Of a stretch of DNA of 64,000 bases, positions 1-64,000 are shown in pieces. The stretch is from an uncultured Schlesneria sp. (GTDB lineage Bacteria; Planctomycetota; Planctomycetia; Planctomycetales; Planctomycetaceae), in the NCBI GenBank assembly GCA_903840265.1, contig CAIMFH010000010.1, positions 1 through 64,000 on the forward strand, written 5' to 3'. The notes below the pieces were generated by a model. It was not told the DNA's origin. It was given only the letters and a program-made list of their open reading frames with translations, and made no database searches. The number at the start of each line of letters is the position of its first letter. Position 1 is the first letter of the stretch. The position numbers were made by a program, and so were the translations under genes.

Positions 1-50
1 TGCCGAGCCGCGATTAACGATCAGGTCACAATAACTTGCGCGGCTCGGCA
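1..50. repeat. Inverted repeat, 12-bp perfect arms (TGCCGAGCCGCG ... CGCGGCTCGGCA); right arm belongs to a dispersed repeat
   Basis: Arms 1-12 and 39-50; nt 40-66 recur inverted at 47087-47113 with one mismatch. Confidence 0.85.
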
Positions 51-73
51 GGAGCCTCGCCCTCCCAAAGACG

Positions 74-2578
74 CTACTCTTCTTTTCCTCGTCTCATGCG
101 GAACGGTTCGCTTTTGACGATCTCGGACACGAGGGCCGAGAACTTGTAATCGCTCTTGGCCAACTCTTCTTGAATCTGCATCACTGGCCGTCGGTCGTAG
201 TACTCCAAACCTCGCCCCAAGGCGTAGATCATCAGCTTTTCGGTCAGGCACCGCGTGAATTGGTGCCGCTTCTCCATCAGGATCGTCTTCAGTTCGCCGG
301 GGCCTTGAAACGCTTTGCCGTCTGGCAGAACTCCGGCCGTTTCGATGGCAAATTCGCCGTCTTTCGTGCGGAAAGCGCCGATCGCGTCGTAATTTTCAAA
401 GGCAAAACCGATAGGATCCATCTTGGCGTGACAATTGGCACAAGCCGGATTCGCCCGATGCTGCTCCATTCGCTGACGCAACGAACCGACCAGTTGCTCT
501 TTCCCTTCCGGCAACTCTGGCACGTCTGGCGGTGGTGGCGGAGGGGGAGCCCCGAGGATCTGCTCCAGTACCCAGCGGCCTCTTTTGACAGGTGACGTGC
601 GCGTCGGATTCGAAGTTACCGTCAGGATGCTGGCCTGAGTCAGCAAGCCGCCGCGCAGTTTTTCCGGCAGGTTGACTCGCACGAACTCGCGACGGGAAAT
701 CGGCTGGCCACCGGGTCGCTCGGCCTTCTGTCCGATCCAGTTCCCCGCGGTGTCCGCAATCCCGTAATGCCGAGCCAACGTCTCGTTTAGATAGGTGTAG
801 TCCGCATCGAGCAGTTCGAGCACGCTGCGGTCTTCACGCACGATCGACTCGAAAAACAGTTCCGTTTCCTTGGCCATCGCATTACGTAGTTGTTCGTTGA
901 ACGACGGGAATAGCTTCGGATCAGGTGCATACGTCTTCAAACGCTTCAGCTGTAACCACTGCATCGCGAAGTTATCGACGAGCGCCTTCGATCGAGGACT
1001 GGCGAGCATGCGTTTGACTTGGGCATCCAGATTCTTCGTCAGTTCGCCACGACGAGCCAGATCGAACAATTCGTCGTCCGGCATGCTGCTCCAGAGGAAA
1101 TACGACAGCCGCGACGCCAACTGGTATTCGTCGAGTGCCACCGAGTCCGCCGCTTCCGGCTGTGACGAACGGTCATTCAGTTCCAAGCGGAACAGGAACT
1201 TGGGCGACACCAGTACGGCCATGATGGTTCGTTGCATCGCACCGTCCCAATTCAACCCATCGTTCTGAGCTATGGTCGCCATCGCCATCAAACGGTCGAT
1301 CTCGTCACGGGTGGCGGGTCGACGATAAGCGCGCGACACGAATCGGTTCAGCACTTCGCGAGACTGATCTTCCTTCGACTGATTTGGCGCGACAGCCAGC
1401 AGCCGACGATGCGATGCAGGACGTCCGTCCAGCGGTCCCTCCATCCCGAAGTAATCGACATAAAGCGTTGTTTCGGGATCGACTCGATCGGGGCTCGACG
1501 CATCCGCCGGTTCATCGACCGCTCGTTCGCGACTCGGCGGAATCGCCGGCTTCACGATCGCGACTGCCATCCGCTCAATCCCCTTGGTGGGCGGAACTTT
1601 CACGACAATGTGCTGCGCCTTGTCAGCCGATCGAGCGGTTACTTCGACCGTTTGCAGAATCACGAACGGACGCAACCCCGCGACAGCCAAGCCCGACAAC
1701 TTGCCAGCCTCTTCGTCACTCACTCGGCCTGGAACGTTCTTCCCGCAGACAAGGATTGCAATCTGAACGGGGCCGTCAGTGGTCGTCTCGGCGTAGCAGT
1801 TCAGCTTGAAATTGTATTCGCCGTCGTCAGGGATGGAGTACTTCGTATGTAGCGGACCAGTGAAGATCGCGTTCGGATTCGGCCTGGTCGAAATCCCGCG
1901 CCACTTCTTTTCCGTGACCCCCTGCCCGGCCGGTTCCAGATACCGAGCCCCCATGCCTCGGTCAGTTGGCTTGGGAGGATTCGGCACAATCGCGCGATTC
2001 ACAATCGATTCAGCGGCTGACAGGTAACGTTCCATCAACACGGGCGACAGAGTCAACACGTCCCCGATGTTGTCGAATCCATGGCCAATATCGTCCGACG
2101 GAAAATCTTCGGCGGGATTGAAGTCGACGCCCACCAGATCCTGGATCGTGTTGTTGTATTCGACGCGATTCAGTCGACGGACGGTCACTCGTCCGGGGTC
2201 CGGTTTCGCATGACGATCGGCATCGTCGAAGATCGCTTTGACGAGCGTCACGAACTTATCGACTTCAACGGGATCTGGCTTCGCCACTTCCTTGGGCGGC
2301 ATCTGCCCGGTCTCGACCATGTCGATCACGTTTTCCCAGACGCCGCGTCGAGTGACCAACGCTTTGACATCCAGATCCCCCGCCAGCGACAGATCCGCCT
2401 TCGGTTCTTTGGCGCCGTGACATTCCACGCAATGCTTTTTGATGAATGGAATGGCTTCGCCAGCAAATCGATTCGCGAGCACCGCCGAATCATCAGCCGC
2501 AGCCGCAACAGACGCGACCAGGCACAATGACAACGACAGCAAGGGGATGCAAAGGCGCATGATCATGAGTTGCGTCAA
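74..2578 (-). CDS. DUF1592-type planctomycete cytochrome-like secreted protein (DUF1587/1592/1588/1585 architecture)
   Basis: Signal peptide, CVECHGAKEPKADLSL haem-like motif, second CANCHAKMDPIGFAFENYDAIG motif near the C-terminus. Confidence 0.9.
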   Translation of the reverse strand: MTQLMIMRLCIPLLSLSLCLVASVAAAADDSAVLANRFAGEAIPFIKKHCVECHGAKEPKADLSLAGDLDVKALVTRRGVWENVIDMVETGQMPPKEVAKPDPVEVDKFVTLVKAIFDDADRHAKPDPGRVTVRRLNRVEYNNTIQDLVGVDFNPAEDFPSDDIGHGFDNIGDVLTLSPVLMERYLSAAESIVNRAIVPNPPKPTDRGMGARYLEPAGQGVTEKKWRGISTRPNPNAIFTGPLHTKYSIPDDGEYNFKLNCYAETTTDGPVQIAILVCGKNVPGRVSDEEAGKLSGLAVAGLRPFVILQTVEVTARSADKAQHIVVKVPPTKGIERMAVAIVKPAIPPSRERAVDEPADASSPDRVDPETTLYVDYFGMEGPLDGRPASHRRLLAVAPNQSKEDQSREVLNRFVSRAYRRPATRDEIDRLMAMATIAQNDGLNWDGAMQRTIMAVLVSPKFLFRLELNDRSSQPEAADSVALDEYQLASRLSYFLWSSMPDDELFDLARRGELTKNLDAQVKRMLASPRSKALVDNFAMQWLQLKRLKTYAPDPKLFPSFNEQLRNAMAKETELFFESIVREDRSVLELLDADYTYLNETLARHYGIADTAGNWIGQKAERPGGQPISRREFVRVNLPEKLRGGLLTQASILTVTSNPTRTSPVKRGRWVLEQILGAPPPPPPPDVPELPEGKEQLVGSLRQRMEQHRANPACANCHAKMDPIGFAFENYDAIGAFRTKDGEFAIETAGVLPDGKAFQGPGELKTILMEKRHQFTRCLTEKLMIYALGRGLEYYDRRPVMQIQEELAKSDYKFSALVSEIVKSEPFRMRRGKEE

Positions 2579-2720
2579 CTTGCGGAAGGATTCAGGCGGG
2601 CAGGCAAAGCGGCGACCAAGGCGGGATCAACACAGAAATATATCGGAAAACGTTGCTGTCTACCAGCAAATTTTCTGCGCCTGGGCCAGTTTGTAGCACC
2701 TGAAGAAAGGCTGAAGAGAT

Positions 2721-2836
2721 GAACCACGGAGTACACGAAAAACACGGAATGAAGGCCGAGAGAAGACCTTCAACGAATGAAGGCTCCTGCTTCTGACTTC
2801 TCCTGATATCCGTGTGTTCAGTGTATTCCGTGGTTC
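2721..2836. repeat. Imperfect intergenic inverted repeat (28-nt arms, 24/28 paired)
   Basis: gaaccacggagtacacgaaaaacacgga (2721-2748) versus tccgtgtgttcagtgtattccgtggttc (2809-2836). Confidence 0.85.
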
Positions 2837-2872
2837 AATATTCTCTGTTTCCGACTTCCGTGGTTCCAACTC

Positions 2873-3982
2873 TTACCGCTCGACATCCGACTTGGTTCCG
2901 GGGCCGACGTAGTTTTTGCCGAAGCGATTGGCCAGGAATGTCGGGAACTCGACTTGTTCCTGGCGTACGAAACCGGTGTTCGGAAGTTGACCGTTCACGT
3001 GCATGTCGACGACGGCGCAAATGCCGGCGGCGGTGGTGATCTGGATGGCACTCCAGACTTCGTCGCCATTTTGTTGATGATAGACCTTACGAGCGTCCCA
3101 CAATTGCACTCGTTGGCCGTCACGCATGCCAGTCGCGGTGCAGAAGATGATGACGACATCTTGCAGTGTGCGTGGCAAGGCGTTCTCGAGAATCTCCTTA
3201 AGCAGTTCGCGCCGTTCTCTTAACCGCAGTTCATCGAGCAGGAACAACATGCGGTCGCGGTGACCGATGTAGCGGACAGTTTTGTAGTTCAACTCACGAA
3301 CCTGTCCCTGATAGGTCTCGCAGAGTGTGCCCAATCCGCCCGATGTTGAGAAGGCTTCGTACTCGACGCCGTCGATCGACAGGTGTTCCAATCCTTCGAG
3401 CGGCCAGACGTCTTCTCGTTTGCCTTGATGGATCACGTCGCAAGGATTGCAGTATTCGTTGATCAGGCCGTCGGTCGACCAGGTCAAGTTGTATTTCAGC
3501 GAGTTCGTCGGGAACTCGGGCAAGGCCCCGACTCGCAGGAACAGCGAGTCCAGTGATTCGAAGCGGCGCGCCAGGTGATTGGCCACGATCCCGACGAAAC
3601 CGGGGGCCAGTCCACATTGCGGCATAAAGATCTGGCCGGGCTTGGCTCGCCCTGCCAGTTCGCGGACGGCGATCGTCGTTTCGACATCTTCGGTCAGGTC
3701 GAAATAGCTGATGCCGGCCGCAAGGGCCGCGCTGGCGACAGAAGGATTCAGACTAAACGTCAACGCGGAGATCACCGCATTCATGCCGCTCATTGCCGTC
3801 GCCAACTGAGTTGCGTCGGCGGCATCGACGACCATCGTTTCGACGCCCAGTTTCTTGTGCAGCCGACTGAGAGCTTCGGCGTCGGTATCGGCAACGCGAA
3901 CCTTATAATCGCCCGACCGCGTCAGCAAGAGCGCGATCATCCGGCCAATGGTCCCTGCTCCGAGCAACAAGATATTGGTCAT
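2873..3982 (-). CDS. Saccharopine dehydrogenase-like NAD(P)-binding oxidoreductase
   Basis: N-terminal Rossmann ILLLGAGTIGRMIALLL; saccharopine-reductase-like body (MPQCGLAPGFVGIVANHLA). Confidence 0.85.
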   Translation of the reverse strand: MTNILLLGAGTIGRMIALLLTRSGDYKVRVADTDAEALSRLHKKLGVETMVVDAADATQLATAMSGMNAVISALTFSLNPSVASAALAAGISYFDLTEDVETTIAVRELAGRAKPGQIFMPQCGLAPGFVGIVANHLARRFESLDSLFLRVGALPEFPTNSLKYNLTWSTDGLINEYCNPCDVIHQGKREDVWPLEGLEHLSIDGVEYEAFSTSGGLGTLCETYQGQVRELNYKTVRYIGHRDRMLFLLDELRLRERRELLKEILENALPRTLQDVVIIFCTATGMRDGQRVQLWDARKVYHQQNGDEVWSAIQITTAAGICAVVDMHVNGQLPNTGFVRQEQVEFPTFLANRFGKNYVGPGTKSDVER

Positions 3983-4089
3983 GCTTCTACTCCGTTATTC
4001 AGCATTTTGTTTCGGTGTCGCCATGATTGCGAAGTCGATGGCTTCTGATCCTTCAGCCAGCAACATAACCCACAGGCCGCCAGACTGCA

Positions 4090-5355
4090 CTAGAACATGC
4101 CCCCACCTCCCAAAGGAGCGCCGAACATCACAACCTCCTGGTCCATGACAAAACCCCAGTCAAACGCCGAGGGGGACTGCAATCGGGGAAACAAGTCTCG
4201 AAATTCTTCCCCGTCTTGAAACCCAGGAATCCTGAGTACTTCCAATGAATAGAGCCGCCCGATTCGCCGAACTCCCTCGACATCGGCATCGGTCGACATC
4301 AGATTCAGCCGCTTCAGCTTTGAGTTCTTCGCGAGTGCCGACAGGCTGTCATTCACGAAGCATTTCGTGAACGAGAGCGTGCCGAGGTGAGGCAGCCGTC
4401 GCAGGCTGGCGAGAAACTGAGGCGAAATTCGGGCTCCGTGCAGCGCGAGGGTCGACAGAGCGGGAAATCCTTCAAGAGGTTCGACGTAGTAAGAAGGATC
4501 GACACTCAGAGACAACAGCCTAAGCCGTGGCAACTGACTTAAGCCGTTCAGCGATCCGTCTTGAGGGTGGACTTGATGGAGGTCGACCTTGTAAAGGTAC
4601 AATTCTTCGAGGCGCTGCGCACCGGCCAGCCCGCCAAGAACGGAAATGTTTATCCCCGGGGAGTGGAGAGTTAAGCATTTTAAGTTCGGAATCTGCGCAG
4701 CGGCGACCAGGTGCGATCTAGTAATCGAGTCAAGTGAACCCTTCGAATCGGTCGCAAAAACACTCATCACCGAGACGTGTAATTTACTGAGCGAGACACA
4801 ACGCTGAAGTGGACTCAGTGCTTCGGGTGCCAGCCTGCCGAGGATCTTCAGGCTGCGCAACTTCCGGCAATCAGCAAGAGGTGCGAGACCCTGTTCGTCA
4901 ACGGTATCGCAGTCAAGTTCGAGTGCTTCCAGTTGAGACACCCAGCCGATGTGCTGTAGTTCCCTGGCACCGAGATCCCTAAACCGAATTGTGAGGCGTT
5001 TGATGTTAAGGCCAGAGATCGAACGAAAATCGTCGTCCGTCGGTTGAACGATGCTGACCGCTTCGACCGGGACTAACAACTGCAGCCTCTCGGAGGAAGT
5101 AAAACGCCCTAGCGATGCCTGAACGTTGAGGGACAATGGCGACTTACCAAGGTAAAGACGTGCCCTCCCGGCAAGTTGCTGGCGGAACTGCGCTTCGCGC
5201 CAGAGAGACAAACCGAACGCCAACTGGATCAACAGACAGAGGCCAATCCCAATTGCGACCGCACGTTTCCACAGGGCAACCCTGACCCAGGTTTGTCGCA
5301 GTCGGTAGAAGATTCGCAGCCACATCTGGGTTGGTCTCGGAAGCCTCTCCATCAC
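4090..5355 (-). CDS. Membrane-anchored leucine-rich-repeat-like protein
   Basis: N-terminal TM segment; repeated LxxLxLxxxxI units. Confidence 0.65.
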   Translation of the reverse strand: MMERLPRPTQMWLRIFYRLRQTWVRVALWKRAVAIGIGLCLLIQLAFGLSLWREAQFRQQLAGRARLYLGKSPLSLNVQASLGRFTSSERLQLLVPVEAVSIVQPTDDDFRSISGLNIKRLTIRFRDLGARELQHIGWVSQLEALELDCDTVDEQGLAPLADCRKLRSLKILGRLAPEALSPLQRCVSLSKLHVSVMSVFATDSKGSLDSITRSHLVAAAQIPNLKCLTLHSPGINISVLGGLAGAQRLEELYLYKVDLHQVHPQDGSLNGLSQLPRLRLLSLSVDPSYYVEPLEGFPALSTLALHGARISPQFLASLRRLPHLGTLSFTKCFVNDSLSALAKNSKLKRLNLMSTDADVEGVRRIGRLYSLEVLRIPGFQDGEEFRDLFPRLQSPSAFDWGFVMDQEVVMFGAPLGGGGMF

Positions 5356-5416
5356 TGTTTCGCGAATGTCATCTCGTCAAACGCGAGCTAATAGACAATA
5401 ATTCCCACACGGATGA

Positions 5417-6841
5417 ATGAGAAGCGCTAACGGAGTTGATGACATGCCAGACACTGCCCTGCAAACGGCCGATGACACGTTGACGGCACTGACCGCGTTT
5501 ACCTGGTCACCGCGGCCCGAACCCGCTCAGTTTGTTCAGCGGCTCTTGAAAGAGTGTTTCGCTCAGTCGCCATTTGCGGCCAGCCTGTCCGAGCGCATGC
5601 ATGTGAAAACGGGAACCAGGTTGCTCGACTGGATCGATCACTTTGGCCTTCCGGAGAATGATCCGGCGCTGCAGGAACTGGATGCGGTCGGGTATACGCG
5701 AGCCGATAAGTGCGGTGTTGTCGCCTTCGAACATCGAGAGGGACTGTTTCCACGGATTCGCATTCATCACGGCTTGGCGCGACAGTTAGCGATTAAAGTC
5801 GAATCAGTCGCTGACTTCCTGGCGGCCAATGAGCTTGGGGTTGAGATCGAAGGGCCACCGCTGGCAAGTGTGCGCGTGGCCTCACTCGCTTATGATGGCT
5901 CCGTCGAGATATTGGCGGTCGAACGTCATGGGTCACTGGCATTTGATCCGAATCCGCATGAACAGGTGCCGCTGGCGGCAATCCTTCGGCAAACCGAATC
6001 ACTGAGATTACGCCGCCGTAATTTTGCCAGCGACGATGACGGGTTCATTCACGCGATTCAATTGATCGAAGAAACCATCGTTGATGTCGGTCGCGATCGG
6101 GCGTGCGAGATCTTTTTTGGGGCCGAACGCGAGTATTGGCTGCGACGCAATACCGCCGGCCGAATGCAAAAAGCGAGACAGGATCTGCTGGGGCTCGGCT
6201 GGGCCAATCACGATCACCACACCTATCGATCCAGCCGCGCGAACTTTTCGTTGCTGATTGCGTTCTTGGAACGACTCGGTTTTCAGTGCCGTGAACGTTT
6301 TTACGCAGGAATGGAAGCAGGTTGGGGAGCTCAAGTGATCGAGCATCCGGTGACAGGCGTGACCATCTTTGCCGATGTTGATATGTCACCCGAAGAGGTC
6401 TCGCAGGATTTTTCGCACGACGGTCTGCGACCGCGGGATCAGTTGGGAACGGTGGGCCTCTGGTGCGCTTTGCATGGCGAAGCGTTTTTGCAGGCGGGAA
6501 TGCATCATCTGGAATGCCAGTTCGATTTCGCGGCCACGCGGGATCAATTGAAGCAAGCGGGAATCGAGACGATGCCCCCCTTCACAGACCTGCCTCATTT
6601 GCGTCAGGCGTTCACTCGGGGTGAGCAATGGGACGTTGATCCGGTGCGAGTAGAACGATTGCGGAGCGCCGGGCAAATTACCGATGAACAAGCGCGGAAG
6701 TTTTTGCAAAACGGCGCGCTCGGTTCGCACCTTGAGATTTTGCAACGTGAGGATGGGTACAAGGGTTTCAACCAGAAAGGGATCAGCGAAATCATCGCGG
6801 CGACGGATCCTCGGCGCGCAGCCGCGCATGCGGATGGTTGA
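5417..6841 (+). CDS. Uncharacterised protein with VOC/glyoxalase-like C-terminal half
   Basis: Long ORF; HDHHTYRSS...FLERLGF...FYAGMEAGWGAQVIEHPVTGVTIFADVD pattern. Confidence 0.6.
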   Translation: MRSANGVDDMPDTALQTADDTLTALTAFTWSPRPEPAQFVQRLLKECFAQSPFAASLSERMHVKTGTRLLDWIDHFGLPENDPALQELDAVGYTRADKCGVVAFEHREGLFPRIRIHHGLARQLAIKVESVADFLAANELGVEIEGPPLASVRVASLAYDGSVEILAVERHGSLAFDPNPHEQVPLAAILRQTESLRLRRRNFASDDDGFIHAIQLIEETIVDVGRDRACEIFFGAEREYWLRRNTAGRMQKARQDLLGLGWANHDHHTYRSSRANFSLLIAFLERLGFQCRERFYAGMEAGWGAQVIEHPVTGVTIFADVDMSPEEVSQDFSHDGLRPRDQLGTVGLWCALHGEAFLQAGMHHLECQFDFAATRDQLKQAGIETMPPFTDLPHLRQAFTRGEQWDVDPVRVERLRSAGQITDEQARKFLQNGALGSHLEILQREDGYKGFNQKGISEIIAATDPRRAAAHADG

Positions 6842-7132
6842 TAACTCATCGGAAAAGATCGGTGGTACGAGAGATGCAAACGGATTTTTAAGGTCGATTG
6901 GGTGATTGCCTTTCGTGGAATTCAGCGAGATCGAGCAGAACTTTAGTTGATCGGCGTGGTTTATTTACGTTAGTGATTCGAGTGCGACGCGCGTCGAAAA
7001 AGAATCTCGGTTGTTCCATGAAAACTGCGTTAAAACTTCACCTTCCCTTAAGAGTGACCTCTCTATCTTTTCCGCTGAACGTTGCTTTTCCTGCGAATGT
7101 CTGCAGGCGGCGGCGGTTCAGGAGAATCTGTG

Positions 7133-7315
7133 ATGACATCAATAATTGCGTATCTTGATCCTGGTAGCGGCAGCTTAATCCTCCAAGCTTTAGTGGGTGG
7201 TTTCAGCGGAATCGTGGTGCTGGGACGGTATCTATGGACTCAGTACGTGACGCGGAAGCCAGTTCCGACAGCGATGAAGTTGTCGTCTACCGAGATGCCC
7301 GCTCAGATGAGCTGA
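7133..7315 (+). CDS. Small membrane protein with YLDPGSGS motif
   Basis: MTSIIAYLDPGSGSLILQALVGGFSGIVVLGRYLW; ATG at 7133 inside ORF 7082-7315; one hydrophobic helix. Confidence 0.65.
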   Translation: MTSIIAYLDPGSGSLILQALVGGFSGIVVLGRYLWTQYVTRKPVPTAMKLSSTEMPAQMS

Positions 7316-8730
7316 CGTTTGATTCAGGATCGTTTCGCGATCGCACGGCGCGCGTTTTCTTTCATCAGGGCGAAGTCTTTCGCGCCCTCTCGATGCAAGC
7401 GTTGAACGAATGGCGCCACGTCTCTGGCGAAGCGTACTTCCAACAGTTGCTCGCATCGGGAAGAGTCGTTCCGACCGAGCAATTGTCCGAAGAACAGATC
7501 CAGCAGCGTCAATTGCGATTGAAAGCGGCTGCGATCCTTCGGCATCAACGAATCCCGTTTGTGACGTATCCGTACGAATGGTCGTTTTCGATGCTGCAGG
7601 ATGCGGCGCTGTTACATCTGGAAATTCTCACGGAGGCGATCAAGGTCGGCACGATCTTGAAGGATTCGTCGCCATACAATATCCAGTTTTGCGGGACGCG
7701 GCCCGTCTTCATTGATGTCGGATCGTTTGTGTCGCATGCGACTGGAGAGCCGTGGGCTGGCTATCGACAGTTCTGCGAACTGATGCTGTTCCCTTTGCTC
7801 TTGCAAGCGTATCGCAAGATCGATGTTCAGCCGGTCTTGCGAGTGAAGCTGGATGGAATTTCGGCCGCCGAATTTCTGCGGCCGCTTTCGTGGCGCGACA
7901 TGTTGCGACCCGGTGTCTTCACGCACGGTTGGTTGCAGTCTCTGCTGGAACGACAGGCGGCGACTGTCGAGACCGATACGATTGGCGCACTGAAATCAAG
8001 CGGCTTCGATCGCAGTCTGATCCAGAACAACCTCAAGCAGTTGACGCGTTTGATTCGCCGGCTCAAATGGACTCCTGCGAACAACCAGTGGTCGAACTAC
8101 CGTCATGACAGGCCCCACGTCGTCCGCGACGTTCAAGCCAAGCAGAGATTCGTGGCGGAGGTCTGCCAGGGGCGACGGCGCAGCCTGGTTTGGGACTTGG
8201 GCTGCAACGATGGACACTTCTCGCAGATCGCGGCAGCGCATGCCGACACGGTCATCGCCATGGATCAGGATCATGGCTGCGTCGAACGGCTCTATCGCAA
8301 ACTGGTCGCTGACAAGACGCACCAGAACATCGTGCCGCTCTGCATCGATCTATTAAATCCGTCCCCCGCGATCGGCTGGCGTGGGCGCGAACGATTGCGG
8401 TTGGAAGATCGCGGCCGGCCGGAACTGATCCTCTGCCTGGGGCTGATTCACCATCTCGTGATCGCTGGAAACATCCCGTTGCCCGAGGTCGTCGATTGGT
8501 TGGCCAGCCTGCAGGCGGATGTTGTTCTGGAATTTCCGAGTAAGCGTGACCCGATGGTGAAGAGCCTGCTGCGTCACAAACATGATCAGTACGACGATTA
8601 CTCTTTGGCGGCACTGGAAGTGGCCCTGGCGAACAACGCCTTTCAGATCCAGCAGCGGATTGAACTGCCGTCGGGTGACCGGACGCTGCTATTTCTGACT
8701 CCGAATCAGTCCGCGGTCGGTGACGCATGA
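7234..8730 (+). CDS. Class I SAM-dependent methyltransferase with extended N-terminal domain
   Basis: VWDLGCNDGHFSQIAA SAM-binding motif I; overlaps flanking ORFs at both ends. Confidence 0.8.
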   Translation: MDSVRDAEASSDSDEVVVYRDARSDELTFDSGSFRDRTARVFFHQGEVFRALSMQALNEWRHVSGEAYFQQLLASGRVVPTEQLSEEQIQQRQLRLKAAAILRHQRIPFVTYPYEWSFSMLQDAALLHLEILTEAIKVGTILKDSSPYNIQFCGTRPVFIDVGSFVSHATGEPWAGYRQFCELMLFPLLLQAYRKIDVQPVLRVKLDGISAAEFLRPLSWRDMLRPGVFTHGWLQSLLERQAATVETDTIGALKSSGFDRSLIQNNLKQLTRLIRRLKWTPANNQWSNYRHDRPHVVRDVQAKQRFVAEVCQGRRRSLVWDLGCNDGHFSQIAAAHADTVIAMDQDHGCVERLYRKLVADKTHQNIVPLCIDLLNPSPAIGWRGRERLRLEDRGRPELILCLGLIHHLVIAGNIPLPEVVDWLASLQADVVLEFPSKRDPMVKSLLRHKHDQYDDYSLAALEVALANNAFQIQQRIELPSGDRTLLFLTPNQSAVGDA

Positions 8731-10886
8731 GTTCCCAGGTAGCATCCGCTGCCGCAGCACCAACGCAACCTCGGTGGGAGCGCCCCCTGCACATCGGTGC
8801 GTTGTGTGCCTTCGCCTTCAGTGAGCCCCTGTTTGCGGCGTTGACGCAGCAATTTGTCTATCTGCACGATATGCAGGCGGGCTGGTTCGAAATCGGGGCC
8901 GTCCTGCTGCTGCTAACGGTCGTCGTCCCATTGATCTGGGTCTTGCTGGATCAACTCGCCATCCTCGGTGCGGCTCGTTTTGGCGGTCGTGGCCAGGACG
9001 CGGTCTTCACGTTGCTGCTCGTCCTGGTCTGGCTGTCGCTGATGCGCCCCTTTATGCGATTCTACTATCTTGAAGTCAACGCGATCGTCTTCCTGGTCAG
9101 CTTTCCGATCGCCATCGCGGGTGCCGTACTCTCATCTTTACTTTACGCGCGCCTCTCCTGGGTCCGTCGTTGGTTATCAATTGCTGCCGTGGGAATGATC
9201 TGTTTCCCCGGAATGTTTGTCTGGCAATTCGCGAGCCTTGGAAAGGCCGAGACCCATCCCACCTCGGTCGCGATCACCAATGCCGTTCCAGTCGTCATGA
9301 TTGTGTTCGACGAATTCAGCGGGACGACGCTGATGAATCGCGATCTGCAGATTGATTCACAACGGTTCCCGCAATTTGCACGCTTGGCGGGAATGTCGAC
9401 CTGGTATCGGCAGGCTTCGACTGTTCACACACGTACTGATGTCGCGGTCCCTGCATTGCTCTCGGGGCAATTTCCAACTGCCGCTCGCCCCCCATTAGAA
9501 GGAGAGTATCCTGGCAACCTATTCCGAGTGATTCACGGAACTCATGCCTACGACATGACGGTCTACGAGCCGGTGACACGTTTGTGTCCGCCGGAACTGA
9601 TGCATCGCGAAGTGACCCAGCGAACTCGACTGGAAAAACTCCGGCTGATGATGTCGACCTTGATCTCCGTCTATCCGCGCCTGATCCTGCCCAACGACAC
9701 ACCGCTCGATTTTCCCCCCATTTCGAAGCTCTGGTTCGGCCTGTCTGAAAAGCCCGATCAAAAATCAACTTTTGCGACGGGCCTGCATCGTCCGACTGCA
9801 TTTGTCGAACGTGGTGAACAGTTGCAGTCGTTCCTAAAAAGCCTGCAAACAGCCTCGGAGAAGCCAAAGTTTTGTTTCCTGCATGCGGAAGTCCCTCATC
9901 TCCCCTGGTGCTTTCTTCCCTCGGGCCATGTCTATAACTTTGATGAGGTGAATTCATTTCAACCCCCTGGCGGTGAGGGCGAGATTGGGGAGTCGTGGAC
10001 CAACGACGCAGGGCTCATCGCCAGGAACGAGCACCGTTATCTGCAACAACTCGGATTCGCAGATCGTTTTCTCGGCCAACTGTTGGATCTGCTGCAGGAG
10101 ATCGACATGCTCGATCATTGCCTGCTGATCGTCACGGCAGACCACGGGGTTTCCTATCGACCTGGTCACTCGCGACGAGTTCCTGATGCCACGAATCTGG
10201 CGGATCTGCTCAGCATTCCACTGTTCATCAAGATGCCGGATCAAACCAGCGGTCATGCCTCCGATGAAAACGTCGAATCTGTAGACATCTTGCCCACGAT
10301 AGCAGACGTGCTAAATATGGAACTTTCTCAACCCGTCGACGGAACATCCGTCTCACGGGCAACTCGCCGCCCACGCAAGACGCTGTACTACGACCACACG
10401 ATGACGGCCATCGAACCGGCGATTCCTCAATTGAAGGCCGCGGTCAATCGGCATCGCAATCTTTTCGAAGGGATCCCGTTTGACCAGCCTCCGTTGTTGT
10501 CAGTCACTCACCCGGAATGGCGTGGACGAAGCACCACTGAATTTGTCGTCGAAGAACGGCACTTGTCGAGGCTGCACATGATTCCCCCGGCCCGCAATTC
10601 GACCGAATTGGGCCCCCCTTTTGTGCCGTGCCTGGTCGCGGGAAACCTCGATACTCGCGACTTTCAAGATCCCGTCGATCTTCTCGTCGCAGTGAACGGA
10701 GTCATTCGAGACTCGGGCATGACGTTCGTCAGAGAACGCGGATTTCATGGCTTCGAATTCCTGCTGCCGGAATCAGCCGTCGCCGCGGTTCCGAGTCAGA
10801 TCGAACTCTTTCACGTCGTCCAGTCGGCCGAGAAACCAGCACGACTACAGCGATTGCATCAGTGGACCGTCAACGAATCGAATTAA
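8727..10886 (+). CDS. Membrane-anchored sulfatase/alkaline-phosphatase-superfamily protein
   Basis: N-terminal TMs; VVMIVFDEFSGTTL metal-site motif, LIVTADHGVSYRPGH; ATGA overlap with upstream gene. Confidence 0.8.
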   Translation: MSSQVASAAAAPTQPRWERPLHIGALCAFAFSEPLFAALTQQFVYLHDMQAGWFEIGAVLLLLTVVVPLIWVLLDQLAILGAARFGGRGQDAVFTLLLVLVWLSLMRPFMRFYYLEVNAIVFLVSFPIAIAGAVLSSLLYARLSWVRRWLSIAAVGMICFPGMFVWQFASLGKAETHPTSVAITNAVPVVMIVFDEFSGTTLMNRDLQIDSQRFPQFARLAGMSTWYRQASTVHTRTDVAVPALLSGQFPTAARPPLEGEYPGNLFRVIHGTHAYDMTVYEPVTRLCPPELMHREVTQRTRLEKLRLMMSTLISVYPRLILPNDTPLDFPPISKLWFGLSEKPDQKSTFATGLHRPTAFVERGEQLQSFLKSLQTASEKPKFCFLHAEVPHLPWCFLPSGHVYNFDEVNSFQPPGGEGEIGESWTNDAGLIARNEHRYLQQLGFADRFLGQLLDLLQEIDMLDHCLLIVTADHGVSYRPGHSRRVPDATNLADLLSIPLFIKMPDQTSGHASDENVESVDILPTIADVLNMELSQPVDGTSVSRATRRPRKTLYYDHTMTAIEPAIPQLKAAVNRHRNLFEGIPFDQPPLLSVTHPEWRGRSTTEFVVEERHLSRLHMIPPARNSTELGPPFVPCLVAGNLDTRDFQDPVDLLVAVNGVIRDSGMTFVRERGFHGFEFLLPESAVAAVPSQIELFHVVQSAEKPARLQRLHQWTVNESN

Positions 10887-10989
10887 TTGGCCTTACCGCC
10901 TTATTTTCTTTGCGCCTTCGCGTCTTTGCGCTAAAACTCTTCCGTATTCAACGACCAACTTCGCACGCAGCTATTTCGCATCGATGACG

Positions 10990-11673
10990 TCACGATCTCG
11001 TCGGCTTCCAGCAGCGGCGCAGCACTAGCGCAGCAATCAACGGGACGGCCCCAGAAGCCACTATGGCAAAGGGGAATGAATTTGAATCGCGAAACCACGC
11101 ACCACAGGCCGAGTAAGTCAGCGCCAGTAGTCCATTGCTAACGAACATCGGCCCCAGGAATCGGCTCCATTCCAGGCGACCCGCCCCCAGCATCAAAATG
11201 CACGCTTCGGACAGAATTGGCAGGGCTCGGGTGAGATAGATCGCGGCCGGTCCGTGTCGGCGAGCATAGTCACCCATCCTGACGACATCGTCCGCGTCAC
11301 TGAACCACCGAGCCAGCGGTTCGCCAAACCTCCGCGCCAGCCAGAAGCCACCCACCGCTCCTATAGACAATCCGACCCACGCGACGAGCGTCCCCCAGAC
11401 AATCCCAAGTATCCCGCCGGCGTAGGTAATGACAGCACTCGAAGGAACAGGCAGAAACATATCTGCCGCCAGCAATCCGATGACCCAGCTAGCGACCACA
11501 CCCGGCGACCGTGGTTGTCGAAGTGCATCCAGCAGACTTTGTTCGAACGATTCGCCCAGCCAAAGAAACGGGATGATCGGAATTGCAAATAACAGGATCA
11601 GAAATCCGGCGGCTTTCAGAGCGGGCTTCATGCTCGAATCGTCTCGTGATTGAAATGGCCGAGCAAGCGACAC
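10990..11673 (-). CDS. DedA/VTT-domain membrane protein
   Basis: VPSSAVITYAGGILG...FGEPLARWF; multiple TMs. Confidence 0.75.
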   Translation of the reverse strand: MSLARPFQSRDDSSMKPALKAAGFLILLFAIPIIPFLWLGESFEQSLLDALRQPRSPGVVASWVIGLLAADMFLPVPSSAVITYAGGILGIVWGTLVAWVGLSIGAVGGFWLARRFGEPLARWFSDADDVVRMGDYARRHGPAAIYLTRALPILSEACILMLGAGRLEWSRFLGPMFVSNGLLALTYSACGAWFRDSNSFPFAIVASGAVPLIAALVLRRCWKPTRS

Positions 11674-11787
11674 ACCTCGATTTCGGCGGCGATTTCCTCA
11701 ATTTCGCGAAACGATATGCGTCATGAACCAAACTCGGTAGATTGTTTTCGAGCTTCGCAGCATTCGTCATCAGTAGGGCCACCGATC

Positions 11788-12999
11788 ATGAATCTGGACC
11801 AAGTACGCGAATTGATTATTGGCGGGCAACTACTGTCCGAAGCCCGTTTCCATGAGTTCCAGCAAAGCTGGCTGGAAGGCAATCGTCAGTCGACGGAAGG
11901 CGAAGCATTTGTCCGTTGGCTCGTGGCAGAGCGGGAACTGACTGATTTCCAGGCGCAAGCCATTCTCGCGGGCATTGCCGGTCCTTATCTGCTGGGACCA
12001 TATCGAGTCACCGGCCGAATTACGGCAGGACGCCTCGGCGACGTCTATCAGGCGGAGCAGGCCGAATTCGGTCAACCCGTCAGCTTGAAGATTTTCCCCG
12101 CCACTCTAAAACAGGATCCGGAACTGACCGCACGTCTGGGCCGAGAAGCTCGCGTTTCGTTGCAGGTCGACAACCCGTATGTGGTCAAGACGTTTCAGGT
12201 TGGCCGCGTCGGAACGATTCCCTACATCGCGCTGGAAGCGCTGAGCGGTGAAACACTCGAACAGAAGCTGGACCGAGAAGGACGATTGGATCATGTCACC
12301 GCTTGCCAAGTCATCCAGCAGGTCGCGCTGGGACTGGCGCATATTCATTCGAACGACATTGTTCATCGCGATATTTGTCCGGCAAACCTTTGGTTTTCCG
12401 ATCAAGGTGTCGTGAAAATCATGGACTTCGGCGCAGCCCGCGACGCGCTGTCGTTTGTCGATTCCATTGATGGTGAAGAGGAAGAATTGACCATCAATCA
12501 ACAGGGTCAGAGTGTGCTGGGGACCTACGCATACATGTCGGCTCATCAAGCCATGGATCCCCATTCGGCAAACCCGGGAGACGATCTGTACAGCCTGGGA
12601 TGCACTTTCTATCACTGCTTGACGGGGCAGGTTCCCTTCCCCGACAAGAACCCCATGCGCCAGATGTTGCGTCATGCAGAGGAAACCCCACGTCCGGTCA
12701 CGGAGTTCGATCCGGATATCCCTCAGGGAATCCAGGACGTTGTCGAATATCTGCTTGCCAAGAAAGCCGATGACCGATATGGCTCTGCCGACGAACTCGC
12801 CGAAGTTCCGAGTGTGATTATCCCTCTGGCTGCCGTGCCAATGACGGTGCAGACGGCCCCTGGATTTCTGGAATGGGTCAATTCCGTCGACGATGGTCGG
12901 ATTGGCGCGATTCTCGCCGAACCGCAAGACCCCGAATGGAGACGCTTCGTCTTCTCAATTTCTGACGAAGAAGACGACGAGACGCCAGAATCCGCGTGA
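11788..12999 (+). CDS. Serine/threonine protein kinase
   Basis: Catalytic HRDICPANLWF and DFGAARD motifs, VSLKIF lysine; preferred ATG at 11788. Confidence 0.9.
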   Translation: MNLDQVRELIIGGQLLSEARFHEFQQSWLEGNRQSTEGEAFVRWLVAERELTDFQAQAILAGIAGPYLLGPYRVTGRITAGRLGDVYQAEQAEFGQPVSLKIFPATLKQDPELTARLGREARVSLQVDNPYVVKTFQVGRVGTIPYIALEALSGETLEQKLDREGRLDHVTACQVIQQVALGLAHIHSNDIVHRDICPANLWFSDQGVVKIMDFGAARDALSFVDSIDGEEEELTINQQGQSVLGTYAYMSAHQAMDPHSANPGDDLYSLGCTFYHCLTGQVPFPDKNPMRQMLRHAEETPRPVTEFDPDIPQGIQDVVEYLLAKKADDRYGSADELAEVPSVIIPLAAVPMTVQTAPGFLEWVNSVDDGRIGAILAEPQDPEWRRFVFSISDEEDDETPESA

Positions 13000-13235
13000 G
13001 ATGCCGCTCGGCAACCAAAGAACTGTCATTCTCGATACGTTTTATCAGCAGATAGATCAATCCTGACTGCCGCGACCGGGATTCGGTTCGCGAACGCTTC
13101 GCGCGAGGCCATGCGTTCAGGTAGTCTACGCACCAGACTGCACGCCCTCGATCGTTTTTTGAGTTCGTCCCGGGGAGGAACTCGCTCAACGAGATCCAGA
13201 TAACAGTTTCATTTTGTGTTTCAGGAGTTCGACAA

Positions 13236-14312
13236 ATGCCTTTGGTTCCGCTTCGATCCGTTCTCGACCACGCTGCCGAAAACAACTACGGCGTGGCTGC
13301 ATTCAACGTCAACAACATGGAGCAGATCCAGGCGATCATGGAAGCCGCCAAGGAAACCGATTCTCCTGTTATCGTCCAGGCCTCACGGGGTGCCCGCAGC
13401 TATTCGCAAGACAACTACCTGCGACACCTGATGCTGGCCGCCGCGGAACTGTATCCCGAAATCCCGGTCGTCATGCATCAGGATCACGGCAACAGCCCTG
13501 AAACCTGCTTCAGCGCCATCAAGTACGGCTTCACGTCGGTCATGATGGACGGCTCGCTGATGGAAGACGCCAAGACGCCCGCCTCGTTCGACTATAACGT
13601 TAAAGTCACAGCCGACGTCGTTAAGGCCGCTCACGCCAAGGGTGTCTCGGTCGAAGGCGAAATCGGTTGCCTGGGTTCGATCGACCACGCTCCGGCGAAG
13701 GATCACGGTCCAGTCGATGCTGAACTTGCCGGTGAGCCAGGTGAACGACACAGCCACGATGCCGACCTCGAACAAGAACCCGAGCCGGAAGGCGCGATGT
13801 CGCACCTGACCGACCCTGATGAAGCCGAACGATTCGTCGCCGCGACCGGTGTCGATGCGCTGGCCGTTGCGATCGGAACCAGCCACGGTGCTTACAAGTT
13901 CAAGAAGAAGCCCACGGGCGAAGTGCTGAAGATGTCGTTGATCGAAGAGATTCACCGACGCCTGCCAAACACGCACCTCGTCATGCACGGCAGTTCGTCA
14001 GTTCCAGAAGAACTGCAGGACATCATCCGCAAGTTCGGCGGCAAGATGGGCGAGACCTATGGCGTGCCCGTCGAAGAGATTCAACGCGGGATCAAGCACG
14101 GCGTTCGCAAGATCAACGTCGACACCGATTGCCGGATGGCCATGACCGGCGCGATCCGCAAGGTCTTCGCCGAAACGCCAGACAAGTTCGACCCACGCGA
14201 ATATCTGAAGCCAGCCCGCGAAGCGATGAAGAAGATCTGCCTCGCTCGCATGATCTCCTTCGGCCAGGCCGGCAACGCCAGCAAGCTGATGGCCTCGGGC
14301 CGCTTGAAGTAA
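13236..14312 (+). CDS. fba: Class II fructose-bisphosphate aldolase
   Basis: [48 protein letters not shown] motifs. Confidence 0.95.
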
Positions 14313-14343
14313 CGTGCCGACTCACCTCTGAGTTCGAATCTTC

Positions 14344-14385
14344 GACCGGCAACGTGGTGTTTGCACCATGTTGCCGGTCTTGTTA
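14344..14385 (+). terminator. Rho-independent terminator downstream of fba
   Basis: gaccggcaacgtggtg...caccatgttgccggtc stem then T-rich tract. Confidence 0.75.
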
Positions 14386-14434
14386 TTTAAAGTTGGCCAG
14401 ATGTGATGTTCTTCGATTACCCAGGAGTTCCGAG

Positions 14435-15142
14435 ATGTTGCGCCGTGTTGTTTCTGGACTGATGATGTGTGCGATGATGGTGACCATGAGTGAATGCAGT
14501 CGTGCCGACGAGCCGTCGGTGAAGCTGAAGAAGGGTGACCGGATCGTCTTCCTGGGCGACTCGATCACTCAAGGTGGCGACAGCCACGATAAGGGCTATG
14601 TCCGCGTGATCCGCAAGACGCTGACTGAAAAGCACGGCGACCTGGGAATCGAAGTCATCGGAGCCGGCATCAGCGGCAACAAGGTCCCTGACCTGCAACG
14701 GCGACTGCAGAAGGACGTGATCGATCGCAAGCCTACGATCGTCGTGATCTACATCGGCATCAACGATGTCTGGCATGGCGAACAAGATCCCGCCCGAGGC
14801 ACCCTGCCCGACGCTTTCTCGGCTGGGTTGAAAGACATTATCGGCCAATTGCAGAAGGCAGGTGCCACCGTTGTGCTTTGCACGCCGACCGTCATCGGCG
14901 AAAAGAAGGACGGTGCCAATTCGCAGGACGCCAGGCTCGACCAGTACGCAGATCTCAGCCGCGCCCTCGCGAAGGAAATGAAGCTGCCTCTGTGCGACCT
15001 GCGCAAGGCCTTCGTCGATCACTTGAATGGCCACAACCCAGAGAATGCCGACAAGGGAATCCTGACCTCAGACCGCGTCCACTTGAATGAAGCGGGCGAC
15101 AAGTTCGTCGCCAACACGATGCTGAAAGTGCTTGATCAGTAA
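14435..15142 (+). CDS. SGNH/GDSL hydrolase, secreted
   Basis: IVFLGDSITQGG, YIGINDVWH, signal peptide; start at 14435. Confidence 0.85.
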   Translation: MLRRVVSGLMMCAMMVTMSECSRADEPSVKLKKGDRIVFLGDSITQGGDSHDKGYVRVIRKTLTEKHGDLGIEVIGAGISGNKVPDLQRRLQKDVIDRKPTIVVIYIGINDVWHGEQDPARGTLPDAFSAGLKDIIGQLQKAGATVVLCTPTVIGEKKDGANSQDARLDQYADLSRALAKEMKLPLCDLRKAFVDHLNGHNPENADKGILTSDRVHLNEAGDKFVANTMLKVLDQ

Positions 15143-15160
15143 GACAAAGACAAAACGCTT

Positions 15161-15302
15161 AGCCACGGATGAACACCGATGAAACACGGATAAAGGCAAT
15201 TAAGGAGAGAAAGAGCGAGTAGACCGCGACGCTTTGAACTCCCTCAATTCTTCCGGACTTCTTTTGCCTTAATCCGTGTTTCATCGGTGTGAATCCGTGG
15301 CT
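15161..15302. repeat. Long intergenic inverted repeat (39-nt arms, 36/39 paired)
   Basis: agccacggatgaacaccgatgaaacacggataaaggcaa (15161-15199) versus 15264-15302. Confidence 0.95.
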
Positions 15303-16035
15303 AACTCATCTCTGCCGCATGCGGCGGATCTTGCCCCTGGATCTGGCACCATGCGTTTTCCGCGGCGCGTTGCTCGGCTTCTTTCTTGTTGGGCCCCCAG
15401 GCCGGAGCATAAACTTCAGTCGCGATGCGAACCGCGATCTTGAAGCACTTGGAGTGATCCGGCCCCTTCTCGTCGAGCAACTCGTAGCTCGGCATCGCGC
15501 GATTATTCTTCTGAGCGATCTGCTGCAGCAAGCTTTTATAGTTCTTGCCGTGACTCGTTTCGACGGTCCGTTCGATCTCCGGCCCCATCGCTCTTCGAAC
15601 CAGCACGCTGACCGCATCGAATCCGCCGTCGAGGTACACGCCGGCGACCAATGACTCAAACACAGCGGCCATAATCGACAACGGGATCAGTTCGTTATCG
15701 GCTAGTCCCTTGCCCAGTTGCAGGCAGCGATCGAGTCCCAGATCGGTGCTGATCTTCGCACACGTGGTTCGGCTGACCACGACCGACTTCACTCGCGTCA
15801 GTTCGCCTTCGGTCTTCTCGGGGTACAATGAGAATAGCTGTTCGCAGACGATCGCCCCCAGAATCGCATCCCCCAGAAACTCCAATCGCTCGTTCGATTC
15901 GAGTCGAATTCGCGCGATCGACGCATGGGTTAAACAGCGCAGCAACAAGTCTCGATCACGAAACTGGTACTGCAGCGCCTGCTCACAAATCGCGAAGGTC
16001 TCCGCCAGGCGATCGACCTCCAGTTGCTCAGTCAT
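15301..16035 (-). CDS. rnc: Ribonuclease III
   Basis: NERLEFLGDAILGAIV signature and C-terminal dsRBD-like region (SYELLDEKGPDHSKCFKIAVRI). Confidence 0.93.
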   Translation of the reverse strand: MTEQLEVDRLAETFAICEQALQYQFRDRDLLLRCLTHASIARIRLESNERLEFLGDAILGAIVCEQLFSLYPEKTEGELTRVKSVVVSRTTCAKISTDLGLDRCLQLGKGLADNELIPLSIMAAVFESLVAGVYLDGGFDAVSVLVRRAMGPEIERTVETSHGKNYKSLLQQIAQKNNRAMPSYELLDEKGPDHSKCFKIAVRIATEVYAPAWGPNKKEAEQRAAENAWCQIQGQDPPHAAEMS

Positions 16036-16379
16036 GCTCAGCTTCCGAACTAACTGCCGCGAACGGCCGACCTGAAAATTATGAAATGTCTTACAAAATC
16101 GAGACTTGCGCTCTCTTCTATATTTCTTCCACCCTCAGGTGTCAATCCGCTGCGATTTTGCCACGGGTCGGGAATTTCCAACAAGGAGACGAATATTCAC
16201 GTAGTTGATTCATCGCACGATTTCCGGTGACAAGCCTTCTGCCAGCCCATTGGGGTGGCCCTTGCCCGGCTCGGTAAGATAGAACCGAATTTCAAAGACT
16301 CCCGCGGCGGATGCATCCGGACGTTCCATGCAGCGACGATGTCGGCGAAATTCGCACAGACCCTAAAGGAGAGTCAACA

Positions 16380-17885
16380 ATGTCGACCGGTACTTCAATT
16401 CGTCAGACACTGATGATGTCGATGGCAGCAGGCGCTCTTGCCGTCAGCGCCATCACATGGACGCACAAACAGGAAGCGGTGGCGATCCCTTCGGCACCCA
16501 AAGCCGATGAGCTTTCAGCGGCCTTCCGTGCCGTCGCTGCCGAAGCCACGCCCAGCATCGTTTCGATTGAGACCATCACTCACATGAAGCAGGTCCAGGG
16601 CCGCAACCCGCAAGTGGGCGAGGACGAAATCCCTGCTCCACTGCGTGAGTTCTTCCGCAATGATCCTCGCGCCGACGAAATGTTCCGCAACCGAGGTCGT
16701 GGCCGCGCGACGCCACCTCGTCGAGGCATGGGCTCGGGCTTTATCATCGATGCCGGCGGAATCATCCTGACTAACAATCACGTGGTGAACGGTGCCGACG
16801 AAGTCAAAGTCCGCCTGCACGACGGACGCGAATTCATCGGTCGCGACATCAAGACCGACCCCCGCACCGACGTGGCCATCGTCCGCATCGATGCCTCAGG
16901 CTTGAAGCCACTGCAACTGGGCGACAGCCACCTGACTCAAGTCGGCGACTGGGTGCTGGCCATCGGCAGCCCCTTCGGCTTGGACATGTCAGTGACCGCC
17001 GGGATCATCAGTGCCAAAGGCCGCAGCAATCGGATCACCGCTCGAGCCGACTTCCTGCAGACCGACGCCGCAATCAACCCCGGTAACAGTGGCGGACCGC
17101 TGATCAACCTGCGCGGCGAAGTGATCGGGATTAACACCGCCATCGCGACCGAAAGCGGCGGCTATGACGGTATCGGCTTCGCCATCCCCAGCCACATCGC
17201 CGGCTGGGTCAGCCAGAAGTTGATCGCCAACGGTGAAGTCACTCGCGGATACATCGGCACCGAAATCAAAGCGGTCGATGCCCAGACCGCTCGCCAGTTT
17301 AACTTGAAGGTTCGTGAAGGAGCGTTGGTTCGGTCCGTGCTGCCCGGCTCACCAGCCGAAAAAGCCGGTCTGGAACCTGGCGACCTGATCCTGAAGTTGA
17401 ACGAAACGCCAATCAACGACCCCACGTCTCTACAAGGAGCCGTTGAACAACTCGCGATTGGCAAAAGCTATCCTGTGCAGATTTCTCGAGGCGGCAAGCA
17501 CGAAACGCTGACACTCACTGTAGCCGAAATGCCGAAGAACTTGAGTGTCGCGTCGAATCACGACGAAGAACCGGCACCACAGCGAGCCACCAAGTTTGAC
17601 TCGCTGGGTGTGGAAGTTCGTGCTCTGACGAAAGACCTTGCCAAGCAATTCGGCATCACTGGCACGACCACGGGCCTGGTGATCAGCGGCATCGAAGAAG
17701 GCAGCCCTGCTCAAGCCGCCGGCCTGAAAGCAGGCGACGTGATCGAAAAAGCGGGCGGCCAAGTCGTCACAACCGTCGAAGAATACGAAAAGGCTCGAGA
17801 TCAATTCTCCAAGGGAGATGGTCTCGTCCTGAACGTGCGATCCAGCGATGGACGGAAGTTCTTTGTAGTCGTGAAGGCCGAGTAA
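16380..17885 (+). CDS. HtrA/DegP-like serine protease with two PDZ domains
   Basis: ILTNNHVV (His), TDVAIVRID (Asp), NPGNSGGPL (Ser); two PDZ repeats; start at 16380. Confidence 0.93.
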   Translation: MSTGTSIRQTLMMSMAAGALAVSAITWTHKQEAVAIPSAPKADELSAAFRAVAAEATPSIVSIETITHMKQVQGRNPQVGEDEIPAPLREFFRNDPRADEMFRNRGRGRATPPRRGMGSGFIIDAGGIILTNNHVVNGADEVKVRLHDGREFIGRDIKTDPRTDVAIVRIDASGLKPLQLGDSHLTQVGDWVLAIGSPFGLDMSVTAGIISAKGRSNRITARADFLQTDAAINPGNSGGPLINLRGEVIGINTAIATESGGYDGIGFAIPSHIAGWVSQKLIANGEVTRGYIGTEIKAVDAQTARQFNLKVREGALVRSVLPGSPAEKAGLEPGDLILKLNETPINDPTSLQGAVEQLAIGKSYPVQISRGGKHETLTLTVAEMPKNLSVASNHDEEPAPQRATKFDSLGVEVRALTKDLAKQFGITGTTTGLVISGIEEGSPAQAAGLKAGDVIEKAGGQVVTTVEEYEKARDQFSKGDGLVLNVRSSDGRKFFVVVKAE

Positions 17886-17904
17886 TCTGCTGCAGCGGAC
17901 CGAG

Positions 17905-17954
17905 GGGTCAGGCCAGTTCAACGTTCCACTCGTTGAGCGGCCTGGCCCTTTTTG
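17905..17954 (+). terminator. Rho-independent terminator after htrA-like gene
   Basis: gggtcaggcc...ggcctggccc stem followed by ttttt. Confidence 0.75.
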
Positions 17955-17993
17955 TTTCTTTGAATGGACGGACGAATCCGAAGAAAGATTTGA

Positions 17994-18354
17994 CCACGAA
18001 TCAGACGAATCTCCTCGAATGAATACAGCAAGCGGTCAGGCACACTTTTCTGGCGAGCCGCGCTGAGTCAGCACGCGGATCACTTCGACAGAGCCCGCAC
18101 AGAAAACCGGAACGTAAGACAGATTTTCGCGCGAAGAAGAAAGGGAAGAAATTAGAATCGAGCCAAGCAGTTCTCTTCCCCTGCCTTCCTTTGCGACTTC
18201 GCGTTGAAAACCCCATCCATGGGAACACGGGCTTATCCCAAGTGCGCCATTCCTGTCTTCGCCAGTCTTCTCTCCGCGACTTCGCGGCTCCGCGTGAGAA
18301 ACCGCTTACTCTTCTTCGCATTTATTCGTGCGAATTCGTCTGATTCGTGGCCAA
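17994..18354. repeat. Composite intergenic inverted repeat
   Basis: Outer 17-nt perfect arms ccacgaatcagacgaat (17994-18010) and its complement near 18335-18351; internal CTTCGCG-type motifs. Confidence 0.75.
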
Positions 18355-18365
18355 CTCTTCCACCA

Positions 18366-18941
18366 CTACTCAGACAATTCCTGCCCGAACGAAAGTCGCA
18401 TCTGCTGATCTTTCGTCGGCTGCTGCAGTTCTTTAAAGAGCAGACTAGGCTGGATGTCCTGATTGTTCTGGTATTTGCCGCTGCTGCGATACTCGTTGAT
18501 CTCGCCCTGCACTGTCATGTACAGGATCTGGCAGATCGGCAAGCCGGGATAAATCCGGATTGGATGCACAGCCACCAGTTCCAGCGTCCAGTAGCCGCTG
18601 AAGCCAATATCACCGACGCCAGCCGAAGCGTGAACGAACAAACCGAGCCGAGCGATCGACGAGCGACCTTCCAGCATCGGGACGTAATTGTGAGTTTCCG
18701 TCCGTTCGATCGTCCGAGCCAGATACAGTTGCTGCGGCTGCAGCACGAATCCTTCGGGCGGAATAATATGCCGCCGATATCGGTTCGGACGGCGCACATC
18801 AAGTACGATTTCTTCGTACACGATCAATTCGTCGTGCAGACGCAGATTGTAGCTATTGGGATTAAGCTGCTTCTCATCGAACGGGTCGATCAGAATGTTC
18901 TTGCCCAACTGCGACTTGATTTCTTCGCCGGTCAGAATCAT
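18366..18941 (-). CDS. dcd: dCTP deaminase
   Basis: NSYNLRLHDEL, EGRSSIARLGLFVHASAGVGDIGFSGYWTLEL. Confidence 0.93.
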   Translation of the reverse strand: MILTGEEIKSQLGKNILIDPFDEKQLNPNSYNLRLHDELIVYEEIVLDVRRPNRYRRHIIPPEGFVLQPQQLYLARTIERTETHNYVPMLEGRSSIARLGLFVHASAGVGDIGFSGYWTLELVAVHPIRIYPGLPICQILYMTVQGEINEYRSSGKYQNNQDIQPSLLFKELQQPTKDQQMRLSFGQELSE

Positions 18942-19116
18942 CGGAGCGACATCAGGGCCGAAAGGATATGGGGCGGCTCAGGCGACGACACCTTACGGGG
19001 CCGGAAGCCCGGATGCAACCGAAACGGATACAGCGTCAGTATCCGCCCACAAGGAGACACCGCCCAGGCGAGCCGTCCTGCCAAGTGTTACCCGCTCAAG
19101 ATTTGAAAGCTTGGAA

Positions 19117-19956
19117 CTACCTGTTGTCCGCCTGACGAAGCTGAGCGACCAGATCCGGCAGATCGTTCACGATCAGATCTGGGCGCGGACTGGCCTGTTC
19201 GAAGTCATTTCGCGTGCTGATTCCCGTCAAGATACCGGCCGTCCATAACCCCAGCGGAATCGCCCCTGAGATATCCGTGTCGTACCGATCGCCCACCATC
19301 AAGGTTTGATCGGGCGTCACGTTCAGCCGCGCCATCGCCTGTTCGTACATTCCGCGATTGGGCTTGCCGATCACCTGTGGCTGCTGGCCGCTGGCGGTGG
19401 ATAGCAGAGCCAGAATGCTGCCGGCCCCTGGCAGGAAGCCGCGTTCGCTGGGAAATGTTGCGTCCGAATTCGTACCGATGAACTTCGCCCCGCGGCGAAT
19501 CGCCAGCGTCACATTTGCCAGTTCGTCATAGGTCAGATGAAAGTTGATCCCAGCCACAGCATAAGTCGCGGCATCGGGATCGGTGGTCAGTTCAAAGCCA
19601 TTCTTCTGCAAAGCGACCTTCAGGCCGTCCTGCCCCATGACAATCACCGGGCCGCGCGGCCAGCCCGGTTGTCCCATCTGACTCGCCAACCAACTGGCGG
19701 TCGCCTCAGCACTCCCCAGCACCTGGTCGGGTTGGATGTGAATATCCATCTCCGCCAGACGCTTGACGAACTGCTCAGGCGTCTTGCTGGCGTTGTTCGT
19801 GACAAACAAGAACTTGCGACCTGTCTCGGCCAGGTAATCGATCGCCTGCTGGACCCCCGCCAAAGGCTTGGTTCCGACGTAGATCACTCCGTCCATATCA
19901 AACAACACGCCACGCACAGAGCGCAGCCCAGCCAGATCGCGCGTCACTCTTGTCAC
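19117..19956 (-). CDS. HAD-superfamily IIA (NagD-like) phosphatase
   Basis: GVLFDMDGVIYVG, FVTNNASKT, MVGDRYDTDI. Confidence 0.9.
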   Translation of the reverse strand: MTRVTRDLAGLRSVRGVLFDMDGVIYVGTKPLAGVQQAIDYLAETGRKFLFVTNNASKTPEQFVKRLAEMDIHIQPDQVLGSAEATASWLASQMGQPGWPRGPVIVMGQDGLKVALQKNGFELTTDPDAATYAVAGINFHLTYDELANVTLAIRRGAKFIGTNSDATFPSERGFLPGAGSILALLSTASGQQPQVIGKPNRGMYEQAMARLNVTPDQTLMVGDRYDTDISGAIPLGLWTAGILTGISTRNDFEQASPRPDLIVNDLPDLVAQLRQADNR

Positions 19957-19964
19957 TCCAACTT

Positions 19965-20678
19965 CTACTTCGTTTCGCCCATCATCCGAGACACATGCTC
20001 TTCAATCGAATCCGCCCAGATCTTGTAAGCGGCCGGAGTCAAATGCAACAAGTCCGGCATCACGTCTTTGCTCAGCACATGCTTGTCATCAAGGAACTTG
20101 GGACCGATATCCAGGTATTCGACCATCTTGCCGTCGGCCAGCTTGGCCACAATCGCATTGGCCCCGGCATTCACTTTGCGTTTTGCGTCTTCGTCATCGA
20201 CGCCACGAGGGAAAATCCCCAGCAGCAGAATCTTCGTTTCAGGCAGCTTCTCGCGCAACTTGTGGACGATGGCGGTGATCCCTTCGGCGATCTGCTCGCT
20301 GGTATTGTTCCCCGAGTTGTTCGTGCCGATCATGATCACAGCCAGCTTCGGCTTGATTCCTTCGATATTGCCATTCTCCAGTCGCCACAGCACATGCTGA
20401 GTCCGATCGCCGCCGATCCCGAGGTTCACCGCGTTTCGCTTGGCGTAGGTGTCAGCCCAGACCTGTTTGCCTGGCCCTTCCCAAGCCTGTGTGATTGAAT
20501 CACCGATGAAAATCAGGTCGACGTTGCCTTGTTTCACGCGTTCATTGAACGAATCGTGTCGCTTCATCCAACCCGCATCGCGTGGAACCGGTTTGACGGT
20601 GTCACTCTCTTGAGCCACAGCCGACTGAACCAACGCGCCGAACGCACAAATCGTCAACAACCAAGATGCCAATCGCAT
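19965..20678 (-). CDS. SGNH/GDSL hydrolase, secreted
   Basis: LIFIGDSITQAW, MIGTNNSG, DLLHLTPAAY; signal peptide. Confidence 0.88.
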   Translation of the reverse strand: MRLASWLLTICAFGALVQSAVAQESDTVKPVPRDAGWMKRHDSFNERVKQGNVDLIFIGDSITQAWEGPGKQVWADTYAKRNAVNLGIGGDRTQHVLWRLENGNIEGIKPKLAVIMIGTNNSGNNTSEQIAEGITAIVHKLREKLPETKILLLGIFPRGVDDEDAKRKVNAGANAIVAKLADGKMVEYLDIGPKFLDDKHVLSKDVMPDLLHLTPAAYKIWADSIEEHVSRMMGETK

Positions 20679-20818
20679 GATGCTTCGCTCCGACAGCCAT
20701 TGAAGTGGACGCCACGTCGGCTGACAACAACGCCAGCCGCACTAGGTTCTACCACAGCCGAATCACGTCTGCACGCGTTACGTTCTTCACCCACCATTCA
20801 ATCGCATTCAAGCGGAAG

Positions 20819-20870
20819 TTGCCCCATCGGTCCTATTAGTCACATCCAAGAAACAGGACAGATGTGACGA
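20819..20870. repeat. Phased 9-nt degenerate repeat with dyad
   Basis: Complement reads atgtgacta|ataggaccg|atggggcaa; dyad gtcacat/atgtgac. Confidence 0.55.
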
Positions 20871-20889
20871 AGTTCAACAAGACGACTTT

Positions 20890-21663
20890 CTACGCTCGCC
20901 ACAGCTTCCACCAGTGCCTCTGCTTCTGAGTTACCTCTTGCGGCGAAGGCTGGCACTTCTTTAGTGCGTGACAGATGTCATCGATCGAATCAGTCAGTAA
21001 CAACGAGTCGAAATCGTCCTGAGCGATTGCACCATGCTTCAATAGCGTTCCGCGCAGGAAATCGAACAGCGGTTGCCAATATTCCACACCGACAAAGATC
21101 AGCGGGAATCGATTCACTTTGCCAGTCTGAATCAGCGTCGCCGCTTCGAACGCTTCGTCGAGCGTCCCGAAGCCGCCTGGAAAAATCAGAAACGCCTGCG
21201 AATACTTGACCAGCATCACTTTTCTCACGAAAAAATGCTGAAACAAAACCATCTTGTCCAGATAGGGATTCGCTTCCTGTTCGACCGGCAACATGATATT
21301 GCAGCCGATCGAGCCGCCACCCACCTCTTTAGCACCTCGGTTCGCCGCCTCCATGATGCCGGGGCCACCTCCGGTCATGACCGTATAACCAAACTTGGCA
21401 ATCGCCGCACCGGTACGGCGCGCCAGCTCATAGCTGGCATCTCCCTCTTTAAATCGAGCCGAACCAAACACCGTGATGCACGGGCCGGTCCAGTGCAGTG
21501 CGCGATAGCCGCGGATGAATTCAATCGCAATTTTGACGACTCGCAGGAACTCATCGATTCGCGAACGTGGTCCTTCGAGTAACTTGACATCCGAATGAAC
21601 GGCCGCGGGACTCGCGGGACGAATGACAACGGGCTGATCCGAGGGCGTCTGGATTGTGGACAT
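20890..21663 (-). CDS. LOG-family (TIGR00730) Rossmann protein
   Basis: [36 protein letters not shown]. Confidence 0.92.
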
Positions 21664-21793
21664 GATTTTATCCTGAGGATGCATGGCGTCCGGCGGGGAG
21701 ATATGATCGAAAGTGGCCGCGGACAGCAAGGCGGAAACGCCATTGAGTCTTGAGCCGACTTCATGCACCATGATTTTGGGAATAGAGCAATCG

Positions 21794-22747
21794 ATGACAG
21801 ATCAAGTCGAAATTGGTGGTGTCGTGCTGCATCTGAACCAGCCCGACGATTCGGCAGGTGAGTGGATCGGCCAGCGCGAGATCCTGATGCAACTGCTGGC
21901 CTGCTGGCTGGTGATTGACGAGAAAGATCTACCGCTGGCACCGCGCATCGTCGGCACACCCGGCATCGGCAAGACGACGCTGGCGATCTCGGCGGGTCGG
22001 ACTCGCAAGCAAGATCTTTATATTTATCAATGCACTGCCGACACACGCCCCGAAGACTTGCTGGTCACTCCGGTCCTTGCCGAAAGCGGACGCATTAAGT
22101 ACCACGCTTCGCCATTGGTCACCGCCATGGTTCGTGGTGGAATCTGCATCCTCGACGAAGGGAACCGCATGAACGAGAAGTCGTGGGCCAGCCTGGCTCC
22201 ATTGCTCGATCATCGTCGCTACGTCGAATCGATCGTCGCCGGGATCACGATTCATGCTCACAAAGACTTCCGCTGTGCAGTCACGATGAATGACGACGAA
22301 TCAACATTCGAGATCCCCGATTACATCCTCAGCCGCCTGCAGCCGACGCTGACGGTGGGGCATCCGCAGCGACATGACGAACTGGCGATCCTGCATTATC
22401 ACCTTCCCTTCGCCGAACCCGAGATGCTGAATCTGACAGTCGACTTCCTGCAGCAATCGCATCAGTTGAACTTGGACTTCTCCACCCGAGACGGGATGAA
22501 TGTCCTGCGCTATGCCATGAAGCGATTGGCTCAAGACCCGACGCATCCCGTCGCCAAAGACCTGGTCTGGCAGGAAGCCTTGATCAACTGCCTGGGTGAA
22601 GAAGCAATCGACTTGAACGAAACCGCGAAGCGACGTCAGCAATCCCTCGGCGGCAACACCATGCCCATGGGACTAGGTGACTTCTTCTTCGACCCCAACG
22701 ACCCCTTGCACCCCGACTACGACGAAGAGGAAGATGAAGAAGAGTAG
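21794..22747 (+). CDS. MoxR-type AAA ATPase
   Basis: [11 protein letters not shown] Walker [18 protein letters not shown] Walker B; start at 21794. Confidence 0.85.
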
Positions 22748-22758
22748 GTGAGGAATAA

Positions 22759-22875
22759 GTAACGAGTGACGAGATGAAAGTAACGAGGTGAAGACAGGAG
22801 TCAGAGTCAGTCATCACTCGCCACATTCCCTCTCCCCTTGTCCCCCTCGTTACTCGTCACTTTTATCTCGTCACT
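22759..22875. repeat. Intergenic inverted repeat, ACGAGTGACGAG type
   Basis: gtaacgagtgacgagatgaaagtaacgag versus ctcgttactcgtcacttttatctcgtcact (gapped). Confidence 0.7.
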
Positions 22876-22889
22876 AATTCGGATTATTT

Positions 22890-24761
22890 ATGAACGTCCT
22901 TCAATTCAGCGACCGCATTACCTGCCTCCCGATCATTCATGGGAGCGGAGATTTTGCTGTCGAAGTCCGTCGCGTGATGCTGTCGCATCATTTCGATTGC
23001 CTGGCCGTTCCGCTGCCTGCCTCGTTCCAATCCGATGTGGAACGGGCAATCGAGTTCCTGCCGAATGTCTCCATGGTCGTGCAGGAAGAGACGACGACCA
23101 GTTGGGCGGGTGAATGGAAAGGCGACGCCGAAGAGGAACCGGAAGAAGAACGAGTCTTCAGCTACGTCCCCATTGATCCCTGCCAAGGGGTGATTACGGC
23201 CCTGCGCATCGCCGCTCAAGAGCGAATCAAACGCGAGTTCATTGATCTCGAGACGGCGACGTTTCAAAGCTACGCCGCGATCCTGCCCGATCCATATGCC
23301 TTGAAGCATGTCTCCAGCGAGAAATTTGCTGCCGCGGTACTCCCCAGCATCGGACGACTCCCTGAAGGTCAACCGCGCGACCGAGTGATCCACATGGCGG
23401 CGCGACTGCGCGAACTGGAAGAACGCCACGAACGAATCCTGTTTGTCTGCTCGATCATCGACTGGCCCTGGGTTCGTGAAGCCTATGTCGATCAAACAAT
23501 CGAAGCCACCGAGCACGATGATGTCGAAGAAACCTCGATCTTCGAGGCGGATCCAGAGACACTTCTGTTCATGCTGGGGGAACTCCCCTTCATCACCGGC
23601 CTGTACGAACGAGCCCGCTTTGAATTGGAGTCCGACGAGAACCTGTCGATCGACGGCGTGAAAGCCATGTTGCTGGTCGCGCGAGATCATTACAAAGCGG
23701 AACTCGGTAATCGAGCCCGCAAGATCACGCCCAAACTGCTGCGGATCTACCTGCAATACGTCCGCAATCTGACGCTCATCGAGCGTCGGATGTCGCCAAC
23801 GATGTCGACCCTCGTCGAGGCGGCTCAACAGACTGGCGGCGATCAGTTCGCGATCTCGTTGATGCAGACGATGCGAGAATATCCTTTCCAGGAACGAATC
23901 CCCTTCCCGACCATTCGCCTCGGGATCGATCGCGGCCACTTGCCCGATGGGGATCTGGTTCAGCTGAAAACCCGCCTCCCCGGCCAATCGCTGGAGTGGG
24001 GCACGTGCAAGCTGAAGCCACAGCCACCCAAGCCACAACAAGATGAGTGGCAGATGCGGTGGAATCCATATCACCAGTGCAGTTGGCCCCCGGAAGACGT
24101 GGCCATCGAACGGTTCCGCACGCACGTCAAAGACTCGGCCCTCAACATGCTGGGGACCGACCTCGCTCGCAGCGAAAAATTCAGCGCCAGCCTGAAAGAC
24201 GGTTTGGACATCCGCGAGACCCTGCGCAACTGGCACAGCGGCGAGTTGTATGTGAAAGTCCTGCCCCCCACCCGCGGCAGCCTGGACTGCGCGGTCATGC
24301 TGTTCGACAGCCCCGCCGACCCACGTGATTACCCATGGCGAGTGACTTGGCACGCCGAACATCACGACGAATCGACGCTGGCGCTATTTGCCACGAATTA
24401 TCTCGAGAACATGGTCGGCCCTGGCATCGGACAGGCGACGTACGGTGGCGCGATGTTCCTGTTCCCACCACGTCCGGTTCCCGACATCTGGTCGAACCGC
24501 CGCTTCGATTTCGCCGACACCATGGAAGAACGCCTGCTGGCCGCCGCCTGTTATCACGCCGAAGAGCGTCACATCGCGCTGCTGAGCTCCGCACCTCCAG
24601 GCCCCGCCTGGCGAAGACTCGCCAAACGATTCGGCAAGGTTCTGATCCACGTCCCCCTGGGCCGCTTCAGCCAAGAAACCGTTCAGCAGTTGCGAATGTT
24701 CCACGTCCTCAACGGTCAACGAGTCCGCAGCTACGCTGCCGAATTCATTCGGAAAGCATAA
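22890..24761 (+). CDS. Uncharacterised 623-aa protein, partner of upstream MoxR; possible remote DUF5682/TraB-like N-terminus
   Basis: Long ORF 3' of moxR; ITCLPIIHGSGDFAVEVRRVMLSHHFDCLAVPLP N-terminus. Confidence 0.6.
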   Translation: MNVLQFSDRITCLPIIHGSGDFAVEVRRVMLSHHFDCLAVPLPASFQSDVERAIEFLPNVSMVVQEETTTSWAGEWKGDAEEEPEEERVFSYVPIDPCQGVITALRIAAQERIKREFIDLETATFQSYAAILPDPYALKHVSSEKFAAAVLPSIGRLPEGQPRDRVIHMAARLRELEERHERILFVCSIIDWPWVREAYVDQTIEATEHDDVEETSIFEADPETLLFMLGELPFITGLYERARFELESDENLSIDGVKAMLLVARDHYKAELGNRARKITPKLLRIYLQYVRNLTLIERRMSPTMSTLVEAAQQTGGDQFAISLMQTMREYPFQERIPFPTIRLGIDRGHLPDGDLVQLKTRLPGQSLEWGTCKLKPQPPKPQQDEWQMRWNPYHQCSWPPEDVAIERFRTHVKDSALNMLGTDLARSEKFSASLKDGLDIRETLRNWHSGELYVKVLPPTRGSLDCAVMLFDSPADPRDYPWRVTWHAEHHDESTLALFATNYLENMVGPGIGQATYGGAMFLFPPRPVPDIWSNRRFDFADTMEERLLAAACYHAEERHIALLSSAPPGPAWRRLAKRFGKVLIHVPLGRFSQETVQQLRMFHVLNGQRVRSYAAEFIRKA

Positions 24762-24974
24762 CGCACGTCCAAAACCGTCAAGGTACTCCAAAACCTGACC
24801 ACAAATTGCCATTCTCTGCCAAATCGCAAGTTCTGCAATCAAATGGCAGCCTCGATCTCTTGGCTTAATTCGCAAAATCGTCAATGATTCGCCTTGCGGT
24901 CGAATGACGCTGATCGCCGCACACGGATGGCCAGGGACGAAGTTCAGCGAAAATCCTGACGGAGAACGGATCGG

Positions 24975-25982
24975 ATGAAGTATCTCGTCACCGGAGCAGC
25001 CGGTTTCATTGGGATGCATGTCAGCACCTTGCTGCTCGACCGCGGCGATGAAGTCGTCGGCCTGGATAATCTCAATCCCTACTATACGGTTCAGCTCAAG
25101 CACGACCGACTCGCGCGGCTGACTGGCAAGCCCGGCTTCCGTTTCCAGGAAATGGATCTGGCCGATCGCGAGCGACTGACGCAACTTTTTGCGACCGAAA
25201 AATTCGATGTCGTGATCAACCTGGCGGCTCAAGCGGGCGTTCGATACTCCATCACGAACCCTCACGTGTACATCGACAGCAACATCGTGGGATTCGTCAA
25301 CATCCTGGAAGCCTGCCGCCATCATGGCGTGAAGCACCTGGTCTATGCCTCATCGAGTTCCGTCTACGGTGCCAACACCACGATGCCGTTCTCGATCCAT
25401 CACAATGTGGACCATCCACTCAGCCTGTACGCCGCGACGAAGAAGGCGAACGAGTTGATGGCGCATACGTACAGCCACCTGTATCACCTGCCGACCACGG
25501 GGTTGCGATTCTTTACCGTGTACGGACCGTGGGGTCGCCCCGACATGGCGATGTGGTTGTTCACTAAGGCGATCCTCGATGGTAAGCCGATCGATGTATT
25601 CAACAACGGTCAGATGCGACGTGACTTCACGTTCATCGACGACATTGCCACGGGAGTGATTCGCACGGCGGACAACGTCCCTATGGGAAACAAAGACTGG
25701 TCGGGCGATCGACCCGATCCCGCTACCAGCCGAGGTCCGTATCGCGTCTACAACATCGGCAACAATCAGCCGGTGGAACTGATGCACATGATTCGGACGC
25801 TCGAGCAGACGCTGGGAGTCGAAGCGAAAAAGAATTTCCTGCCGATGCAGGACGGCGATGTCCCCGCGACGTATGCCGACGTGGATGACTTGATCCGCGA
25901 TGTCGGGTTCCGCCCCAGCACGCCGATCGAGACGGGGATTCAGCGGTTTGTCAGTTGGTACCGGGATTATCACAAGGTTTGA
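24975..25982 (+). CDS. NAD-dependent epimerase, probable UDP-glucuronate 4-epimerase
   Basis: YLVTGAAGFIGMHV, SSSSVYGANT, SLYAATKKANELMAHTY. Confidence 0.88.
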   Translation: MKYLVTGAAGFIGMHVSTLLLDRGDEVVGLDNLNPYYTVQLKHDRLARLTGKPGFRFQEMDLADRERLTQLFATEKFDVVINLAAQAGVRYSITNPHVYIDSNIVGFVNILEACRHHGVKHLVYASSSSVYGANTTMPFSIHHNVDHPLSLYAATKKANELMAHTYSHLYHLPTTGLRFFTVYGPWGRPDMAMWLFTKAILDGKPIDVFNNGQMRRDFTFIDDIATGVIRTADNVPMGNKDWSGDRPDPATSRGPYRVYNIGNNQPVELMHMIRTLEQTLGVEAKKNFLPMQDGDVPATYADVDDLIRDVGFRPSTPIETGIQRFVSWYRDYHKV

Positions 25983-25985
25983 TTC

Positions 25986-26927
25986 ATGCGATCGATACTC
26001 GTCACCGGCGGAGCCGGATTTCTGGGAAGCCACCTTTGCGAGCGACTGCTCGAACGAGGTGACAATGTCATTTGCCTGGACAACTTCTTTACGGGCCGGA
26101 AGCAGAATGTCACCCATCTGCTCGCCAATCCCCGTTTCGAATTGATCCGGCACGACATCGTGCAGCCGATCGCGCTGGAAGCGGACCAGATCTATAACTT
26201 GGCTTGCCCCGCGTCGCCGGTGGCGTATCAGTACAACCCGATCAAGACGATCAAGACATCCACTGTCGGCGTCGTGAATGTGCTGGGGTTGGCCAAGCGA
26301 TGCAAAGCGCGCATCCTGCACGCATCGACATCGGAAGTGTATGGAGATCCGACCGTGCATCCCCAGCCGGAAAGCTACTGGGGTAACGTCAATCCGCTCG
26401 GCCCCCGCAGTTGCTACGACGAGGGCAAGCGAGTCGCCGAGTCGCTGTGCATGAACTATCACCAGGAGCATAACCTGGAAGTCCGCATCATCCGGATCTT
26501 CAACACGTACGGCCCCCGCATGGATCCGAATGACGGCCGAGTGATCTCGAACTTCATTACGCAGGCTCTGCGTGGCGAACCTCTGACCATTTACGGCAAC
26601 GGCCTGCAGACCCGATCGTTTTGTTACGTCGATGACCTGCTGCGCGGCATGATGCTGTTGATGGACCAGGACAAAGAAACAGGCCCCGTCAACATCGGCA
26701 ATCCCGGCGAATACACGATGCTGCAGTTGGCCGAGCAAATCTTGAAGCAGATTCCCGAATCGAAATCCAAGATCGTGCATAAACCGCTGCCACAAGACGA
26801 CCCCAAACAGCGCTGTCCCGACATCACCAAAGCCCGTTCGCTGCTCGGGTGGTCGCCGACCGTTGATCTGCAGGCGGGTCTCGCAAAGACGGTTGAGTAC
26901 TATCGCGGCGAGCTGGCTCAAGCCTGA
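25986..26927 (+). CDS. UDP-glucuronate decarboxylase-like epimerase family
   Basis: [51 protein letters not shown]. Confidence 0.92.
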
Positions 26928-26993
26928 CGACCCGGCGTTATCTTCCTGAACATGACATTAGACGATTCGACACATTCAATTGGAGCGATAGGC

Positions 26994-27875
26994 ATGACGA
27001 CACGCAAAGGAATTATCCTCGCCGGGGGATCGGGAACTCGACTGCATCCGTCCACTCGAGTCGTCAGCAAGCAACTCATGCCGGTGTACGACAAGCCGAT
27101 GGTCTACTATCCGCTGTCGACAATGATGCTGGCCGGGATCCGCGAGATCATGGTAATCAGCACCCCGCAGGATCTTCCTTCGTTTCGTCGACTGCTCGGC
27201 GATGGGAGTGAGTGGGGGTTGAAGTTCGCCTATGCCGAACAGCCCGAGCCCAAGGGAATCGCGCAGTCTCTGATCATCGCCGAAGACTTTCTCAGCGGCC
27301 AGCCCTCGTGCCTGATCCTGGGTGACAATATCTTCTACGGCCATAACCTGGCGCAGTCACTGCAGTCGGCAAACTCCATTCAAACGGGGGCCACCGTCTT
27401 CGCCTACCACGTGCGTGATCCCGAGCGGTATGGCGTCGTCGTATTGGACGCGGCCGGTAAGCCAACCGAACTGGAAGAGAAACCCGCGGCCCCCCGCTCG
27501 AACTACGCCGTCACCGGATTGTACTTTTACGATAGCGAAGCCCCAGCGATTGCCCGCGCGCTCAAACCGTCGGCCCGCGGCGAACTGGAAATCACCGATG
27601 TGAATCGAGAATACCTAAAACGTGGGACGCTCAGCGTTGAGGTCTTCGGTCGCGGAACCGCCTGGCTCGACACCGGCACGCACCAGTCGTTGCTGGAAGC
27701 GTCAAACTTTGTCAGCGTCCTGGAAACGCGCCAGGGCTTAAAGGTCGCCTGCCCGGAAGAGATCGCCTGGCGCATGCACTATATAGATGCTAATCAGTTG
27801 CGACGGCTGGCAGAGCCCATGAAAAACAATTCCTACGGACAATACCTGCTGGAACTGGCAGTTTCCGCCGATTGA
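26994..27875 (+). CDS. rfbA: Glucose-1-phosphate thymidylyltransferase
   Basis: [41 protein letters not shown]. Confidence 0.94.
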
Positions 27876-27914
27876 TATCTCAGGGTCTGGCTCCGCCCTG
27901 TAAGTGAGCGACAG

Positions 27915-27937
27915 AACGGTCAATGACTGACCGTTTT
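27915..27937 (+). terminator. Rho-independent terminator after rfbA
   Basis: aacggtca-atgac-tgaccgttttt. Confidence 0.8.
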
Positions 27938-28605
27938 TGGCAGCGAGTCAGGATGACCAGCCATCTCCTTGACCGTTGAACCACATCGCGCGCCGCCATT
28001 TAAGGCCTCTCATGCGGAAGCGCCCGCTTATCCCAGTTGATCTTACAGATTTGGGCTTCCACCCGCCGTGGACCCAGCCTGTCGTTACGGGTATTAACGG
28101 CAGGACCAAAACAGTCGCCCGTAGACCACGGCAATCGAGGCATCTCCCCCATTTTGCCTCGCATTCGCGGGGAATCGATCGCATTTGGCCGTCAAACTCG
28201 TGTGCATCTTGACCAAGCGGCATTAACGCTTCAACCGGCACCGAAATTGACGTAAACACATTGCGAAATAACGGTTTGAGAGATTCAAGGCTGCTGCCCC
28301 TCCCTACCGATCAATTGTGCTAGTCCCGCCAAAACGAACCGATGCGAGGCACCCGGAGACAATGGGTGAATCGTTCGAAAGATACATGGCGCCAAGTTGG
28401 CGCGTGCGGAAGTTGTTTTGTGGACGACGTACGTTCGACGGTCGTAACGACCGGAACAGGGTGATGGCCCAGCCGAGGTAATTGCGACGCGCGTCGCAGG
28501 CGGCGCGGTTCAGCCGCCTGGAATTCCACGACTGACCGACACCTAGGTTCCGTGGGTTAGGACGACCCAAGGTTCGAGATTCCCAAGGGAAGGAGACGTT
28601 CTTCT

Positions 28606-29919
28606 ATGCGATGGATCAAGATGTCTGGGGCTGTGCTCGCTGCGATGAGCATGGCCAGCCTGGCTGAAGCCGGGTGGTTACATGGCAATACGGGGTGCTG
28701 CGGCGCCTCGAAAGCCAGCTGCACGTCTTCGTGCACACCGGCTTGTTGCCGACCTGTGATCGTGAAGCCTTGTTGCCCAACGGTCCATACCTATCAACGA
28801 CGATGTTCGGACATCAAGCCACCATGCTGCGACAGCAGCTGTGCTCCAGCGAGCTGCTGTGCTCCAGCTGGTGCCGGCAACTGTGCACCAGCATGTGCCG
28901 CCCCTGCTGCAGCTTGTGCTCCAGCTTGTGCTGCTCCTGCAGCCAACTGTGCACCAGCTTGTGCTGCTCCCGCTGCGAACTGTGGTCCAGCCTGTGCTCC
29001 AGGTTGTGCCGCTCCAGCAGCGAACTGTGCTCCTGCTTGTGCTGCTCCTGCAGCGAACTGTGGTCCAGCCGGTCCTGGCTGTGCCGCTCCAGCAGCTGCT
29101 TGTGCTCCAGCTTGTGCCGCTCCAGCCGCTAACTGCGGTCCGGTCGGTCCTGGTTGTGCTGCTCCAGCCGCTGCCTGTGCTCCAGCTTGTGCCGCTCCAG
29201 CCGCTACCGGCTGCTGCTCAACGGGCTGTGGTACAAAGGGTTGCTGCTTCAAGGGTCTGCATGGCTTGTTCGGCAAGTCCTGCTTCAAGAAGTCATGTTG
29301 CTCGTCAACATGTGCTCCTGCCTGTGCCGCTCCAGCTTGTGCTGCACCAGCGTGTGCCGCTCCAGCCAGCTGCACGACTAGCTGCACGCCAAAGTGCTGT
29401 GCTGATCCCTGTGCAATTGCTCAGTTGATCTACACATCACAAACGGCTTGCTATGCTCGTCAACGACGTGCTGCCATCCGCAAGCTTGGCAATCGTTACG
29501 ATTGCATCTGCAATCCAGAGATCATGACGGCCTTCGTCTACGCTCTGAATGATGCTGATGAACGCGTCCGACGTGAAGCTGCCGATGAAATCGGCGATCA
29601 AGTTCGCAAGAACTGCTGCTGCTGCCCAGAAGTCACCGCCGCCCTGACCTGTGCTCTGGGTGACTGTGATCGTGGTGTGGTTCGTCAAGCTGAACAGGCT
29701 CTCCGCCTGTGTGGATACGACGTCGTCAAGGGTTGCTGCGACAAGGGTTGCACGACCGCTGGTTGCTCGACTGGCTGCAGCAACGGCTGTGCCCCAGCCG
29801 GTGGCCCAGCAGTTGCCCCGATCAATGACAACGCCGCTCCAGCTCCAGTACCACCAGAAGAGAAGAAGGCTTCCAACAGCCGAAGCCGTATGTCCACGCT
29901 GCTCGGTCTCTTGAACTAG
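28606..29919 (+). CDS. Secreted Cys-rich repeat protein with HEAT-like C-terminal region
   Basis: Signal peptide; about 65 Cys in 437 aa; NCAPACAAPAA repeats; C-terminal ALNDADERVRREAADEIGD helical-repeat segment; own terminator. Confidence 0.8.
   Translation: MRWIKMSGAVLAAMSMASLAEAGWLHGNTGCCGASKASCTSSCTPACCRPVIVKPCCPTVHTYQRRCSDIKPPCCDSSCAPASCCAPAGAGNCAPACAAPAAACAPACAAPAANCAPACAAPAANCGPACAPGCAAPAANCAPACAAPAANCGPAGPGCAAPAAACAPACAAPAANCGPVGPGCAAPAAACAPACAAPAATGCCSTGCGTKGCCFKGLHGLFGKSCFKKSCCSSTCAPACAAPACAAPACAAPASCTTSCTPKCCADPCAIAQLIYTSQTACYARQRRAAIRKLGNRYDCICNPEIMTAFVYALNDADERVRREAADEIGDQVRKNCCCCPEVTAALTCALGDCDRGVVRQAEQALRLCGYDVVKGCCDKGCTTAGCSTGCSNGCAPAGGPAVAPINDNAAPAPVPPEEKKASNSRSRMSTLLGLLN
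28879..29205 (+). repeat. Coding tandem repeat, about 11-aa (33-nt) unit NCAPACAAPAA
   Basis: About ten degenerate units read directly in the translation. Confidence 0.85.
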
Positions 29920-29978
29920 TTAGCAGTATGGCTTAGGCGATAACCAATCCGAAAGATTGGGGTACTACAGTCAACAGC

Positions 29979-30008
29979 GGCCCCTGGAATTTTCCAGGGG
30001 CCGTTTTC
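29979..30008 (+). terminator. Rho-independent terminator
   Basis: cggcccctggaa-tt-ttccaggggccgtttt. Confidence 0.9.
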
Positions 30009-30159
30009 GTTTGCATCTTCAAATGCGAACAGGGAAACTTGCCTTGGTTGGATTTCTGACTTGGCAGCCACTCTCGCCCGGGATCGGCCGCAACCAGCGA
30101 TCCCCAATCTCCGGCGAGATTGGCTTCCTGACACTCCCTCAGATCGATGGATCGAATTC

Positions 30160-31551
30160 ATGACGCGCAGCAAGGTTGTGCAGATTCTGAAAACTGTCTC
30201 TCCCGGAACCGAAGTCGATCTTCGCGGCTGGGTCCGAACCAAGCGGGAGTCCAAGCAGGATTTCGCCTTTCTGGAAGTCAACGACGGCAGCTGCATGGCC
30301 AACGTGCAAGTCGTCGTCGATGCCAGCGTCCCCGACTACGCCACCTCGATCAAGCAGATTCACACCGGTGCCAGCGTCGCCGTGATTGGCGAAGTCAAAG
30401 AGTCACCCGGCAAAGGCCAGCGCGTCGAAATTCACGCCCGCAGCTTGAGAGTCCTGGGGACTGCCGATCCACAGACATACCCTCTGCAGAAAAAAGGACA
30501 CAGCTTCGAGTTCCTGCGCGAGAAAGCACACCTGCGTCCGCGAACGAACACCTTCGGAGCCATCGCCCGAGTTCGCAACGCCCTGTGTGCGTCGATCCAT
30601 CACTTCTTCCAGGAACGCGGGTTCCTCTATGTGCAGACGCCGATCATCACGACCAGCGATTGCGAAGGCGCCGGCCAGGTCTTTCAAGTGACCACGCTGG
30701 ACCTCGCGAAACTCCAGACGTTCAAAGGTCCAGTCAACTACGAACACGACTTCTTCGGTAAGAAGGCGGGACTGACCGTCAGCGGGCAACTCGAAGGCGA
30801 GATCTTCGCCACGGCCGTCGGCGACGTTTATACGTTCGGCCCGACCTTCCGCGCTGAAAACTCCAACACGACGCGACACCTTGCCGAGTTCTGGATGGTC
30901 GAGCCCGAGATGCCGTTCTACGAACTCGAAGACAACATGAACCTCGCCGAAGCCTTCGTGCGAAAGGTTGTGAAAGATGTGCTGGAGAACTGCGCGGAAG
31001 ACCTGGCGTTCTTCAACGAGCGAATCGAACCGACGCTGCTGGCATCACTGCAAAACATCGTCGAACACGACTTCATTCGCCTGACGTACACCGAAGCAGT
31101 CGACATCCTGGAAAAGTCGGGCCAGAAATTCGAATACCCCATCAGCTGGGGCAAGGACATGCAGTCCGAACACGAACGCTTCTTGACCGAGCAGCATTTC
31201 AAGCAGCCGGTGATCCTGACCGACTACCCGCGCGAGATCAAATCGTTCTACATGCGCTGCAACGAAGACGGCAAAACTGTGCGAGCGATGGATGTGCTAG
31301 TTCCTCGCATCGGCGAAATCATCGGCGGCAGCCAGCGCGAAGAACGCCACGCCGTCCTGATCGACCGCATGAAAGAATGCAATTTGAACCCCGAAGACTA
31401 TTGGTGGTACCTGGAACTACGCCAGTACGGCACCGTCCCACACAGCGGCTTCGGCCTGGGTCTGGAACGCACCGTCCAGTTGGTCACAGGCATGACCAAC
31501 ATCCGCGACTGTATCCCCTTCCCCAGAACACCCAAGAACGCAGACTTCTAA
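30160..31551 (+). CDS. asnS: Asparaginyl-tRNA synthetase
   Basis: Class II aaRS motifs [54 protein letters not shown]; start at 30160. Confidence 0.95.
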
Positions 31552-31576
31552 AATTCTGGCATAAGCCCCAGTGGTC

Positions 31577-31637
31577 TCATAAGTCCTATTGCTTCGAAGC
31601 AATGGGACTTATGGGACAAATAGGACCGATAGGCCAA
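31577..31637. repeat. Intergenic hairpin plus phased 9-nt degenerate tandem repeat
   Basis: cataagtcctattgct/agcaatgggacttatg stem; atgggactt|atgggacaa|ataggaccg|ataggccaa. Confidence 0.8.
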
Positions 31638-31645
31638 ACCGCAAC

Positions 31646-32374
31646 TCATTTTCCGATCAGGTGCGGTTCGATCAGTTCATTCCAGATTTTGTATCCCGCA
31701 TCGGTCATGTGCAGGTTGTCTTTCAGGAACAGTTCCGGCTTGGGCATCCCGTCCTCTCCCAGCATCGCCGGCCAGACATCCACAAACGCCTGATTCTTCC
31801 CCGCCATCACTTCGGCTTGGAACAATCGATTCGCCTCCAAAGCCGCCTCGCGTAACTTCCATCGACTGGGACTCGGCTTGAGGCCAATCAGCACGATCTG
31901 GGTTTCGGGCAATGCACCCTGAACTTTATCGCGGAAGATGCGATAGTCATCGCGCACCTGAGTCGGTGTCTTCTTGTTCGCGATGTCGTTGTCACCGGCA
32001 TACAACACAATCACCTTCGGCTTCGCCGGTAGTACGATCCGATCGACATACCGAGCCGAATCAGCCATCTCTGATCCACCGAACCCGCGGTTGAGACAAC
32101 TATGATTCGGAAACGAGCTTCCCAGCTTCCACATCCGAATGCTGGAACTGCCAATAAAGGCATTCGCCCCTTCACCCGGAGGCGACTTCTGATCCCCCTC
32201 CTCAAACTTCCGAATCTCGGCTTCCCACTTATCCGCTGTCGGCTTCGCGTCTTGCGCGGGAAGGACAGCGCATAAAGCCAATAACCACACCGCTAAAGCT
32301 GTCTTGATCGCTCTATCTTTCATTCCGGTTGTCTCACCTGTGCCGAGAAATGGGACGCTGTATCCATTTAGCAT
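31646..32374 (-). CDS. SGNH/GDSL hydrolase, secreted
   Basis: AFIGSSSIRMWKL, YAGDNDIA, LHMTDAGYKIW. Confidence 0.88.
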   Translation of the reverse strand: MLNGYSVPFLGTGETTGMKDRAIKTALAVWLLALCAVLPAQDAKPTADKWEAEIRKFEEGDQKSPPGEGANAFIGSSSIRMWKLGSSFPNHSCLNRGFGGSEMADSARYVDRIVLPAKPKVIVLYAGDNDIANKKTPTQVRDDYRIFRDKVQGALPETQIVLIGLKPSPSRWKLREAALEANRLFQAEVMAGKNQAFVDVWPAMLGEDGMPKPELFLKDNLHMTDAGYKIWNELIEPHLIGK

Positions 32375-32468
32375 GTCTCGATTTCCGAAAAACGCAATGC
32401 GACTCCCTTCCCTTCCCCAGACCGGCCGATATACTATCTATCTCCTCCCACAAAGAGGAACACCCTGA

Positions 32469-32542
<74 letters not shown>

Positions 32543-32546
32543 CTTA

Positions 32547-32586
32547 AAACCCTCGGTTCGCAGTTGCGAGCCGAGGGTTTTTCTTT
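32547..32586 (+). terminator. Strong Rho-independent terminator after tRNA
   Basis: aaaccctcggttcgca-gt-tgcgagccgagggttttt. Confidence 0.9.
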
Positions 32587-32660
32587 TGTGGGTCGAACAA
32601 TGAGCGTTGCTTCCGCCATGCGCTCGCGATCGATCGATGACAAATGTATGCTCCTTAGTC

Positions 32661-35390
32661 ATGAGCAACGGATTGTCATTGTCGCCTGGCGGCAGGTTAT
32701 CTTACGAGTTGCGGCCAGATCCGGCTGCCCTCGGAACGACCGACCTTTCTTCGGCCGAATCGGACCGCCTGGAAGCGACCTTCCGCGAATCGACTGCGGC
32801 TGGCCTGATTGAATTGGCGAAGTCTCATGAAGACAGCCAATTTGCGCCGGACCTTCTGTTCTGGCGGGGATTCGCGCGACGCTTGTTTTCGGCAATCTGT
32901 AGTCTGGGTGAAGCTGCGCCAGCACATTGGAATAACGTCTCGCCACCGTCAGAAGATGAGTTGGCTGAGCTGGTTGCCTCGGCACCGCCGATGCGCGGAT
33001 TGGAATATCTCGATGCCACGGTGCTGCAGTCCCTGTGGCGAGAATTGGCAAGCAGGGTCGGCGACCAGAGCACCGCTTGGAAAGCGGGATCGGCGGCCTA
33101 CCTGCAGCATGTGGACCCGCTCTTTCATCAACTCGGCCGCGTCACGTTTCATTTAGCGGAGAACAAGCGAGACCCCGATCGTCCGTTCGCCTTTCTGGCG
33201 ACATTCACTCACCGACTGACGGATCAGGCTAAGGTGGCACATATTCCACTCGCCGAAGCTCTCAAGGATTCAGCTCGCGCCAAAGATGCCGCGAGGCTGA
33301 AGTCACTCTTGGAACCGGTCGAGCGCGCTGCGGACTCGAGTCCCCTCGTGCGCGAACTCGTTGATCGTAAAACTCTGTTCGCACCGCAGGCATGGTCCAT
33401 CCGGCAGGCCTATCGCTTTTTGCAGGAGACGCCGCAAATGGAGCAAGCGGGCGTCATTGTCCGCGTGCCGGACTGGTGGTCGGCTCGTCGTCCGCCACGG
33501 CCACGCGTACAGGTCAGCCTGGGAAAACGGGAACCGAGCGGTCTGGGCTTAGACGCGATGCTCGACTTCGATGTGTCTCTGGCGTTGGAAGGAGAACAGC
33601 TGACCGTTGCAGAACAGAAGCAGTTGCTGGCGTCCACGGAAGGGCTGGCTTTGCTTCGTGGGAAGTGGGTTGAAGTCGACCGCGACCGATTGCAGCAGGC
33701 ACTGGAGCATTGGAACAAAGTTCAATCCGCGCATTTGGATGGAATCGACTTCATTCAGGGCATGCGGTTGCTCGCCGGCGCGACCCTCGAACAAGCAGAG
33801 AAAGAACAAGACAACACGGCTGACTGGTGCGACATGGTCTCAGGCGATTGGTTGCGCGAGACACTGAAGCAAATGCGTTCGCCAGAACAGGACCGGACCT
33901 GTCAACCAGGTCGCGATTTACAGGCGACGCTACGACCGTATCAAGTGGATGGCGTCCGGTGGTTGTGGTTTATGACCCAGTTGTCCTTGGGCGGTTGCCT
34001 TGCCGACGACATGGGCCTTGGAAAGACGATCCAGGTCATTGACATGCTGCTGCAACGGCGACGCGCTGCACGAACAACTGGCCAAACACCAAGTCTTCTC
34101 GTGGTTCCTGCATCCCTGCTTGGCAATTGGCGACAGGAGCTGACGCGGTTCGCTCCGACATTGTCCGTTCAGATGCTCCATCGGTCGGAATGCGATACTG
34201 ACACTCTGGCCCGGATCGCCGCGGACCCGGTCGGCGAACTGGCAGGGTGCGACTTGGTGGTCACCACGTATGGACTGGTGCGCCGACAACCATGGTTGGA
34301 AAGCATAACGTGGTCATTGATTGTGTTGGACGAAGCACAGGCCATCAAAAATGCCGGGTCAGCCCAGACCAAAAGCGTCAAAGCGTTACCGGCCCGCACG
34401 CGCCTGTTGCTGACAGGCACACCCGTTGAGAATCACTTGGGCGACCTCTGGTCACTGTTCGACTTTGCGTGCCCCGGGCTACTGGGGAGCGCCACCCAAT
34501 TCAAGAAATATATCAAACGGCTCGACGCACAACACGATCCGCAAGCCTACGCTGGTCTGCGTCGCCTTGTGCGGCCCTACATCCTCCGCAGACTAAAAAC
34601 TGACCCCACGATCGCTCCCGACTTGCCGCTAAAAACCGAATTGCGGGTCGAATGCTGTCTCGCGAAGAAACAGGCCGCGATGTACGAAAACGCCGTCGCA
34701 GATCTGGCGAGGCGACTGAAAGTCTCGGATGGCATCGCACGTCGCGGCCTGGTACTGGCAACGCTGATGCAGCTCAAGCAGATCTGCAACCATCCTTCGC
34801 AGCACCTGCAACAGCCGACGTACCCGCCGGAAGAAAGCGGCAAGTTCGAGCGTCTGCGGCTGTTGTGCGAACCGATTGTCGAGAGACAGGAACGAGTCTT
34901 GGTGTTCACTCAGTTTCAGTCACTGACAGAGCCGCTAGCGACGTGGTTGCAGAAAATCTTCGGTCGCGCGGGCCTGGTGCTGCACGGCGGGACACCCGTC
35001 AAGAAACGCAGCGAACTAGTCAAAACTTTTCAGTCTGACGACGGACCGCCGTTTTTCGTCATCTCGCTGAAAGCTGGCGGCAGCGGGTTGAATCTAACCG
35101 CCGCTTCGCATGTGATCCACTTCGACAGGTGGTGGAACCCGGCGGTCGAAAATCAGGCGACCGATCGTGCCTTCCGCATTGGCCAGAAGCGCAATGTACT
35201 GGTTCATAAATTTGTGTGCCGAGGCACCGTCGAAGAACGAATCGACGCCCTGATTGCATCGAAGCAAAGCGTGGCTGATCAAGTTCTCGGACCGGATTCC
35301 GAAACCGAAGCGAAGCTGACCGAAATGAGCGACGACCAGTTGCTGGGATTCGTCGCGCTCGATTTGCGCCGGGCCTTGGATGAGGGTTGA
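32661..35390 (+). CDS. SNF2-family DEAD/DEAH-like helicase
   Basis: LADDMGLGKTIQ, VLDEAQAIKN, GGSGLNLTAASHVIHFDRWWNPAVENQATDRAFRIGQ; start at 32661 preferred. Confidence 0.93.
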   Translation: MSNGLSLSPGGRLSYELRPDPAALGTTDLSSAESDRLEATFRESTAAGLIELAKSHEDSQFAPDLLFWRGFARRLFSAICSLGEAAPAHWNNVSPPSEDELAELVASAPPMRGLEYLDATVLQSLWRELASRVGDQSTAWKAGSAAYLQHVDPLFHQLGRVTFHLAENKRDPDRPFAFLATFTHRLTDQAKVAHIPLAEALKDSARAKDAARLKSLLEPVERAADSSPLVRELVDRKTLFAPQAWSIRQAYRFLQETPQMEQAGVIVRVPDWWSARRPPRPRVQVSLGKREPSGLGLDAMLDFDVSLALEGEQLTVAEQKQLLASTEGLALLRGKWVEVDRDRLQQALEHWNKVQSAHLDGIDFIQGMRLLAGATLEQAEKEQDNTADWCDMVSGDWLRETLKQMRSPEQDRTCQPGRDLQATLRPYQVDGVRWLWFMTQLSLGGCLADDMGLGKTIQVIDMLLQRRRAARTTGQTPSLLVVPASLLGNWRQELTRFAPTLSVQMLHRSECDTDTLARIAADPVGELAGCDLVVTTYGLVRRQPWLESITWSLIVLDEAQAIKNAGSAQTKSVKALPARTRLLLTGTPVENHLGDLWSLFDFACPGLLGSATQFKKYIKRLDAQHDPQAYAGLRRLVRPYILRRLKTDPTIAPDLPLKTELRVECCLAKKQAAMYENAVADLARRLKVSDGIARRGLVLATLMQLKQICNHPSQHLQQPTYPPEESGKFERLRLLCEPIVERQERVLVFTQFQSLTEPLATWLQKIFGRAGLVLHGGTPVKKRSELVKTFQSDDGPPFFVISLKAGGSGLNLTAASHVIHFDRWWNPAVENQATDRAFRIGQKRNVLVHKFVCRGTVEERIDALIASKQSVADQVLGPDSETEAKLTEMSDDQLLGFVALDLRRALDEG

Positions 35391-35482
35391 GATTGCCGCG
35401 TACCAATTCGACGGGTACGCTCGCTCGAGATTTTGATTTCTTGGGATGGAATTTCGATCGCGAGAGCGAAAGGAGTCGCACG

Positions 35483-36493
35483 ATGGGCTTCGGACGAAGC
35501 TGGAATGGCTATGATACCTGGGCCCCCTATGTCCCGGTCGCAGAGCGCCGTGCCCAGGCCGCCGCGAGTGCAAAAAAGCTTGAAAAAGAGCGAGGCCGGC
35601 CACTTGTCCCGATCAAGATCGAAGGCCGCACGATCGCCAGATCGTTCTGGGGCAAAGCCTGGTGCGACAACCTGGAGGCCTACAGCGACTATGCCAACCG
35701 ATTGCCTCGCGGCCGAACGTACGTGCGGAATGGCTCAGTAATCCACCTGGAGATTGCCAAAGGAAAAATCACCGCCTTGGTCAGCGGATCTGAAATCTAC
35801 ACGCTCGCCATCACAATCAGCGCACTGTCGCGAGAGAACTGGCAGACCATCCAGCGCAGTTGCGCCCGATCAATCACATCATTGATCGACCTGCTGCAAG
35901 GCCGTTTTGACCGCAGCGTGATGGAACGCCTGACGCAGAAAGAGGGCGGCCTGTTCCCGAAGCCAAAAGAAATCAAACTGTCATGCAGTTGCCCCGATTC
36001 CGCGGGAATGTGCAAACACGTTGCCGCCGTGATGTACGGCGTCGGAGCGAAACTTGACCAATTCCCTGAACTACTCTTCACACTGCGCAATGTTGACCAT
36101 CTGGAACTGATCAGCCAAGCGGTCTCCGACGACAACTTGAATCGCGCGCTGACTGGGGATTTGGAAGACAGCTTGCAGGCCGACGATCTCGGTCAAATAT
36201 TTGGTATTGAACTGGAGACCGGCCGCTCCTCTTCCACTGACGATGTGCCAACTCGAAAACCTCGACGTAAGACTTCACCACCAGTCAAAGCTGTCCGGGC
36301 AGCGACGAAAAAAACGGCGAAGAGCCGGTCGCCTGCAAAAGGCTCGCAATCACCCTCAAAGCCAATCGCATCCGCCAAGCCGGTGAAAGCCAAGTCCGCA
36401 ACAGTGACACGAACCTCAAAGATCCAGACGAAGAAAAAGCCGGCCACCGCCGCCGTCGTCAAACCCACTCGTCGAACGCGACCAGCGAAGTGA
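35483..36493 (+). CDS. SWIM zinc-finger protein with Lys/Ala/Pro-rich C-terminal tail
   Basis: LSCSCPDSAGMCKHVAAVMY SWIM motif; tail RRKTSPPVKAVRAATKKTAKSRSPAKG...TRRTRPAK. Confidence 0.85.
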   Translation: MGFGRSWNGYDTWAPYVPVAERRAQAAASAKKLEKERGRPLVPIKIEGRTIARSFWGKAWCDNLEAYSDYANRLPRGRTYVRNGSVIHLEIAKGKITALVSGSEIYTLAITISALSRENWQTIQRSCARSITSLIDLLQGRFDRSVMERLTQKEGGLFPKPKEIKLSCSCPDSAGMCKHVAAVMYGVGAKLDQFPELLFTLRNVDHLELISQAVSDDNLNRALTGDLEDSLQADDLGQIFGIELETGRSSSTDDVPTRKPRRKTSPPVKAVRAATKKTAKSRSPAKGSQSPSKPIASAKPVKAKSATVTRTSKIQTKKKPATAAVVKPTRRTRPAK

Positions 36494-36967
36494 GTCATGT
36501 TTCGCAGCATGGTGCATGCCATTTGCTTGCGAAGAATTGCCGCATCGCTATTCCTGACGGGCTCACGGTCATTGGCTACTGAACTCGCCGCCCGCGCAAT
36601 TGCGTTAGTACGGCAGTTATCGATCGGGTCAATCCAGTTATTTGGCCAGATGATCATCTCATGCGGATGCGTTGACAAACATACCGATGTAAATGACCAT
36701 TGGAGTCCGTTTTTTGTGGTGACGGATCAATCCGAGCCTTTCATTTACTAATGAATTCTGACCAGTCCTCTGGCAGCATCTCCGCCGATCATTTCGGCAA
36801 TCGATAGTAACTCTCTTGCTATTTGAGTCTAGACTTCGTCACTCCCGCGAGAATGCAGCCGAAGTCGATCTGTCTGCAATGACAATCACGTCGAAAGCGG
36901 CATTCGGTAGGCTGTGATTGCCCCTGCTCTCGCAGCCCAACAAATAAATCATCCAAGGAAGATCTCG

Positions 36968-38374
36968 ATGACACGAATCCTGCCAACTCTCGGTCTGACC
37001 CTGCTATTAACGGTCTCGGTGGGGAATGCAGCTGACACGAAGAAACCGAACGTGCTGTTCATTGCTGTGGACGACCTGAATGACTGGGTCGGCTTCCTCG
37101 ACGGCAACGCGCAGACGATCACGCCCAATCTCGATCGACTGGCCGCACGGGGAGTGAAATTCAATCGGGCTTACTGCGCGGCACCACTCTGCAATCCGTC
37201 TCGTACGGCGCTGATGACAGGTTTGCGGCCATCAACCAGCGGTGTCTATACGAACAACAATGACTGGCGACCGACAATTTCTGAGGACTTGCCTCTAACG
37301 ACCACGTTCCGCAAAGCGGGTTACGATGTCGTCGGCTCAGGAAAGATCTATCACGAGAGTTTCGCTCGACGATCTGAATGGGACGACTTCCTGGCCAATC
37401 CTGGCAAAGATCCGGTACCGACCGGAGACACAGGAGTAGGCGGGATCAAGTTCGCACCGCTCGATTGCAAGGACGAAGATCTGCGTGAGTGGAAAGTCAT
37501 TAACTACGGCATCGAGCAGTTGCAGAAGAAACGCGAGAAGCCGCTGCTCCTGACGGTTGGTCTGTTCAAACCGCACATGCCCTGGAATGTGCCGCGTAAG
37601 TACTATGACCTGCATCCTCTCGACAAGATCGTGCTGCCCGAGGCACCGCCGGAGGACCTCGCGGATATTCCTCCTGCCGGGATTAAAATGGCCAAGCCGG
37701 ATGGTGATCACAAAGAGATACTGGAGTCAGGTCGTTGGAAGGAAGCCGTGCAAGCGTACCTCGCCGCCATTTCGTTTACCGACGGGCAGATCGGTCGACT
37801 GCTCGACGCTCTCGACAAGAGCCCCGAACGAGACAACACAATCATCGTCCTGTGGGGCGATCACGGTTGGCATCTTGGTGAGAAACAGCACTGGCGTAAA
37901 TTCTCGTTGTGGGAGGAAGCGACGCGCGCTCCATTGATCTGGGTCGTGCCTGGTCTCACCAAGCCAGGCACGGCGACTGACCGCACGGTCGACTTCATGT
38001 CGATCTATCCAACCCTCACCGACCTGGCAGGGATTCCCACGCCGTCACATGTCGAAGGCAAGAGCCTGCGTCCGCTGCTGACTGACCCGAAAGCAGAATG
38101 GACGCAACCGGCAGTTACGACCTTTGGCTTCAATAACCATGCTGGCCGCACGGAAGGCTGGCGCTACATCCGCTATGCCAACGGCGACGAAGAACTCTAC
38201 GACGAGACTGCAGACCCGAAGGAATGGACGAATCTTGCCACTCGCCCCGAACATGCAACGAAGAAAGCCGAACTCGCGAAGTTGCTCCCGACGCAGAACG
38301 CCAAGGAAGTCGCGAGGCAGGCCGCACCGAATCCGAATCGTGCCCAGCGCCGCGCGAATGCAGCCGCGAACTAA
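36968..38374 (+). CDS. Sulfatase (iduronate-2-sulfatase-like)
   Basis: VLFIAVDDLNDW, CNPSRTALMTG (Cys-type CxPSR), DHGWHLGEKQHW. Confidence 0.93.
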   Translation: MTRILPTLGLTLLLTVSVGNAADTKKPNVLFIAVDDLNDWVGFLDGNAQTITPNLDRLAARGVKFNRAYCAAPLCNPSRTALMTGLRPSTSGVYTNNNDWRPTISEDLPLTTTFRKAGYDVVGSGKIYHESFARRSEWDDFLANPGKDPVPTGDTGVGGIKFAPLDCKDEDLREWKVINYGIEQLQKKREKPLLLTVGLFKPHMPWNVPRKYYDLHPLDKIVLPEAPPEDLADIPPAGIKMAKPDGDHKEILESGRWKEAVQAYLAAISFTDGQIGRLLDALDKSPERDNTIIVLWGDHGWHLGEKQHWRKFSLWEEATRAPLIWVVPGLTKPGTATDRTVDFMSIYPTLTDLAGIPTPSHVEGKSLRPLLTDPKAEWTQPAVTTFGFNNHAGRTEGWRYIRYANGDEELYDETADPKEWTNLATRPEHATKKAELAKLLPTQNAKEVARQAAPNPNRAQRRANAAAN

Positions 38375-38466
38375 ATGACAATGCGCGACGAAGGTTAGCT
38401 TGGGTGTCACGGTTGTGGAGCTTCGACAAAGCCGCGTCTTCTCTCCCATTCATCGCTCGTCGTGCT

Positions 38467-39024
38467 TCAATCATCTGTCAGACTCTTCTGGGTCTCCTTG
38501 ATTATCTCTCCTGACAACCCTGGGTCGGCGACGATCCGTGACATTGTCAACGCGCCGATCATTGTCGAGACCGCGACGAGCGCTCGCCGTCGGGCTGCGG
38601 CGGGCTTCAGGTTCGTGTATTGCCCGGCCATGATCTCGACCAGCTCAAGGAATCCGGCCGTAGCCACTTGGCGTGTCTTCTCGTCGCTGCGAGACAGTTC
38701 GCTGCCGATCGCGGACAACGGACACCCGGCGGCCGGGTTGTCTCGGTGATCAGTCGAGAGATACGTCGTCACTGGTTCCCCACCCGCTGAAGCCGCCGCG
38801 GCCATTCGTTCGAAGATGACCGTCTTCACTGCCTCGGCACACGCTTCAGCGACGAGTTGATCCTTCGATTCGAAGTGTTTGTAGAAGCCGCCATGCGTGA
38901 GTCCCGCACCATTCATGACCTCAGCGAGCCCGGTGGCAACGATCCCATTCTTACGGAATTCGGCTGCGGCGGACGTGACAATCCGCTGGCGAGTCTGTGC
39001 CGCTTCCTCTCTCGATCTTCTCAT
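38467..39024 (-). CDS. TetR/AcrR-family transcriptional regulator
   Basis: N-terminal HTH RQRIVTSAAAEFRKNGIVATGLAEVMNGAGLTHGGFYKHFESKDQL. Confidence 0.93.
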   Translation of the reverse strand: MRRSREEAAQTRQRIVTSAAAEFRKNGIVATGLAEVMNGAGLTHGGFYKHFESKDQLVAEACAEAVKTVIFERMAAAASAGGEPVTTYLSTDHRDNPAAGCPLSAIGSELSRSDEKTRQVATAGFLELVEIMAGQYTNLKPAAARRRALVAVSTMIGALTMSRIVADPGLSGEIIKETQKSLTDD

Positions 39025-39075
39025 GGCGTGACCTCTTTTTCGAAATTCTCCGCAAACTTCTTTTAGATTGCGTTA

Positions 39076-39112
39076 GACATCCAAATATGGCCGGTATATC
39101 ACTTTGGATGTC
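39076..39112. promoter_or_regulatory. Candidate TetR operator: perfect 10-bp dyad in divergent intergenic region
   Basis: gacatccaaa-N17-tttggatgtc. Confidence 0.6.
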
Positions 39113-39148
39113 GATCACAATCTTATTACTCGAACGGGGAGAAATCAA

Positions 39149-40087
39149 ATGTTTCACGGAAAAGTACTGGTCACCGGCGCAACGGGCGACACAGGTCGAG
39201 CCGCGATTGACGAACTACTGGCTCGCGGTGCCACTGTCCGAGCACTGGCTCACAGTAAGGACGAACGATCAAAGAAGCTCGAGGATCGTGGGATTGAAGT
39301 TGTTTATGGCGACTTGCTCGATTTCGGTCAGGTCCGCGCCGCGCTGAGAGGGGTGCAGCGGGCCTATTTCGTCTATCCGATCCGCCCTGGCATCGTGCAG
39401 GCGACGGCCTACTTCGCCCAAGCCGCGAAAGAGGCGGGCGTGGACGGCATCGTCAACATGTCGCAGAAGACAGCACGGGAAGATGCGAAGAGCCATGCTG
39501 CGACCGACCACTGGCTGGCCGAGCGAGTCTTCGATTGGTCAGGCCTGACTGTCGCCCACATTCGACCAACGTACTTCGCCGAGTGGCTGCTGTATGTCGC
39601 CCCAATGATCAAAGCCGGCGTGCTCCACGTGCCGTTCGGGACCGGCAAGCACGCTCCCATCGCGGCCGAGGACCAGGGTCGCGTGATCGCGGGCATTCTG
39701 GAAGACCCGGCTCAACACAAAGGCGCCATCTATCCGCTCTTCGGCCCCGTCGAATACACCTATGCGGAGACAGCCAAGATCCTTGGCGAAGTCCTTGGAA
39801 AGAACGTCGAGTACAAGCAGATCAGCTTCGACTCGTTCCTGGGAATGTTACAGACCAGTAGGCCGCATCCACCAGAAGGAGCCTCCTCGCGCAACCTATA
39901 CGGTGAACTAGGCAGCAAATCCCAAGGTTTCGCCGACTCTTTCACCGTGCAGCATCTGAGGGAGGTCGCGATCGACCACCAGAATGGTTACTTCGAAGGA
40001 ACCAACGACTTCGTCGAAAAGCTCGGTGGTAAACCCCCGATGACACTGCAGGCTTTCATTGCGAAGCATCGCAGCGCCTTCGAGTAA
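39149..40087 (+). CDS. NmrA-like NAD(P)-binding protein
   Basis: KVLVTGATGDTGRAAIDELLARGATVRAL; start at 39149. Confidence 0.88.
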   Translation: MFHGKVLVTGATGDTGRAAIDELLARGATVRALAHSKDERSKKLEDRGIEVVYGDLLDFGQVRAALRGVQRAYFVYPIRPGIVQATAYFAQAAKEAGVDGIVNMSQKTAREDAKSHAATDHWLAERVFDWSGLTVAHIRPTYFAEWLLYVAPMIKAGVLHVPFGTGKHAPIAAEDQGRVIAGILEDPAQHKGAIYPLFGPVEYTYAETAKILGEVLGKNVEYKQISFDSFLGMLQTSRPHPPEGASSRNLYGELGSKSQGFADSFTVQHLREVAIDHQNGYFEGTNDFVEKLGGKPPMTLQAFIAKHRSAFE

Positions 40088-40220
40088 CCAAGCGACACGA
40101 ACGCGATCGCAAACACAGCACCGCTGTTCCAAGCGCGGCAACTCAAACTAAGATTGTCGAGCTCACTGAGTCTGTTGTCTCAGTCATATTCCTTAACGTT
40201 CGCAACTACTGGAGAAAATT

Positions 40221-40511
40221 ATGAAAGTCATGGCTGTTGGAACTCTGAAGCCACTCTCACAAGAACAACGCGAACGCTACTTGCCGGCGGAAGTCCCGGC
40301 AACGCTGCAACTCTATCTCGACGGCAAGATCGAACAATTCTGGCTAAGAGACCACGAAGTGGGGGTGATCTTCCTCATGAACGTCGATTCGGTCAAAGAG
40401 GCAGATCGGCTTCTCAAAGCACTGCCGCTCGGGCACGCGAACCTGCTGACATTCGAGCTGATGCCGATCGGCCCGCTACTGCCGTTGGGGATGTTGATGA
40501 AGCCGAACTAG
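40221..40511 (+). CDS. Small YCII/muconolactone-isomerase-like dimeric alpha-beta barrel protein
   Basis: 96 aa; compact alpha-beta pattern; 3' of the NmrA gene. Confidence 0.55.
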   Translation: MKVMAVGTLKPLSQEQRERYLPAEVPATLQLYLDGKIEQFWLRDHEVGVIFLMNVDSVKEADRLLKALPLGHANLLTFELMPIGPLLPLGMLMKPN

Positions 40512-40553
40512 AAACCAAACGGAACGCGAGAAAAGGTCGCCGATTCAACTTTC

Positions 40554-40581
40554 GTATTGTCGTTCTGCAGGACGACAATAC
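40554..40581. repeat. 28-bp near-perfect palindrome
   Basis: gtattgtcgtt-ctgcag-gacgacaatac. Confidence 0.85.
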
Positions 40582-40754
40582 TCGCGTTTTGAGATGATCT
40601 CCGACTTTGCCGCACATCAAGCTCGGTCCAAGATCCAGATGAGTACTGACTGGCGGCGGACGATCGGCCTGATAGCATGAAAGCGTTGAACATTTCACTT
40701 GGTTCGCTTCGCGTACCCGCGGCTCATCTGACGCACAATCAGGGAAAACACCAC

Positions 40755-41309
40755 ATGTGGACCAGCCTACGCTTCCGTCTCGCGTCGTTCTTCGCGGGCC
40801 TGCTGTGGTGTGGATCAGCCGTGATGGCACAGGAAATGGTGAAACCCGGCAACCAGTCGACGGATGATCATGTCGATGCCCACGCTGCGGATGCGCAGGA
40901 ATTCGCGAAAGTAGATCTGAGTTATCACCGGCAGGAATCATATGTAGGGTGGATGATCCGCTCCATGGGACTGATCGGTCTGCTCGTCTTGGGGGCCGGG
41001 TTCACCTGTTTTGTGCTGACGCTGTTTATCGTGATTCGCGGTCAGGGACCATGGGCCTGCGCGGCGCTCGTGTTCATCGTGCCGATTCCGTTGTGGCTCG
41101 GCGTGTTCGGTTCGGTGAAAGGGCTGATCGCGTCGCTCCAAGTCATCGCCTTCAGTTCCGCAGCAATCAAGGCCTCCGAAATCTCGGACGGTGTCGCGTC
41201 CTCGTTGTTCAACCCGATGCTCGGCCTGGTGATGATGGCGCCAAGCTACCTGGTAGCGACACTCGGATCGATCTTTCGTTCGTTCGTCAAGCCAGCAGTT
41301 AAACCGTAG
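40755..41309 (+). CDS. Secreted/membrane protein, possibly MotA/TolQ/ExbB-like
   Basis: Signal peptide then three TM segments; GLIASLQVIAFSSAAIKASEISDGVASSLFNPMLGL. Confidence 0.55.
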   Translation: MWTSLRFRLASFFAGLLWCGSAVMAQEMVKPGNQSTDDHVDAHAADAQEFAKVDLSYHRQESYVGWMIRSMGLIGLLVLGAGFTCFVLTLFIVIRGQGPWACAALVFIVPIPLWLGVFGSVKGLIASLQVIAFSSAAIKASEISDGVASSLFNPMLGLVMMAPSYLVATLGSIFRSFVKPAVKP

Positions 41310-41404
41310 GGATTCTAAAAAGCAGGGTGCGTGGAGTCTTCGAATCGCACGATGATTTCGCAGATCGCGCTGTCGCTGAGTTCCGAAGACTGCACACACC
41401 CGAC

Positions 41405-42325
41405 CTACGATGCAGAGCTTTCCCTCGAGACATCGTCTGTCGTTTCCTGCACGAGTTGCAACAGGTCGCTGAGGTTCTTTTCGATTGTCTGCGAGATCTC
41501 GTCGAGCGGGAGGTGGCCCAGTCTGCTGGTTGCAAAGGGCTGTTGCAGTTCGACCCCCGTCTGGTCCAGTGCCAGGATCGGATAAGCCACAAACATCGTC
41601 ACGAACGGGGTAACGAGGCCAACTTTGTCCAGCAGTGCGAAGGGCAGTGCCGCGAGAAACAGGAAGATGAACCGCCGAATGGTAATGGCATAGACTCGCG
41701 GCAGTGGCGACTTGAGGATGCGTTCACATCCGCCGATGTGATCGATCAACGCCGCTCGCTCTTTATCGATCTGCATAAAAGCCATGCGATCCAGACTGCC
41801 GTCGTCCATGGCCTGACGGAGCATCTGTGCCAGCGTCAGCACAACGACAGTCGGCATATGCCCTCCCGCAGCGATTCTTGAAGTTTCCTCCTTCCCCAGT
41901 AGCGCGACCACGGCGGGTAGATCACGTTCACCTCGCAAGCTGCAACGAGCGACATTTGGAAAAGCAGCAACCCAACGGACGAACTTGGCCTGCCAGACAG
42001 GATCATTGGGCCCATACGACAGGCCGCTGATTGCCAGATTCCGAGATTGATTGACGATGCCGCCCCACAGCTTTCGCGCTTCCCACCAACGGTCATAGCC
42101 AGCGTTGGTGCGCAGCACGAGCAACAGGCCCAGAACGGCCCCCGCCACTTCGTAGGGCGCGACCGCTAGATGAAAATCGAATTCATGGGTCAGTTCGTTG
42201 ATGATCCAGATGGCAGCTGCAATCGCGCCAAACGTCAGCACACGAGGAAGCACTTGCAGCGTTACCGAGCCGCGCAGAGCAAACACCTCGCGCCAAAAGT
42301 TTCTGAGATCATGCGGAGACGTCAT
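41405..42325 (-). CDS. Bestrophin-family (UPF0187) anion channel-like protein
   Basis: GLLLVLRTNAGYDRWWEARKLWGGIVNQSRNLA signature. Confidence 0.93.
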   Translation of the reverse strand: MTSPHDLRNFWREVFALRGSVTLQVLPRVLTFGAIAAAIWIINELTHEFDFHLAVAPYEVAGAVLGLLLVLRTNAGYDRWWEARKLWGGIVNQSRNLAISGLSYGPNDPVWQAKFVRWVAAFPNVARCSLRGERDLPAVVALLGKEETSRIAAGGHMPTVVVLTLAQMLRQAMDDGSLDRMAFMQIDKERAALIDHIGGCERILKSPLPRVYAITIRRFIFLFLAALPFALLDKVGLVTPFVTMFVAYPILALDQTGVELQQPFATSRLGHLPLDEISQTIEKNLSDLLQLVQETTDDVSRESSAS

Positions 42326-42841
42326 TCAAACTGCTTTCGATTCGAAACCATCGACGACCTGATCATGTTGCCTGGCCCGGCTACCATAATCTAGGGGCTG
42401 CGGCCCATGGGTCAATGCGAACAATCGACCGAGGTGAACGAAATCGCGAGCAAACGGATCACGGAATTGCGTCTCTCGATGGATGAGATACTTAGTCAAT
42501 CTCGATAGATTCCACCTTCGTCCCAGCGGGAGTAAACGGATCGCTAAGAAAGCCGCAACTTTCTGAGCTCGTCGAACTGGTCAGCATCAGCGGCAACTTG
42601 CTTGTTCGGTGATCGAAGTCTTCGCGCATCCATTGTCCAAGAAGGCCATTCAACTTTTTAAAGACTGCATCGTGTTGCAGTCCGATGTCGGTCAGAGCCA
42701 GCGCCACCGTGTTGTCTCGGTTTCGCGGGCAGTTCTGCAACTGGCGTAACCATGGAGGAATCTGCTGCGTGAGTAGTATCTCGCGCAAAGACGCGGGTGT
42801 TGTCGAAAAGTCAAAACCCTCCAGATTCTCACCACAAAACG

Positions 42842-42869
42842 TTGACACCTGCTTCACTACTGTTATAGT
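42842..42869 (+). promoter_or_regulatory. Sigma70-like promoter of gntR
   Basis: TTGACA (42842-42847), 16-nt spacer, TATAGT (42864-42869). Confidence 0.65.
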
Positions 42870-42894
42870 ACTGTGAACACTTCTGAGGTGTCCT

Positions 42895-43290
42895 ATGTTT
42901 GTGCATATCGAACGCGGCTCGTCCATTCCCATCTCTCGACAGATTGCCGAGCAACTGCGGTCGCAGTGCTTATCAGGGCTGTTGTCGGCCGGCCAAAAGC
43001 TTCCGTCTGTGCGGGAGCTGGCGCAACAGTTGGCCGTCAACGTCAACACTGTGTTTCGTATCTACGAACGATTGGCCGCTGAAGGGCTGATCGAACTTCG
43101 ACATGGCGACGGAACCTACGTCTGCCCGCCGAAGACGCAGGCGGATGCTCAGCTGGCCCTCCAGCGGGAAAAGTTCCAGAAGGAATTTGATGCCCTCATA
43201 CAGCAGGGTGTGATGCTGGGTTATTCCGCAGCGGACTTCCGAGCCCGGCTGACATTGGCAATGGCCACGGCGCGAAAGCAGCAACAGTAA
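42895..43290 (+). CDS. GntR-family regulator, YtrA-like
   Basis: SIPISRQIAEQLRSQCLSGLLSAGQKLPSVRELAQQLAVNVNTVFRIYERLAAEGLIELRHGDGTYV. Confidence 0.93.
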   Translation: MFVHIERGSSIPISRQIAEQLRSQCLSGLLSAGQKLPSVRELAQQLAVNVNTVFRIYERLAAEGLIELRHGDGTYVCPPKTQADAQLALQREKFQKEFDALIQQGVMLGYSAADFRARLTLAMATARKQQQ

Positions 43291-43346
43291 CTGAGGCAGA
43301 TGTATTGCGATCAAGGTTCTGACGATTTCACCAAGCGAGGCAAACG

Positions 43347-44261
43347 ATGAGCGACTCTGCCATCTCCGTTCAACATCTGCATAAATCATTCGGCCCACAG
43401 GTGGTCCTGCAGGATGTCACTCTGGAAGTCCCCGCGGGTCAGACTGTGGCATTGCTCGGACGCAATGGCACCGGCAAAACGACAATGATCCGCGCTCTGC
43501 TGGGGCTGCTCCCCGTCGATTCCGGCAACCTTAAAGTCGCGGGCTGCAACCCCGCCACCGAATCCGTGGAACTTCGTCGTCGAGTCGGCTATCTAGCCGA
43601 AGATCAATCGATGTACGGCTGGATGACGGCCATCGAACTCTGCCGCTTCCTGCAGCCGTTCTATCCTCATTGGAATACCTCGCTCGCCGATAGTTACCTC
43701 AAACGATTCGACATCCCCCGACAGGTCCGCATTGAACGCCTGTCGAAGGGCCAATCGGTCAAGCTCGGACTCGCTGTGGCCCTGGCCCATGCTCCGCAAG
43801 TCGTGATCCTCGACGATCCGGCACTCGGCCTCGATCCAGTCTCGCGCAAAGAGTTCAATCGCGACCTCGTCGAACACCTCCAAGCCGAGGGTCGAACGGT
43901 GATCTACAGCTCACACCTGCTGGATGAAGTCGAAGCGGTCGCTGATCAAGTCGCGATCCTCGATCGCGGCCGCATCGTGCGACAGGGCCCGACCGAATCA
44001 CTTCGAGAAGACGTGCAGCGCTTGGTCATCTCGGCGGAAATCGTCCGGCAACGCCCTGCCCCGACCGGCCTGCTCGACGTCCGCCGCGCCGGAGAACAGT
44101 TCGAAATCGTGATCGACGACGCCGGACATTTCCTGGGCGAACTCACATCCCAAGGCTACGCGGTCACGGCGTCCGGCATGACCCTGGACGACATCTTCGA
44201 AGCCTACGTCATCGGCCGACCCGAGAAATGGTCAGACACAGCCATTGCCTCTAAAGCCTGA
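43347..44261 (+). CDS. ABC transporter ATP-binding protein
   Basis: LLGRNGTGKTTMIRALLG, SKGQSVKLGLAVALAHAPQVVILDDPALGLD. Confidence 0.95.
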   Translation: MSDSAISVQHLHKSFGPQVVLQDVTLEVPAGQTVALLGRNGTGKTTMIRALLGLLPVDSGNLKVAGCNPATESVELRRRVGYLAEDQSMYGWMTAIELCRFLQPFYPHWNTSLADSYLKRFDIPRQVRIERLSKGQSVKLGLAVALAHAPQVVILDDPALGLDPVSRKEFNRDLVEHLQAEGRTVIYSSHLLDEVEAVADQVAILDRGRIVRQGPTESLREDVQRLVISAEIVRQRPAPTGLLDVRRAGEQFEIVIDDAGHFLGELTSQGYAVTASGMTLDDIFEAYVIGRPEKWSDTAIASKA

Positions 44262-44285
44262 TTCGCTCCGTTCGCAAGGCTTCAT

Positions 44286-44310
44286 CACTCGTTACTCATT
44301 GCTCGTCACT
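44286..44310. repeat. Single copy of ACTCGTCAC-type intergenic motif
   Basis: actcgttactcattgctcgtcactc, similar to arm at 22846-22875. Confidence 0.5.
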
Positions 44311-44329
44311 CTTCATCCGAGCCCCCATC

Positions 44330-47051
44330 ATGTCACCAGCATTTCGCAGCCTGTTGATGAAAGAATGGTCCGAACGTCGCCAGTTCTTCTGGTGTGCTCT
44401 GGGCCTGCTCTTCCTGAATCTCGGCTATTGCATCGCGTACGAAGTCGAGTACCGCACGCGAGCCTTCGTCGCGTCGTACTTCGGGTCTTGCCTCGGGTTC
44501 GCCTGGCTGGGCGCTATTTTGCTCGCCATGTCCACCGCCAATGGTGAGTCCTCGCAACGAACACTGCGTTTCTCGGCGGCACTTCCCGTTTCGTTAAGGC
44601 AGATCGCCTGGGCACGATTGCTGGGAGCCTGGGGTTGTCTGACAATTCCAATTCTATGCGGCGCGCTGTTGATCACGACATTGTTAGCCAGCGGCTTGAT
44701 TGAACAGGCCGAGTTGCGGCCGGCCGACTATGGCTTGGGAGCCACTACGATCCGACTTCCCGATCGGCCCAGTATTTCTCGGATCGATGCAATCTGTTTT
44801 CTCTGGACTACGACCGCGATTGCCGTCGTGTTGACCATCCACACTGTCACGCTCCTTTCTCTAGTCGGAAGTTGGTGCCGATCTGAAGAAACCGCCGGCC
44901 TGTTGGGTGCACTCGTCGCTTTGATCTCAACGTCACTTTCCTCAATCCGATCAACCATGGAGCGAGCGGGATCCTACTTCGCTGCGGACTGGATCAGCGC
45001 TATGTTACCTGGAAACTTCGCGATCACGTGGGGATACATGGAGTGGGATGGCTCGACCTACACGGATCTCGAACTGGCTCCGCTGATCCTCGGGCCAGTG
45101 GTCATCAACGTCTTGATCACACTCGGATTGGGGACGCTATTCGCCAGACGTTATGGATGCCGACTCGATCTCTCGCGCTCTGTCGCCACCGGAAAAATCG
45201 CCGGATTGCTTCGTCGACTAGGTGGCCTTCTGCCGAGACTCGGATTCCGCTGGCCCGGTCAAATCGGCGCCCTGGTCTGGCTGAATACTCGACAATCGGT
45301 CTCACTCTGCCTCGCAGGACTCTTGATGGCCGGTCTAATCACCTGCGTTACGCTGAATGAAAGGCGCGCGCAGGGCTCTCTGGCGGCTCAATTTGCCGGA
45401 GAACTGTCATCCAGCACTTGGTTCGTTGGAATCTTGTGGGGAGCAATCGTTGCCGTGGCGATCTTTTCATCAGAGCTGAAATCGGGCTTGGAACAGTTCT
45501 GGCGGTCTCGCCCCATTTCACCCGCCCGCTGGTTCTGGACGAAATTCATCGTCGGATTGGCCGCCCTATTGATCACGCTCGACATTATCCCGACGCTGCT
45601 CGCCAAATCGTCAACTTATCGATCAGATCTGGGGTCCGTCGGCATCGCCTTCGTTGCCTGCATGCCACTGCTGCATACGATGATCTATACATTGACAGTC
45701 GCGGTCATCTGCCGCTGGCGACGGCCGATTCCCGCTGCCGTCGCCGCGCTCATGCTCTATTTTCTACTAGATAGTATCTTGCAATCGATTCCGGTCTATC
45801 CTGGCTTGTCCACAATGAATGTCTTTAACCGGCTCCGTGAAATGGAACAGGGCACAGGAACCGTCGACCTCATGTCCGCAGGCTACCCGATAGTGTACGG
45901 TGTCGTCGTCGCTCTGATCGTCGGCGCAACACTCTTCGCTCGCCGCATGATTGTGCCAGCGGTCGTCCTGAAATCCGGCCGTGCCGTTCTGCTGCTGACG
46001 CTGATCTTCTGGAACTCGAACGCCCAATGTGCCGAGCCACCCACTCTCAGCGACATTGAAGGCCGTATCTACGAACGAGACGAGTTGCTGAAACGCATTC
46101 ACCTGCGCGCTACGATTCGAGAGGAACGGTTTCCAACCTCTCACTATTCCGACCGGATTCCCATGTCGCGAAGACGACCAACATCGAAAGTGCAGATCGA
46201 GCAAAACACATACGACTTTTACACGGATGGACCCCGCCGCGCATGGACACAATTCAACAACGAAGGACAAGTCATCGGCAGGTCTACTTACGACGGATCT
46301 ATTCTCAGAAGCTTCGCCACTCAACCTTCAACTGTCGCCAGCAATTTCGTCATGTCCACCCCCTCGCCGCCGTCCGATCCAATTGTCACGCCAGACAAAC
46401 TCATTCGCACCCTGGGCTTCCAGTCACAGCAGCTTGCCAACACGGTCCCGCCGCCGATATTGAAATTGCGAGAAGTCGATGGCGAACAGTTTGTCGACAT
46501 CCAGGCAGAGCTAAAGTCCTTTCCTCTGTCAGGTAGCTCTTCAACTGTCTACGACTATCGATACCAGCTCACGCTGAATCTGACCCACAACGACTGGCCA
46601 GTGCGTCTGCTGTGTGAAACATTTCGACCGACGGATCACCGGCTCGTATTCCGGCAGATCATGATCTGCAACAACTGGCTCGACGCCGGGCCGATCGCCT
46701 ATCCCAAACAGATCATCCAGCAAAGCTACGCCAGATCCGGCGATGCCGCAGTCAGCTCCGACGAACTCGAACTGATCACCACGCAGGAAACAAACTTCGA
46801 ATTCGTGGAGATCAACCCCCAGATCCCGGAATCGATCTATACCGAGCCTTTTCCGCCGGGGGACGCGATACTACGACATGCAAGACCGAAAGGCCTACGA
46901 AGTGGACTCGAAGGGCGCACCCCAGATCGCCAATCCCAAACCCAAAGGCATACAAGGCGCCGTCCTGACCTACCACCTCCTCTGGATCACCGCGGCCGTG
47001 ATCTACTTCGTGTTCGACTCGCGAAGAACCAGGATTTCCTTTGCGAACTAA
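44330..47051 (+). pseudogene. ABC transporter permease fused to periplasmic domain, with +1 frameshift near 46858-46862 (lesion, assembly error or recoding)
   Basis: ORF frame loses similarity to protein-like sequence after FPPG; alternate frame gives TRYYDMQDRK...GAVLTYHLLWITAAVIYFVFDSRRTRISFAN-stop at 47049-47051. Confidence 0.8.
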
Positions 47052-47086
47052 ATAAGTCCACAACCGAACCAGAGCGATCGTCTTCC

Positions 47087-47113
47087 GGGAGGGCGAGGCT
47101 CCTGCCAAGCCGC
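47087..47113 (-). repeat. Second copy of GCGGCTYGGCAGGAGCCTCGCCCTCCC repeat
   Basis: 26/27 identity to nt 40-66, opposite orientation. Confidence 0.9.
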
Positions 47114-47150
47114 TAAGTCTCGCAGCGTTTGATCAGTACTAGCAGACTTG

Positions 47151-48956
47151 CTAGTAGAAGTTGAGGTCTAGCCGCTCGGACCGCGATGTCAGCATCCCCC
47201 TGAACCAAGGGCCAAGCGTTCGCAGCCAACCCGCTTTCCAGGAACTGATAACGACGGCCAACACGAACCAGCCGATGCCGACGGAGAATGAGGTCGCACC
47301 CTTCCAACCACTCTCATGAACCAGCATGGTCGCTGCCTCAACGATGATCGCAATCGTCCCCAGCAGGCCGCTTGCCCATCCGCACAGTTGATACAACCGC
47401 ATCCGGACTGCGGCACTGTAAGCAAAGGCGATGACCGTCGTGATGGCGACGATCGCGACTGTGTACCAGATCGCCGCTAGTTGATCTGCCCAGTGGCTGA
47501 TGACAGTGCCGACAATCGTTGCCAACAACAACATGGGTCCGCCGACGATTCGCAGCAGCCAGGCAAAATCATCGCGAAAGACCGCGCCGACTCCCAACAC
47601 GGCGATGGTCAAAAGCCCACCCACGATCAGCAGCGATCGAGTATTCGTCTGGCCTATTGGTTCCAGCCACGGCTGCAGTGCGGCAATGGCAATCATCAGA
47701 CCGATAAAGACCTCGCGCGAGTTCCCTCGCTGGACCCCTCTCATAAATTCGATGGCAGCCAGCAGCACAAGCGGCCAGATGATCGGCTGAGTCGACAACG
47801 TCACGTTGACCATTTGTGGACTAACGCGAGAGACAGCGATCAGCGACCACGCCATCAAAACATTCGCGGTGGCAACTCGGCGAACCATCGCATAGCCATA
47901 AAAGGCAGCAGACAACAGCAAGGTCACCCAGATCGGCGATCCAATCTGCTGAGTCACTCGCAAAACAAAGTCCCGGTAAGTGCCCGATCCCGATGCGGGC
48001 GGCAAGGCCATGATCAGGCAGATCATTGGAACCCACATGGCCAGACGAATCGCTCCGTCGTGTTTCGAAACCAACCCAGCTTCCATCAGCAGCAGACCGA
48101 CGGCGAACACCAGCGGAATCAGAAAATAGAGGCCAAACGTCGATTCAAAGCTCAAAGCGGCCGTCAGCGGTTCGCCAAATACCGGATCGAACGACAGGCT
48201 GATCGCGTAGGCTCGAAAGGCAACGCAGAAGGCCAGAAACACAAACAAGGACCACGGATACCAGGGCCACCGCCAGGGCGTGCCATTGTTCTGCGTGTAC
48301 TCCGGCCCCCGCCGAATCGCGGGCAACAGCGTGAGCAAGATCCCACCTGCCACCGTGGGAAACGCCAGAATCAACCAGGACACCGTCTGCATTGGCAGCG
48401 TGTTCTTCCCGGCCAGCAACAGCGGATACAGAAACAACAATCCGAGCAACAGATGATAGGGAATTCGAAACAACCACGGCAGACGGATCTTCAGGCTCAG
48501 CAGCAGGATCTCAGAGAGAACCATCGAACAGACCAACCCGGCGATCAGCAATCGTCGTCCGGTATCGGGTTCTCGGACCAGTGTTTCATCAAAGATCAAC
48601 GACATCTCGACAAACAGCAGCAGGATCAACAGCAGGATCGAACGAGCGTCATCCCAGACTTTTCCAAATCTCACGATCACGAACCCTGTGATGGCCAGCA
48701 GGGCAATGTAGCCCACGGTCAGGCCAAGCAGCGGCCACGGTGAGAACGATTCGCCGTTGTCCGAGTGAAACCACTGCGCGGATGCATGCAAGACAAAGCA
48801 GACGCTCAGCAAGTAGAACGGGTTCTGCGAGCAGATCAGCCGCCGAAGCCGACTGCTCGGATTTGAAACCGCTGGTTGCGACACCGGAGAGACACACACG
48901 GGCTCAGCGGTCATGATCGGCCCCGTAGTACGAGGAGACGGACGAATCATGGACAC
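47151..48956 (-). CDS. Polytopic membrane protein, function unknown
   Basis: 601 aa with many hydrophobic helices. Confidence 0.7.
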   Translation of the reverse strand: MSMIRPSPRTTGPIMTAEPVCVSPVSQPAVSNPSSRLRRLICSQNPFYLLSVCFVLHASAQWFHSDNGESFSPWPLLGLTVGYIALLAITGFVIVRFGKVWDDARSILLLILLLFVEMSLIFDETLVREPDTGRRLLIAGLVCSMVLSEILLLSLKIRLPWLFRIPYHLLLGLLFLYPLLLAGKNTLPMQTVSWLILAFPTVAGGILLTLLPAIRRGPEYTQNNGTPWRWPWYPWSLFVFLAFCVAFRAYAISLSFDPVFGEPLTAALSFESTFGLYFLIPLVFAVGLLLMEAGLVSKHDGAIRLAMWVPMICLIMALPPASGSGTYRDFVLRVTQQIGSPIWVTLLLSAAFYGYAMVRRVATANVLMAWSLIAVSRVSPQMVNVTLSTQPIIWPLVLLAAIEFMRGVQRGNSREVFIGLMIAIAALQPWLEPIGQTNTRSLLIVGGLLTIAVLGVGAVFRDDFAWLLRIVGGPMLLLATIVGTVISHWADQLAAIWYTVAIVAITTVIAFAYSAAVRMRLYQLCGWASGLLGTIAIIVEAATMLVHESGWKGATSFSVGIGWFVLAVVISSWKAGWLRTLGPWFRGMLTSRSERLDLNFY

Positions 48957-49458
48957 AGGAACTGGAAGAGCGGTCCCAAATCAGTGAGCGACCCGCTCGA
49001 TCGATATGAGTTCAGCGTGAATATGCTCGAATCGTGCCACACATGCCTGAACTGAAAAACGTCATGTAATCACGTCTAGATCACGACATTTTGAGTTGAT
49101 TTGCATGTTATCTACAAAGAGGACTGCAGATCACACAAAGTCAGGCGGGTGACGCCGCAGGTTCAAGGACGCAGCAGCGTCCCATTTTGACACAACAAAG
49201 ATGCAACGCCCCGCTGGCGAAAGAATCGGCTTCCCCGCCACAGCACCGGCAAGACTCAGATCGTTGAATGCAGCGTCATCGGCGTGCGAACGCAGCGCGG
49301 CTCACCTGAGAGGCGGAAGGCATGAGTTCCGATAACCTTTGACGTCAAGAAGCCGTGCCACTGGTTGGCCGTCTTCAGACAACCAGTGCCCGATGCTCGC
49401 ACTCGCTTTCAGCTCTCACAACTTCCTCTTTTGTTTTCGTGTGTTCCGCGGTTATCTC

Positions 49459-50259
49459 TTAGCCGATAATTTCCAGCACCTCCATCAGGTCCGCGACAGT
49501 GTCAATCACGTAGTCGGCACCTGCTTGTTCGAACTGTTGGCGAACTGGCGATGACAACGATTCGCGCTCCACCTCGGTCAGTTCCAAATACTGCAACTCG
49601 GTCAGCCCCAGCGAATTCCCGGAGCCGATCACGGCCACGGAACGGCAATGAGCATTCGCGGCCGCTTCAATCCCGACAATCGTGTCATCGACTTTGACGA
49701 CTTCGGCGGGATCGATCACTTCCGCGAACCGCATCACCTTCTGAATCATGTCGGGAGCCGGACGGCCACGAGGGACTTCATCAGAAGTCACGACGACATC
49801 TGGCGACAGCCCGTACGAGGCGGCGATCGGAACGACAATTTCCATCAGTTCGCGCGTGTAGCCTGTCGTCGAACCGATGGTGATCCCCGCGGCCTTCAAT
49901 TGCTCGAAGACTTCCCTGGCACCAGGAATCGGTTGCGAATATTCGGCCAGGATCGACTTCTGCAGCGGCAGAAAGTCGTGATACAGACGGTCCAGATCGG
50001 CGACGCAAGGAGCCGCTCCGAAACGATCAGCCCAGCGTTCGTGCACCGAAGACATCGCCAAGATCGCTTCGATGTGGTCGCGTTTGGCGACGCCCATGGG
50101 ACCGCGTGCTTCCGCGTCGGTAATGGGAACACCCTGCAGATCGAACAGCCTCTGCAGGACGATCACCGGTGCCTGGCATCCGAAATCGATGATGGTTCCG
50201 GCCCAGTCGAAGATAACCAGTTTGACTTGTGTCGAACAACTTACTTCAAGCTGGCTCAT
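49459..50259 (-). CDS. phnX: Phosphonoacetaldehyde hydrolase
   Basis: FDWAGTIIDFGCQAPV, MGVAKRDHIEAIL (catalytic Lys context), STTGYTRELME. Confidence 0.93.
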   Translation of the reverse strand: MSQLEVSCSTQVKLVIFDWAGTIIDFGCQAPVIVLQRLFDLQGVPITDAEARGPMGVAKRDHIEAILAMSSVHERWADRFGAAPCVADLDRLYHDFLPLQKSILAEYSQPIPGAREVFEQLKAAGITIGSTTGYTRELMEIVVPIAASYGLSPDVVVTSDEVPRGRPAPDMIQKVMRFAEVIDPAEVVKVDDTIVGIEAAANAHCRSVAVIGSGNSLGLTELQYLELTEVERESLSSPVRQQFEQAGADYVIDTVADLMEVLEIIG

Positions 50260-51409
50260 TGCTTACCTCCCATGTTTTTGCGGCTTCCCATTGATCGATG
50301 ACGGACTCACTCACGGCCAGACTTAGCGACATCCCATTGCCGCCGAAGCCGTTGACGATGTACAGGTTCGATTCGATCTCCCGAATGGTGAACATGCTTT
50401 GAGGATGTTTCGCATAAAAACCGCTCCATCGACGAGAAATCGACGGCTCGGGAATGATCAGGACTTTGTGAATCTCTCTCATTACAAGTTGATCGATCTC
50501 ATCCTTGTCGAACGGATCGATGTCGTCGCCATATTCGTGCGAATCGCCCAGGATCAGTTCGCCGTCCGGCGTTGACGACGCCATCACGTGGATGCCATAG
50601 CGGTCCAGTTCGGGCATTGTCTCCGAGACGCGTTGACGAACATGATCGAGCGAGGGACAGACGTTGAATGCCGAATAGTGACGTAGCGTCAGTCCACTCG
50701 CCATATGCGGCCCCAGGTTCCAACCAGCCGGTTGCGGAACCGAAAGCAGCATCTGCAATTTGCAGATCTTATAGTGCTCGGCGCGATGCTGTTCGGGAAA
50801 GAGACTCTTGTAGTAGGCACCGTTGGCAATGATGATGCGATCACCACTCCAGGACCGACCGTCAGCGGCGACTACTTCGCCTTCCTGGACTTGCGTGATC
50901 GAAGTTTCGAAATAGAAGTCGATTCCCACGACATCGTTCAAGTACGAAACGATCGACGCAATCGCCGTCGGTGGATGGACACGACGTTCCGAATTGCTGA
51001 ACATCCCCCCAACCAGACCATGCGGATTGGCCGCGGGCATCTGCTTCAGCACCTGCGCGGGGCTGAGAACCTCCAGTTCGAGATCGCTGGACGATTCGGC
51101 GGTCGCGAATTCGCGAAGGACCGCCATTTCGTCATCGTGATGGGCTAGAAAGACCGAGCCGCACGCTTCGACGGGAAATCCAGCAGCCTTTCCAAGCTCT
51201 TCCCACAGTTGCTGATTTCTCAGCGCGTGTTTGCGAGCCTCCCCTGCTGGTTGGCCGATGGGCCAGACCATTCCGAAATTGCGAATGCTGGCCCCTTCTG
51301 GTCGCGAGTTGGTTTCAAATACCGCCACAGAATAGCCACGTTTCGCAGCAGCCCAGGCATGGCCCAGGCCAACAATTCCGCTGCCGATGACAATGATGTC
51401 GTAGTTCAT
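50246..51409 (-). CDS. FAD-dependent oxidoreductase, TIGR03364-like
   Basis: DIIVIGSGIVGLGHAWAAAKRGYSVAVFE; NGFGGNGMSLSLA; 14-nt overlap with phnX. Confidence 0.85.
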   Translation of the reverse strand: MNYDIIVIGSGIVGLGHAWAAAKRGYSVAVFETNSRPEGASIRNFGMVWPIGQPAGEARKHALRNQQLWEELGKAAGFPVEACGSVFLAHHDDEMAVLREFATAESSSDLELEVLSPAQVLKQMPAANPHGLVGGMFSNSERRVHPPTAIASIVSYLNDVVGIDFYFETSITQVQEGEVVAADGRSWSGDRIIIANGAYYKSLFPEQHRAEHYKICKLQMLLSVPQPAGWNLGPHMASGLTLRHYSAFNVCPSLDHVRQRVSETMPELDRYGIHVMASSTPDGELILGDSHEYGDDIDPFDKDEIDQLVMREIHKVLIIPEPSISRRWSGFYAKHPQSMFTIREIESNLYIVNGFGGNGMSLSLAVSESVIDQWEAAKTWEVSNEPA

Positions 51410-51465
51410 AGAATCCTTTTTTAAAGTTCACTGCGGTGTGATGCACTGTCAAGAAACAAAGCGAG

Positions 51466-52806
51466 TTAAGCGGTGACTCCGACCTCTGCGTCTGCTGTTG
51501 CTCGCTTCGTGATGCTCCGGAGTTCGTACCGTCCCGGCCACAGGGCTAAGGCCATCGCCCATCCGCTGATCATCAGGCAGACCAACCCTAGAATTGGCAG
51601 AATCACCGAGCACGATTGAAAGAACGTCAACCGGTCAAAGTCGCCCGCAAAAACGTCTCGATAGAGCTGGGCGACCACGCTACCGGTATAGCCAAGCGCA
51701 TCGGCCAGACAGATTCCAAACACCGCTGTCCCACCACCACGTATCGCGATCAGGCGATCAAACAACATCGCATTGAATGGGACATAGGTCAGGTAGACGC
51801 CGATTCCGGTCAGCATCATCCACGTCATTCCCGAGATGGCTCGGCCGAACACAAGCCACGTTGCCGTTCCGACCAGCAACATTCCGACCGCCATTAGCAC
51901 GTAAATCGCCACCATGGCGAGGCGGTTGTCTCGAATTAGGATCAAGGCTCCCAGAGCAAGTGTGACCAGCAGCCCGGCGGGTAGCTCTGTCTTGGAAAAG
52001 ATGGCGGCGTCGTTGGCGAATCCCAGCGTGGCCAGCATGTCGACCGCATAGTTGTCGCGAAAATCGCGGTAAGCGGTCAGGGCAGTATAAAAGATGAGCA
52101 GCGGCCACAGGACAGACCATTGCGATCGCACAAACTCCCAGCGATCTTCGACACTCATTGGTTGGCGTTCCGCACGCTGCTGGTTGTCAATCGAATCCGG
52201 CGCTGGCAACGAATGCAACATCCCCACGGCCAGTACGAACAAGGGCAGGAAACAAAGTCCCGTCAAGGCCGGCATCCAATAGATGTCCACGCCGTGCGTC
52301 AGCCACCATCGCCCGATGTCTTTGACGATGCCACTGGAAACGACAAACGAACAACACAGCGCAGCCAGCAGCAGGTCAGACGATCGCCGCCCTTCCAGGT
52401 AGCGAACGATGAATCCCCACACCAACCCCAGTGGAATGCCATTCAGGAAAATGGCAACAACCTTCCAGGGAACAGGGAGCACCGCGAACAAGACCAGCGA
52501 CAATTCTGCGGCCAGGATGAGACCAATGAGGACCAGCCCGCAATACCTCGAAGACGACCGAGAACAGACATCGATGCCGCAATATTTCGAGATGGCATAC
52601 CCGAGAATCTGGGCCACCACGAAGGCCGTCTTGAGATCGACGCCCGTATTCCACAACGTCTCGTGAGGATACGTCGCCGCAGTGAACGGCTTGCGAAAGG
52701 CATACATTGCAAAGTACGCCATAAAACCCCCGATGGCCGCCATCGGCATGACCGTCCATCGTCTGGATGGCGTCGATTCTGACTGCACAATCGAAAGCGG
52801 ATTCAT
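51466..52806 (-). CDS. MFS-like transporter (DUF5690-like)
   Basis: About 12 TM segments; FMAYFAMYAFRKPFTAATY; preferred start at 52806. Confidence 0.8.
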   Translation of the reverse strand: MNPLSIVQSESTPSRRWTVMPMAAIGGFMAYFAMYAFRKPFTAATYPHETLWNTGVDLKTAFVVAQILGYAISKYCGIDVCSRSSSRYCGLVLIGLILAAELSLVLFAVLPVPWKVVAIFLNGIPLGLVWGFIVRYLEGRRSSDLLLAALCCSFVVSSGIVKDIGRWWLTHGVDIYWMPALTGLCFLPLFVLAVGMLHSLPAPDSIDNQQRAERQPMSVEDRWEFVRSQWSVLWPLLIFYTALTAYRDFRDNYAVDMLATLGFANDAAIFSKTELPAGLLVTLALGALILIRDNRLAMVAIYVLMAVGMLLVGTATWLVFGRAISGMTWMMLTGIGVYLTYVPFNAMLFDRLIAIRGGGTAVFGICLADALGYTGSVVAQLYRDVFAGDFDRLTFFQSCSVILPILGLVCLMISGWAMALALWPGRYELRSITKRATADAEVGVTA

Positions 52807-52977
52807 GGGACGCTCGTCATTGTGGGAAGCACAGCGAAGGACCGCAGCAGCACAAGTTCGTACTTCCGCGATCACATCATCTCGCGACGGAGTTCTGTTT
52901 GATCGGCGCTGCGAAGGGTGAGTCGACCACTGCGGGAATGGAGCCCGCAACAATCAACTCACCCCGGTCTCAGCAGG

Positions 52978-53928
52978 TTAGAAGTCCCCAACAGGGGTTC
53001 CGTCGGCACGACTTCCCAGGACAGACCAGACGTTCAAGTCGATGTTCTCGGAGACGAACCGGACCGATCCATCTGCCAAAGCAACGTGAACGCCGCCCGG
53101 ATGCTGGCTGCCATAAGCAGTCTCAAAATTCTTTTTCATCTGCACGCCAGTTGAACCCATCATTTCGGAGAGATCGGAGATGTCGTCGTAGTCGTCGCCG
53201 CCGATATACCAATGATCCAATATTCCGTTAGGCCAGACGGGTTCGTCGACGGTCTTCGAAGTGTTGGTGAGAATCGGCAGGACTTCGCCGAGCATCACGG
53301 TGTTCGAAGTTCCGTCTGTCACATCGCGGAATCGACGCGACTGCTCGAATGCGAAGATTCCATCAGAGTTGCTCCACGTTGCCAGAGCACTGCCGCTATC
53401 GTCATCCAGATTGCCGCCCGTCCCCCAGGCATTCGCGATGTAGCAGGCGGGAACTCGATTGGCGATCCGGTATCCGCCTCCAACTCCACGCTCGTCCAGA
53501 TGTTCGGGGATGGCAGCAGAGGGGCAACGAAAAGCGGCGATCATCGTTTCGCAGGCCACGGTCTTCGCTTGGGTATTGGTGCCACTGGAGTTGCCCCAGT
53601 TCTTCGCATCGCCACTCCCCTCGCCCCAAGTCGTAATTGAGCTGTAGAGGTTTCCCTGTTCAATCTGCGGAAGCAGCATGGCGGACCAGGCAGATCCTTC
53701 GCGAGCACCACCGAATGGCAGCACCGAATGCGTGTCGTGGTAGTTGTGCAGCGCCAGCGCCAGTTGCTTCAGATTGTTGCGGCAACTCGTCCGCCGAGCG
53801 GATTCCCTCGCCTGCTGAACTGCTGGCAACAACAGGGCGATCAGAACGGCAATGATGGCGATCACCACCAGCAGTTCGATCAAAGTGAAACCAGATCGGC
53901 CAGCCTTCTTCGCGGTAGACATGTGCAA
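52978..53928 (-). CDS. DUF1559 pseudopilin-like protein with prepilin N-terminus
   Basis: [55 protein letters not shown]. Confidence 0.95.
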
Positions 53929-54012
53929 CTCCTTCAGACAACCGGGACGAGTGAACAGGGATCAGAGCGGCGAACAGACAAGAAATAGAAAATGAGCCAC
54001 GGACCACACGAA

Positions 54013-54471
54013 TCAACCGCCAGCGGCGATCGCTTTGGGAAGATCGAGGGCAACTCCTTTTGAGGGAATTCGAATCTTGAGAGGAGACTTGCTTGGGATT
54101 TGATAGTCCTCGGGAACGATGTTGGTCGCCCCGACTTCATCCGGCTTTTCGTCACTCTTGAGGTCAGCTCCGGACGGCAATTCGAACTTCTTGCAGGTCA
54201 CGGCATATTCGCCAGCCTTCAGCTTGGCCGCGGAGGTGAATTCGAATCGTCCTTGCTCGTCTGTCCGAGCCATCGCCACAGGGATCGCTGGAGAGTCACT
54301 CGTCGACCAGAGAGTCAATTCGGCAAAGGAGGCCGACTTGCCACTCACTGTGATCAAGCCATCAGCCGTATACCCTGACTGTCCGAATCCGCAACCACCA
54401 ACGATCAGGATCGCCAAGGGGATGGAGTACGCGACACTTCGGCAAACCGAATAGAACAACTTCATGAGCAC
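54013..54471 (-). CDS. Small lipoprotein with carboxypeptidase-regulatory-like fold
   Basis: Lipobox-like ILIVGGCGFG; GLITVSGKSASFAELTLWS...DEQGRFEFTSAAKLKAGEYAVT. Confidence 0.7.
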   Translation of the reverse strand: MLMKLFYSVCRSVAYSIPLAILIVGGCGFGQSGYTADGLITVSGKSASFAELTLWSTSDSPAIPVAMARTDEQGRFEFTSAAKLKAGEYAVTCKKFELPSGADLKSDEKPDEVGATNIVPEDYQIPSKSPLKIRIPSKGVALDLPKAIAAGG

Positions 54472-54743
54472 GACCCTGATCTAGAGAGAGGGGTTCAGAT
54501 TCCGGGGATCGCTGTCTCGGTGTGACGATCACTTGAACCGTTCAACGATTTGCGATGTCCAACGGAGTCAGATTCTGTCGTTCGACGCTGCCAGCCGCGA
54601 TGACACTTCGCGCTGATTTACGTAACAGTTTTCACAGCTTTTTGAAGCAATCTTCTTTTTCGTTGGATACACTCAAACCCACTCACCACAATATTCTCAG
54701 ACCTCGCAGGCCGATCTATCCTTTTTGGCGATCACCAAAGTAG

Positions 54744-55931
54744 ATGGCGAATTTCAACCAAAAACGGATTGCGTTGCTGGTGCAAACGTCGACCTCATGG
54801 AGCCGACAGGTCCTGGCTGGCGTGGCGGAACAAGCACTCGAGAAAGGTGTCTGCGAGTTCTGGATTGAGCCGCGAGGCTTCTATGAATCGATGACGCTTC
54901 CGCCAGACTGGGCCGGCGATGGTATTATCTGTCGATTAACCGATCAGCATCTCGTCGACGCTATCGAACGTCGTGGCCTACCCGCGGTGAATGTTTCCTG
55001 GCTGGGAACACATAGTCCCAAGATCCCCAAAGTGGTCTCAGATGAGGCCGCCTGCGGGAAGTTAGCCGCCGAGTTTCTGATCGAGCGTGGGTGGACCAAC
55101 TTTGGAGTCGTCGGCTATCCCCCGCGACTCAACTACTCCGGTCAGGTGGAACGCGCGTTCTGCGAACGTCTGGCGACCGAGGGCCATACAACTTCATCCT
55201 TCGAACATCAGTCTGATTTCGGCCAACTGAATATCGGCGATCAGCTCTCTTCGATCGCAGTCTGGCTGCTCTCATTGCCCAAGCCTGTGGCGATCCTGGT
55301 CTGGACAACGACGATCGGGCATGAAATCACGCTGACTTGCCGTAAGCTGCGTCTGTCCGTTCCTGATGACGTTGCCATCCTGGCCATCGAACTCGATCCA
55401 CTCATTTCATCTCTGGCCCCCACGCCGATTGCCTTCATCGATCAATCACCGCGTCAGGTCGGAGCGAGAGCTCTTGAGCTATTGTTGGATTTGATCGACG
55501 GAAACGCTCCGCCAGGTGAGCCGATCCTGATCCCTCCGCGGTGCATCGCCGAACGAACCTCTGTCGGGACAATCTTCGTTCAGGACACGATGGTCAGAAA
55601 CGCCGTCCAATTCATGCGAGATCGAATTGGCTTTCCGATTCAAGTCAACGATGTGGCCACCGCAGTCGCCACGTCGCGTCGTGTGCTGGAACAACGTTTC
55701 GAGAAAGCGTTGAAGTGCTCACCGGCCGAAGTCATCCGTCGCTCAAAGCTCACCCATGCCATGCACCTTCTCGGTGAAACGGCGCTCACGGTGAGCGAAG
55801 TCGCTCTGCGAACAGGATTTCTGCATACGGAAACGTTCCTGCGTTTTTTCAAGCGCGAAGCAGGAGTCACGCCGACAGAATTCCGTTCGAAGTCACCGAA
55901 GGTACGACAGAGAGCGTTTGAAGAGGACTAA
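54744..55931 (+). CDS. XylR-like transcriptional regulator (periplasmic-binding-like sensor plus AraC HTH)
   Basis: KRIALLVQTSTSWSRQVLAGVAE; C-terminal AraC HTH ALTVSEVALRTGFLHTETFLRFFKREAGVTPTEFR. Confidence 0.92.
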   Translation: MANFNQKRIALLVQTSTSWSRQVLAGVAEQALEKGVCEFWIEPRGFYESMTLPPDWAGDGIICRLTDQHLVDAIERRGLPAVNVSWLGTHSPKIPKVVSDEAACGKLAAEFLIERGWTNFGVVGYPPRLNYSGQVERAFCERLATEGHTTSSFEHQSDFGQLNIGDQLSSIAVWLLSLPKPVAILVWTTTIGHEITLTCRKLRLSVPDDVAILAIELDPLISSLAPTPIAFIDQSPRQVGARALELLLDLIDGNAPPGEPILIPPRCIAERTSVGTIFVQDTMVRNAVQFMRDRIGFPIQVNDVATAVATSRRVLEQRFEKALKCSPAEVIRRSKLTHAMHLLGETALTVSEVALRTGFLHTETFLRFFKREAGVTPTEFRSKSPKVRQRAFEED

Positions 55932-56053
55932 CCGGCGATGCTCTAATCCGGGCGTGGCTCGTCACGCAAAGACCACGCCCTTCACGCAGCTTCAGGGACG
56001 TACCACTCTGCAAACACGTTGCTCATCTTACAAGCCTCTGCTACTTTCAAGCG

Positions 56054-56344
56054 ATGACATCAACTCGCATCAGTCAGCATATCAACGCACCACGTGCCGC
56101 AGTCTATCACACCCTGCTCGATCCACAGGCGATCGCCCACTGGCGAGTGCCCAACGGCATGACCTCCCATGTGCACGAATTCGACGCTCGTGAAGGAAGT
56201 TCGTTTCGAGTCTCACTCACATACACCACAGACGGTGCAGGTAAGACGACCGCACGCACGGACACTTACAACGAATATGGCTGGCAACAGTCGCTCAAGA
56301 AGCTGGCGACCCTCGTCGAGACAAAACAGGACATCTCAATCTAA
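56054..56344 (+). pseudogene. AHSA1/SRPBCC-domain protein with internal deletion
   Basis: N-terminal ISQHINAPRAAVYHTLLDPQAIAHWRVP and C-terminal NEYGWQQSLKKLATLVE present, central core missing. Confidence 0.65.
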
Positions 56345-56451
56345 CCACTTCCACTGGACCTCAGTAGAATATGCGGCGTAGAACATGCGACGTTGTGTCG
56401 GTAAGATACTGACGGCAATGGAGGCGAGAGGTAGTCAGGAGTAAGGTCATC

Positions 56452-56679
56452 ATGTCGACGGCTCGCGAAGAGATACTGAGAACGGCGATGGAGCTATCCG
56501 AGTCAGATCGTCTGCTGCTTGCGACGGAACTGATGGATACTGTTTCGGACGACTCGTCAGGTTGGTCGATCGACGATCCCGATCTACTTCAGGAACTCCA
56601 AACTCGAATGAACGACGGTCGCCCGGCCGTCTCGTGGAACGATGTCAAAGCACAGCTGGATGCGGATCTTCAGGCGTGA
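56452..56679 (+). CDS. Addiction-module antitoxin-like protein
   Basis: 75 aa, SESDRLLLATELMDTV; overlaps downstream toxin start (GTGA). Confidence 0.8.
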   Translation: MSTAREEILRTAMELSESDRLLLATELMDTVSDDSSGWSIDDPDLLQELQTRMNDGRPAVSWNDVKAQLDADLQA

Positions 56680-56966
56680 TCGAGTTCCATCAACTCGCCC
56701 TGCAGGAGTTACGGCAGGCACAAGCATGGTATCGTGCAAGATCGCAGCAAGCGGCGGAACGTTTTTACTTAAAGGTTCAACGGGCAATCGAACGACTGCA
56801 GATCGATCCGTCCTCGCATGCCATGATTGGACGTGACTGCCATTAATTGCGGATTGCACGATTTCCGTTTGCGCTCATTTACCGCGTTCAATCTGACAGT
56901 CACATCTTCATCATCGCGGTTGCTCATAGCTCTCGTCGTCGAAGTTACTGGCGGAAGCGCAAGTGA
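56676..56966 (+). pseudogene. ParE/RelE-like toxin interrupted by in-frame TAA
   Basis: VIEFHQLALQELRQAQAWYRARSQQAAERFYLKVQ...IGRDCH-stop-LRIARFPFALIYRVQSDSHIFIIAVAHSSRRRSYWRKRK in one frame. Confidence 0.85.
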
Positions 56967-57020
56967 CCGAATTGGCCTACCAACAAGTTTTTATTTGTGA
57001 TTATCTAAAGGGACAAATTC

Positions 57021-58073
57021 GTGAAGCTGATTCGCTTCGTTGCCATAGTGGCCTGTTCGATTTCGCTCGCGGTCGGATGCTCGACTCCTTCAAGTCCTCC
57101 TACCACGCCAAAGCCACAGGAATCTGCCTCCAATCCAGAGTCCTCGACGACAGGCTCAACGCCGAATGTCCCCCGCGAACAATTGGACGCAGCCATCAAA
57201 CTGCTGGACCCGCTCGGGATTTCGTATGACGAATTGGGCGACGATGCGCCGCTGACGACTCCTCTACCGACCTTCTCAGGAGCCAACGGGGTCGGCGGCA
57301 CCGAGTTGAAAAAGCTGGTGGACCTCCCCTTCCCTTTCGCATTGCGATTGAACGAGACCAAGGTGACTGATGAGGACCTGAAGGAACTGGTAAAGCTCGA
57401 ACATCTGACGTACTTGAATCTCGGTGATTGCGATATCACAAACTCGGGAATTGAGAACCTGGCTGCTGTACCAAATCTCGAAGTTCTGTTCCTGGAGAAC
57501 ACCAAGATCACCAATGCAGGTGTTCCCGCTTTTGCAAAATTCAAACGATTGCGCGCGATCTGCTTGGACAAGACCGAAATCACGGACGCGGGACTGCAAA
57601 AGCTGGCAGACCTAAAGACTCTCGACACCCTCTATGTGAACGGAACAGAAATCACAAATGTCGGATTGGCGGCAATCGCCGAGTCTCACCCCAATCTTTC
57701 GGTTCTGTTTCTCGCTGGAACCGGAATCACGGATGATGGGCTGAAGTCCATTGCAACGTTGAAGCAACTGAAAACTCTCTACCTGACGGCAACCCAGATC
57801 TCGGACGCTGGCATGAGAGACCTGTCGACGCTACCAGCGCTCACAACATTGGATATCGGTGGAACTCCAATAGGCGACGCTGGTATCAAAGAGCTGACGG
57901 CGATCAAGACTTTATCATCGTTGCATCTGCATGGCACCCAAGCCACGGACGCTTCCTTCCGAGATCTTGCCGAGCTACCAGCCCTGTCAGAGTTATGGAT
58001 CTCCACATCGCTCGCCACTCCAGCCGGAATTGTCGTGTTCAAGTCGATTCGGCCCAATTGCGCTGTGCAGTGA
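57021..58073 (+). CDS. Secreted leucine-rich-repeat protein
   Basis: Lipobox-like signal; repeated LxxLxLxxTxITDAGL units. Confidence 0.85.
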   Translation: MKLIRFVAIVACSISLAVGCSTPSSPPTTPKPQESASNPESSTTGSTPNVPREQLDAAIKLLDPLGISYDELGDDAPLTTPLPTFSGANGVGGTELKKLVDLPFPFALRLNETKVTDEDLKELVKLEHLTYLNLGDCDITNSGIENLAAVPNLEVLFLENTKITNAGVPAFAKFKRLRAICLDKTEITDAGLQKLADLKTLDTLYVNGTEITNVGLAAIAESHPNLSVLFLAGTGITDDGLKSIATLKQLKTLYLTATQISDAGMRDLSTLPALTTLDIGGTPIGDAGIKELTAIKTLSSLHLHGTQATDASFRDLAELPALSELWISTSLATPAGIVVFKSIRPNCAVQ

Positions 58074-58211
58074 TGATTCGCGATGTCTAAGGCATGGCTG
58101 GTGGCACGACACACTAGCTAGTGAGTAAGATTGCCGCCGCAAGTAGGTAGGGTGTGTTCCGAAGACTTCACGCACCTGACGTTCATCTCATTCCCAACCC
58201 GATCATTATCC

Positions 58212-59126
58212 ATGAAACTACTCGTCACCGCCTTCGCGTTACTGCTCGTTGCAAATGTCGCCCGAGCGGAAATCGGTATCATTTCGCCTGCCGATGCCAA
58301 TCAACTCATTCATAATACGGACGCCAGCCAGCGGCCCGTCGTGCTGGATACTCGCGGAGGCTACAAGGACTACTTCCGCGGCCACCTTCCCTCCGCGCAT
58401 CACCTCAACTTCGACACTCTTCGAGGTACCGAGAATGGCGTTCCCGTTCAGTATCTGCCTGATGACATCACGAAGGCATTACTGATTCGAGCCGGCATCG
58501 ATCGCAATCGTACGCATCTGATCTACGCGACGGGCGATGTTCTTCCCAACGATGAAATCCTCAGTGCCAGCATGGTCGCTTACGTGCTGGAAAAGTTCGG
58601 CGTGAAGGACATTCGTATCGTTGACGGTGGTCTTCCTGCTTGGAAACAGGCCAAGCTGCCCGTCACGCAGGAATACTTTGGCAATGCTCCGGGGACGCTG
58701 CCCGAAAGGGGAAACAAAGAGATCGCGATCGCCGTCGATGAACTGCTGGAACGAAAAGGAAAACCCGGCGTCGTGCTCGTCGATGCTCGCCCCCACAACG
58801 AATACCTCGGCGACGATGATATCTGGCTGCGAAAGGGACATATCCCGGGTGCGATCAGCTTCCACTGGGCGCGACTCATGGAGAAAGACAACACCCACAA
58901 GTTCAAGCCTTTCACGCAAGTGAAAGCCGAACTCGAAGCGGCCGGACTGGAACCAAACAAAGAGATCATCGTCTACTGTGGCACGTCTCGCGAAGGGAGC
59001 CTGCTGCGGTTCTACTTGAAGCACGTCGCGAAGTATCCCAACGTGCGGCTGTATGAAGGATCGTGGAAAGAATACGCATCCTTGAAGCAGCACGCTGCCG
59101 AAACGAAAGAGAACAAAGCCAAGTGA
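58212..59126 (+). CDS. Secreted two-domain rhodanese-like sulfurtransferase
   Basis: VLDTRGGYKDYFRGHLPSAHHL, IVYCGTSREGSLLRFYL active-site loop; start at 58212. Confidence 0.9.
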   Translation: MKLLVTAFALLLVANVARAEIGIISPADANQLIHNTDASQRPVVLDTRGGYKDYFRGHLPSAHHLNFDTLRGTENGVPVQYLPDDITKALLIRAGIDRNRTHLIYATGDVLPNDEILSASMVAYVLEKFGVKDIRIVDGGLPAWKQAKLPVTQEYFGNAPGTLPERGNKEIAIAVDELLERKGKPGVVLVDARPHNEYLGDDDIWLRKGHIPGAISFHWARLMEKDNTHKFKPFTQVKAELEAAGLEPNKEIIVYCGTSREGSLLRFYLKHVAKYPNVRLYEGSWKEYASLKQHAAETKENKAK

Positions 59127-59136
59127 GGTCGACCGC

Positions 59137-60093
59137 ATGCTGACCTCCATTCTGTTTCTCGCCGTCTGCTTCGTGGCCTTCACGAACGGAGCGAACGCCA
59201 ACTTTAAGGGTGTGGCTTCGCTTTACGGTAGCGGGACCACCACACTTCGCACGGCTCTATATTGGGGGACTGCGACGACATTCGCGGGGTCTCTAGCGGC
59301 GATGTTTCTGGCCGAGGGGATGCTCAAGAAATTCAGCGGTCGCGGCATCGTTCCCGATACGCTATTGCAGTCCCCCGAATTTCTAACTGCGGTCGCTATC
59401 GGGGCCGCGTTGACCAGCTTCCTCGCCACAAGACTCGGCTTCCCGGTCTCGACCACGCACGCTTTGGTGGGTGCGTTGTTAGGCGCGGGGCTGGCCGGAA
59501 GCGGTACCGAAGTCCAGTTTATGGCACTCGGGAAAAACTTCCTCTACCCCCTGTTCTTCAGTCCGATCGTGGCCGCCGTCTTAGGGGGGCTGACATACCT
59601 GATCTTAAGAACTTTGCGACTCGCTCCCGACCATCGCACTCGCACGCTAGATGTCCTGCACTACATCAGTGCCGGCGCAGCCAGCTTCGCCCGCGGCTTG
59701 AATGATACACCGAAGATGGTGGCACTATTGCTCGTCGTCCCCGGCTTCGACGCGCGCTGGGGAGGACTGGTCATCGCTATCGTGATCGCTCTCGGCGGCT
59801 TACTCGATGCCGATAAAGTCGCGGAAACGCTCGGCAAGAAGGTCACCGCGATGAACCCCGGCCAGGGCTTTGCCGCGAGTCTTGTGACGGCGGGCCTGGT
59901 CACCACCGCCAGCTTTCATAGTCTTCCCGTCAGCACAACCCATGTCAGCGTCGGTTCACTGCTCGGCATGGGAGTGACGACGGGCCAGGCGAAATGGCGG
60001 ACTATCGGAGAAATTCTGCTCGCCTGGGTCAGCACGGTCCCTTGCGGGGCGATCCTGGCGGCCATCGCTTATGGTGTGATTTCCTGGTTCTAA
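59137..60093 (+). CDS. PiT-family inorganic phosphate transporter
   Basis: FTNGANANFKGVASLYGSG; FPVSTTHALVGALLGAGLAG; LPVSTTHVSVGSLLGMG. Confidence 0.94.
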   Translation: MLTSILFLAVCFVAFTNGANANFKGVASLYGSGTTTLRTALYWGTATTFAGSLAAMFLAEGMLKKFSGRGIVPDTLLQSPEFLTAVAIGAALTSFLATRLGFPVSTTHALVGALLGAGLAGSGTEVQFMALGKNFLYPLFFSPIVAAVLGGLTYLILRTLRLAPDHRTRTLDVLHYISAGAASFARGLNDTPKMVALLLVVPGFDARWGGLVIAIVIALGGLLDADKVAETLGKKVTAMNPGQGFAASLVTAGLVTTASFHSLPVSTTHVSVGSLLGMGVTTGQAKWRTIGEILLAWVSTVPCGAILAAIAYGVISWF

Positions 60094-60114
60094 CGACGCG
60101 AGGTTGCACGAGAG

Positions 60115-60546
60115 ATGGTTGAGACCAATGAGCAACAAATTCGCATCCTGGCGGAGCAGGAAATCGATCCACGTCTTGAACTGGCGGTGTTCACGACCCA
60201 GCTCGCGTTGGATCGCACACAACTCTCCTGGGTGCGCACGGCGTTCACATTCATGTCAGCCGGCCTGGCCCTGGATAAAGGGGCCGAGGCGATGCATCGG
60301 GCCAGTGTCCTGGCGGGAACAAATTGGGTCCGGAGCAGTCATGCCATTGCTGTCGTTCTGACATCGGCCGCAACAGTTTCGCTGCTGCTCGCAACATATG
60401 CCTACTGCCGTGAGGCTCATCGTCTAGGACAGCTCAAGAACACCACCGTCTGGGTTCCTCCGGTGCTGTTCTTGTCGCTACTGGTAATTTGCCTCGGCGG
60501 TACCTTGTCCACGCTCTTACTGATCTGGCATCGATTGGAACCGTGA
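60115..60546 (+). CDS. DUF202-family membrane protein
   Basis: LALDRTQLSWVRTAFTFMSAGLALDKG; three TMs. Confidence 0.88.
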   Translation: MVETNEQQIRILAEQEIDPRLELAVFTTQLALDRTQLSWVRTAFTFMSAGLALDKGAEAMHRASVLAGTNWVRSSHAIAVVLTSAATVSLLLATYAYCREAHRLGQLKNTTVWVPPVLFLSLLVICLGGTLSTLLLIWHRLEP

Positions 60547-60649
60547 TGCAAATGGTGGCGAATTGGCTGAGACAACAACCACTCGTTTCAAACGATGGAA
60601 CATCATTGCATGACCCATGCCGAGACGCGACACGTAAGTGCTACACGCG

Positions 60650-62848
60650 CTAATCGATTTCGACTTGCGTTGAGGCAGCCGCCTTGAGGAGCTTCGCGTC
60701 TTCCCGATCTAGAGGTGGAGTGCGGGGTGCATAAAATAGCTCATGAAATCGTGAGTCACGATGATAGAGCAACTGGCAGCGCCGCCAGTCCGACAATTGA
60801 TGCTCCAAAATCTGCGCAACAGTCGGAAATTGCTCCACAACGTTTTCCGGCTCAGACATATCTGTAGGGCGCAAATACAATTCAGCGGAGTATTGTTCAT
60901 GGCGGCGCACAAGCTTCCAGCCGGTTCCGGAAATGACGGCGTCTGCCCCAACACCACCCGCTCGACTTGTAACAAACACCAGTCGGCGTTCATCGGCAGG
61001 CCGTTCCTCGCTGAAGAGATCAATACCCTGAAACGAGCTCGGAATCTTCTTTCCGACTGCGGCGACCAATGTGGGAGCGATGTCGATAGCCTGCGCGAGA
61101 TATTGGCTTCGCGTGGCAGCAATCAGGTCGGGGCTGTGAAAGATCAGTGGGACATGACAAACCGTCTCCAAAAGGGATTGCCCGTGACCATATTCGCCAA
61201 CCTCTCCCATCGATTCTCCGTGATCTCCGGTAATCACAATGATCGTATGGTTTAGTGCTTTCAATGCAATCAATTGATCAACGACTTCGCCAATCCGCTG
61301 ATCCACATAATTCATCGCATTGAAGTAAGCGTTGCGAATTGTCGCGACTCGATCAGGATCCCACCTTGTAAGAGATGTCTCTAGTCCAAAATCACTTGGC
61401 TGAAAAGGGCCTTGCTGGCCGCCAGGCAGCTGATACGGAAAATGCGAAGCCTGAAAGTTGATCACAGTCATCCAGGGATTTTTCGCAACTTCCTGCTGAG
61501 TGATCCATGCAATTGCGGCCGTAGCGGTCATACGATCATCAAGCTTGCCGGCCACCCCTGTCATTTCGACCCATTTTTTGAATCCTCGATCACCCACTGG
61601 AACAAACGAACTTTTCGGATCGCTGCGTGAGTCGAACATGACGTCTAACGAAGCACTATCGTAAAACAGATGCATGTTACTCCATGCCTCATTTTGCGAT
61701 GAAAACATCGAAGTTGAATATCCGTGCCCCTTCAGAGCGTCCCAAAGCAGCACCTTTGGCCACGGCACAACTCTTTTGTAAAAGTACTGTCCCTCGGTCC
61801 TTAACGGGTAGAGAGAAGAGACAATACACGGATCTGAATAGTCAGAGTGGACGCTCTGCAAGTAAGCGCGGTCGAACGAAGTCCCTGATCGCCGCAGCCG
61901 ATTTATGTTGGGCGTTACCTCCACTTCTTGATGTGTTACACCTGGAACATCCGCTCTAAGTGATTCAACAACTATCACGATGATGTTCGAGGGGCGTGAC
62001 TCGCCCGCGGCGTTTGCTTGCTGAGAAGGCGCGTCGTCTACCACCGATCGAGGAACAAGCAGTGTCGGGGATATCGTTCCGTTGACAAAAGAGACCTCCC
62101 GTGCGATGGCTCTGCTGAACCAACCCACCATGGGATTTGCTCTTTTGGTCAACTCGTACGAGAGAAGGGGCACCCCAGAATCGCGGAAGGAACTTACTCG
62201 ACGTTGTTGGTCCGACGTGCTGTTACTCTGGATCGTCTCGTCTGGCGTGATAATGGAGGGCAACAACAAGAAACTGAAAAATATCCAAGTCCATATCACC
62301 GCGGGAACGGGATCCTCCGCAGTGCTTGTTGTCCATTCATCGCGATTCGCTGCGACGACGGCGACACCACAAATTCCTACAGAGGCGGGAAGTAACAGCG
62401 CTGCTTCCCACAACAAGTGCCTCTCAGTCTGTCGTGCGTACTCATACAGCATTTCCCGATTCACGTACATGAAATAAAATACGTCACCATCGGGAAAGAC
62501 ACCTGTTCTCAGATAAAACCTCCAACTTATCAAATACATGTAAACGAACGTGGACATGGCGATGAAGCCAGCAATTCCCGGTAGCAGCTTGAGATGCCCG
62601 TCCGCAGCTTGACCCAAAAGATGGATGCCTCGAACCATCCAATAGCACCACCATCTAGCAGTGCACCAGAATAGAAGCGGAACGAGAAGCGGTACGAATC
62701 CGAATATCCCAGCTGCGATCGAAGTCGTGGAGTCACGCGTCCGCCACATCAAGATTGACTCGCACGCGACGCAAAGAGCGCAGCATTTGCTGAACTGCCA
62801 CACGTGAGGCGAGGTGAACCAATTACCACAATAACGCCAGACGTTCAT
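60650..62848 (-). CDS. LTA-synthase-like membrane sulfatase-fold protein
   Basis: Five N-terminal TMs; IIVIVVESLRADVPG; IVITGDHGESMGEVGEYGHGQSL. Confidence 0.9.
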   Translation of the reverse strand: MNVWRYCGNWFTSPHVWQFSKCCALCVACESILMWRTRDSTTSIAAGIFGFVPLLVPLLFWCTARWWCYWMVRGIHLLGQAADGHLKLLPGIAGFIAMSTFVYMYLISWRFYLRTGVFPDGDVFYFMYVNREMLYEYARQTERHLLWEAALLLPASVGICGVAVVAANRDEWTTSTAEDPVPAVIWTWIFFSFLLLPSIITPDETIQSNSTSDQQRRVSSFRDSGVPLLSYELTKRANPMVGWFSRAIAREVSFVNGTISPTLLVPRSVVDDAPSQQANAAGESRPSNIIVIVVESLRADVPGVTHQEVEVTPNINRLRRSGTSFDRAYLQSVHSDYSDPCIVSSLYPLRTEGQYFYKRVVPWPKVLLWDALKGHGYSTSMFSSQNEAWSNMHLFYDSASLDVMFDSRSDPKSSFVPVGDRGFKKWVEMTGVAGKLDDRMTATAAIAWITQQEVAKNPWMTVINFQASHFPYQLPGGQQGPFQPSDFGLETSLTRWDPDRVATIRNAYFNAMNYVDQRIGEVVDQLIALKALNHTIIVITGDHGESMGEVGEYGHGQSLLETVCHVPLIFHSPDLIAATRSQYLAQAIDIAPTLVAAVGKKIPSSFQGIDLFSEERPADERRLVFVTSRAGGVGADAVISGTGWKLVRRHEQYSAELYLRPTDMSEPENVVEQFPTVAQILEHQLSDWRRCQLLYHRDSRFHELFYAPRTPPLDREDAKLLKAAASTQVEID

Positions 62849-62992
62849 TTCGCGCGGCCTAAATTAACTTACGGACCATCATCTCGCATACGAGAGGGCG
62901 TCGGCGATACATAGTCTAACACGGCACGCAGGCACGACCTTTGTTGAGGCCGTGCCTGCATTGCGGCGAAGGTGCTGTTCACCACCTTGGAG

Positions 62993-63358
62993 TCAACTAG
63001 TCGGTGACTTGCAATAGTATTCGTCTATCGCAGTGTCTCCTCCGCACCCGGTCAAGCCCCCGGTGGCCTCTTGGCTAAATCCCACGCCCTTGCATCCAGT
63101 ACATCCCGAAGCGCACCTCTGGCGCGTGGTCCCCAGTGTCGTCCACTTACCTCGCTTGTTGTAGACGTCTGCACCGTCCGCATAAACGCTTGTGAGAGCA
63201 TTAGTGTTCGGTGTGTATTGATAACAGATGCCAGTCGCACTCAAAGACGCAGTAACCTCTTTGCACCCAAGAGAGCAATTTTGCCCCGCTGAGTAAGATG
63301 TAGCCAACCCAGCCCACAGCAGGGCCAACATGCCTGCATTCCTGAACGTGTTCTTCAT
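62993..63358 (-). CDS. Small secreted protein with eight Cys in mature part
   Basis: Signal peptide MKNTFRNAGMLALLWAGLATSYSAGQ; 121 aa. Confidence 0.6.
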   Translation of the reverse strand: MKNTFRNAGMLALLWAGLATSYSAGQNCSLGCKEVTASLSATGICYQYTPNTNALTSVYADGADVYNKRGKWTTLGTTRQRCASGCTGCKGVGFSQEATGGLTGCGGDTAIDEYYCKSPTS

Positions 63359-63433
63359 CCAACACTCCTTGTAAAAGAGGCCTACACTGCTGACACGACG
63401 AGCCCTTTGCTGGCCGCGATTCTGCGAAAAATC

Positions 63434-63985
63434 TTACACTCTCGCTGAGCGGCCTACGCGCCAGCGTCGGTAAAGAACTAGCATAGCGACGACGAAGAGC
63501 GCGATGCTGCCAGTTACCCAGATACGTCGAGCGCTATTTACCGTGCCTGTACCAACCAATAGAGGCACGTGAGTCTCGCCATCAGGCCCAATTCGGTATC
63601 GATCTCCCCCCGGCTTCCTGTTGTCACGAACCAACAGTCCCGGTTGTCTTGCTATCGACAACTCAGAGTCTTCGATCTTGTCATTCATTGACATCGCTGC
63701 CACTTCGACAGCGAAATGCTGACAGATTTCAGAAGGAGCTTGGAGCGATTCACGCCGATAGTACGCAGAAGTCCACGATCGTGGAAACCAACCGAAAGCG
63801 TTCTCAGCGTACTGGGCATCAAATTGACAGAAGAGAACGTTGTTAAAAAAGACCTGCGATTTCACGACGGCACTGTTTCGCTCTAGATCGACCCATAGGC
63901 GATCGCGTCGCGCGCTGTAACGTTCTTCCGGCCTCGTAACATCGACAACGGCGCACTCCCGCTGATCCTGCAGAGCTTGGCCCAC
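63434..63985 (-). CDS. Hypothetical protein with C-terminal TM, probably 5'-truncated by window edge
   Basis: ORF reaches the edge; C-terminal WVTGSIALFVVAMLVLYRRWR. Confidence 0.5.
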   Translation of the reverse strand: MGQALQDQRECAVVDVTRPEERYSARRDRLWVDLERNSAVVKSQVFFNNVLFCQFDAQYAENAFGWFPRSWTSAYYRRESLQAPSEICQHFAVEVAAMSMNDKIEDSELSIARQPGLLVRDNRKPGGDRYRIGPDGETHVPLLVGTGTVNSARRIWVTGSIALFVVAMLVLYRRWRVGRSARV

Positions 63986-64000
63986 AAATGTTAGCGTCAG

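What the first reader, a model, noticed from the sequence alone, without database searches (positions are those of the whole stretch)
28606..29919. Extremely Cys-rich repeat protein fused to HEAT-like segment
Signal peptide, about 65 Cys in 437 aa (near 15%), about ten NCAPACAAPAA units, CC/CxC clusters and a helical-repeat C-terminal part, with its own strong terminator. Cys-rich insoluble wall proteins are known in Planctomycetes, but this repeat type is not one I recognise; I see no YTV motif. A disulfide-cross-linked envelope component is plausible.
Basis: partly seen in the sequence, partly recalled or inferred. Interest (0 to 1): 0.7.

Follow-up and report, generated by a model that had tools for sequence, protein, structure and literature searches.

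The report
Cysteine-rich exported HEAT protein, Planctomycetaceae
This gene encodes an uncharacterised, apparently exported bacterial protein, one seventh of it cysteine, that nearly every sampled member of one planctomycete family carries in single copy and that probably helps cross-link their protein-rich cell envelope; no description of the family was found.

Summary
In detail: ORF 28606-29919 (+), 437 aa, 66 Cys (15.1%; other window genes 1.3%), signal-like N-terminus, about ten N/A-CAPACAAPAA-type units, a HEAT_2 domain (res 287-367, E 5.7e-8) and a 13-bp terminator. The host is a Schlesneria relative. The gene belongs to an unnamed orthologous family found in 75 of 84 Planctomycetaceae genomes sampled, almost always single copy, and in none of 214 other genomes of the class (one weak HEAT hit). 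The HEAT domain, with about ten near-invariant Cys, is under strong purifying selection (dN/dS 0-0.07). The Cys/Ala/Pro linker is predicted disordered, changes repeat sequence between genera and repeat number between near-identical strains. It is not a YTV wall protein; the same genome has three of those. Codon bias matches the YTV genes, and a gene-specific 17-nt ribosome-binding leader is conserved across genera. Composition fits the Pro/Cys-rich, disulfide-stabilised, SDS-resistant envelope reported for Planctomyces. Against simple enzymatic cross-linking: no DsbA, DsbB or VKOR was found in the genome. Best reading: an exported, cross-linkable envelope scaffold protein with a HEAT docking head. 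Localisation and disulfides are inferred, not shown.

The parts
28553..28569 (+). candidate upstream stem-loop / inverted repeat TGGGTT-AGGAC-GACCCA
   Evidence: similar hairpin in several orthologue leaders, with arm changes that keep pairing, but a shuffle control was not exceeded; a lead only
28580..28596 (+). conserved leader TTCCCAAGGGAAGGAGA containing the Shine-Dalgarno sequence, 9 nt before the ATG
   Evidence: <=2 mismatches in 34 of 56 orthologues at nearly fixed spacing; exact match only here in the 7.5-Mb genome
28606..29919 (+). Cys-rich HEAT protein gene (437 aa)
28606..28671 (+). signal peptide (res 1-22, AEA|G)
   Evidence: sequence reading; conserved in orthologues
28672..28839 (+). 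conserved N-terminal Cys motif (res 23-78; CCKPxIxRPC...VHTYQRxCSxIKPPCC)
   Evidence: alignments A3 and A6; profile finds it in the family
28879..29205 (+). variable Cys/Ala/Pro repeat linker (res 92-200)
   Evidence: predicted disordered; copy number varies
29206..29403 (+). second Cys-rich segment with CAPACAAPACAAPACAAPA (res 201-266)
29404..29739 (+). HEAT domain, three helix pairs, about 10 near-invariant Cys (res 267-378)
   Evidence: PF13646; AlphaFold2 pLDDT 82; alignments
29740..29916 (+). Cys/Pro-rich C-terminal tail ending STLLGLLN (LANLFGLxN in relatives)
29976..30005 (+). intrinsic terminator, 13-bp stem

Best explanation
It is an exported structural protein of the planctomycetal cell envelope. 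Shown by sequence: signal-like N-terminus, a conserved Cys motif, a disordered Cys/Ala/Pro arm whose composition but not sequence is conserved, a strongly conserved HEAT head and a conserved tail. Inferred: after Sec export the Cys-rich arm and N-terminus form many intermolecular disulfides with copies of itself and probably with the YTV wall proteins, giving an insoluble mesh; the HEAT head docks on a conserved partner and fixes where the mesh is laid; repeat number sets arm length and number of links and is free to drift.
For: Cys 15.9% and Pro 10.6% of the mature chain. [quoted passage not shown]). In the same genome the most Cys-rich YTV protein has 16.3% Cys but only 6.7% Pro. Orthologues in 75 of 84 family genomes, single copy in nearly all. 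Codon adaptation to EF-Tu 0.645, above all but one of 26 window genes (median about 0.48) and equal to the YTV genes (0.61-0.68). Linker predicted disordered, HEAT folded. Repeat count 7 to 11 exact units and Cys 66 to 78 in a relative whose HEAT domain is identical in amino acids. HEAT dN/dS 0-0.07. Nucleotide-sugar genes lie upstream in 7 of 31 loci from other genera, a weak hint of surface biogenesis.
Against: No localisation, expression or redox data for this family. No DsbA, DsbB or VKOR detected, although the control genomes rang. Two homologues of one genus have lost the HEAT domain (L106, L143) and one orthologue has lost most Cys (L061), so neither half is indispensable everywhere. 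Four genomes of one genus and two others lack the gene.
Confidence: 0.52

Rival explanations
1. A metal- or thiol-ligand-binding exported protein: the CxC, CCC and CC clusters of the HEAT head and arm bind Zn, Cu or other soft metals (a buffer or sensor), not disulfides.
For: Near-invariant Cys in the HEAT domain include CxC (300/302), CCC (337-339), 282, 354 and 369, each in 57-62 of 62 orthologues. They sit in or beside inter-helix loops of the model. No Dsb/VKOR oxidation pathway found.
Against: No metal genes next to it. No metallothionein Pfam match. Linker Cys spacing and number drift freely between relatives, which suits cross-linking better than defined sites.
Confidence: 0.2
2. A component of a Planctomycetaceae-specific surface organ (stalk, holdfast, fimbria or crateriform pit) rather than of the general wall.
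For: Restriction to one family. Planctomyces limnophilus differs from Pirellula by its stalk of fibril bundles (PMC3035269). Upstream sugar-nucleotide genes in several genera.
Against: Single copy and high codon bias suit both readings.
Confidence: 0.18
3. A general exported HEAT adaptor; Cys enrichment is a compositional drift of a fast-evolving linker without cross-linking function.
For: L061 keeps the HEAT domain and its neighbourhood while losing most Cys; the linker sequence is unconserved.
Against: Linker Cys stays at a median of 20% across 60 orthologues while the sequence changes; HEAT Cys near invariant; L106 and L143 keep Cys and lose HEAT.
Confidence: 0.1

Closest known systems
Planctomycete YTV-domain cell wall proteins (PF07639)
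   Same: Exported, 8-16% Cys, planctomycete-only, repeat-rich, similar codon bias; three such genes in this genome
   Different: No YTV repeat; Ala/Pro-rich arm instead of Val/Thr-rich repeats; carries a HEAT domain; restricted to one family; profile comparison of the N-terminal motif with YTV repeats gives 0.8% probability
HEAT_2 repeat proteins (PF13646) and artificial alphaRep proteins
   Same: Three helical hairpins; best solved matches are alphaRep structures, TM 0.63 by query length
   Different: About ten conserved Cys in or near loops, and fused to an exported Cys-rich arm
Chlamydial cysteine-rich envelope proteins OmcA/OmcB
   Same: Would work alike: a disulfide-linked envelope shell in a PVC bacterium (PMC6752827)
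   Different: No sequence match in Pfam; Chlamydia has DsbA/DsbB, this genome has neither

Membership tests
YTV wall protein family | YTV domain PF07639 | tested here: not met
   No match in the window protein or 23 orthologues at E<=0.1; hhalign 0.8%
YTV wall protein family | Cys-rich exported protein | tested here: met
   15.9% Cys in the mature chain; signal peptide by reading only
YTV wall protein family | Found in SDS-insoluble wall preparations | not testable with these tools
   No proteome of a carrier was found at protein level; supplements could not be opened
HEAT_2 repeat superfamily | Pfam match above the curated cut-off | tested here: met
   33.4 bits against 27.7; 24 of 24 family members match at E<=0.1
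HEAT_2 repeat superfamily | Alpha-solenoid fold | tested here: met
   Six helices, pLDDT 82, alphaRep matches; predicted model
Chlamydial OmcA/OmcB | Sequence family match | tested here: not met
   No such Pfam match
Chlamydial OmcA/OmcB | Disulfide cross-linked in the envelope | not testable with these tools
   DsbA, DsbB and VKOR Pfam families absent in this genome; redox state unknown
Metallothionein-like | Known metallothionein Pfam family | tested here: not met
   No match
Metallothionein-like | Binds metal through Cys | not testable with these tools
   No coordinates or assay available

The most novel reading that the evidence does not exclude
This family is the main source of the proline- and cysteine-rich, disulfide-stabilised envelope described for Planctomyces in the 1980s: a second wall-protein class besides YTV, built from a disordered Cys/Ala/Pro polymer on a HEAT docking head, specific to Planctomycetaceae and oxidised without a canonical Dsb/VKOR pathway.
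Probability: 0.2. Interest if true: 0.75.

Novelty: new variant of a known kind. Interest (0 to 1): 0.5.

Why it matters
Planctomycetes have an unusual protein-rich envelope whose building blocks are only partly known (YTV proteins). A family-wide, conserved, probably abundant Cys/Pro-rich exported protein is a direct candidate for a further building block in Planctomycetaceae, where genetic tools exist (Planctopirus limnophila). It makes an old chemical finding testable gene by gene, and the absence of the canonical oxidation pathway raises the question of how such proteins become cross-linked.

Tried and rejected
YTV membership: rejected. A paralogue in the own genome: none. Enzymatic domain: none. 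Rfam element in the region: only chance-level matches far below gathering scores. Full-length AlphaFold2: linker uninformative (pLDDT about 23-40). Leader stem-loop: compensatory-looking arms, but a crude shuffle control gives 12.2 of 20 on average against 15 observed, so not established. The weak hits G012:C119 and G009:C93 are shorter Cys-rich CAAPA proteins without HEAT, and G046:C90 is a low-complexity frame. Open-access literature: no paper in the library holds planctomycetes, cysteine-rich and HEAT repeat together.

Full report
OBSERVATION. Cys makes up 15.1% of the protein, against 1.26% in 26 other window genes. The anatomy is: signal-like residues 1-22; conserved Cys motif 23-78; Cys/Ala/Pro repeats 92-200, nine units whose codons differ, so they are not a fresh duplication; a second Cys-rich stretch to 266; HEAT domain 267-378; and a Cys/Pro tail. 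A 13-bp terminator follows at 29976-30005, before asnS.

HOST AND FAMILY. Relatives fetched by protein search come from Schlesneria and other planctomycete assemblies. With the HEAT alignment (A1), 75 of 84 genomes of the same family in a 298-genome class sample match, almost always once (one genus has three copies). Of 214 genomes of other families only one gives a weak match, a distant exported-looking HEAT protein. The N-terminal motif profile gives the same restriction. The family has no NCBIfam model, and only HEAT-type matches in Pfam.

WHAT EVOLVES AND WHAT DOES NOT. HEAT-domain dN/dS between the window gene and five relatives is 0-0.07. Cys 282, 300, 302, 337, 338, 339, 354, 369 and 378 are each present in 57-62 of 62 orthologues, and Cys 269 in 56. 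The linker behaves in the opposite way. Across 60 orthologues its length runs from 18 to 214 aa and its repeat changes from CAAPAANCAPA to CCAPAPKPA to CPPNCPPKCD, but Cys stays near 20% (median) and Ala+Pro near 40%. In a relative with an amino-acid-identical HEAT domain the CAPAC[AS]APA units go from 7 to 11 and Cys from 66 to 78. AlphaFold2 gives the linker pLDDT below 50. Total Cys is even or odd in different relatives, which suits intermolecular links or free thiols more than a fixed set of internal pairs (inference).

NATURAL DISSECTIONS. Two genomes of one genus (L106, L143) keep signal, N-terminal Cys region and the EAYFPSRF tail but have more Cys repeats in place of the HEAT domain. 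One genome (L061) keeps the HEAT domain and its gene neighbourhood but has lost most Cys. Six genomes (four of one genus) have nothing detectable. The two halves can therefore be separated, which argues for two functions, a cross-linkable arm and a docking head (inference).

EXPRESSION SIGNS. The codon adaptation index against EF-Tu is 0.645 (HEAT part with tail alone 0.66). The three YTV genes of the same genome give 0.61-0.68, EF-Tu itself 0.728 and the window genes a median of about 0.48. The leader TTCCCAAGGGAAGGAGA, 9 nt before the ATG, is kept with at most 2 mismatches in 34 of 56 orthologues from many genera, yet the exact sequence occurs once in the 7.5-Mb genome, and with at most 2 mismatches in three places. 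Part of it is simply a strong Shine-Dalgarno sequence; conservation of TTCCCAA before it is unexplained.

NEIGHBOURHOOD. Upstream lie two NAD-dependent sugar epimerase/dehydratase genes and rmlA, downstream asnS. Epimerase or rmlA genes recur near the gene in 7 of 31 loci from other genera. This is a weak hint, since such genes are common.

MECHANISM. Best supported is an exported envelope structural protein (0.52). The link to the wall rests on three things: composition matching the Pro/Cys-rich, disulfide-stabilised, SDS-resistant envelope reported for Planctomyces (PMC3035269); parallels with the YTV proteins, which are top wall-fraction proteins in Tuwongella (PMC8567305), one of them counted essential in P. 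limnophila (PMC10632474); and conservation. The main difficulty is that DsbA, DsbB and VKOR families are not found in this 99.98%-complete genome. The YTV proteins of the same genome pose the same puzzle. Oxidation by another thioredoxin-fold protein or by oxygen, or metal binding instead of disulfides, remains open.

KNOWN OR NEW. It may work like, but is not a member of, the YTV proteins or the chlamydial OmcA/OmcB. The HEAT membership is met. It is a new family and a new architecture within a known kind, Cys-rich planctomycete envelope proteins, with the function still inferred.

Noticed in passing
window 28580-28596: The 17-nt leader TTCCCAAGGGAAGGAGA is conserved at fixed spacing across many genera but is unique to this gene in the genome; possible gene-specific translational control.
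   Followed up: partly
window 28553-28569: A short inverted repeat (TGGGTT-AGGAC-GACCCA) upstream of the leader has pairing-preserving differences among Schlesneria relatives; not significant in a crude shuffle test.
   Followed up: partly
whole genome G000: No DsbA, DsbB or VKOR Pfam family match in a genome that encodes at least four proteins with 8-16% Cys; how exported thiols are oxidised is unexplained.
   Followed up: partly
L072, L073, L074: Three YTV wall-protein genes in the same genome, one with 16.3% Cys in the mature chain.
   Followed up: yes
L106 and L143: Homologues in one genus that lack the HEAT domain and carry more Cys repeats, with the same tail EAYFPSRF.
   Followed up: yes
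L061: Orthologue that lost most Cys while keeping the HEAT domain and the upstream sugar-nucleotide genes.
   Followed up: partly
L107 and L108: Shorter Cys-rich CAAPA-repeat exported-looking proteins without HEAT, with a basic KSHCFKMPKLCLPK core, in two same-genus genomes.
   Followed up: no
L110-L115: One genus carries three paralogues of the Cys/HEAT protein per genome, with very different arm lengths.
   Followed up: no
orthologue tails, e.g. L117, L147: Conserved C-terminal motif (EAYFPSRL...LANLFGLxN) that could be a sorting or anchoring signal; not searched in other proteins.
   Followed up: no
L116: Distant exported-looking HEAT protein with the CHPEI motif in a genome of another family.
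   Followed up: no
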